From: Muribaculaceae bacterium
GTDB taxonomy: Bacteria > Bacteroidota > Bacteroidia > Bacteroidales > Muribaculaceae
NCBI GenBank assembly: GCA_022510445.1
Contig: JAFLTN010000016.1
Coordinates: forward strand, 1 to 34,175
DNA: 34,175 nucleotides
Direction: 5' to 3'
The translations under genes were made by a program, and so were the position numbers. The notes below the pieces were generated by a model. It was not told the origin of the DNA. It worked only from the letters and a program-made list of their open reading frames with translations, and did not search any database. Below are positions 1 through 34,175 of this stretch, piece after piece; the first letter of the stretch is position 1; every line of letters starts with the position of its first letter.

Positions 1-492
1 ATTCTTGGGAAACTATATAATGAAGGGAGTGGTTTAGCTGCCTTAATTTTAGGAGATTACAGATTTAAATTACTTTTAGGGTTCATAAGTGGAGGAATAG
101 TGACGCAAGATTGGTCCGAATGGAGATATAATGCAATATTGGAGACTTTAAGGCAGACTATCAATTACTACAAAACTGCTGCGGAAAGAAATTGTGCAAT
201 CGGTTATAGAGTTTGCTCTTTAATTTACAGTCTTTTAGGAAATAAAGAAAAATCCTGTATTCAGGAACAAGATTATCAAAAAGCTCCTTACGACAATAAA
301 AGAAGTGCTTTTAATCTCCGCCGTGATTATAATAAAGAATTGGAGTGGGAAAAAGAAAATGGTTTCAGATTTACAAAAAATTATTGGGAGCCGGCTCCCC
401 TTTCTATTATTGCTTTAGATGAACAAAAAGCAAAAAAATACTTGAAAAGAAAATTTCAAGGCTTTGACCTAAACCTTTTAAGCCTTTCGTGA
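1..492 (+). CDS. Hypothetical protein, 5' end outside the window
   Basis: The frame is open from the first base to a TGA at 490-492, giving 163 residues with no upstream stop, so the gene probably starts before the window. An internal GTG at 100 could serve as a start, but there is no reason to prefer it. The segment YYKTAAERNCAIGYRVCSLI resembles one Sel1/TPR-type helical repeat (paired helices with small residues at the turns). The rest is rich in Lys, Glu, Tyr and Asn and shows no catalytic motif, signal peptide or membrane segment. The last 15 bases overlap, on the opposite strand, a remnant of a WYL regulator gene, which suggests the 3' end lies at an old rearrangement junction. The family is not recognised; the Sel1-like reading is tentative. 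Confidence 0.5.
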   Translation: MLGKLYNEGSGLAALILGDYRFKLLLGFISGGIVTQDWSEWRYNAILETLRQTINYYKTAAERNCAIGYRVCSLIYSLLGNKEKSCIQEQDYQKAPYDNKRSAFNLRRDYNKELEWEKENGFRFTKNYWEPAPLSIIALDEQKAKKYLKRKFQGFDLNLLSLS

Positions 493-590
493 ATATAACT
501 TTAACATTTCTTCGGCTTGGCATTTCATTTCATCGCGAAGCCATCGGGGATATAAAATTCCTGCATTGAATACCTTCCGGGAGGTAAAGG
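478..590 (-). pseudogene. Remnant of the 3' end of a WYL-domain regulator gene
   Basis: Read on the minus strand this stretch encodes VFNAGILYPRWLRDEMKCQ followed by AEEMLKLYSRKA and a stop. It matches the C-terminus of the intact WYL regulator at 1849-2769 (FNAEVLSPRWLRDEIRWQ, then AQEILKLYQKE). At DNA level there is an uninterrupted identical run of about two dozen bases around the PRWLRDE codons. Just upstream (minus sense) the frame meets a stop, and no start or HTH region is left. The DUF4143-type ATPase gene ends 2 bases away, so it sits between this fragment and the complete paralogue. Most likely a second WYL gene was truncated when the ATPase gene arrived; this history is inference. 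Confidence 0.75.
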
Positions 591-591
591 G

Positions 592-1731
592 CTAAAAGTT
601 TCTTATATTTTCAGCAAGGGGAGGAAAGGACTCTCCATCGTAAATAACAGTGGAACTTATCGGTGGAACCGGTAAAACAGTTTTTAGATATTCAAGGTTC
701 TTGAAGAATTCAGGATGAAATGAAAGAGAAGATTTTACCTCATAAGCCTTTAATCCTTCCGGAGTAGATTGGAGAATATCTATTTCTTTACCGTTTCTTT
801 CTCTATAGAAATTTAAATTTGAATCTTTCCCCTGATTCAACCTCCGGTTCATTAATTCAGCCACTGCCATATTTTCAAATAAAACTCCCTTTAACGGATG
901 AGAAACAAGTTGAGTGGAATTTTCAATACCCAGCAAGTAGGTAGCCAAGCCAACATCATAAAAATATATCTTAGGCATCTTAGACAACCTTTTTGAGATA
1001 TTTGCAAAATAGGGACGAAGCGCGAAAATAATGTAAGAAGCTTCTAAAATAGAACACCATTCCGTGATGGTTTTAGAACTGACACCTGTCTCAGCCGAAA
1101 TTGATGTGGCATTGAATTCCGCACCGATTCTTCCAGCCATTAGTCGCATGAAAATATCAAATTTTGATAAATTCTCTATTTTAATTTGTCTGCGTATGTC
1201 CTTTTCAATATATGTTGAATAATAATTTCTATAAAATAATTCCGGTGGTTTCTTCCCAGTCAGCACAGCAGGATAAAAACCTCTGAAATATAATTCTTCG
1301 GTGGAGATGTCTTTTAAAGAAGGTTTTAATTCATGGAAAGTGAGAGGAGGAAGAGTGAAGACTGCAATCCTTCCGGCCAAAGATTGACTTGCATTCTTCA
1401 TTAAGGTGAAATCACTGCTTCCTGTCAACACATAATGAAGCTCGGGATCGGCATCTACCTCAACCTGAATTTGAGAAAATAATTTTTCGCAACGCTGGAT
1501 TTCATCTATTATAGCGACAGAACCTAATGAGCGTAAAAATAATTTGGGTTCTGACTCTGCCTTTAGGAGTGTTTCGTTATCCTCTAAGTTAACATATTTA
1601 TAATCAGGAAAGAGATGTCTGCAAAGTGTAGATTTACCCACCTGCCTGGCACCTGTTACCATGACCACAGGATAGAACATGTGGGCATATAGTATTGGTT
1701 CTGAAAGATCTCTATAGATATAATTATCCAT
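592..1731 (-). CDS. P-loop ATPase with DUF4143 C-terminal domain (AAA_14 type)
   Basis: 379 residues, the usual length for this family. A Walker A motif GARQVGKS lies at residues 27-34, a Walker B-like AIIDE at 73-77, and a sensor-like LTGSSDF near residue 102. The second half carries the winged-helix/DUF4143 region, with a conserved FYDVGLATYLLG stretch and a nuclease-like end (GKEIDILQ, then YEVKSS). The biochemical role of the family is poorly known. Members are common accessory genes in Bacteroidetes and archaea and have been linked loosely to mobile or defence functions. The gene is monocistronic, with a 19-bp perfect palindrome ending 20 bases before its ATG. It lies between a WYL remnant and an intact WYL regulator, suggesting insertion beside that gene. 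Confidence 0.85.
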   Translation of the reverse strand: MDNYIYRDLSEPILYAHMFYPVVMVTGARQVGKSTLCRHLFPDYKYVNLEDNETLLKAESEPKLFLRSLGSVAIIDEIQRCEKLFSQIQVEVDADPELHYVLTGSSDFTLMKNASQSLAGRIAVFTLPPLTFHELKPSLKDISTEELYFRGFYPAVLTGKKPPELFYRNYYSTYIEKDIRRQIKIENLSKFDIFMRLMAGRIGAEFNATSISAETGVSSKTITEWCSILEASYIIFALRPYFANISKRLSKMPKIYFYDVGLATYLLGIENSTQLVSHPLKGVLFENMAVAELMNRRLNQGKDSNLNFYRERNGKEIDILQSTPEGLKAYEVKSSLSFHPEFFKNLEYLKTVLPVPPISSTVIYDGESFPPLAENIRNF

Positions 1732-1751
1732 AAATCAGATTGTTAAATGAT

Positions 1752-1792
1752 ATTTGTGCAGATTTGAAGTGTTACTTCAAATCTGCACAAAT
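1752..1792. promoter_or_regulatory. Perfect 19-bp inverted repeat upstream of the ATPase gene
   Basis: ATTTGTGCAGATTTGAAGT at 1752-1770 and its exact reverse complement at 1774-1792 are separated by GTT. The repeat lies between the WYL gene (stop at 1849) and the ATPase start (1731). There is no U-tract on either side, so it is not a classical terminator. It could be an operator, an RNA hairpin in the ATPase leader, or the end of a small mobile insertion. A second, weaker repeat (AACTTCTT 1817-1824, AAGAAGTT 1843-1850) overlaps the WYL stop codon and may be that gene's terminator. Confidence 0.7.
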
Positions 1793-1848
1793 TTAACTAA
1801 AAGTCTTTATTTTAACAACTTCTTCCTTATCAGCACCAATTTAAGAAG

Positions 1849-2769
1849 TTATTCTTTCTGATATAGTTTCAGTATCTCTTGGGCTTGCCACCTGATTTCA
1901 TCGCGAAGCCATCGGGGAGAAAGGACCTCGGCGTTGAAACCCATCTTCAGGATTTCATGCTGAAACTCATATTCAGGACGAAGCTTGAAACTATATTCGG
2001 AATATTCTTTTTCCCGTTTGATTAACTTTTGAGATTTATGAAGCGGAAGGCTCTCGATATAATGGCGCTGGTGACCGTAGACTCTAATTCTCACTTCTTC
2101 GCAATCATAATCGGCTTCCAGATTAACGCCTACCACTTCATCAAAATATGAATTTATGTCCCATCCTTTGTCATATTCATATTTCTCCTCAGTGATAACA
2201 ATTGATTCAATTCTGTCAAGAGCAAATATTGTCAAAGTTTCATATTCCGGTATATGGGAAATAAGATACCATCTTTTCCCGGTCTGTTTTAATCCATATG
2301 GCTCTACAGTAAATTGCTTCAGTTCCGGATTATTATAGCTTCGGTATTCAATCTTGACACTAGAACTCTTAGATACGGCCTCAATGAGAGGCGGGAGAAA
2401 CTGAGCTCCACCGGGAACCTCCTCGAACATTATCCTTTTTGAAACTTTCCTATTATCCATCAATTGATTATCAATAGCAAGTCCGTTAAATAAGGAAGAT
2501 GAAAATGAGGGTTTTAGCAATTCTTCTTCATTCTCTATATAATATACATTTCCGTTAGAACGGTCGCACACAATCCGTATCCCGAAAATATCATCGATAG
2601 CCTCACGATGCCGATGAAATGTTCTTTCCGGCAAGCCTTCTTCCTCGCCGTTTTGTAATAAAGAGTGTTTCCACTTATTGTTAATTTCTTCGAGGGTTAT
2701 CTTACCGGCCCTACGGATTGTTTCAATTAACCAGACATATCTCCTGATAAGTCTTACCGATGTTGCCAT
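1849..2769 (-). CDS. WYL-domain transcriptional regulator with N-terminal HTH
   Basis: 306 residues. The N-terminal ~75 residues form a DeoR-like winged-helix region (RYVWLIETIRRAGKITLEEI, then LPERTFHRHREAIDDIFG, where the recognition helix is expected). The WYL domain follows, with its signature RWYLIS at residues 166-171 and the usual preceding TVEPYGLKQTGK. A C-terminal extension ends in PRWLRDEIRWQAQEI. WYL domains are thought to bind nucleotide-type ligands and in several systems regulate defence or DNA-damage genes. The ATG at 2769 is the first plausible start. It is divergent from the adenylation gene at 2905, with 135 bases between, so it could regulate that operon or itself. A broken paralogue of its 3' end lies at 478-590. 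Confidence 0.88.
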   Translation of the reverse strand: MATSVRLIRRYVWLIETIRRAGKITLEEINNKWKHSLLQNGEEEGLPERTFHRHREAIDDIFGIRIVCDRSNGNVYYIENEEELLKPSFSSSLFNGLAIDNQLMDNRKVSKRIMFEEVPGGAQFLPPLIEAVSKSSSVKIEYRSYNNPELKQFTVEPYGLKQTGKRWYLISHIPEYETLTIFALDRIESIVITEEKYEYDKGWDINSYFDEVVGVNLEADYDCEEVRIRVYGHQRHYIESLPLHKSQKLIKREKEYSEYSFKLRPEYEFQHEILKMGFNAEVLSPRWLRDEIRWQAQEILKLYQKE

Positions 2770-2904
2770 AATTCAAAATATCTGTTTTTGCAAAGTTAAT
2801 GATAATTTCTGCCATTTTGCGGCAGAATAATTCTTTTACCTAATCCTTTGATATGTATGAACTTTAATGGTTCTATATTGTATTATATTTAAAACATATA
2901 AGTT

Positions 2905-4347
2905 ATGGAAAAAAATACCATATACAGCGTTTTCAAATCAAAGGTGGAGGAGCAGCCGGATTCATTAGCTATCATTGAGGATGGCATCACTATTACTTAC
3001 TCAGAACTTGACAGGCTGGCTGACAGTATCTTTTCAAAATTCCGAGAAAGGGATGATAAATTTATCGGAATAGTAATGTCGCACGGCATTAATCAGATCG
3101 CTGCAATGTTGGCAGTGTTAAAAAGCGGGGCAGCATATCTCCCTGCAGAACCTAAACTTCCTGCGGACAGAATCAAATACATGATGGAAATGGCGGATGT
3201 TACATTGATTATCGATGATGATTTCTGTAAAGATCTGACATCACCAGCCATATCATTCCCCGACAATTCAGAACCTGACGGCGTTGCCTATATCCTTTAT
3301 ACATCCGGTACCACCGGGAAACCTAAAGGTGTTGTAGTGGAAAACCATTCGGTTGTGAATTATGCAGCTGCCTTTGAAGATGAAATGAAGATTGGCAGAG
3401 GAGACGTGATGCTTCAATATTCTGTCTGTTCATTTGATATATTCGTTGAGGAAGTCTTTGCCACTTTGCTTAATGGGGGAGCCTTGGCAATACCTTCTGC
3501 CGAAATTCATAACGGGACACTTGAAGGTCTTATGGATTTCTGCAGACGTAACAACGTAACCATAATTGACGGGTTCCCATATCTTATAGCCGACATCAAT
3601 AACAAACCGGAGCTTCTTCCCGAATCAGTCAGCCTTATAATAAGTGGAGGCGATACCATCCGGGAAAACTATATTTCCAACCTTAAGAATAAAAAGGTCA
3701 GGATCTACAACACATACGGACCCTCGGAAACCACCGTTTGTTCCAATTATTTCAGGATTGACAAAGCGATGCCGCTCTCCGACGGAACATTCCCGGTTGG
3801 TAAACCCATAAAAGGGGTGATTGTAAGAATTCTTGATGAAGATCTCAAAGAAACCGAAGCCGGCAAAACCGGAGAAATCTGTATTTCAGGCGAAGGTGTC
3901 AGCAGAGGATACCTCGGTAATCCTCCGGAGCAAAAAAATTTTATTACACTTCCCAATGGAGAGAGAGTGTATCGCAGCGGAGATTTAGGTTACCGTCTGC
4001 CCGACGGTAGCATAGTGTTCCTTCATCGTAAAGATGAACAGGTGATGATCCTGGGAAGAAGGGTTGAACCTGAAGAAGTAGAAAACGTGCTAAATGAATA
4101 TTCCGGAATAAAAAGAGGAATTGTCAGGGCTTTCTTAGACGGAGGAGGTTTGCACTATCTTGTGGCTTATCTTGTGCCTGACATTAATTTCTCTCTTGAT
4201 GATCTAAAGAATTGGCTTAGGTCACAACTGGCTGATTTCATGATACCGGAATTCTATCTGGCAGTTAAAACAATACCGGTCACGGCAAGGGGAAAAGTAG
4301 ATATTGACGCTCTTCCTGTTGTCTTAAAAGAGGGTGATTACAGATGA
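2905..4347 (+). CDS. Stand-alone NRPS-like amino acid adenylation enzyme
   Basis: 480 residues, a complete adenylation (ANL superfamily) fold with no condensation or carrier domain attached. Core motifs are visible: A3 LYTSGTTGKPKG (131-142), A4 with FD at 177-178, A5 NTYGPSETTVC (269-279), A7 YRSGDLGY (356-363), A8 GRRVEPEEVE (384-393) and the A10 lysine K464 in ARGKVD. An activity that loads an amino acid as its AMP ester is therefore expected. Aligned by eye to GrsA, the pocket reads D178, I179, E182, D222, I245, S247, T270, V278, C279, K464. D178 is typical for an alpha-amino acid; the extra acidic residues E182 and D222 hint at a basic side chain, but that is weak inference. The stop overlaps the next start (ATGA), so it is translationally coupled to the acetyltransferase. 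No carrier protein lies nearby; acpP at 10.8 kb is the fatty acid type. Confidence 0.9.
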   Translation: MEKNTIYSVFKSKVEEQPDSLAIIEDGITITYSELDRLADSIFSKFRERDDKFIGIVMSHGINQIAAMLAVLKSGAAYLPAEPKLPADRIKYMMEMADVTLIIDDDFCKDLTSPAISFPDNSEPDGVAYILYTSGTTGKPKGVVVENHSVVNYAAAFEDEMKIGRGDVMLQYSVCSFDIFVEEVFATLLNGGALAIPSAEIHNGTLEGLMDFCRRNNVTIIDGFPYLIADINNKPELLPESVSLIISGGDTIRENYISNLKNKKVRIYNTYGPSETTVCSNYFRIDKAMPLSDGTFPVGKPIKGVIVRILDEDLKETEAGKTGEICISGEGVSRGYLGNPPEQKNFITLPNGERVYRSGDLGYRLPDGSIVFLHRKDEQVMILGRRVEPEEVENVLNEYSGIKRGIVRAFLDGGGLHYLVAYLVPDINFSLDDLKNWLRSQLADFMIPEFYLAVKTIPVTARGKVDIDALPVVLKEGDYR

Positions 4348-4796
4348 TAGAACTGAAAAAAATAACTGATATCGATACTCTCCTGCAATGGCGAGAGGAA
4401 GTTATCGAGAATGTCTTCGGAGAAACACCCTCCGAAGGTCTGATGAATATGAATGAAGCATATTATCGTTCACATATCCAAGACGGCACGCATCATGCAT
4501 TTCTCGCTCTCAATGACGGACTGGAAGCAGGTTGCGGAGGTATATGTCTGACTGATGAACTGCCTTCGCCCGACAATCCTTCGGGCAAATGCGGTTATCT
4601 GATGAATATTTATGTAAGATCTGTCTTTCGCGAACATGGAATAGGCCATGAGATTGTGAAAAGACTGATTGAAGAAGCGGAAAAAATAGGATGCGGGAAA
4701 ATATATCTTGAAACAACCCAGATCGGCCGGAGCCTTTATGAATCTTTAGGGTTTCGGGATCTTCCCGATATGATGAAACTAAAAAAGAAAATATGA
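4344..4796 (+). CDS. GNAT family N-acetyltransferase
   Basis: 150 residues, one GNAT domain. The acetyl-CoA loop is seen in IYVRSVFREHGIGHEIVKRL (Q/RxxGxG/A form: REHGIG). It is followed by AEKIGCGKIYLETT and the C-terminal LYESLGFRD motif typical of the fold. It is cytosolic, with no signal peptide. It overlaps the adenylation gene upstream and the hydrolase gene downstream by 4 bases each (ATGA at 4344-4347 and 4793-4796), so the three are almost certainly one translationally coupled operon. In that setting it may acetylate the amino acid or the product of the adenylation enzyme; the substrate cannot be read from the sequence. Confidence 0.88.
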   Translation: MIELKKITDIDTLLQWREEVIENVFGETPSEGLMNMNEAYYRSHIQDGTHHAFLALNDGLEAGCGGICLTDELPSPDNPSGKCGYLMNIYVRSVFREHGIGHEIVKRLIEEAEKIGCGKIYLETTQIGRSLYESLGFRDLPDMMKLKKKI

Positions 4797-5473
4797 CAGA
4801 CAAAATTCAAATAGAGGGATTCAACATCTCTTATTTCCCTTTTCAGGAATCTAAGAAATTAATCTATATGATTTATCCTGACATGGTGACTTTCACGGAT
4901 GAATGGCAGGAAAAAATGGCAAACCAATATAAAGTGTCGATTGCCGTGATTTATATTCCGTCTTCTCAATGGAATGATCTGCTTACACCGTGGCCTGAAC
5001 CCGGTGAGGCAAAAGGATTTCCTCCTTTTGCCGGAAAGGCTGAATCCTTTCTCGCCACTTTACAGTCCAAAATCATCCCTACCGTAGAATCCCGGATTCG
5101 GTTCACCAATAATTTTGAACGAGACCTTCTCGGAGTTTCTCTTTCAGGCTTATTTACTCTTTGGCAATGGTTGCCATGCAGTTTCTTTAAATCGATAGCA
5201 TCATTGTCGGGTTCTTTCTGGTATAATGGATTTATTGAATGGTTTGACAGCCAAAAGATTCAGTATAAGACCGGGAAAGCTTTCTTTCTTCTGGGGAAAC
5301 AGGAACCTAAGGCGCCGGTAAAGGCTTATCAAAGTGTGGGAATCAATACAGAATCTATTGTGGAAAGACTTAAGCAAACAGGCATAGACGTTGAATTTGA
5401 ATGGGTAGCGGGAGATCATTTTGCCAATCCAATTCCCAGGGCCGAATTAGCAATAGGATTCCTTGCATCCTGA
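4793..5473 (+). CDS. Esterase-like alpha/beta hydrolase
   Basis: 226 residues. A nucleophile elbow GVSLSG lies at 114-119 (Ser116), followed by FKSIASLSGSFWY, the layout of the putative esterase family (esterase D / IroE / Fes-like). The strand KAFFLLGKQEPKA (162-174) is where the acidic residue is expected, and GDHF (207-210) supplies the catalytic His209. There is no signal peptide, so it is probably cytosolic. It is the third member of the coupled operon with the adenylation enzyme and acetyltransferase. In siderophore and other nonribosomal pathways such hydrolases release or trim the product, but a siderophore role is not shown here. Family assignment rests on motifs only. Confidence 0.7.
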   Translation: MTDKIQIEGFNISYFPFQESKKLIYMIYPDMVTFTDEWQEKMANQYKVSIAVIYIPSSQWNDLLTPWPEPGEAKGFPPFAGKAESFLATLQSKIIPTVESRIRFTNNFERDLLGVSLSGLFTLWQWLPCSFFKSIASLSGSFWYNGFIEWFDSQKIQYKTGKAFFLLGKQEPKAPVKAYQSVGINTESIVERLKQTGIDVEFEWVAGDHFANPIPRAELAIGFLAS

Positions 5474-5520
5474 TTCCGTAAGCAAGGAACAACTCTTAGG
5501 ACTCTTGATTTCATTTTAAT

Positions 5521-5551
5521 TTTGTGAATTCAGGAGTTTATCTTATATTTG
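5521..5551 (+). promoter_or_regulatory. Bacteroidetes-type promoter for the acyltransferase gene
   Basis: TTTG at 5521-5524, a 19-base spacer, then TATATTTG at 5544-5551. This matches the primary sigma consensus of Bacteroidetes (TTTG and TAnnTTTG). Transcription should begin near 5557, separating the acyltransferase from the upstream three-gene operon. A short hairpin (GGGGTA at 5587-5592, TACCCC at 5597-5602) lies in the predicted leader. Confidence 0.7.
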
Positions 5552-5652
5552 TTACCTAAGACTCACATTAACAATAAGTGGGGCCCGGGGTATTAGTACC
5601 CCTTGTTATGAGAATCATTCCCCGACATCCTATTAAAGGAAGTTTTTTCAGG

Positions 5653-6909
5653 ATGTCAAAATTCTCTTCTAATTGCGAAGATATGAATACAACCCCTACA
5701 ATCGGATTAGCCTCAGGTATAAATATCAGTGAAGTAAAAAAAATTACAGAAGGCTCAAGGTCCATATGGATAGACTGGCTGCGTGTAGCCGCCATTTTTT
5801 TCGTTATCATCGTTCATTCCACAGAACCTTTTTATTTAGGAGGAGAGGGTTCTCTGATTCTGTCTAAATCAGATGCTTTCTGGGTTTCATTTTTCGATTC
5901 CTTTGCCAGGGCTTGTGTTCCATTATTCATAATCGGTTCGAGCTATCTTCAGTTTCCACTCCATTACAATACAAAAGAATTTTTCTTACGGAGGGCCATC
6001 AGGATATTGATACCCTTTGCCGTCTGGACAGGAGTCTATGCCTTTATCTGGGGGGAACCTATAGAGAATTTCCGTAACCTTCTGCTGAATTTCAACTACG
6101 CCGCAGGCCATTTATGGTTTGTTTATATGCTTTTGGGGATATATCTTCTTATGCCTATGCTTTCCCCCTGGGCCGAGAAAGTTTCCCGCAATGAACTTTT
6201 GTTTTACCTGTCAATATGTCTCTTTACTTCTTTCATTCCCTTTATCAGGGAAATCAGTAGTGGCGACAGTTCATATATAACGGGGCCCAGCGGCATCCCG
6301 GCATTTGCCAAATATCCTTTATGGGGCGAATGTAGCTGGAACTCCTACGGAGTCTTTTATTATCTTAGCGGTTTTATAGGTTATATCCTTTTAGGGTTAT
6401 ACATCAAGCGGTTCGTCGGAATCAGACACAAAGGAAAATCACTGCTATCGGCTATTTTAACATGGATGGCAGGATTCGCTATTTCCTTTGGAGGATTCTA
6501 TTGGCTTGTGAATCACACTGCCGATGGAGTTTTCCCTATTGAAGGTTCTATAAACCTTGCAGTTTTATGGGAAACGCCCTGGTTCTATGACAGCACCGGA
6601 GTGGTGCTTATGGCTATAGGATGGATTTTTATGTTCCGGCGTATCAATGCCGGTGGGAAATGGTATTCCAAATTGATTTTTCCCTTGGCAAAAGCCAGTT
6701 ATGGAGTTTATCTTTGCCATATGATAATTCTTGCTTATGTCTCCCAACTGATAAGGGAATGGTTAGGAACCGGAGCTGACGGCATAATTGGTTTCTGGAC
6801 AACTCCGGCTGAAATAGTATTGACGGCCGTCTTAACCTTCACATTAGCATCAGCTTTCAGCCATTTGGTCGGTAAGATTCCGGGGATCGGTAAATATCTG
6901 ATGGGATGA
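5653..6909 (+). CDS. Acyltransferase 3 family membrane protein
   Basis: About 418 residues from the chosen start. The family signature appears early: IDWLRVAAIFFVIIVHSTEP, with the catalytic-type His in the first membrane segment. Around ten hydrophobic segments follow, including a FARACVPLFIIGSSYLQ stretch and a late SYGVYLCHMIILAYVS segment. These inner-membrane enzymes O-acylate sugars, lipids or peptidoglycan. The frame is open back to a GTG at 5578, but that would put the hairpin at 5587-5602 inside the coding region and add 25 odd residues. ATG 5653 follows an AAAGGA sequence by 12 bases; ATG 5683 is another option. The gene has its own promoter. Its position behind the adenylation operon suggests, without proof, a linked acylation step. 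Confidence 0.88.
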   Translation: MSKFSSNCEDMNTTPTIGLASGINISEVKKITEGSRSIWIDWLRVAAIFFVIIVHSTEPFYLGGEGSLILSKSDAFWVSFFDSFARACVPLFIIGSSYLQFPLHYNTKEFFLRRAIRILIPFAVWTGVYAFIWGEPIENFRNLLLNFNYAAGHLWFVYMLLGIYLLMPMLSPWAEKVSRNELLFYLSICLFTSFIPFIREISSGDSSYITGPSGIPAFAKYPLWGECSWNSYGVFYYLSGFIGYILLGLYIKRFVGIRHKGKSLLSAILTWMAGFAISFGGFYWLVNHTADGVFPIEGSINLAVLWETPWFYDSTGVVLMAIGWIFMFRRINAGGKWYSKLIFPLAKASYGVYLCHMIILAYVSQLIREWLGTGADGIIGFWTTPAEIVLTAVLTFTLASAFSHLVGKIPGIGKYLMG

Positions 6910-6996
6910 TTACATCTAACATTAATTATGCACCTTTCTATTTTATTTTGATTAAATTAGAGTAGATTTTAAACAGAAATTTATTGAAGCTTTATA

Positions 6997-7329
6997 ATGA
7001 AGAGTTTTACTTATAACATAACTTTCGTTATTTCACATGGTGATGAGGCAAGGTTTCTTCATTATTTGAGGAAGGAACTGGTTCCTGCTTTATTTAATGA
7101 AACAACATCAGCTAAAGACCCTCAGCTTCGTAAAGTTATCGAATCAGGGGGTGTAAAACCCTCTCCTGGACATGGATTAAGCATAGCCATATCGGCTACA
7201 TTTGCATCGGAAGAGGATGCCTGCCAATGGTTTGACAATGATTTTATGTCAGCCGCAGATGGTTTTCCTCTTAAATTCGGAAAGGATTCTGTTTTCTTCG
7301 CTACGCTTCTTCAAAATCTGACAGTCTGA
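6997..7329 (+). CDS. DUF4286-like protein upstream of ruvC
   Basis: 110 residues, small alpha/beta protein. The start ([20 protein letters not shown]) and the end ([17 protein letters not shown]) match the layout of DUF4286 proteins, ferredoxin-like dimeric-barrel proteins of unknown function that I recall next to ruvC in Bacteroidetes. The middle segment (residues ~35-60, [18 protein letters not shown]) is less typical. There is no catalytic motif or signal peptide. The stop is 1 base before the ruvC ATG, so the two are cotranscribed. The role is unknown; the family call rests on pattern and location. Confidence 0.7.
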
Positions 7330-7330
7330 A

Positions 7331-7915
7331 ATGGAAAAGATTCGGGAAGATCTCAATTACGAAAGAATAATAATGGGAGTAGATCCCGGGACCAATGTCA
7401 TGGGATATGGCCTTTTAGGGATAAACGGGAGAAAACTGACGCCGATTGTAATGGGAGTGATCACGCTCAATAAGATGGAAAGTCATTATTTGCGTCTTGC
7501 AAGAATCTATTCCCGTATCACAGGGCTTGTGGAACAATATCTCCCCGACGAATTAGCCATAGAGGCTCCTTTCTATGGAAAAAATGTGCAGTCAATGCTT
7601 AAGTTGGGAAGAGCACAGGGAGTTGCAATGGCGGCGGCTCTGGCACGTGACATCCCGATTGCAGAATATGCTCCGCTAAAGGTCAAACAGGCTGTAACCG
7701 GCAACGGAGGGGCATCAAAGGAACAAGTTGCCAATATGCTTTGTTATATTTTAAAGATATCTCAGCAGGAAAGGCCTGAATTGCTTGATGCCACTGATGC
7801 TCTTGCTGTGGCGCTCACACATTATTATGAAAGTGCCAAACCCACAACCGGCAACACAGCAAAGTCTTGGGAACAATTCCTGAAACAGAATCCGAATCGT
7901 ATTGTGAAACGTTGA
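7331..7915 (+). CDS. ruvC: Crossover junction endodeoxyribonuclease RuvC
   Basis: 194 residues, slightly longer than the usual ~170-190. The resolvase cuts Holliday junctions handed over by RuvAB. The four catalytic acids are visible in an RNase H-like fold: D18 in [14 protein letters not shown]78 in [11 protein letters not shown], and D153 and D156 in [16 protein letters not shown]. The [14 protein letters not shown] helix, which contacts the junction, is conserved. The ATG at 7331 gives a 14-residue lead before the first strand; ATG 7373 (MGVDPG) would remove it. It follows the DUF4286-like gene by 1 base. A 25-residue C-terminal tail after the last catalytic acids is rich in Asn, Lys and Gln. 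Confidence 0.95.
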
Positions 7916-8009
7916 AACATAATTTTCGTCAGGATGGGCCGAGTATAAACATCTAACGTTAGAAAAAATCAATTTTGCTGCTAATAATTTTTTTTAAAAT
8001 TTCTTTTAT

Positions 8010-8891
8010 ATGGACAGATATAATAAAGTTATAAATGAAAGTCAGGTTCCCGTAGATCCCGATTTCATAAAGAATGAGATTGACAGAATATCTGAGAAAT
8101 TACCTGAATATAGAACCCAGGAAGTATTTGCAAGGATATTCAACAGTATTGATCTGACAACATTGAGCACGGAAGACAGTCAGTCAAGTGTGACTGCCTT
8201 TGTAAAAAGGGTAAATGATTTCGACAATGAATATCCTCAATACCCGAATGTGGCAGCCTTATGTGTCTACAGTAATTTTGCCGGTGTCGTAAGATCTGTT
8301 CTTGAAGTTTCAGGAGTGGGTATAGCTGTAGTGGCCGGAGGGTTTCCGTCAAGCCAGACATTCACGGCAGTAAAAGTAGCCGACGTTGCTTTGGCCACAG
8401 CGGAAGGAGCCGACGAAGTGGATGTGGTTCTGAACGTGGGATTGCTGCTTGACGAAAATTATGAAGAGATGTGTGACGAGCTTATAGAACTTAAACACAC
8501 TGCTAAAGATGCAAAACTAAAAGTTATAATAGAATCGGGAGCCTTAAAGACGCCGGAACTGATAAGAAATGCTTCCCTGCTCGCAATGTGGAGCGATGCC
8601 GACTTCATTAAGACATCTACTGGTAAAATATATCAGGGTGCCAGTCCGGAGGCGGCTTATGTGATGTGCCGCTGCATAAAGGAATATTTTGAAAAAACGG
8701 GAAGAAAGGTTGGCTTCAAAGCAGCCGGAGGAGTTCGGTCGACCGACGAAGCATTACTATATTATGCCATAGTAAAAGATGTGTTGGGAAACGAGTGGCT
8801 TAACAAAGAACTGTTCAGGATTGGCGCAAGCAGTCTTGCCAACAATGTTCTGGCAGATATGTTAGGCGAGGAAAAGGTGAAGTATTTCTAA
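8010..8891 (+). CDS. deoC: Deoxyribose-phosphate aldolase
   Basis: 293 residues, a class I TIM-barrel aldolase that interconverts 2-deoxyribose 5-phosphate with acetaldehyde and glyceraldehyde 3-phosphate in deoxynucleoside breakdown. The Schiff-base lysine is K201 in DFIKTSTGK; the second lysine is K237 in VGFKAAGGVR; D138 in DEVDVVLNVG completes the proton relay. The length fits the longer subgroup, which has an N-terminal helical extension of about 70 residues. It begins 94 bases after ruvC and probably has its own promoter in that gap. A 10-bp palindrome CTAACGTTAG sits at 7953-7962 in the same gap and could be an operator. No other nucleoside-catabolism gene is adjacent. Confidence 0.94.
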   Translation: MDRYNKVINESQVPVDPDFIKNEIDRISEKLPEYRTQEVFARIFNSIDLTTLSTEDSQSSVTAFVKRVNDFDNEYPQYPNVAALCVYSNFAGVVRSVLEVSGVGIAVVAGGFPSSQTFTAVKVADVALATAEGADEVDVVLNVGLLLDENYEEMCDELIELKHTAKDAKLKVIIESGALKTPELIRNASLLAMWSDADFIKTSTGKIYQGASPEAAYVMCRCIKEYFEKTGRKVGFKAAGGVRSTDEALLYYAIVKDVLGNEWLNKELFRIGASSLANNVLADMLGEEKVKYF

Positions 8892-8906
8892 TTCCTCAAG
8901 GTTAAC

Positions 8907-9425
8907 TCACCAGGGTTCCATTATTGTGATATTCTCAAGAATTTCGAGGAACCTGTCTTCTGGAATCCTATAGAAAGTCTGATAATGCTCAGGATCAAGC
9001 TTAAAGCCCTCCTGAGCTTCTTTAATTATATCGCCTATAATCTTTCCTATTTCATCATCGGCATTATATTCATCACGAAGAGATTTAACCCAGCACCACT
9101 GCAGTTCCGTAGGAGTCAGGTTTGTTATCTGATAGACCAAGACATCCGTGGGGAAATCAAGGTATATTACCAAATTATATCCCGGCTCATAGAAATAGAC
9201 ATCATCATACCAAGTTCCTATGCTTTCCCCGTCAACTTCAGTAATTTCGAGCATACGGGCCGTATAATCCCCGTTAAACTCAATATAATGATCTAAGGAG
9301 TTCGACCATATACCAACGATATCCACCGGCGTTCTGATAGTTTCATCATCTTTAGAACATCCAGATGAAAGAAGGGTAAACAAAATGCTCCCTGCTAAAA
9401 CGATGTAAAAGCTAAGTTTCGACAT
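8907..9425 (-). CDS. Surface-type lipoprotein of unknown function
   Basis: 172 residues from ATG 9425. The signal peptide MSKLSFYIVLAGSILFTLLS is followed by SGC, where Cys is the lipid site, and then SKDDE. Acidic residues just after the cysteine match the lipoprotein export signal known in Bacteroidetes, so surface exposure is likely. The body has a lipocalin-like opening (IVGIWSNSLDHYIEFNGDYTARML) typical of small Bacteroidales lipoproteins, then an acidic helical end. The frame is open to an ATG at 9473, but that start lies inside the strong hairpin at 9448-9489 and puts 16 residues before the signal peptide, so I reject it. It is downstream of fabF on the same strand. Function is unknown. 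Confidence 0.75.
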   Translation of the reverse strand: MSKLSFYIVLAGSILFTLLSSGCSKDDETIRTPVDIVGIWSNSLDHYIEFNGDYTARMLEITEVDGESIGTWYDDVYFYEPGYNLVIYLDFPTDVLVYQITNLTPTELQWCWVKSLRDEYNADDEIGKIIGDIIKEAQEGFKLDPEHYQTFYRIPEDRFLEILENITIMEPW

Positions 9426-9447
9426 AAAGATATCTTTCTTTATAAGA

Positions 9448-9489
9448 TTGAGGGTGTGTAGAAAACTCGACATTTTCTCACACCCTCAA
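9448..9489 (-). terminator. Hairpin terminator after fabF
   Basis: TTGAGGGTGTG at 9448-9458 pairs exactly with CACACCCTCAA at 9479-9489, and the stem extends inward through AGAAAA/TTTTCT. It lies 27 bases after the fabF stop. The U-run after it (minus sense) is poor, so it may be an RNA-stabilising 3' end or a leader hairpin for the lipoprotein, whose ATG is 22 bases further on. Confidence 0.65.
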
Positions 9490-9515
9490 TAATTTTCTAA
9501 TAAAAACTGAGGATC

Positions 9516-10781
9516 TCAGTCTTTATATTTTTTAAAGATTATAGCAGCGTTATGCCCACCGAAACCGAAAGTGTTAGAAAGGACAGCGTTGACATCACGT
9601 TTCTGAGCCTTGTTAAAGGTGAAATTCAGGTTATAGTCAACTTCGGGATCAGTATCGTCTTCCGCATGGTTGATTGTCGGCGGAATGATTCCGTCGGTGA
9701 TTGCCTTAACGCTCATGATAGCCTCAAGAGCTCCGGCAGCACCTAAAAGATGTCCTGTCATGGATTTTGTTGAACTGAGATTCATGTCATAAGCATGATC
9801 GCCGAAGACTTCCTTGATTGCTTTTTCTTCGCTAACGTCTCCGAGAGGAGTAGAAGTGCCATGAAGATTAATATAATCAATCTCTTCCGGTTTCATGCCT
9901 GCATCTTTAAGAGCATTTTCCATTACAAGACGGGCGCCGAGGCCTTCCGGATGTGTAGCAGTGATATGATAAGCATCAGCACTCATTCCACCGCCGGCCA
10001 CTTCAGCATAAATATGAGCTCCGCGAGCTTTTGCATGTTCGAGCTCTTCGAGGACAAGCGCAGCAGCCCCTTCACCTATTACAAATCCGTCACGACTCCC
10101 GGAGAAAGGTCTTGAAGCTCCCTTGGGATCATCATTACGGGTTGATAAGGCCTTCATGGAATTGAATCCGCCAACTCCGGCAGGATATATCGCAGCTTCC
10201 GCTCCGCCTGCCACAATAGCATCAGCCATTCCGAGCCTTATCAGATTGAACGCATCGATTAAGGCGTTGTTCGAGGATGCACAAGCTGAAACAGTGCCAT
10301 AGTTAGGGCCTCTGAACTCATGCTCGATAGATATATGCCCGGCTGCAATGTCAGCTATCATTTTGGGGATAAAGAACGGGTTATATTTAGGACCCTGATC
10401 TTTCCCATGAAGAGCAAAATAGCCGGCCTCTTCCTCGAATGTATGCAACCCGCCGATACCGGCAGCAAAAATTACACCGACACGATTCTTGTCGACGTTT
10501 TCATTTTCGAGATCGGCATCCTTGATTGCCTGTTCGGCAGCTACAAGGGCATACATTGCATAGAGGTCTAAAGTGCGGGCCTTTTTCCGGTCGAAATGTT
10601 GTGACGGATCAAAATCCTTAACCTCACATGCAAATTGGGTTTTAAAATTTGTGGCGTCGAAATGTGTGATAGGTCCGGCTCCGCTCTCACCTTTCACGGC
10701 GTTATCCCATGTAGTCGCTACATCGTGACCCAGGGGAGTCAAGGCTCCGAGGCCTGTTACAACAACTCTTTTCAATTCCAT
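9516..10781 (-). CDS. fabF: Beta-ketoacyl-ACP synthase II (FabF)
   Basis: 421 residues, standard length. This condensing enzyme elongates acyl-ACP with malonyl-ACP in fatty acid synthesis. It starts with RVVVTGLGALTPLGHDV. The catalytic Cys is in VSACASSNNALIDA, and the two histidines are in INLHGTSTPLGD and SMTGHLLGAAGALE. The C-terminal NTFGFGGHNAAIIF is the usual glycine-rich end. The gene follows acpP by 36 bases on the same strand, the common acpP-fabF pair, so both should be on one transcript ending at the hairpin at 9448-9489. Confidence 0.97.
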   Translation of the reverse strand: MELKRVVVTGLGALTPLGHDVATTWDNAVKGESGAGPITHFDATNFKTQFACEVKDFDPSQHFDRKKARTLDLYAMYALVAAEQAIKDADLENENVDKNRVGVIFAAGIGGLHTFEEEAGYFALHGKDQGPKYNPFFIPKMIADIAAGHISIEHEFRGPNYGTVSACASSNNALIDAFNLIRLGMADAIVAGGAEAAIYPAGVGGFNSMKALSTRNDDPKGASRPFSGSRDGFVIGEGAAALVLEELEHAKARGAHIYAEVAGGGMSADAYHITATHPEGLGARLVMENALKDAGMKPEEIDYINLHGTSTPLGDVSEEKAIKEVFGDHAYDMNLSSTKSMTGHLLGAAGALEAIMSVKAITDGIIPPTINHAEDDTDPEVDYNLNFTFNKAQKRDVNAVLSNTFGFGGHNAAIIFKKYKD

Positions 10782-10817
10782 TATAGGTTTCTTGGTGTGT
10801 TTTCCCCTGCCGGGTAA

Positions 10818-11054
10818 TTATTTTGAGTGTTCCTCAATATATGAGATGGCATCGCCTACAGTTGTGATCTTTTCTGCATCTTCATCCGGGATCTGGATGT
10901 CGAACTCTTTTTCGAATTCCATGATGAGCTCTACCTGGTCAAGTGAATCGGCGCCGAGGTCTTTGCTGAATTCTGCTGTTGGAGTTACTTCATTCTCGTC
11001 TACAGTGAGTTTGTCTACGATGATAGCTTTAACTCTTGATGCTATATCATCCAT
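10818..11054 (-). CDS. acpP: Acyl carrier protein
   Basis: 78 residues, standard length. The phosphopantetheine site is Ser37 in [18 protein letters not shown], and the four-helix acidic composition is typical. It carries the growing acyl chain for FabF (next gene) and other fatty acid enzymes. It is not an obvious partner of the adenylation enzyme at 2.9 kb, because the residues around the serine are those of fatty acid synthesis. A 145-base gap separates it from korB, so it probably has its own promoter there; a near match to the -7 box (TTACTTTG on the minus strand) ends around 11107. Confidence 0.97.
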
Positions 11055-11199
11055 AATTTCTAAATTTTTAAGTAATTATTTTCTTTGTTTTTGTCAATTG
11101 CAAGTGCAAAGTAATAGAAAAAAAATCATTTAATGAAATTTTTCCATAAAAATTGCACAAAAAACTGACTTCTGTGCAGTCTTAAACCGCCGTTATCTT

Positions 11200-12213
11200 T
11201 TATTCTACTGTCCAGGTTTCCTGAGTTTTTAAGATCATGTCGCGTAAGGATCCAAAGCCTTTTTTGCCCCTCACTTCAGCAACCTGGTTCTCCACGTCGG
11301 TCTCATAGGTGGGACCCTCAACATCCCGGATTATTCCGATTGCCAAAGGAAGTTCATGGCCATCCATCAATGCCAGCTGGCGTTGCAACGTGTCGTCGAC
11401 AGAATGTGCGTCATGCACCAATACATCGTCAATTGTGTAACCGTCTTCACCAACAGTGACTGCCTTGAGTCCAAATCCATCTTGCACGAGGCCTTTCTCT
11501 TTGTTCTTGCCGAAAAGCATCTTTTCTCCGTGGGTGAGATGAATCACATGCTCCTCCCTCTGCTCCTTATCGGTCAGCCACAGATAGATTCCCTGGTTGA
11601 AGATGACACAGTTCTGAAGCACCTCCACCACTGAGGTTCCTTTATGCCTTGCGGCAGCCACCATTATTTCCTTTGTAGTGTCGAGGGAAACATCGAATCC
11701 TCTGGCAAAGAATTTTCCACGACATCCGAACACGAGCTCAGCCGGTATAAACGGATCTTCCGTCGTGCCGTAAGGAGATGATTTGGAGACGAATCCACGG
11801 TCGGAAGTGGGTGAATACTGTCCTTTAGTGAGACCATAGATCTTATTGTTGAACAAAAGAATATTTATATCTATATTTCTCCTTAAAGCATGGATGAAGT
11901 GGTTTCCCCCGATTGCAAGTCCATCGCCGTCGCCCGATACCTGCCAGACAGTAAGATCAGGTCTGGCTGTTTTCAACCCTGTAGCTATGGCTGCCGCACG
12001 ACCATGAATCGTGTGCATACCGTAGGTATTCATATAATATGGAAGTCTGGAGGAACATCCGATACCTGAAATAACGGCGGTATCTTTTGCTGCCACTCCT
12101 ACTTCGGCCATCGCCTTATGAAGGGTATTCAAAATGGCGTGGTCTCCACAACCCGGACACCATCGTGCTGCCTGTTCGTTCTTAAAATCAGCTGCTGTAT
12201 ATTGAGATTCCAT
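11200..12213 (-). CDS. korB: 2-oxoacid:ferredoxin oxidoreductase, beta subunit (KorB-like)
   Basis: 337 residues. The thiamine pyrophosphate-binding subunit: CPGCGDHAIL near the start, then the TPP/Mg signature GDGDGLAIGGNH and NNKIYGLTKGQYSPTS. With KorA it forms the enzyme that decarboxylates 2-oxoglutarate (or a related 2-oxoacid) to the acyl-CoA while reducing ferredoxin, a key reaction of anaerobic Bacteroidetes. It lies 12 bases after korA and is clearly cotranscribed. Substrate choice among 2-oxoglutarate, 2-oxoisovalerate and pyruvate is by family resemblance; 2-oxoglutarate is the most likely. Confidence 0.9.
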   Translation of the reverse strand: MESQYTAADFKNEQAARWCPGCGDHAILNTLHKAMAEVGVAAKDTAVISGIGCSSRLPYYMNTYGMHTIHGRAAAIATGLKTARPDLTVWQVSGDGDGLAIGGNHFIHALRRNIDINILLFNNKIYGLTKGQYSPTSDRGFVSKSSPYGTTEDPFIPAELVFGCRGKFFARGFDVSLDTTKEIMVAAARHKGTSVVEVLQNCVIFNQGIYLWLTDKEQREEHVIHLTHGEKMLFGKNKEKGLVQDGFGLKAVTVGEDGYTIDDVLVHDAHSVDDTLQRQLALMDGHELPLAIGIIRDVEGPTYETDVENQVAEVRGKKGFGSLRDMILKTQETWTVE

Positions 12214-12225
12214 TGTTTGCTTATT

Positions 12226-14085
12226 TTATTTATTATTGTTTTTAAGAAGTTTTTTCACTCCTTCTGTAATCTCGTTAACCATGAAGGGTTGTCCTTCAAT
12301 CTTATTAATTCTTTGAATCTCCTTCATCGGAAGATGCATCTGAAGATAATCAGCAAACATGCCGGTGTTAAGTTCTGCAACAATAATGTTTTTATATCCG
12401 GAAAGGACTTCCAGTGCGTTTTTCGGCAACGGATTGATATAACGGAAATGAGCCATCGCCACTTTAACACCTTCTTCATTCAACACGGAACATGCGGAGT
12501 GCAGATGACCATAGGTGCCACCCCAGCCTACCAGAATAGTATCGGCATCCTTGTCACCTTCCACATCAAATAAAGGAATATCATCAGCAATCCTTGCGAT
12601 TTTTTCTCTACGGGTCTTCACCATGAGTTCATGATTGGCTCCGTCAGTAGAAATAACAGAGGTGTTATAGTCTTTTTCCAGACCTCCTACACGGTGCATA
12701 GCACCCTCTGTACCGGGTATGGCCCAATATCTCACCTTGGTGTCTTTATCTCTCAGATATGGTTTCCATCCCTCTTCAAGGATATCTCCTGTGACCAATC
12801 TTGGTTTAATTTCGGGGAATTCATTTTCATCGGGAATCCTCCAGGCAGAAGAACCATTGGCAATAAATGCATCGGTAAGAAGAATTACCGGAGTCATATG
12901 TTCAATTGCAATTCTTGCAGCCTCAAAAGCCATAGTGAAGCAATCCACCGGGCTTGCGGCAGCTACAACACAGAGGGGACTTTCTCCATTTCTTCCATAA
13001 AGCGCCTGCATCAAGTCGGTCTGTTCCGTCTTTGTAGGAAGACCGGTTGATGGACCTCCACGCTGAACATCGATAGCTACCAAGGGAAGTTCAGCCATTA
13101 CGGCAAGGCCTAATGCCTCGCTTTTAAGAGCCAGACCGGGGCCGGAGGTTGTAGTCACTGCAAGATGACCTCCGTAGGATGCACCTATGGCAGAGCATAT
13201 TCCTGCTATTTCATCCTCCATCTGACAAGCTTTTACTCCAAGATCCTTTCGTTTAGCCAGTTCATGAAGTATATCGGTTGCCGGGGTAATAGGATAAGAA
13301 CCTAAGAAGAGAGGACGTCCACTCTTTTCGGATGCCATTATAAGCCCCCAGGCAGTGGCAGTATTGCCGTTAATATCAGTGTAGATGCCTGGTTTTGCCT
13401 CATCGGTGTCTATGCGGTAGGTGGGCATGCTGGCATGAGTGTTATGGCCATAATCCCAACCGGCTTTTACAACTTTTTCATTTGCCTCATAGATAGCCGG
13501 CTTTTTAGCGAATTTAGCCTTAAGCTTGGCAAGAACCTTATCGACCGGACGATCGAACAACCAGCAGATAAGGCCAAGTGCGAGCATATTCTTACACTTG
13601 AGAATAGCCTTATTGTCGAGTCCGGAATCTGCCAATGTATTCTTTAAAAGAGTAGTCATCGGCACCAACATTATGTTGTTTGTGTTGATGCCAAGTTCAG
13701 CTATTGGATCATTTGTGTTGTATAGAGCTTTCTTTAGATTAACTTCTGTAAATGAATCGGAGTCACAAATAATGATACCTACAGGTTTCAGATACTGCAG
13801 ATTTGTCTTCAACGCTGCTGGATTCATGGCCACAAGCACATCAGCCTTGTCGCCCGGTGTATGGACATCCTTACCAACACTTACCTGAAAACCGGAAACT
13901 CCGCTTAATGAACCTTGTGGAGCTCGGATTTCTGCCGGATAATCAGGGAAGGTAGATATCATGTTTCCTTCCCCGGCGGAAACATCTGAGAAGATATTGC
14001 CAACAAGTTGCATTCCATCGCCGGAATCTCCGGAAAATCGGATAACAACCTTGTCAATTGTTTTGACCATTGATTCTTGTGCCAT
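12226..14085 (-). CDS. korA: 2-oxoacid:ferredoxin oxidoreductase, fused gamma-alpha subunit (KorA-like)
   Basis: 619 residues, the fused form in which an N-terminal gamma domain (about 1-190; VIRFSGDSGDGMQLVGNIFS, then PQGSLSGVSGFQVSVG) precedes the alpha domain. The alpha part has FLGSYPITPATDILHELAKR and CQMEDEIAGICSAIGASYGG, where the conserved Glu contacts TPP, and TTTSGPGLALKSEALGLAV. A C-terminal transketolase-C-like domain ends in NTGMFADYLQ. It is the first gene of korAB; the ATG at 14085 follows a promoter-like sequence at 14165-14194. The fused arrangement is usual in Bacteroidetes and other groups for the 2-oxoglutarate enzyme. Confidence 0.93.
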   Translation of the reverse strand: MAQESMVKTIDKVVIRFSGDSGDGMQLVGNIFSDVSAGEGNMISTFPDYPAEIRAPQGSLSGVSGFQVSVGKDVHTPGDKADVLVAMNPAALKTNLQYLKPVGIIICDSDSFTEVNLKKALYNTNDPIAELGINTNNIMLVPMTTLLKNTLADSGLDNKAILKCKNMLALGLICWLFDRPVDKVLAKLKAKFAKKPAIYEANEKVVKAGWDYGHNTHASMPTYRIDTDEAKPGIYTDINGNTATAWGLIMASEKSGRPLFLGSYPITPATDILHELAKRKDLGVKACQMEDEIAGICSAIGASYGGHLAVTTTSGPGLALKSEALGLAVMAELPLVAIDVQRGGPSTGLPTKTEQTDLMQALYGRNGESPLCVVAAASPVDCFTMAFEAARIAIEHMTPVILLTDAFIANGSSAWRIPDENEFPEIKPRLVTGDILEEGWKPYLRDKDTKVRYWAIPGTEGAMHRVGGLEKDYNTSVISTDGANHELMVKTRREKIARIADDIPLFDVEGDKDADTILVGWGGTYGHLHSACSVLNEEGVKVAMAHFRYINPLPKNALEVLSGYKNIIVAELNTGMFADYLQMHLPMKEIQRINKIEGQPFMVNEITEGVKKLLKNNNK

Positions 14086-14164
14086 AGGTGATTTTTTTTG
14101 AGGGAGAATCCCTCTTTTAAGGTATTAAGATTTAGTTAAAAGTGGAAATTTTGCTAATTAAAAG

Positions 14165-14194
14165 CAAAGTTACAATAAAATATAAAACAACAAA
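14165..14194 (-). promoter_or_regulatory. Bacteroidetes-type promoter for korAB
   Basis: On the minus strand TTTG (14191-14194), an 18-base spacer and TAACTTTG (14165-14172). The -7 box matches TAnnTTTG exactly; the spacer is one base shorter than the usual 19-21. Transcription would start near 14159, giving a leader of about 75 bases. Confidence 0.6.
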
Positions 14195-14251
14195 TTTTTT
14201 TATCCGATAAAACATCTGTCTGGATAATTTTTTTGTTAAAGAGGGACTCTC

Positions 14252-15169
14252 CTATTTCTGACCTTTAAAATGAGGATGATGTTCTATTAGTTCTGTCCTC
14301 AATCTTCCCCTGTCAAGATGAAGATACAATTCCGTCGTTGAAATACTTTCGTGGCCAAGCATTTCCTGAATGGCTCTGAGATTCGCCCCCCCCTCAAGCA
14401 GATGAGTGGCAAATGAATGGCGAAGAGTGTGGGGACTTACAGTCTTTTTTATTCCGGCAGCCGCAGCCAAATCCCTCACAATATAAAAGACCATTACTCT
14501 GGTGAGAGGTTTCCCCCTTCTGTTAAGGAAGATAATATCGGCACCTTCCGGCTTGACTGTCTGTTGACTGCGTTTGGTTTCTATATATTGGGCTATCAGA
14601 GAAACAGCGATAGGAGAAACCGGCACAAGCCGTTCTTTACTGCCTTTCCCCTCCACTATGAGCAAACCTTCCTTAAGATCAAGCCGGGATAATCGGGCTT
14701 CGACAAGTTCTGATACTCGGAGTCCGGATCCGTAGAGCGTTTCAATTATGGCATGGTTACGTAGACTTTCATCTTTATCAGGAGCCAGACAGGCTATCAT
14801 CGAATCTATCTCTTCCACACTCAACACATCTGGCAATTCCCTTTCCAAGTGGGGAGATTCTATAAACTCGGCCGGATTTTCTTCTATTTTGCCTTCCAAT
14901 CTCAAGAAACGGAAGAAAGATCTGATCCCTGCAATTATCCTTGCCTGTGAGCGGGGAGAGATTCCGATGTCGTGAAGCACTGAAAGAAATTCATGGATAT
15001 CGTCAGGATGCACCCCTATTACATCCTTTTTGCAAGACCCCAGGAAATCCAACAGATGTTTTACATCATTACAATAACCCGAAGATGTATTTTCCGACAG
15101 TCCTTTCTCAAGTAAAAGATGAGCCGAATATTCGTTTATCAGTTTCTCCCTGTCTTTAGGGTTGGTCAT
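14252..15169 (-). CDS. xerD: Tyrosine recombinase XerD-like
   Basis: 305 residues, standard for XerC/XerD. The N-terminal SAM-like DNA-binding domain begins YSAHLLLEKGLSENTSSGYC. Catalytic residues are visible: Arg in LYGSGLRVSELV, Lys in VEGKGSKERLVPV, HTLRHSFATHLLEGG (His and Arg), and GHESISTTELYLHLDR with the second His and the nucleophilic Tyr. It resolves chromosome dimers at dif with its partner. Its start overlaps the stop of the upstream methyltransferase-like gene by 4 bases, so it is translated as part of that transcript. XerD is preferred over XerC by overall resemblance and by closeness to aroQ, a Bacteroidales association that I recall; a phage or transposon integrase is unlikely. 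Confidence 0.92.
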   Translation of the reverse strand: MTNPKDREKLINEYSAHLLLEKGLSENTSSGYCNDVKHLLDFLGSCKKDVIGVHPDDIHEFLSVLHDIGISPRSQARIIAGIRSFFRFLRLEGKIEENPAEFIESPHLERELPDVLSVEEIDSMIACLAPDKDESLRNHAIIETLYGSGLRVSELVEARLSRLDLKEGLLIVEGKGSKERLVPVSPIAVSLIAQYIETKRSQQTVKPEGADIIFLNRRGKPLTRVMVFYIVRDLAAAAGIKKTVSPHTLRHSFATHLLEGGANLRAIQEMLGHESISTTELYLHLDRGRLRTELIEHHPHFKGQK

Positions 15170-15726
15170 GAAAGATTAAATGTTATGGGATAAGATGTAT
15201 AAGCCATGTCCCGGCGCGGAATTAGAAGAATATTTTTTTTGCTATAAAGCAGCAACCCGTTAGGAATTGGCTTTGACATCAACTGCCGAAGCTCCTCACA
15301 AGGATGAAACGCCATTACAGATACTCCGGAATCAACAGCCGACCTTGCTAAATCCAGATCGGTTTCTTCACCAGGGAAAACCAACAGATCTTCCGTCTTG
15401 AAGTCTGTAAATAACGAAGTTTTAATTTGCAAAGCTTTAACTGAAGCTAACTTTGCCACCATACGCAGTTCTTCATTGAGGTTCCGGAAAACAAGCAGTC
15501 TACCCGACTTAAGAAACAGTAACAGGCGCAGGAGGAATTTCATTCTATCAGGTTTAAATGAACCTTTACTGCACAATCTGTCAATCTCTTTATAACCGTA
15601 ATAGCCATAGGGTCCAGGAGAAATCACATCATTAACCATCCTGAAGGCAAACGGCGAGTGTACCCCATATCCCTTGGAATGACGCCAGCAAAGATAATGA
15701 TTCCAAAAAGAGGGGAATGGGGACAT
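15166..15726 (-). CDS. Methyltransferase-like protein, probably without SAM-binding motif
   Basis: 186 residues from ATG 15726. The opening SPFPSFWNHYLCWRHSKGYG followed by VHSPFAFRMVNDVI is the hallmark of a Bacteroidetes family annotated as class I SAM-dependent methyltransferases. In those proteins a glycine-rich SAM loop (ExGxxxG-like) follows; here the matching region reads SGRLLVFRNLNEELRMVAKL, with no such loop, so the enzyme may be inactive or redirected. The frame is open to an ATG at 15780 inside the upstream membrane-protein gene; I prefer 15726 because it lies 8 bases after that gene's stop and gives the usual distance to HSPF. The stop overlaps xerD by 4 bases. The family call is moderately sure; activity is doubtful. 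Confidence 0.65.
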   Translation of the reverse strand: MSPFPSFWNHYLCWRHSKGYGVHSPFAFRMVNDVISPGPYGYYGYKEIDRLCSKGSFKPDRMKFLLRLLLFLKSGRLLVFRNLNEELRMVAKLASVKALQIKTSLFTDFKTEDLLVFPGEETDLDLARSAVDSGVSVMAFHPCEELRQLMSKPIPNGLLLYSKKNILLIPRRDMAYTSYPITFNLS

Positions 15727-15733
15727 AGCCTTA

Positions 15734-18199
15734 TTATTTAATCCTCCGGAAGAAAGATGGTCCGCCGTTTCCGAAAGCATGCATGCCCCAGAGCGTCAAT
15801 GATGCAAGACAAATGATTCCGATAAGACAAATCGACACGATGGCCAAAGCATTTGTAGTTTTCAGGGATTCAGGATCAAATACGAACTCAACGGTGTGTT
15901 TTCCTGCCGGGAGCTGGATGGCGCGCAAAACATAGTCTACACGTCCAATTGGCACTTTTTCACCATCTACCGTAGCAGTCCATCCCCATGGGAAATAAAC
16001 TTCACTGAAAACAGCCACATTATCTTTCGAAGTATGGCTTTGGTATCTAAGCCGGTTAGGAGCGTAGCTTGTCTCATAGATTGTATCTCCGGGTGCCGGT
16101 GGTGTAGGTCTTCCCAAAACACTCTCAAACATGACATCGGCTACAGCATAGCGGCCTGTATTCAAAGAATCGAGAGCGTTCATCTCTTCATCGGGTGTCT
16201 TGACATAATCTATGCCGCTGACCAACCATGCATTTCCTAACGCTTCGGGATTCAACTGATATTGATTGCCACTGAGGATGTATTTGGCATTCAGCATATT
16301 CAGCACATTAGGATTGCCCTTGGAGATCTGACGGGTTATAAGATCATTATAACGTGTTAGCTTGGCAGCATGATATCCTCCTATTGTCTTGTGAAAATAA
16401 GAAGACCGTGCCTGGTCGAATCCATCAACATCCAGAACCCTATAGTTGGTAGTATCTTTCAGAATCTCCTCATCGGCCGCGGTTTTGGCAAACACTTTGT
16501 TATTGGAAACCTCTGGCGTGAAATTTTCAGAATTGACATATCTCTTGTTTAAGGGATAAAGATCGATTACTGCCAGCAAAGTCAGACAACCGATAAAAAC
16601 CGGTGCCTTCTTTAGTATCCCTTTAAACCATAGCATTATTATAATAAAAGCAATGATAATGAATATGAGGGATCTGAAACTGTCGGCGGAGACAAGGGAA
16701 AGTCTGCTTTCCGATATTGCATTGATCAGTCGGGTATATTCGGGAGCGGTGAATATACCCATTTGGGTAAGCTGGTCAGTTTCATTCGCGCTGAAAGGAC
16801 TACCGAAAATGCCAGGGCTCACCCATCCCAAAAAACATATGAATGCGAAAATCCCGAAAATGGAATAGAAAGTCCAGCGGAATTTTTCAAAGAATCCTTC
16901 CGTATTTATCATTTTCCGCAAGCACAGTGTAGCAAGTATCGGTATAGTAAACTCAAGGATAACAAGAATACTTGAAACGGTCCTAAATCTGTTATACCCC
17001 GGGAAATAATCTATGAACAGGTCTGTGAGTGGATTGAAGTTATGACCCCACGAAAGTCCCAGGGCCAATATTGACACAGCGAAGAGAGCCCATTTCACAG
17101 CACCTTCAACCACAAATAAAGCCAGAATCGCAAGCACGAAAATGAAGGCACCCACATAAACGGGACCGTTTGTCATCGGCTGGTCTCCGAAATATTGAGG
17201 GAACTGATTCATGAACATTCTCTCCTGCTGAGTAAGCGGGAGTTCCTGTGCTTTCGCTGTCTGACCGGCACTTAAAATCACATTTTCTCCGGCTATCGGT
17301 TTCAAGGTTGCCCCTCCCTTTACGTTGGGAATGAGAAGCGACATCGACTCGTCGATACCATAGCTCCAGGTGGTTATATAATCTTTATCCAGACCGGATG
17401 AAGGCTCTTTCCCCGCTACTGTCAGATCAGTGGCCTTCCCTCTTATTGTTTCCTTGGAATATTCCCATGAATTGTAAAGATTTGCAGAATTGGCACCCAC
17501 TGCGAAAGCCCCGGCTATAAAACAGCAGCAGGTAGCCACGGCCCATCGGCGCAATCCGTTATCTCTTATAGCGTTCCAAAGCCATGCCAGAACAAGGAAG
17601 AAAATCACGAAACAAAAATAATATGTCATCTGGGGATGATTGCTCTGCAGCTGCAAGGCCCCGAAAAGCGATGCAAGAGCAGTTCCGGCAATATACTTAC
17701 CCCGGTAGCAGAGGGCAATCCCGCCGATAGTCGGGGGCACATAGGCGAGTGCCAGGAATTTCCATATATGACCGGCCCCTATAATAATTATGAAATAGGT
17801 GGAAAAGCCCCAGGCTATCGAAGCAAAAAGGGATGTATACCATCGGAATTTCAAACATAGGCACATTATAAAGAAGCCCAACATCATTATGAATAAGAGG
17901 TTGGACGGCGCAGGGAGCCATAGAGAATAAACTTTGGCAAATCCCGACAGTACTTTATTGGCAGGATAGGATGGTGAGATCTGAAAATTAGGCATACCGG
18001 AGAATAAGGAGTTAGTCCATCTTGTGGTCTCTCCGGTTTTTTCATAAAATTCCTGTCCTTCCCGGCCGTTTGCCATTCCCTGCAAAGTATCCGCCTGCTG
18101 GAGCACATTCCCCTGTTGTGCATCAGGGAAGAAAAAGAAGAAGGCTACTACTGCCAAAAGCAGAGCAGCCAGAATGGGATATATGTATTTGGTTTTCAT
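15734..18199 (-). CDS. YfhO family polytopic membrane protein
   Basis: 821 residues. It begins with a membrane segment (YIYPILAALLLAVVAFFFFF) and has about a dozen hydrophobic segments through residue ~560, then a large soluble domain (~570-785) and a last membrane helix (ALAIVSICLIGIICLASLTL). YfhO proteins belong to the GT-C-like glycosyltransferase-fold families; some act in glycosylation of lipoteichoic acid or surface polymers, while the Bacteroidetes members are mostly uncharacterised. The C-terminal VDGEKVPIGRVDYVLRAIQL, then PAGKHTVEFVFDP, is the usual beta-sandwich end in this family. It lies 6 bases downstream of the Lrp regulator and 7 bases ahead of the methyltransferase-like gene, so the four genes down to xerD form one operon. 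Confidence 0.88.
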   Translation of the reverse strand: MKTKYIYPILAALLLAVVAFFFFFPDAQQGNVLQQADTLQGMANGREGQEFYEKTGETTRWTNSLFSGMPNFQISPSYPANKVLSGFAKVYSLWLPAPSNLLFIMMLGFFIMCLCLKFRWYTSLFASIAWGFSTYFIIIIGAGHIWKFLALAYVPPTIGGIALCYRGKYIAGTALASLFGALQLQSNHPQMTYYFCFVIFFLVLAWLWNAIRDNGLRRWAVATCCCFIAGAFAVGANSANLYNSWEYSKETIRGKATDLTVAGKEPSSGLDKDYITTWSYGIDESMSLLIPNVKGGATLKPIAGENVILSAGQTAKAQELPLTQQERMFMNQFPQYFGDQPMTNGPVYVGAFIFVLAILALFVVEGAVKWALFAVSILALGLSWGHNFNPLTDLFIDYFPGYNRFRTVSSILVILEFTIPILATLCLRKMINTEGFFEKFRWTFYSIFGIFAFICFLGWVSPGIFGSPFSANETDQLTQMGIFTAPEYTRLINAISESRLSLVSADSFRSLIFIIIAFIIIMLWFKGILKKAPVFIGCLTLLAVIDLYPLNKRYVNSENFTPEVSNNKVFAKTAADEEILKDTTNYRVLDVDGFDQARSSYFHKTIGGYHAAKLTRYNDLITRQISKGNPNVLNMLNAKYILSGNQYQLNPEALGNAWLVSGIDYVKTPDEEMNALDSLNTGRYAVADVMFESVLGRPTPPAPGDTIYETSYAPNRLRYQSHTSKDNVAVFSEVYFPWGWTATVDGEKVPIGRVDYVLRAIQLPAGKHTVEFVFDPESLKTTNALAIVSICLIGIICLASLTLWGMHAFGNGGPSFFRRIK

Positions 18200-18205
18200 A
18201 ATTCT

Positions 18206-18670
18206 TTAATCATCCACCGGTATATAAATCTGCCGGTTCATGCTTTGCTCAAGCGATATGAGTGTTTCAGTCTCTGTCACTCCGGGGATATGTTGAATCT
18301 GATCATTAAGCAGTTGCATGAGATGTTGGTTATCCTGAGCATAAACCTTGATGAGCATGGAATAAGGACCCGTTGTGTAATGACATTCCACCACCTCCGG
18401 AATTTTTTCAAGCTGTTGCACAACTTCACGATACATCGAACCTTTCTCGAGGCTTACTCCTATATAGGTGCAAGTGTTATAACCCAATGCTTTAGGATTT
18501 ACGTTATAACCCGACCCAATGATGACCTTCATTTCGATGAGCCGCTGGATTCTCTGATGGATGGCCGCTCTTGAAACCCCGCATTCCAAGGCGACGTCCT
18601 TGGAGGCGATACGGGCGTTTTTCATTATTATATTAAGTATTTTTTTGTCAAGATTGTCTACGCGTTCCAT
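18206..18670 (-). CDS. Lrp/AsnC family transcriptional regulator
   Basis: 154 residues, standard for the family. An N-terminal helix-turn-helix (LDKKILNIIMKNARIASKDV, then CGVSRAAIHQRIQRLIEMKV) is joined to a C-terminal RAM ligand-binding domain (GYNTCTYIGVSLEKGSMYRE, with VVECHYTTGPYSMLIKVYA). Such regulators usually sense amino acids and form octamers. It is the first gene of a minus-strand operon with the YfhO protein, the methyltransferase-like protein and xerD. The 148 bases upstream contain near-repeats of a CCGGTT-type sequence that could be operator half-sites, but the pattern is weak. The ligand cannot be predicted. Confidence 0.93.
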   Translation of the reverse strand: MERVDNLDKKILNIIMKNARIASKDVALECGVSRAAIHQRIQRLIEMKVIIGSGYNVNPKALGYNTCTYIGVSLEKGSMYREVVQQLEKIPEVVECHYTTGPYSMLIKVYAQDNQHLMQLLNDQIQHIPGVTETETLISLEQSMNRQIYIPVDD

Positions 18671-18818
18671 GGTGGAGATATTGTCTAAGTTTTCTTTTCA
18701 ATGCGTGACACCGGGTTATAGGTTACATTATGCCGGTTCACCATGGCAAAATTATCATATATTTCCCGAATCTACAAAGTTTTCAACAAGCTTTTAAGCA
18801 TATGCTTCACAAATTTTG

Positions 18819-20054
18819 TTAAAAACCTCCTTTAGCCCGACGCCGTGCATAGGCGGAGGCTATCCATGCCGTGACAAGTCCGATTATAAAAACGGGGACA
18901 AAAGTTACGATCAGATCGCGCCATTCCAGTGTAACAGGATATGACTGTATTACCAAAGTACCCGGATCTCCGGCAAGCCTTATGATTCCGAATTTCTCCT
19001 GAATCAGACATAATATAACACCTAAAGCCATTCCTACAAAAGCTCCTATGAACGTTACCATCATGCTCTCCCACCAAAAGACCCTGCCAATTCTGCGCGA
19101 ACTGAGACCAAGATCTGAGAGAGTTTTAAGTGACCGCTCTTTTTCTACTATGAGCATGCATAAAGTGCTGATGATATTAAACGATGCAATCAGCAATATA
19201 AACGCCAGAAAAAGGAATGTTATCCATTTCTCCACAGACACCATCCTGAAATTTACTTCCTGCTGCTGAAGACGATCCTTTATAATAAAGCCCCGTCCTA
19301 AATGTCGGGAAATTTCTTTTGATAAGCCTGATGGATCTACTCCTGGTTCACCTTTGACCTCTATAGATGTGGCCTGGGTTTCATATTGAAATAGTTCCCG
19401 CGCTTCCTTTATATCACATATCACCGTGTTTTCATCATATTCGCTTTGCATTGATCTGAAAACCGATACAACTGTCAGTGAGTCTGAAAGGAAGGATGAC
19501 GATGGATTGGCCGTATTAATCCTACCAATGCGCCGGGGTGTAAAGACAAGAATTCGGTTCCCTGTATTAAAGATTCCCAGGCGTTGAGCCACACCGACTG
19601 AAATTGAAGCATCCCAAGGCTTGAAACCGGAGAAAGGCTCACCCTGAAGAATCAGGGAGTCGATTGATGTGATGACCGAGAATTTATCCGGTACTACACC
19701 CATAAGTGTAATAGGCATCTCCTTTGAATCAGCAATCACCAAAGCATTGTCTGAAACCATCGGCATCGAAATTTCAACACCATGCAATTTCTGAACTTCT
19801 TGGGCGAGTGAATCTCCGTTTTCTATTGTCTTTCCCGAAGCCGGGGTTATTGATACATCAGAAGTGAGGGAATCAAACCTAAGGTTAAGATTAGTCAAAA
19901 ATCCATTGAAAACAGATAAAACAATAATGATGGCGGCAGTTGCCACAGCAACTCCCACCACCGATATTATTGATATGACGCTTACAGCCCCGTGAGATTT
20001 AGGGGCTTTCAGATAACGCCAGGCCAGTGTTAATGCCAGAGGCCCGCTTCTCAT
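18819..20054 (-). CDS. FtsX/LolC-LolE type ABC transporter permease
   Basis: 411 residues. The order is that of LolC/E-type permeases: N-terminal LALTLAWRYLKAPKSHGAVS with membrane helix 1 (~25-50), a large periplasmic domain (~50-265), then three membrane helices (near 280, 330 and 375) ending in ARRRAKGGF. This family extracts lipoproteins from the inner membrane with a LolD-like ATPase, which is not in this window. It overlaps rbfA by 4 bases (start within the rbfA stop). LolC/E and MacB-like permeases are hard to tell apart; four membrane segments and the N-terminal motif favour the LolC/E group. Confidence 0.88.
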   Translation of the reverse strand: MRSGPLALTLAWRYLKAPKSHGAVSVISIISVVGVAVATAAIIIVLSVFNGFLTNLNLRFDSLTSDVSITPASGKTIENGDSLAQEVQKLHGVEISMPMVSDNALVIADSKEMPITLMGVVPDKFSVITSIDSLILQGEPFSGFKPWDASISVGVAQRLGIFNTGNRILVFTPRRIGRINTANPSSSFLSDSLTVVSVFRSMQSEYDENTVICDIKEARELFQYETQATSIEVKGEPGVDPSGLSKEISRHLGRGFIIKDRLQQQEVNFRMVSVEKWITFLFLAFILLIASFNIISTLCMLIVEKERSLKTLSDLGLSSRRIGRVFWWESMMVTFIGAFVGMALGVILCLIQEKFGIIRLAGDPGTLVIQSYPVTLEWRDLIVTFVPVFIIGLVTAWIASAYARRRAKGGF

Positions 20055-20422
20055 TTCTCTATCTTCTTCTCTTCAGCGCCCTCCTTATGGGGACCAAGAA
20101 GTCTGTCGATGTTATCTATGTAATCCAGAGAGTCATCAAGATAGAAATGCAGTTCGGGACACTTGCGCAACACCTCCTTAACAGCCTGGGCCAGTTCGTA
20201 TCTCACTGTCTTAGCCTGTGAATTGATATTGGCGAGTATCTCGGCACTTCTGTCTGACGGGAATATACTCAGATACGCCTTCGCTATACTTAAATCGGGA
20301 GAAACCCTCACTGCACTCACCGAAACAAGCACTCCTCCAAGTGAGGAGGTCTGGCGACGGAAAATTTCGCTTAGTTCTTTCTGAATTAATCTGGCAATTT
20401 TTGCCTGTCTTTTGCTTTCCAT
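20051..20422 (-). CDS. rbfA: 30S ribosome-binding factor RbfA
   Basis: 123 residues, normal length. A single KH-like domain: ESKRQAKIARLIQKELSEIF at the start, VLVSVSAVRVSPDLSIAKAY in the middle (the conserved VRVSPDLxxAxxY motif), and ELAQAVKEVLRKCPELHFYL with DDSLDYIDNIDRLL near the end. It binds the 30S subunit and helps 16S rRNA 5' end maturation, especially in the cold. It is upstream of, and translationally coupled to, the LolC/E-type permease gene, an arrangement I recall from other Bacteroidales. Confidence 0.95.
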   Translation of the reverse strand: MESKRQAKIARLIQKELSEIFRRQTSSLGGVLVSVSAVRVSPDLSIAKAYLSIFPSDRSAEILANINSQAKTVRYELAQAVKEVLRKCPELHFYLDDSLDYIDNIDRLLGPHKEGAEEKKIEK

Positions 20423-20493
20423 AATTATGCTTTTAAATATTCTTTAAAGCTATAACACATATATGAGCATTATCGTTTATGGGCTCTTGGTTA

Positions 20494-21129
20494 TTATTCC
20501 ATCTTTCTTATCAGTGTGATTCCATCGCGTATGGGAATCATAGCAACCTCTATGCCCGGATAAGAAGCGACCAAATCATTAAAATCTATAATACCTGAGG
20601 TCTGGCCGGAATGTTTGCACGTTTCGGTGACATGGCCGTCCCAAAGCGTATTGTCTGCGATTATGAAACCACCAGTTTTGACTAAATTTATAGCTTTCTG
20701 GAAATAGTCGGAATATTGCCGTTTGTCTGCGTCTATAAGAACAAGGTCAAATTCATTTTCCGACCATTGATCCATAACCTCCAGTGCATCACCGATATGC
20801 AGTGTTATTTTTCCCCCATGAGAAGATGAGGAGAAGTTTTCAATTATAATTTCCTCAAGTTCGTCATCTGCCTCAACGGTATCTATTCGGGCATCCTCCT
20901 CCAGACCTTCGGCCATACAAAGAGCGGAATAACCGGTAAAAGTACCCAATTCTAAAACCCTCTTAGGTTTTATCATGGCCACAAGCATCTTTAACAGCCT
21001 GCCTTGAATATGACCGGAACACATTCTGCCATTGATATGACCGAGATTGGTGAGCCGGTCTATTCGCTTTAGATTTTCCGGTTCACTGCTGATATGGGCC
21101 TCTATATAATCTTCCAAATCAGTTATCAT
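20494..21129 (-). CDS. Class I SAM-dependent O-methyltransferase (COMT family)
   Basis: 211 residues. Motif I is VLELGTFTGYSALCMAEGL, motif II-like RIDTVEADDELEEI, and the metal/substrate region FDLVLIDADKRQYSDYFQKA and GFIIADNTLWDG matches the metal-dependent catechol/caffeoyl-CoA O-methyltransferase family. The real substrate is unknown. It lies 5 bases downstream of aroQ on the same strand and 71 bases before rbfA, so it shares the aroQ transcript. No signal peptide is seen. Confidence 0.92.
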   Translation of the reverse strand: MITDLEDYIEAHISSEPENLKRIDRLTNLGHINGRMCSGHIQGRLLKMLVAMIKPKRVLELGTFTGYSALCMAEGLEEDARIDTVEADDELEEIIIENFSSSSHGGKITLHIGDALEVMDQWSENEFDLVLIDADKRQYSDYFQKAINLVKTGGFIIADNTLWDGHVTETCKHSGQTSGIIDFNDLVASYPGIEVAMIPIRDGITLIRKME

Positions 21130-21134
21130 CAGAG

Positions 21135-21563
21135 TTATCGGCGCTCTAAAAGATATCTTACCGCTGAAGTATAACCCTCAAGCCCTAAACCGGCAAGGAT
21201 ACCCTTACATTCCCGGGCAGTTACGGATTTACTTCGGAACTCTTCACGGGCATGAATATTTGAAATGTGCACTTCAATCACGGGAACCGGTATTGATGAA
21301 ATTGCATCTGCAATGGCATATGAGTAATGGGCATATGCCCCGGGATTTAATACAATCCCTTTGCAGTCAACATCGCCATAGCCTAACGAATGAAGGCAAT
21401 CGATTATTTCTCCTTCACAGTTCGATTGGAAATATTCTATTTTTTCATCAGGGAACCTTTCCCTCAGATCTTTCAGAAAATCTTCAAAAGAGATATTTCC
21501 ATATATTTCGGGTTGACGCTTTCCCTGAAGATTCAGGTTTGGGCCGTTGATAATGGCAATCAT
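21135..21563 (-). CDS. aroQ: Type II 3-dehydroquinate dehydratase
   Basis: 142 residues, the dodecameric type II enzyme of the shikimate pathway, which converts 3-dehydroquinate to 3-dehydroshikimate. Motifs: INGPNLNLQGKRQPEIYG with the catalytic Tyr in the lid, FQSNCEGEIIDCLH, GIVLNPGAYAHYSYAIADAI, and VEVHISNIHAREEFRSKS with the catalytic His. It is the first gene of the aroQ-methyltransferase unit. A terminator for the upstream tRNA-Asp ends 18 bases before its ATG, so its promoter must overlap or lie within that terminator region, or some transcription reads through. Confidence 0.97.
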   Translation of the reverse strand: MIAIINGPNLNLQGKRQPEIYGNISFEDFLKDLRERFPDEKIEYFQSNCEGEIIDCLHSLGYGDVDCKGIVLNPGAYAHYSYAIADAISSIPVPVIEVHISNIHAREEFRSKSVTARECKGILAGLGLEGYTSAVRYLLERR

Positions 21564-21580
21564 AACATAAAAGATAAATG

Positions 21581-21622
21581 AAAAAAGAGCAGCAGGAAAC
21601 CTAAGTTTACACTGCTACTCTT
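21581..21622 (-). terminator. Intrinsic terminator after tRNA-Asp
   Basis: On the minus strand AAGAGTAGCAG (21612-21622) pairs with CTGCTGCTCTT (21585-21595) with one G-U pair, followed at once by a run of T (21581-21586). It is a classical intrinsic terminator 14 bases after the tRNA-Asp 3' end. Confidence 0.85.
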
Positions 21623-21635
21623 CCTCTCTCCTCGG

Positions 21636-21709
21636 CGGTGCGGACGGGACTCGAACCCGCGACCCTCGGCGTGACAGGCCGATATTCTAACCAACTGAAC
21701 TACCGCACC
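21636..21709 (-). tRNA. tRNA-Asp (anticodon GTC)
   Basis: The 74-base cloverleaf folds fully: acceptor GGTGCGG/CCGCACC, D-arm GTTC/GAAT, anticodon stem TCGGC/GCCGA around CTGTCAC (anticodon GTC), T-arm GCGGG/CCCGT with TTCGAGT loop, discriminator G. CCA is not encoded. It is a stand-alone unit with its own promoter (21757-21788) and terminator (21581-21622). Confidence 0.97.
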
Positions 21710-21756
21710 AGTTTTGCTTTCCGGGATTTAATTAATTTTGTTCCCGTTTGCGAGTG

Positions 21757-21788
21757 CAAAGTTATATTGATTTCATTTAATCCACAAA
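21757..21788 (-). promoter_or_regulatory. Bacteroidetes-type promoter for tRNA-Asp
   Basis: On the minus strand TTTG (21785-21788), a 20-base spacer and TAACTTTG (21757-21764): an exact match to both consensus boxes. The predicted start near 21751 leaves a 5' leader of about 42 bases before the tRNA, to be removed by RNase P. Confidence 0.8.
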
Positions 21789-21874
21789 TTTTCTTTGAAA
21801 AAAAATCAAAAATTTTTTATTCTTTTTTTTACATTATTGCAAGTCAACATTTTAAAAAGAAATACGAGGTAAAA

Positions 21875-21976
21875 TTAATAGCCGGTGGTGGTGGAAGTAT
21901 AACCTTTCCCGTGACAAAAACGACATCTGCCGGTGCCTCGACAATCGGAGCAATCCTTGATGGTTGTCCCATACAT
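21875..21976 (-). CDS. Small CxxCxGxG zinc-finger protein (33 residues)
   Basis: An ATG at 21976, 14 bases after the stop of the TlpA-like gene, opens a 33-residue frame whose core is CSDCRGTGRCRFCHGKGY. That is two consecutive CxxCxGxG motifs, the zinc-binding repeat of the DnaJ cysteine-rich domain and of small zinc-finger proteins. Four cysteines in this spacing could bind one zinc. The tail is Thr-rich (TSTTTGY). It is either a free-standing mini-protein translated from the TlpA-like transcript or the surviving end of a larger zinc-finger protein. No homologue could be checked. It is too regular to be chance, but expression is unknown. Confidence 0.6.
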   Translation of the reverse strand: MYGTTIKDCSDCRGTGRCRFCHGKGYTSTTTGY

Positions 21977-21990
21977 ATTGGAAGGTTCTC

Positions 21991-23025
21991 TTAGGATTTG
22001 CTCATAGCATTCGCTACGGATTCTTTGAGTTCGTCACCCTGAAGACCGCGTGAGAGGATAGTTCCGTCAGGACCAATCAGAATAATGCATGGGATCCCCA
22101 GAATTCCATACATGTCAGTAGGGATGGTTCCGGCATCTATAATTACCGGCCAGTCAATCCCCAGATCTTCCATAGCCTTCTTTGTGTTGTCAGGTTCATC
22201 CCAGACAGCCACACCGACTACATCCAGACCTTTGGGTCCCCATTCTTTTTGAATCTCTTTGATAACCGGAATTTCCCTTCTGCATGGTCCACACCAGCTT
22301 GCCCAGAAATCAACCAGAGTGTAATGATCAGATTGCATGAGGTCGCTTAGTTTGGTTGTGCGGCCTTCATAGGTTACCTCGAAATCTTTATAAGGTTTCC
22401 CAATCTCGGTTTCCTCTGCAAGTTTCTTTTGATCGAGTATTTTGGTTATTTTGGAATAGTTCTTAAGTGAAGGATGCTCCTCAAGAGCTTTCTCAAGCTC
22501 TTCAACATTCATATCGTAAGCATTGTTGATCATGAAATTTGCACCCACAGGATTATCCATATTAGCAAACATCAGACTGTCTCCATAGGCCTTAAGCTGA
22601 TCATATTTGGCCATGGTTTCTTCCAGTTTGGTGGAATCATTCTGATTTTCCTGAAGGAAAGCTGCCGTCGCGTTATATTTTTGATACCATCCGTTGATCA
22701 CATCATTGAGAGGAGTTCCTGCCACATATTCAGAAGTCAATGTGATCTCTCCGGGTTCAAGCACAATCTGGCCTTCCGATCTTCCTCCCACTCTTACCTG
22801 GACAAGATCAGGAGTGACAACCTCGCCGACAATCTGAAACTTTCCATTGCGTATGGTGTCTCTCGCTATAGTGTCACCGCTTGACATAGATATAATAAGA
22901 ACAGAAGCTCCGTTTTCACTTTCATCAAAATTTCCATTGAGAGTGTATTGATCACTTTTCTTAGAACAAGATATCGCACCAAAGATACATGCGGTAGTCA
23001 AAATAAAAATGGGTAAACTTTTCAT
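21991..23025 (-). CDS. TlpA/ResA-like thioredoxin-fold lipoprotein with DUF4369-like N-terminus
   Basis: 344 residues. The signal peptide SLPIFILTTACIFGAISC ends in a lipobox with Cys20, so it is a lipoprotein. Residues ~25-120 resemble DUF4369 (YTLNGNFDESENGASVLIIS), followed by a helical linker. The redoxin domain occupies ~205-344 with WCGPC at 244-248 and a cis-Pro loop at GILGIPCIILIG. These periplasm-facing oxidoreductases reduce or form disulfides, and many occur per Bacteroidales genome; the client is unknown. Its promoter is probably at 23060-23093. The CxxCxGxG mini-gene follows 14 bases after its stop. Confidence 0.93.
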   Translation of the reverse strand: MKSLPIFILTTACIFGAISCSKKSDQYTLNGNFDESENGASVLIISMSSGDTIARDTIRNGKFQIVGEVVTPDLVQVRVGGRSEGQIVLEPGEITLTSEYVAGTPLNDVINGWYQKYNATAAFLQENQNDSTKLEETMAKYDQLKAYGDSLMFANMDNPVGANFMINNAYDMNVEELEKALEEHPSLKNYSKITKILDQKKLAEETEIGKPYKDFEVTYEGRTTKLSDLMQSDHYTLVDFWASWCGPCRREIPVIKEIQKEWGPKGLDVVGVAVWDEPDNTKKAMEDLGIDWPVIIDAGTIPTDMYGILGIPCIILIGPDGTILSRGLQGDELKESVANAMSKS

Positions 23026-23059
23026 ATCTTAAGATTTATAAAGGGGCAATATAGAGTGA

Positions 23060-23093
23060 CAAATTTAATAAAAAAACGGTATGCTTTCACAAA
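23060..23093 (-). promoter_or_regulatory. Likely promoter for the TlpA-like gene
   Basis: On the minus strand TTTG (23090-23093), a 22-base spacer and TAAATTTG (23060-23067). The -7 box is exact; the spacer is slightly long. It would give a leader of about 30 bases before the ATG at 23025. Confidence 0.5.
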
Positions 23094-23156
23094 CACACCG
23101 CCAAAACAAAATTATGAAAAACATTCAACGCTTAAATGCTATCTAAAGCATTTTTG

Positions 23157-23230
23157 AGCCTCTTGTCGGATTCGAACCAACGACCCCGAGATTACAAATC
23201 ACGTGCTCTGGCCAACTGAGCTAAAGAGGC
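23157..23230 (-). tRNA. tRNA-Thr (anticodon TGT)
   Basis: The 74-base cloverleaf has acceptor GCCTCTT/AAGAGGC, D-arm GCTC/GAGC, loop TTTGTAA (anticodon TGT), T-arm GTTGG/CCGAC with TTCGAAT, and discriminator T. The anticodon stem CGTGA/TCTCG has a T-T mismatch in its third pair (29-41), while all other stems pair well. CCA is not encoded. The 5' end is only 4 bases after the probable SRP RNA, so both come from the promoter at 23334-23365. Confidence 0.93.
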
Positions 23231-23234
23231 GTTT

Positions 23235-23329
23235 GGGAGAGCGATCTACATCGCACAGCTCAACCTAATACCCTTGCTTCGGTCAAGATCTGGGGGATTC
23301 TCAGGGAGCAAGTCGTGCAGGACTCACCC
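23235..23329 (-). ncRNA. ffs: Probable 4.5S signal recognition particle RNA
   Basis: This 95-base stretch folds into one long rod. GGGTGAG at the 5' end pairs with CTCTCCC at the 3' end (one U-U), then come GCAC/GTGC, GCTC/GAGC, CCT/AGG, AAT/ATT and CCC/GGG towards an apex reading TTGACCGAAGCAAGG. A GATGTAG segment on the 3' arm matches the position of the same motif in bacterial 4.5S RNA. Length, rod shape and a perfect promoter exactly 4 bases upstream support an abundant stable RNA, best read as SRP RNA. The apex differs from the enterobacterial GGTCCGGAAGG form, so the family call is not certain. The 3' end lies 4 bases before tRNA-Thr. Confidence 0.65.
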
Positions 23330-23333
23330 ATTG

Positions 23334-23365
23334 CAAAATTACATTATCTTTCTCTTTCCTCCAAA
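23334..23365 (-). promoter_or_regulatory. Bacteroidetes-type promoter for SRP RNA and tRNA-Thr
   Basis: On the minus strand TTTG (23362-23365), a 20-base spacer and TAATTTTG (23334-23341). Both boxes match the consensus exactly. The expected start coincides with the GGG that begins the rod-shaped RNA at 23329, which supports a stable RNA gene there. Confidence 0.8.
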
Positions 23366-23409
23366 TTTTATCGGTTCTTACTCGATTTTTTAATGTCTAA
23401 AAATTAAAT

Positions 23410-23453
23410 TTATGGCTGACAGTTTCTGATAATCAGAAAATTGTCAGCCATAA
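23410..23453 (-). terminator. Long hairpin terminator after the glycosidase gene
   Basis: TTATGGCTGACA (23410-23421) and TGTCAGCCATAA (23442-23453) are a perfect 12-bp pair, and the arms continue inward as TTTCTGA/TCAGAAA after a short mismatch, making a stem of about 20 bp. It lies 74 bases after the glycosidase stop and is followed (minus sense) by an A/T-rich run with TTTTT. Confidence 0.65.
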
Positions 23454-23526
23454 AAAATACTATTTAATTTGTGTTAAAACTTGTTAAACCAATACACGGA
23501 TTTTTAATTTATTGCTGTTATTTTTG

Positions 23527-25884
23527 TCAAACGCCGGTTTGTTCCACTATCACACCGTCGATCAAGGCATGATTTGTGCCCAAATTCATATTCTCGTCTT
23601 CCGGATTGAAACGCAATTCAATTTTATGTTGCCCGGCTGACAATTTAACCTTAATACTGTTGGTTGTCCCCCAGTCATCCCAATTGGCAACACCCCGCTG
23701 AGGCATTACAATTGTACCAACATCTTTTCCGTCAACATAAAGACTCCTTACAGCGGCTTTATTTTCAGTATTCACCGGTCCGTTTCCATTTGAATAACGG
23801 AAGGAGATTGAGTAAACACCTGAATGAGGCACTTCTATATTAGAAACAGCCGGCGTAGTCTTATGGTCGGTTTCTGCAAATCCGTCGCCATGGTAACCTT
23901 TAATACCCCTTGAGGGATACGAAACTTCGGTGGAAACCATAACACCCATCTCATCTTCCATATCCTTGAATAATCTGTAGCGATTGCTTCTGGGCTCTGA
24001 GGCAAAACTTTGGGTTCCGTCATCGGCCACTCCGATTATTTGCCATTCGCCTGTCTCAATGGCTGGATACTGGGTTTGCCGGGTTCTGGCTACTTCCTTG
24101 CCATCTTTCAAGACGATATATTCAGCGATATATTCTATTGGATTCCATTGAAGCAGGTTATTAATAGGACTTACCGGTATATTAGCTGTATCATCGACAG
24201 TAAGCCAGGCTATTGGTGTAAGAGGCGCCTTCAGATTAGGCACGTTATTAACCTTCATTGGAGCAATCGGCTTATTGTCCATATCGACATTGATATTCAC
24301 ATCCCCTTTTAAAAGGGAAGCCGGTATAAACACACCCTCGGCAGTATATTTAATTCCATCGTAGAGTATTGCGTCAAGATTATTTGTCAACGCTTGCGGA
24401 TTGCCCCCGATTGTTACCTTGTCAACCTTATCTCCAAATCCGTTTACAGTAATATTTAATTTAGCTCCTCGATAAGGAAAATTGGAAAGAGTCCTTTCCC
24501 CTCCCAACACTTCGGGTACAAAAGGATCAATCCTCAAGCCATCTTTTTCAAAATGAATTCCAAAGAGAATCTGATTGGTTAGGGCGATGTTTCCGGCAAG
24601 GCTCCAAAGCATATTGGAAGAATTGAGTTCTGTGAATATATCTCCGTTATCCAGATTTAAATTTTCTTTATTGGTAGCAAACAGAGCGGCAGGCCTAACC
24701 ACACTTCCGATTCCTTGAAGAACTCCCTGCTCATTGCCGGCCTTTGCCTGTGCAAGCGTCCAATAAGAAGCCACGAAAGGCCAAAGGGCGTTGTTATGAT
24801 AATTCGGTATGTCGGAAATCTGAGGATAGAATACCGGTGCTCCGTATTTTGTGACAGGATGGTTTTCAGAAATTCTTGCTAACTTTTCAGCGGGGAAGAT
24901 ATCAAATAGAATACCCAAAGATTCACCCAGGGTTTCAGCGCGCGGATTCAAAATAAGGTTATCCCTTCCATAGGTATACATTCCGTAATAACCCTTATCT
25001 TCCATCCAGAAAGTTTTGTCAATTGCGGCCGCAAGGTCTTGTGAAGCTTTTTTAAATTCAGCCGCTTCTTTTGTTTTTCCAAGTGTCTCTGCCATTTCTG
25101 AAGCACAGTTCAAAGCTGCCGCATAAAGAACATTGGTGCCCAGTGCCTCGCTTTGAGAAATATCTGCAGTCTGCATCCACCGCGGATAGCTTTGTTCCCT
25201 CCAGTCGATAAAGGAGGTTTCTCCTTTGATTAGACCGTTGTCGCTAATAATGGTCGCAGCATCTTTGGCTATTGATTTTTCAACCACGGGATAAACCGTT
25301 TCCAGCCACTTTTTGTCACCTGTCACTTTATAAACTTCCCACGCCGCCACAGTCCATATCATTCTGTCGGTGGAAATCGGCCATGCGCCCCCGGATCCTG
25401 TGTCCTGAATTATCTGACCTTCGGCATTTATTTTTTTCAAAAGAGATGTCATTGCAGCTTCCGGCTGTAACGCCGCCATTGATAATATAATAGAATAGCT
25501 CACATCTCTTGTCCATACCCCCGCCCATTCTTTCCCGGTTCTAAGGGTAGTATCTGGTTCGACGGCATTTACCATTTCGTCAAGACCCATATTATATACA
25601 GCTTCAAGAAGAGGATTTCCACCGCTAACAACGGGATATGGAGAGAGATCATTTATCCTTTTCCAGGTTTGTTCTATGGGCATAAAATATCCTGGACGTC
25701 CCTTATAGGTGGATTGGATTTCATTCGGATTTACAGCCCATGCTTTGAATTCATCCTGATAAAGAGTATCTCCTTTCCAGACATAGGCATCAGTCAGAAC
25801 AATCACCGGTTCTTGAGCACTTGATTCCAAATTAGCTGAAGCTATAACAGCCATCCCGATTAAAGTTTTGTAAAAAAATTTCAT
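23527..25884 (-). CDS. Secreted six-hairpin glycoside hydrolase with C-terminal beta-sandwich
   Basis: 785 residues with a signal peptide (KFFYKTLIGMAVIASANLES, then SAQ). Residues ~70-450 look like an (alpha/alpha)6 barrel of the glycogen-debranching/GH63-like superfamily: WAGVWTRDVSYSIILSMAAL, TGSGGAWPISTDRMIWTVAA, NPRAETLGESLGILFDIFPA, YPQISDIPNYHNNALWPFVA. Acidic residues in WTRDVSY and the following helices are candidate catalytic groups, but I cannot assign them. Residues ~460-560 form a beta domain, ~570-640 a fibronectin-like region, and ~650-785 a CBM35-like sandwich (HSGVYSISFRYSNGNGPVNT). It is an orphan gene without SusC/SusD neighbours. The GH family cannot be fixed by eye. Confidence 0.82.
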   Translation of the reverse strand: MKFFYKTLIGMAVIASANLESSAQEPVIVLTDAYVWKGDTLYQDEFKAWAVNPNEIQSTYKGRPGYFMPIEQTWKRINDLSPYPVVSGGNPLLEAVYNMGLDEMVNAVEPDTTLRTGKEWAGVWTRDVSYSIILSMAALQPEAAMTSLLKKINAEGQIIQDTGSGGAWPISTDRMIWTVAAWEVYKVTGDKKWLETVYPVVEKSIAKDAATIISDNGLIKGETSFIDWREQSYPRWMQTADISQSEALGTNVLYAAALNCASEMAETLGKTKEAAEFKKASQDLAAAIDKTFWMEDKGYYGMYTYGRDNLILNPRAETLGESLGILFDIFPAEKLARISENHPVTKYGAPVFYPQISDIPNYHNNALWPFVASYWTLAQAKAGNEQGVLQGIGSVVRPAALFATNKENLNLDNGDIFTELNSSNMLWSLAGNIALTNQILFGIHFEKDGLRIDPFVPEVLGGERTLSNFPYRGAKLNITVNGFGDKVDKVTIGGNPQALTNNLDAILYDGIKYTAEGVFIPASLLKGDVNINVDMDNKPIAPMKVNNVPNLKAPLTPIAWLTVDDTANIPVSPINNLLQWNPIEYIAEYIVLKDGKEVARTRQTQYPAIETGEWQIIGVADDGTQSFASEPRSNRYRLFKDMEDEMGVMVSTEVSYPSRGIKGYHGDGFAETDHKTTPAVSNIEVPHSGVYSISFRYSNGNGPVNTENKAAVRSLYVDGKDVGTIVMPQRGVANWDDWGTTNSIKVKLSAGQHKIELRFNPEDENMNLGTNHALIDGVIVEQTGV

Positions 25885-25959
25885 GTCAAGATATTTGTAA
25901 GTAGGCCTTATATTGATAATAATGTTATTTTTCCCTTTTTATTATAACAATGAGAAAAG

Positions 25960-25992
25960 AAAAATGTGCCATTTAAATGATGACACATTTTT
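25960..25992 (-). terminator. Hairpin terminator after the small helical protein gene
   Basis: AAAAATGTG (25960-25968) and CACATTTTT (25984-25992) form a 9-bp stem with a 15-base loop. The flanking T/A runs make it plausible in both directions. It lies 28 bases after the stop of the 96-residue protein. Confidence 0.6.
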
Positions 25993-26019
25993 TTGAATTT
26001 AAATTTTATAAATCAATTT

Positions 26020-26310
26020 TTATCCGTTTAATTTGTCGGCAAGAGACGATGCCTTGTCAGAAATTGCATTGAGGGCATCGGCAATCTTGCTTTTGGCTGT
26101 GTCTTTATAATCCGAAATCTTGTCTTTAAGCTGGTTAGCCGAGTCTTTCATATCGGCCATACCATCATTATAGGCCTGAGTTAAATCCTGTTTTGCCTGT
26201 TTTAATTTCGCATCTGCAGCCACTTTTGCTGCTTCAACCGACACTTTGGCTGAATTCTTTGCCACCTCCGCAGCTGCTTCGGAGATAATCTGGTTTTTAT
26301 CCTGTAACAT
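26020..26310 (-). CDS. Small amphipathic all-helical protein, function unknown
   Basis: 96 residues, about one quarter Ala and rich in Lys and Asp, with no Cys, Trp, His, Arg or Pro. Repeated short blocks such as SVEAAKVAADAKLKQAKQDL and KDKISDYKDTAKSKIADALN, with Ala at regular spacing, predict one or two long amphipathic helices, as in apolipoprotein-like, LEA-like or YtxH-like stress proteins. There is no signal peptide. The composition could also suit a membrane-surface or nucleoid-type helper. AAAGGA upstream of the ATG may act as a ribosome site. It has its own terminator and no cotranscribed neighbour. Unusually free of aromatic residues apart from two Tyr; highly charged and probably very soluble. 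Confidence 0.75.
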   Translation of the reverse strand: MLQDKNQIISEAAAEVAKNSAKVSVEAAKVAADAKLKQAKQDLTQAYNDGMADMKDSANQLKDKISDYKDTAKSKIADALNAISDKASSLADKLNG

Positions 26311-26334
26311 AATTTTTTCCTTTTTGATAAATTA

Positions 26335-26682
26335 AATATTTCTTTTTCGCTATTAAAACAGATTGACGGTTCTAAAGGTTTAGAGTCTGTAACCCAATTT
26401 TTGTTAAACAGCGATTAGGTTCCCATCTCTTCATTTACAAAAAGAGATTTACGGCCTCAAACTCTACATTGGGTGGCTTTGTCAGGAGAATTCTCCCAGA
26501 AAATAGTCGGATGTCATCTCTACATAACGATACCCTAAAACAGATTCTTATCCCAGATGTTTAGTTTTTTCTTGAGAGTTACCGGGATATTTGGAAGGTG
26601 ATTCCCAGTTCTCTTCGGTTATGGAATCGCCTATAAAAAGGAAAGTCCTCCCTTTACTAAGGAAGACCATCCATAAAATCAT
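26335..26682 (-). pseudogene. Decayed SGNH/GDSL-type hydrolase gene
   Basis: The minus strand encodes ILWMVFLSKGRTFLFIGDSI then TEENWESPSK. FIGDSITxxxW is block I of SGNH/GDSL esterases, with the nucleophile Ser in GDS. The frame stops at a TAA after KHLG, then continues in the same frame as ESVLGYRYVEMTSDYFLGEF, which resembles the GHGYVxMxASxYxGKYP block that follows in Bacteroidetes members. After another stop and a frame change, NKNWVTDSKPLEPSICFNS resembles the WxxDxxxLxPDxxSILVGxND block. Several stops and a shift within 350 bases, with catalytic Asp/His blocks absent, mean it is non-functional. It occupies nearly all of the 396-base gap between rnr and the small helical gene. Hairpin-like sequences here (for example 26645-26668, behind rnr) fall within old codons, although that one may now terminate rnr. 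Confidence 0.7.
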
Positions 26683-26706
26683 TAATTAATGAGAAAATAT
26701 AACGTT

Positions 26707-28965
26707 TCAATTTTTTTGCTTTATTTTTCTTTTACTGCCTTTAGATTGAGACACTTTCTTTTTTGATTCCGTCTTTTTTTCCGTTTTTATTTCTTTCAAC
26801 GGTTTGTTAGGATTACCCTCATCCGAAACCAATGCAAAATCAAGTTGTTTTTTCTCCAGATCTGCACGGGCCACCTGCACTTTTACCTGATCCCCCAAAG
26901 TGTATTTATGATGATATTTTCTTCCTGTGAGACAGAAGTTTTTTTCATCAAAATCATAATAATCGTCAGCAAGATCCCTCACCGGCACCAATCCTTCACA
27001 GAGATTGTCGTCGAGTTCCACATAAAAACCCCATTCAGTGACCCCGGAGATAACACCGTCATAAATTTCTCCCAGACGGTCTTGCATAAACTCTACCTGT
27101 TTATATCTTATTGAGGCTCTTTCTGCATTGGCAGCCAGCTGTTCCATATCGGAAGAATGTTTACACTGTTCCTCCATCTTCATTTTATCTACACTCCGAG
27201 ACCCTTCGGCATATTTTGTCAAAAGCCGGTGAACCATCATATCGGGATAACGCCTGATGGGAGAAGTGAAATGAGTGTAATAATCTACTGCCAGACCGTA
27301 ATGGCCCACATTTTCCGTGGTATACAATGCTTTCGCCATACTTCTTATGGCCAGAATGGAGAGCATATTCTCTTCACCTCTTCCTTTCACGTCTTTAAGC
27401 AATTTGTTAATTCCACGGTTAACCTCTTTAGCTGTGCCATCTGCCTTGACCTTAAAACCGAATCTGGCAGCTATCTGAGACAGGTTGGATATCTTTTCAG
27501 GATCCGGATTATCATGAACCCTATAGACAAACGTCTTTGCCTTCTTTCCTTTGGGAACCTTTCCGATGCTTTCAGCCACTGTTATGTTGGCAAGAAGCAT
27601 AAATTCCTCGATCAGCTTATTCGCGTCTTTCGATTCTTTAAAGAAGACACTTACCGGTTTCCCGTCTTTGTCGATATCAAATCTCACCTCAGCCCTGTCG
27701 AATTCAAGAGCTCCGTTTTCATAACGGCGCCGGCGAAGTTCTTTGGCAAGCTTATCTAAAGTTAAAATTTCTTCTTTAAAATCACCCTCCCCGGTCTCTA
27801 TGATCTCCTGCGCTTCTTCATAAGTGAACCTGCGGTCGGATTTTATTACAGTCCTTCCTATCCTTGATTTTAAAACATTTGCCCTGTCGTCCATTTCAAA
27901 AATAGCTGAATAGGTAAGTTTCTCTTCATGTGGTCGTAATGAACAGATCCCATTTGACAGATGTTCGGGAAGCATCGGGATTGTACGGTCAACAAGATAT
28001 ACACTCGTTGCCCTCTCTTTGGCCTCACGGTCTATTATAGAATTGGGGGTGACGTAATAGGTCACATCTGCAATATGAACTCCCACCTCCCAATTTCCAT
28101 TTTTAAGTTTTCTTATAGAAAGGGCATCATCGAAATCTTTTGCATCACGTGGATCTATTGTAAATGTTGTCACATTTCTGAAATCTTCTCTGCGGGCAAT
28201 CTCCTCACGGGTGATTCCAGCATCAATCTGATTGGCTGCTTTCTCTACATTTGAAGGGTATTTATAAGGAAGTCCGAATTCCGCCAGAATAGCATGCATC
28301 TCGGCATTATTTTCTCCTTTCTTCCCAAGAATATCCACCACCTCACCCTTCGGATTCATCTGATCGTCGCGCCATTCGGTGATCCTTGCTATCGCCTTGT
28401 CTCCCGTCTTACCACCCTTCAGCTTTGACCTGGGTATTATTATATCGGCTGCTAAAAACTTTGAGTCAGTGATCAGTGAAGCATAATTTTTTTCAACATT
28501 CAGAGTGCCAATAAATACCTGTTCTTTTGGCTCTAAAATTTCAATCACCTTTGCTTCCGGTTCCTGACCTTTTCTATTGGCAGAAATCTCAACTCTTACT
28601 TTATCTCCGTTGAGTGCATGTTTAGAATTCCTTTCTGCCACCAGGATGAGTTCATCGTCAATCATAACGCCATTTTTGCCGTTGCTCCTTCTTACAAACT
28701 CACCCTCATTTTGAGTACCGCGGTTGCTGATGGCCTTATACTTACCAATACCCACTTCCTGAATCAATTCTGCAGCTGTGAGAGCATCCAGAATATTGAT
28801 AACATCCATCCGATTGGCGGGATGTGTGGCATTAATGGCAAACGCAACCTGTTTATAATTAAACGATTGTCTATTTTCTTTTTCCAAAAAATTAAGAATC
28901 AGCCTTTCCAGGTCTTTCTTTTTAATTTTAGGGGAAACGCCCTTTTTATTATCTTTTAATCCCAT
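26707..28965 (-). CDS. rnr: Ribonuclease R
   Basis: 752 residues, RNase II/R family. The order is typical: N-terminal helix-turn-helix-like region (~15-75, LNFLEKENRQSFNYKQVAFA), cold-shock domains, the RNB catalytic domain with FTIDPRDAKDFDDALSIRK (the clustered metal-binding Asp residues) and HYTHF-like FTSPIRRYPDMMVHRL, then an S1 domain (GVISGVTEWGFYVELDDNLC). A Lys-rich tail ends SKKKVSQSKGSKRKIKQKN. It degrades structured RNA 3' to 5' in the cytosol and is used in rRNA quality control and trans-translation. It appears monocistronic; a 10-bp inverted repeat at 29002-29024 lies upstream of its start. Confidence 0.96.
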   Translation of the reverse strand: MGLKDNKKGVSPKIKKKDLERLILNFLEKENRQSFNYKQVAFAINATHPANRMDVINILDALTAAELIQEVGIGKYKAISNRGTQNEGEFVRRSNGKNGVMIDDELILVAERNSKHALNGDKVRVEISANRKGQEPEAKVIEILEPKEQVFIGTLNVEKNYASLITDSKFLAADIIIPRSKLKGGKTGDKAIARITEWRDDQMNPKGEVVDILGKKGENNAEMHAILAEFGLPYKYPSNVEKAANQIDAGITREEIARREDFRNVTTFTIDPRDAKDFDDALSIRKLKNGNWEVGVHIADVTYYVTPNSIIDREAKERATSVYLVDRTIPMLPEHLSNGICSLRPHEEKLTYSAIFEMDDRANVLKSRIGRTVIKSDRRFTYEEAQEIIETGEGDFKEEILTLDKLAKELRRRRYENGALEFDRAEVRFDIDKDGKPVSVFFKESKDANKLIEEFMLLANITVAESIGKVPKGKKAKTFVYRVHDNPDPEKISNLSQIAARFGFKVKADGTAKEVNRGINKLLKDVKGRGEENMLSILAIRSMAKALYTTENVGHYGLAVDYYTHFTSPIRRYPDMMVHRLLTKYAEGSRSVDKMKMEEQCKHSSDMEQLAANAERASIRYKQVEFMQDRLGEIYDGVISGVTEWGFYVELDDNLCEGLVPVRDLADDYYDFDEKNFCLTGRKYHHKYTLGDQVKVQVARADLEKKQLDFALVSDEGNPNKPLKEIKTEKKTESKKKVSQSKGSKRKIKQKN

Positions 28966-29001
28966 ATTATTATAAATCTCGGGTTATTTTCTTTTTCTTT
29001 G

Positions 29002-29024
29002 ATTGTTTTCACTATGAAAACAAT
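29002..29024. promoter_or_regulatory. Perfect 10-bp inverted repeat upstream of rnr
   Basis: ATTGTTTTCA (29002-29011) and TGAAAACAAT (29015-29024) flank CTA. It lies in the 180-base gap between the LD-carboxypeptidase stop (29146) and the rnr start (28965), both on the minus strand. Without a clear U-run it may be either the end of the upstream transcript or an operator/leader hairpin of rnr. Confidence 0.5.
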
Positions 29025-29145
29025 ATACCTATATAACGTTTAATTATGAGATTTTTGTTTAATCCTTCATAATGAATGAAAAGATAAAAATTTATAAAGG
29101 ATAGTCAATTTAAAACGTGAGATTGAGAACAATAACGAAAATTTT

Positions 29146-30246
29146 TTAAGGATTAATTGTTCTTAACGACACAAGTTCATCATCAACCTTCAGTTCCACA
29201 GTCGCACCTTCAGTCAACGGATAATTGTTTTGGACGTGTCCCACAGGAAAATTGTAGACCACCGGAATATTTCTTATCATTATTCTGGATAATCTGTAAT
29301 CAAGCATATCTTCGACAGTTTCAAAATTTCTATCAGATTTGTATTCAGTAAATTGTCCAAAAATTAATCCTTTAACTTTCTCTAAAGTCCCCGATAAATA
29401 AAGCCTCCATAACATCCTTTCGAGTTTATAAATGGGTTCAGCAATATCTTCAAAGAAAAGTATTACCTCTTCATCTGGCTTTATGTCTAAAATATCATAC
29501 GGAGTATTTGCCAGACCGTCAAGGACCGCCCAGTTTCCTCCTCTTAGTATTCCTTTTGCTTCTCCAATCCGGTTTAAGGAAGAAGTAGAGGGCATCAGAT
29601 AATTGAATTTTCCTCCATTTTCAAGAATATTGAAAAGAGCATTCGAACAGGGATCATCCTGCTGTTCAATGGCCAGATGTTTGGCCATCGGCCCATGAAC
29701 AGAAGCTATATCGGAACGATACCACAATGCCAATAAAGCTGAAACATCGGAAAAACCAATAATCCATTTAGGATTTTTAGCAATTATACTATAAGAAAAA
29801 TTAGGTAACATCTGGACACAGCCATAACCGCCTCTTGTACAAAAAATAGCTTTTATTTCAGGGTCTTCAAGCGCATCCAGAAGGTCGATAAGTCTTTTTG
29901 ATTTGGAGGCAGAATAAGAACCTTCCTCCTCACCAAGGGCTGATGGCATTAAAACCGGATTATAACCTCTATCGAGAAAACACTTCATTGCTCCTGCCAC
30001 ATATTCCTCTTTAACAGCCGAGGCAGGCGAAATAAAAGCTACCTTGTCACCTTTTTTTAAGGGTTGGGGAAAATGAATTCCTTTATACCTGACCATGACA
30101 AAAGGTTCCCGGGCCACTTTGTCCATATCGGAAAATAATTCTTCTATATCTCGAGATTTATATTTATAATCTTCAATATTGAAATCTTCCGATTTGTTAT
30201 TTTCCAAATCTTCAAAAAAATCAGATTTATCTTTGTCAGTTTTCAT
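29146..30246 (-). CDS. LD-carboxypeptidase (peptidase S66)
   Basis: 366 residues. The S66 domain begins at about residue 60 (FPQPLKKGDKVAFISPASAV) and carries the nucleophile Ser166 in IIGFSDVSALLALW after CTRGGYGCVQMLP. HGPMAKH follows, and a C-terminal GHVQNNYPL supplies the catalytic His; the Glu of the triad is expected in the LFFEDIAEPIYKLERML region. These enzymes remove the terminal D-Ala from murein tetrapeptides in recycling. The first ~55 residues are an extra acidic, Lys/Asp-rich segment not part of the fold; ATG at residue 41 or 51 are alternative starts, but the ATG at 30246 lies 13 bases after the radical SAM stop and suits an operon. No signal peptide, so a cytosolic recycling role fits. 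Confidence 0.9.
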   Translation of the reverse strand: MKTDKDKSDFFEDLENNKSEDFNIEDYKYKSRDIEELFSDMDKVAREPFVMVRYKGIHFPQPLKKGDKVAFISPASAVKEEYVAGAMKCFLDRGYNPVLMPSALGEEEGSYSASKSKRLIDLLDALEDPEIKAIFCTRGGYGCVQMLPNFSYSIIAKNPKWIIGFSDVSALLALWYRSDIASVHGPMAKHLAIEQQDDPCSNALFNILENGGKFNYLMPSTSSLNRIGEAKGILRGGNWAVLDGLANTPYDILDIKPDEEVILFFEDIAEPIYKLERMLWRLYLSGTLEKVKGLIFGQFTEYKSDRNFETVEDMLDYRLSRIMIRNIPVVYNFPVGHVQNNYPLTEGATVELKVDDELVSLRTINP

Positions 30247-30259
30247 TGTTGGCGTGATA

Positions 30260-31048
30260 CTATGCTGTTTTCACAGGGATTCCGGTTTCCTTCTCTATCT
30301 TTTCTGCTATTTTTGCCAGTTCAGCCTTTTCAACTTTCACAAGTTTTTCTTCAGGTGTAGACCGGTCTATACTGTAAATCATTATTTCCTTAGGCCTTAT
30401 CTCTCTATAAGCAGCAATAAGGGCTTCAATTTCTCGGGAGGTTGTATTGTCCACTTTAACTCCATCATGTTCTCCACGTAGAAACATTGTCTGAATTATA
30501 GCATTGCCCGAAAATTTTTTTAACCCTTCTATGAGCTTCTTTACAGTGAAATCGGGTGAATTCGGACAATCAATGACCCGCATTGTAGTCTCCACACCCG
30601 AATCAAGTTTAAGGATATTATTGTCTACTTTTTTTAAAGCTTTTTCTATCTCCGGAGAGAAAATTTTGGTAGAATTGCTAAGTACGGATACTTTTGCTTC
30701 AGGATAAAATTCATTTCTTAAAGCCATGACATCATCAAGAATTTCCGGGAAATCTGGATGAAGTGTTGGTTCACCATTTCCGGAAAAAGTCAAAACGTCA
30801 AGATTTTCTCCCTTTTCCCTCATAGAAACAAGTTTGTTACGCAGATCGTTATAAACTTTTTCTTTGGGTGGAAGACCCGTGGTTCCGGTTCCTTGGCGGT
30901 TATAACCTGCCTCGCAATAAATACAATCGAATGAACAGACTTTTCCGTCGTCAGGACCCAGATTTATTCCTAAAGAGACACCAAGCCTGCGGCTATGTAT
31001 CGGTCCGAAAACCGTAGAATGAAACAATACTGTTTGATCTTTTCCCAT
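30260..31048 (-). CDS. Radical SAM protein (COG0731-like)
   Basis: 262 residues. The radical SAM cluster motif is C38-x3-C42-x2-C45 in VCSFDCIYCEAGYN, preceded by FGPIHSRRLGVSLGINLGPD, which is typical of the COG0731 group (related to wybutosine-type enzymes). LTFSGNGEPTLHPDF is the conserved GGEP-like SAM-binding segment, followed by VSVLSNSTKIF. The C-terminal half completes a partial TIM barrel. The reaction is unknown. It is the first gene of a two-gene unit with the LD-carboxypeptidase and has a clear promoter at 31109-31139. Confidence 0.92.
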   Translation of the reverse strand: MGKDQTVLFHSTVFGPIHSRRLGVSLGINLGPDDGKVCSFDCIYCEAGYNRQGTGTTGLPPKEKVYNDLRNKLVSMREKGENLDVLTFSGNGEPTLHPDFPEILDDVMALRNEFYPEAKVSVLSNSTKIFSPEIEKALKKVDNNILKLDSGVETTMRVIDCPNSPDFTVKKLIEGLKKFSGNAIIQTMFLRGEHDGVKVDNTTSREIEALIAAYREIRPKEIMIYSIDRSTPEEKLVKVEKAELAKIAEKIEKETGIPVKTA

Positions 31049-31108
31049 ATTATCAAAATTAAGATTCGCTTGTTATGGAAATCATACACAGACAACCTCT
31101 ACAAACGA

Positions 31109-31139
31109 CAAAATTAATAATCCTTATTTACAAAACAAA
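31109..31139 (-). promoter_or_regulatory. Bacteroidetes-type promoter for the radical SAM operon
   Basis: On the minus strand TTTG (31136-31139), a 19-base spacer and TAATTTTG (31109-31116): exact in both boxes and spacing. The predicted leader is about 55 bases. Confidence 0.8.
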
Positions 31140-31291
31140 CTTTACTTATGATTGATCTTTAATTTTAAAAATATTTTTTTGAAATTTAGACATTTACATA
31201 TTTTCTAAGAAAAATATTAAATTTTTTTCAAAAATCAGTGAACCTATTTATCCTTTTAAGAGTTATAATTACGTGACAAGGATGTTCCAGA

Positions 31292-31469
31292 CCTGCAAGC
31301 GAGAGCACGTTTAAAGTTTTTAGATGCCCAAGAGCCGTAAACTTTTATTCAACGGATGCCAAGCTTAGGAAAAGAAAAAATTTTCACATTGCAGAAACGA
31401 GTGCACGTAGAAACCTCAACCGGATGCCCAAGAGCACGGAAGTTTTAGAATGCGGATGCCAAGATCTAC
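31292..31469 (+). repeat. Two tandem RNA units with 100-base period and four GATGCC(C)AAG boxes
   Basis: GATGCCCAAGAGC occurs at 31323-31335 and 31423-31435, and GGATGCCAAG at 31354-31363 and 31454-31463, so both boxes repeat at exactly 100 bases. In unit 1 the first box lies in the loop of AAAGTTT (31313-31319) with AAACTTT (31339-31345); the unit is closed by CCT/AAGC with GCTTAGG (31363-31369). In unit 2 the first box lies in the loop of CCG (31420-31422) with CGG (31437-31439), extended by AAAC/GTTT, and GTAGA (31407-31411) pairs with TCTAC (31465-31469). Stem sequences differ while boxes are kept, as expected for a conserved RNA. Confidence 0.8.
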
Positions 31470-31673
31470 CAGGTGAAGAGAAAAAGTCTGTGTTATGAAA
31501 GGAAAAAATAATCCCGGCCGGCCAATATAGATACAAAGCGAAAAAAAGTCGGCCGGGACACTTTATAAGACAACGAAAAGGATCTTAACATCAAGTCGAA
31601 AAGATAGAGAAGGTTAAACAATCATTCTGCTTTAAAGATATAACCTTTTCGTAACCTTGATGTTGCGGGGGCT

Positions 31674-31708
31674 ACGGGAGAAATTCCAAGGCTCCCGTTT
31701 CGTTTTTA
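31674..31708 (+). terminator. Intrinsic terminator of the candidate RNA
   Basis: ACGGGAG (31674-31680) pairs with CTCCCGT (31692-31698) around an 11-base loop, followed by TTCGTTTTT. The stem with U-run reads on the plus strand, fixing the direction of the RNA upstream. Confidence 0.8.
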
Positions 31709-31709
31709 T

Positions 31710-31935
31710 ATCTGTCGATAACTTGTAGAAAAGTTGTTTTTTATTTTTTCATACATTCATCACTCTTATTTTTTAAAAGATTTGATTTCTTCATCTTTTC
31801 TCCTATTATAAAAACATTCTCATTTCTTCCAAATTAAAAGTTAGAGAGATTTCCTTTTACTTATCTTCATGCAACATTGAGGTTTTACATATATTTTTAG
31901 ACCGCTTATTGACGTCGATTATAAAGGAATTTATT
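31710..31935. other. AT-rich spacer with no recognised gene
   Basis: Between the terminator and the nadA promoter lies about 225 bases of very AT-rich sequence with homopolymer T runs. I see no reading frame of note and no strong inverted repeat in it. Confidence 0.6.
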
Positions 31936-31967
31936 TAAATTTGCACTTATCAACAACTTGTTCATAA
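31936..31967 (+). promoter_or_regulatory. Candidate nadA promoter box with adjacent operator-like dyad
   Basis: TAAATTTG at 31936-31943 matches the -7 box exactly; the nearest upstream TTG (31909-31911) is 24 bases away, which is long. Four bases after the box begins a dyad, TTATCAACAA (31947-31956), C, TTGTTCATAA (31958-31967), imperfect at one pair. A dyad at the expected start site suggests a repressor site. The nadA leader would be about 185 bases. Confidence 0.45.
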
Positions 31968-32150
31968 TTATTTTATCATGTTGATTTTCAATTAAAGCTA
32001 ATGTCTACAACCTGCAAATAAGTCAACCTGAAACATCAATAACTCAATTTTCCAAATTTTTTGGTGAAAAGTTATCGTTCTTATCTACACCCTTTATTGT
32101 TGTTTTTATTCTTTTAATTTAATTTTTATAAAAGATAATATTAATAAAAA

Positions 32151-33101
32151 ATGGAGAAGAATCCCACCCTTGAACGTTTGAGTTGGTTGCGCGAAGAAAT
32201 TTCTCGACTTAAAAAAGAGAAAAATGCACTCATAATGGCTCATTATTATCAGAGAGATGAAATCCAGGAAATAGCAGATTTCATTGGTGATTCGCTGGCT
32301 CTGGCGAGACAGGCGGCAAAAACAGATGCCGATATCATAGTGATGTGTGGTGTGCATTTTATGGGGGAAACCGCCAAGATTCTTTCTCCTGAAAAGAAAG
32401 TTCTAATACCCGACACTGAAGCGGGATGTTCACTGGCTGACAGTTGTAATCCTGAAGAATTTGAAAAATTTGTAAAAGAGCATCCTGACCATACGGTGAT
32501 AAGCTATGTGAACACATCAGCAGCCGTAAAGGCTTTAACCGATATTGTCGTCACATCAGGAAATGCACGTCAGATTGTGGAACAGCTTCCTGAAGATGAA
32601 AAAATAATCTTCGGTCCTGATAAAAACTTAGGGGAATATATAAATAGTGTCACTGGAAGAAAAATGTTGCTTTGGGATGGAGCTTGCCATGTGCATGACA
32701 GATTTTCTCTTGAAAAGATAGCTCAGATGAAAAAGGAACATCCGGGAGCTAAGGTATTGGTTCATCCTGAATGTAGGAGACCTCTCCAACTTATAGCTGA
32801 CAAGGTAGGTTCCACGGCAGCTCTCCTTGATTTTGCTGCAAAAGATGATTCAAAGGAATATATAGTAGTGACGGAAAGCGGCATTCTTTTTGAAATGAAG
32901 AAGAAATGTCCGGAAAAAATATTTCTTGCAGCTCCGGCAGATGATGCAGAGTGTCAGTGTAATGAATGTAATTTCATGAAACTTAACACATTGGAGAAAG
33001 TTTATAGTTGTCTGCGTGATGAAAAACATGAAATTACCGTTGATCCCCTCATAGCTGAAAAAGCTGTGCGTCCCATTGAAAGAATGCTCGCAATGAGTTG
33101 A
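32151..33101 (+). CDS. nadA: Quinolinate synthase NadA
   Basis: 316 residues, the [4Fe-4S] enzyme that joins iminoaspartate and dihydroxyacetone phosphate into quinolinate for de novo NAD synthesis. Motifs: NALIMAHYYQRDEIQEIADF, VMCGVHFMGETAKILSP, and three cluster-type cysteines in AGCSLADSC, VHPECRRPL and the CQCNECNFMKLNTLEK segment. The triple-repeat domain layout is complete. nadB and nadC are not in the window. It lies 7 bases before the RNA methyltransferase gene, so the two are probably cotranscribed. The long upstream leader with a dyad suggests regulation at the promoter. Confidence 0.96.
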   Translation: MEKNPTLERLSWLREEISRLKKEKNALIMAHYYQRDEIQEIADFIGDSLALARQAAKTDADIIVMCGVHFMGETAKILSPEKKVLIPDTEAGCSLADSCNPEEFEKFVKEHPDHTVISYVNTSAAVKALTDIVVTSGNARQIVEQLPEDEKIIFGPDKNLGEYINSVTGRKMLLWDGACHVHDRFSLEKIAQMKKEHPGAKVLVHPECRRPLQLIADKVGSTAALLDFAAKDDSKEYIVVTESGILFEMKKKCPEKIFLAAPADDAECQCNECNFMKLNTLEKVYSCLRDEKHEITVDPLIAEKAVRPIERMLAMS

Positions 33102-33108
33102 AAAAATA

Positions 33109-33669
33109 GTGTTTTTATTAGAAAAGGATAATTTGGAAACTGACAGGAAGAAAAAGAATATAATAGAACTCACAAGGACAAGTCTGAGAGAATATAGGGA
33201 AAAGGAGAAGCTTCCGATAGCGGTCCTGCTTGATAATGTGAGGTCTATGTATAATGTAGGAGCTGTTTTCCGCACAGCAGACGCTTTTCTTTTACACGGC
33301 ATTATGCTTTCAGGAATTACGGGATGTCCTCCTCACCCTGAAATTTCGAAGACAGCTTTGGGAGCCGAAGAGAGTGTGGAATGGAGTTATTTCTCTGATT
33401 CTGTTAAGGCAGTTAAGGAAATGAAAAAGAAAGGTTGGAAGATTTGTGTATTGGAACAGACTCACAACAGTCTTCCCTTACAGGATTTCATACCTTTGAA
33501 AAATGAAAAATATCTCCTTGTTGCCGGAAATGAGGTGAACGGAGTAAATCAAGAAATAGTAGATAAGGCTGATATTGTAATAGAAATTCCACAGTATGGG
33601 GTTAAACACTCTCTTAATGTATCAGTGAGTGTTGGGATAGCCCTTTGGCAGATGGTAGAGAAATATTGA
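33109..33669 (+). CDS. TrmH/SpoU family RNA 2'-O-methyltransferase
   Basis: 186 residues. SPOUT-fold motifs: motif 1 DNVRSMYNVGAVFRTADAFL, motif 2 KYLLVAGNEVNGVNQEIVDK, motif 3 IVIEIPQYGVKHSLNVSVSV, forming the knot that binds SAM. It methylates a ribose in tRNA or rRNA; the exact site cannot be read. The start is taken as GTG 33109, 7 bases after nadA; TTG 33133 behind an AAAGGA sequence is an alternative that drops 8 residues. The family normally ranges from 150 to 260 residues, so it has only a short N-terminal extension. Confidence 0.92.
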   Translation: MFLLEKDNLETDRKKKNIIELTRTSLREYREKEKLPIAVLLDNVRSMYNVGAVFRTADAFLLHGIMLSGITGCPPHPEISKTALGAEESVEWSYFSDSVKAVKEMKKKGWKICVLEQTHNSLPLQDFIPLKNEKYLLVAGNEVNGVNQEIVDKADIVIEIPQYGVKHSLNVSVSVGIALWQMVEKY

Positions 33670-33700
33670 GTTCTAAAACAAAGTTTAACAGAATCAATAA

Positions 33701-33727
33701 TGCCTTGCCGGCAAATCCTACAAGGCA
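33701..33727 (+). terminator. Possible hairpin terminator after the RNA methyltransferase gene
   Basis: TGCCTTG (33701-33707) pairs exactly with CAAGGCA (33721-33727), 31 bases after the stop. There is no U-run after it on the plus strand, so function as a terminator is uncertain. Confidence 0.35.
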
Positions 33728-33769
33728 AATAAAGATTATAACAAAAGTGATAACAAGGAAGAGCACGCC

Positions 33770-33869
33770 GTTTTATATGCTGAAGAATCAATGTGGATTT
33801 CCCTACTCCTCTTTGTCCTAAAAGACCGATGCTCCTTACATCCCAATAATTCTTTCTCTGACATAACAA
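33770..33869 (-). pseudogene. N-terminal relic of a P-loop ATPase gene
   Basis: On the minus strand LLCQRKNYWDVRSIGLLGQR then GVGKSTLILQHIK is a convincing start of an AAA-type ATPase: GQRGVGKST is a Walker A motif with normal flanks. Directly after HIK the frame turns into sequence with no resemblance to an ATPase (RRALPCYHFCYNLYLPCRIC), and it ends within 75 codons while crossing the RNA methyltransferase gene. Upstream the same frame has TYDSIVN followed by a stop, suggesting the original start was further out. It is a truncated remnant, distinct in sequence from the intact ATPase at 592-1731. Confidence 0.65.
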
Positions 33870-34067
33870 TTAGTTTACAATGCTATCATAAGTCTTTTCA
33901 GAAAGTGGTGCCGTAGTCGGAGCGGTCGAGAGAGCGGTAGTTGATGGCTTTGGCGATTAGCATACAAAATTATCCGATTTGTTTCAAATATGTAAATTAT
34001 ACTGATTCATTTAAGTGGTAAACCACGCCCCCATTATCGAAAAATCAGTGTGTTCTGAGTTTTCTGG

Positions 34068-34175
34068 TTATTCCTCTTTATAGGATAAGGAAATTTTGAT
34101 TATTTCATCCAATGTATTTTTCATTTCTTCCAATGATATTATTTGTGTATTGGAAGGGACATGTACGAATAAAGC
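34068..34175 (-). CDS. 3' end of a gene continuing past the window, perhaps pyroglutamyl-peptidase
   Basis: The last 35 codons of a minus-strand frame entering from the right edge: ALFVHVPSNTQIISLEEMKN then TLDEIIKISLSYKEE and TAA at 34068-34070. FVHVP followed by SLEEMKNTLDEII resembles the C-terminus of pyrrolidone-carboxylate peptidase (FIHVP, then SLE.I..AL..AI), but the match is short. The 200 bases beyond its stop, to 33869, contain only a 21-codon GC-richer frame (33898-33963, ending RSLDRSDYGTTF) that I cannot place. Confidence 0.5.
   Translation of the reverse strand, partial: ALFVHVPSNTQIISLEEMKNTLDEIIKISLSYKEE

Follow-up and report, generated by a model that had tools for sequence, protein, structure and literature searches.

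A predicted RNA gene of Muribaculaceae with an invariant 3′ core and a candidate lipoprotein target

MicL of Escherichia coli is an sRNA that lowers the synthesis of one abundant outer-membrane lipoprotein and is made from a stress-type sigma promoter. The sponge RNAs CsrB and RsmZ are large and carry repeated GGA-containing elements. In the part of PMC11697453 drawn on here, the FopS sRNAs of Bacteroides thetaiotaomicron are described as repressors that cover the start codons of outer-membrane protein mRNAs; they are about 65–70 nt long, comprise 14 paralogues, carry the seed in a single-stranded 5′ end, have canonical promoters and have been deposited in Rfam. The same part describes GibS as a single sRNA with two seeds that pairs with translation initiation regions and responds to GlcNAc-containing carbohydrates (PMC11697453). 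A literature search combining Muribaculaceae or Muribaculum with small or noncoding RNA found no paper on an sRNA of these bacteria, judged by title and the start of the abstract. Bacteria of this family are abundant in the mouse gut. The RNA examined here appears, from its sequence, to be previously undescribed. It lies on contig JAFLTN010000016.1 of a Muribaculaceae bacterium; the window is the whole stretch analysed, 34,175 nucleotides.

The locus lies in a 1.1-kb gap that holds no plausible gene. To the left of the gap is a radical SAM gene (minus strand, 30260–31048; Pfam), to the right a plus-strand gene that begins at 32151 and that we take from its sequence to be nadA. The sole listed open reading frame of at least 60 aa in this gap is an antisense frame at its right edge (32106–32357). 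The initial annotation had placed an RNA-like feature of about 440 bases here, and this is borne out. The gene-free region as a whole is not RNA; its left half is the RNA feature, while the right part is a putative oriC and lies outside it. The features are as follows.

31239–31267, plus strand: promoter-like pair, TGAAC at 31239–31243 and GTTATA at 31262–31267, with 22 nt from the start of GAAC to the start of GTTATA
31274–31707, plus strand: predicted RNA of about 434 nt, with ends inferred from promoter and terminator; has homologues, ten of them aligned end to end
31276–31287, plus strand: 5′ segment ACAAGGATGTTC, which, with two variable positions, is found in 9 of 36 tabulated RNA-bearing genomes and defines the long type
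31298–31365, plus strand: structured unit 1 of the tandem, aligned units (inner copy degenerate in the window's genome)
31396–31465, plus strand: structured unit 2 of the tandem, aligned units
31492–31502, plus strand: GTTATGAAAGG, complement of the core, resembling a start region; 11 pairs in 10 of 10 long-type sequences
31512–31558, plus strand: GC-rich hairpin of 11 bp; helix 8 of the full-length structure, with 98% of cells paired
31573–31595, plus strand: stretch peculiar to the window's genome that contains two 9-nt segments complementary to the core, neither 9-mer being present in the nine other long-type homologues
31643–31663, plus strand: invariant core and proposed antisense seed ACCTTTTCGTAACCTTGATGT, in 45 of 45 aligned rows
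31666–31707, plus strand: intrinsic terminator, 12 pairs, 8 of them with changes on both sides (45 rows)
31713–32089, no strand assigned: putative oriC, from a site scan (three exact TTATCNACA sites) and a GC-skew switch
32151–33101, plus strand: neighbouring gene, presumably nadA

At gathering scores, Rfam 15 gives nothing at the RNA locus; with E up to 5, three chance-level matches appear there, none above its family cut-off. Elsewhere in the window it finds a small SRP RNA and two tRNAs. At 23157–23336 on the minus strand, a tRNA (Thr according to ARAGORN) and the Bacteroidales small SRP RNA lie immediately next to each other. At the RNA locus there is no match to RF00013 (6S RNA) and no Rfam match to RNase P RNA or tmRNA, and ARAGORN finds no tmRNA. 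The initial annotation had seen no signature of RNase P RNA or tmRNA here, and a confident match to a known Rfam family, which would have spoken against its reading, did not occur. The RNA also lacks a conserved reading frame; a small ORF from a conserved GTTATG varies from 6 to 28 codons and is not conserved. Folding energy alone is modest evidence: the whole RNA has a z of −2.0, and shuffled sequences fold as well as either tandem unit (z 0.2 and 1.0). Support for an RNA comes from homology. The GC-rich stem at 31512–31558, which had been noted before, is clearly stable (z −4.5; none of 200 shuffles as stable).

Homologues in related genomes do exist. With a 520-base query and E below 1e-4, blastn against the window's own genome and 36 relatives of the genus gave matches in 16 of the 37 genomes: the window's locus itself, a relative that matches at 70% along the whole length, and 14 genomes in which little but the 3′ core is shared. 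Scanned for exact copies of the 21-nt core, GTDB contigs yielded 46 stretches, of which 45 are labelled by title as Muribaculaceae, Porphyromonadaceae, Bacteroides sp., Amulumruptor or Bacteroidales. In L087, from an Acidobacteria MAG, the core lies by eye within a coding region, and this stretch was dropped from all later counts. Merging the exact-scan stretches with other fetched loci, and counting repeated fetches of one locus once, yields 46 distinct RNA loci.

Of 397 genomes of the family, 47 match a covariance model built from the 3′ domain at E ≤0.001. Matches in 37 genomes fall below 1e-7, all in the window's genus; nine weak ones (E 3e-5 to 9e-4) are in other genera. Among 393 genomes of the order, 22 genomes matched at E 0.01, strongly in the own genome only; most of the 7 of 21 weak matches that were read share little with the core. 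Three weak matches in other families of the order (L093, L095 and L102) match 17, 18 and 19 of 25 positions beside a hairpin and may be remote relatives or chance matches. Viral contigs gave 0 matches. The initial proposal of a Bacteroidales RNA that stands alone, acts in regulation or as a structure and may be undescribed is supported, although strong model matches are confined to one genus. Even there a strong match is absent from many members, some of them 99% complete. A tree of nadA was built from 50 rows, 27 of which have the RNA close by and 23 do not; RNA loci away from nadA are not among them. On this tree the RNA label changes 6 times, against 16.7 when shuffled. The family has probably descended mainly vertically, with losses.

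The 5′ part of the RNA differs between relatives, and several modules recur by eye in other RNAs of the family. L050, L062, L066, L051, L037 and L038 carry GGTGTGGAG; L034, L042, L063, L076 and L082 carry a TGTGCT...TCAAAA stretch; and L035, L036, L039, L052 and L055 carry GGGGGGAG followed by a CCGGGTGAWAGCGG hairpin.

The most conserved part of the RNA is the 21-nt core, and not a stem. The 45-row alignment comprises the window, 14 of 15 fetched relatives (L032 was left out because of an N) and 30 rows from the exact-core scan. These 30 rows are biased, being chosen by an exact core match, and the 14 rows from the 520-base blastn query, whose choice was unbiased by the core, also have it exact. 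Each of 20 genomes has one exact copy; G707 has a second, weak model match. The intrinsic terminator just downstream, already recognised as fixing a plus-strand direction, is conserved, though a simple terminator scan missed it.

Upstream, a GAAC/GTTAT[AT] pair is found in 38 of the 46 RNA loci, with a spacing of 22 in 34 and of 21 in 4 (18–26 allowed), and is not found in the other 8. In 50 mononucleotide shuffles of the upstream regions, pairs at 21–22 nt occurred in a mean of 0.14 loci and at most in 2. A sigma-70 scan did not list this promoter. The GAAC element resembles, we presume, ECF sigma promoters. Transcription probably starts near 31274 from this non-canonical promoter, as judged from its position. 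Taken with the homologues, core and terminator, this makes an RNA gene on the plus strand at 31274–31707 very highly probable on sequence grounds, with a free-standing transcript predicted from the two signals.

The pattern TGAAC-N17-RGTTATA has 56 matches in 32 genomes, 13 being the RNA's own, against 22 for the reversed-pattern control; many lie inside coding frames. With one base more spacing, there are 12 matches and 36 for the reversed control. A wider promoter class beyond the RNA loci is thus possible from the pattern counts. Matches also stand before other genes, for example in L231, L232, L234, L246, L252 and L255, and L234 and L246 have a similar downstream leader.

In the 38 loci with a promoter pair, the predicted length ranges from 79 to 462 nt. 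A diverged housekeeping RNA (6S, tmRNA or RNase P RNA) is highly improbable. The size at the window's locus would fit RNase P RNA or tmRNA, and the 6S model finds no match in the own genome, a weak point since that model misses most of 14 control genomes. Against this stand the chance-level Rfam matches, the patchy occurrence within the genus and the more than fivefold variation in length.

Ten long-type homologues can be aligned end to end, and their 5′ domain is structured. The tandem hairpin units of the initial annotation are real: the 41-nt copies at 31323–31363 and 31423–31463 are 76% identical and 100 nt apart. Across 21 aligned units, 88.7% of cells are paired, and slid versions pair in 28–42%. 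These units hold 39 double-change cells compared with 15.3 ± 3.9 in shuffles (0 of 500 as high), whereas two further measures stay within the shuffle range, 115 of 500 shuffles reaching the number of double-change pairs and 96 of 500 that of pair types. The full-length structure of the ten sequences has 57 pairs with 96.8% of cells paired, 15 double-change cells (4.5 ± 1.8 shuffled; 0 of 500 as high) and 7 double-change pairs (3.1 ± 1.2 shuffled; 0 of 500 as high); its pair types are equalled in 380 of 500 shuffles. Relatedness among the rows can raise the cell counts, and part of the structure was derived from the same sequences. Absence of covariation, which would have spoken against the initial annotation, was thus not observed, but the covariation is partial: the tandem units show compensatory changes, some measures exceeding all shuffles and others not.

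The core has a partner within the long-type RNA. Segment 31492–31502 pairs with 31645–31655 in 110 of 110 cells of the ten sequences; this 11-bp helix of GTTATGAAAAG with the core is kept in all ten, and two departures (in the window and in L080) retain G-U pairs. As it hardly varies, covariation cannot test it. The core-complementary element is present in 9 of 9 long-type genomes and in none of 27 other tabulated genomes. The window also has the 9-bp stem 31587–31595/31656–31664, enclosing a shorter stem, that had been pointed out earlier, but it is not conserved. Its 5′ arm and the second complement at 31573–31581 occur in none of nine other long-type homologues, which makes the stem private to the window's genome; the homologues keep 31492–31502 as another partner for the core segment. 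The core is predicted to be unpaired only a little less in the long type than elsewhere (0.25 against 0.35 and 0.37 against 0.39). Since predicted accessibility hardly differs between types, gating of the core by the 5′ domain is, on these folding predictions, rather doubtful.

The surroundings of the RNA suggest other roles. Four exact TTATCNACA sites occur in the 34-kb window, three of them at 31713–32089; the GC skew switches sign in this region, and the genes on either side are divergently oriented. Region 31713–32150 is thus a putative chromosomal oriC. The adjoining RNA could act in replication start as a primer, through transcriptional activation or as a DnaA ligand. The 1 kb downstream of the core contains at least two TTAT[CT]NACA sites in 22 of the 46 loci (a raw count, with L041 doubtful and some loci cut by contig ends), and the skew of the window switches beside the RNA. 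However, the other 24 loci have fewer than two boxes, L050 and L075 have theirs on the promoter side, and many homologues do not adjoin such a region. In addition, 20 of 23 nadA loci from relatives without a strong RNA match have at least two boxes upstream of nadA. Origin and RNA are therefore separable, and a part in replication is very unlikely.

A leader or riboswitch of nadA can be given next to no weight. In the window the RNA does lie upstream of nadA on the same strand, but the conserved terminator and about 440 bases of origin-like DNA intervene, and many homologues are not adjacent to nadA. Further along the window, a minus-strand reading frame at 33549–33869 resembles, by eye, the beginning of a P-loop ATPase.

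Base pairing is the probable function of the RNA. The complement of the core is ACATCAAGGTTACGAAAAGG; allowing one G-U pair, it becomes CAAGGTTATGAAAAGG, which resembles the start of a gene that encodes an M-K-K/R signal peptide. In 20 RNA-bearing genomes, the 19-nt core complement with at most 3 mismatches has 27 non-self sites and the reversed pattern has 22, so there is no clear overall excess. Three of the 27 sites (in G772, G008 and G591) fall in the leader or start of one orthologous gene, which encodes a Gly/Pro-rich lipoprotein of 120, 136 and 128 aa; the 120-aa protein, the one member examined, matches nothing in Pfam.

Among 57 genomes of the genus (38 with and 19 without a strong RNA match), a protein search turned up the lipoprotein gene in seven, all long-type. 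Long-type genomes number nine among the 36 strong-match genomes that were typed. The gene was not found in the two remaining long-type genomes, the window's own (89.5% complete) and G789 (83%), and it is absent from the 27 other typed genomes, the untyped G628 and G783 and the 19 without a strong match. The lipoprotein is seen at L195 (1511–1870), L257 (1050–1457), L265 and L272–L276. A tRNA-Asp lies 3′ of the gene in L257 (1599–1673); in L195 the start of the same tRNA is seen by eye, cut by the end of the locus.

Duplex energies between the core and the start windows of the seven genes are −26.4, −24.5, −22.8, −22.6, −21.6, −17.2 and −15.3. For the first four, 0, 0, 1 and 1 of 379 other starts are as good; the single background window (L040) overlaps the opposite strand of the RNA itself. 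The value of −21.6 (G712) is equalled by 1 of 379 by background quantiles. The G721 leader has a moderate site (−17.2; 14 of 379 as good) and the G609 leader no good site (−15.3; 41 of 379). In a wider list of 835 starts, which includes loci fetched because they matched, three unrelated starts reach −22.2 to −22.1. The core is thus strongly complementary to five of the seven orthologous leaders, moderately to one and not to one, in the long type only. In G591 and G715 the start codon now lies downstream of the complementary site rather than in it, yet complementarity is kept; this suggests selection on pairing. Separately, the short-type genome G637 has near position 9350 of L287 a lipoprotein-like start, MKKRSLLMGMVLAVCGLVSLTGC, that is complementary to the core (−20.7) and is, by its sequence, a possible further target.

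Several results limit this picture. No near-full antisense site common to all RNA-bearing genomes was found in the 20 genomes, and the window's own genome yielded no target. The 313, 142 and 295 starts of G637, G000 and G609 (750 starts) show no general excess over 20 shuffled cores. In short-type species that have no such lipoprotein gene the core is just as invariant; whatever function it shares across the types must be a different or a wider one. The nine long-type rows also cluster together in the nadA tree, with support (97/73) that falls short of the star threshold of the tool, and the link between RNA and lipoprotein could be shared descent.

The sequence carries a conserved gene with its signals, stems and complementarity, and transcription, repression and gating are inferred. 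The reading we favour, as somewhat more likely than not, is a trans-acting base-pairing sRNA that would prevent translation from starting, as FopS does in Bacteroides; its structured 5′ domain may gate the seed. Transcription would run from about 31274, at the non-canonical promoter, to the terminator near 31707, and the 3′ core would serve as the antisense seed. In long-type relatives it would pair across or just upstream of the start codon of the lipoprotein mRNA, blocking translation initiation of this small Gly/Pro-rich protein. Element GUUAUGAAAAG, which resembles the target start region, may fold back on the core and hold it, and the tandem units would be a 5′ domain that possibly sets when the core is free. 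A more elaborate version is tentative and on balance improbable: a seed invariant throughout the genus, with a body swapped by module, where in one clade a mimic of the target start locks the seed, the tandem motif senses a protein or ligand to unlock it, and the lipoprotein target has, in at least G772, the same kind of promoter.

The units could instead mark a protein-binding or scaffold RNA. Here GAGAGCA ... GA-UGCCAAG would bind a protein, the core would also be a contact for protein or ribosome, and the complementarity to the lipoprotein gene would be secondary. A nearly unchanging internal motif recurs in the units; searched for in 20 genomes, they hit nothing but the RNA loci (16 matches in 9 genomes, E 0.01). 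The core stays the same even where a species lacks the lipoprotein gene. The units are, however, absent from most homologues and cannot be the shared function. CsrA, a candidate for the GGA motifs, is above the Pfam cut-off in none of 61 genus genomes, with one match below it, and the lipoprotein sites would need another cause. A scaffold is unlikely.

The antisense sRNA would belong to a family with a concrete target candidate and an unusual form, namely a constant seed, an exchangeable body and a strictly spaced promoter pair. Like CsrB and RsmZ it is a large RNA with repeated GGA-containing elements; unlike them, it has no CsrA partner above the Pfam cut-off in the genus genomes, and most homologues have no repeats. 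The RNA and lipoprotein together resemble, in our view, MicL and Lpp, although MicL is gammaproteobacterial and unrelated. As far as PMC11697453 describes it, GibS is likewise a single sRNA pairing at translation initiation regions (here a prediction); it has two seeds, and no Rfam family matches the present locus. With FopS, as described in the same part of that report, the RNA shares its occurrence in Bacteroidota, a conserved seed, predicted start-codon pairing and an intrinsic terminator. It differs in having one exact core copy per genome, a predicted length of 79–462 nt, another promoter and no match in the Rfam copy searched. Its seed is at the 3′ end, before the terminator, and that of FopS at the 5′ end. 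If the proposed mechanism is true, start-codon occlusion as in the FopS of Bacteroides would extend to another family through an unrelated RNA.
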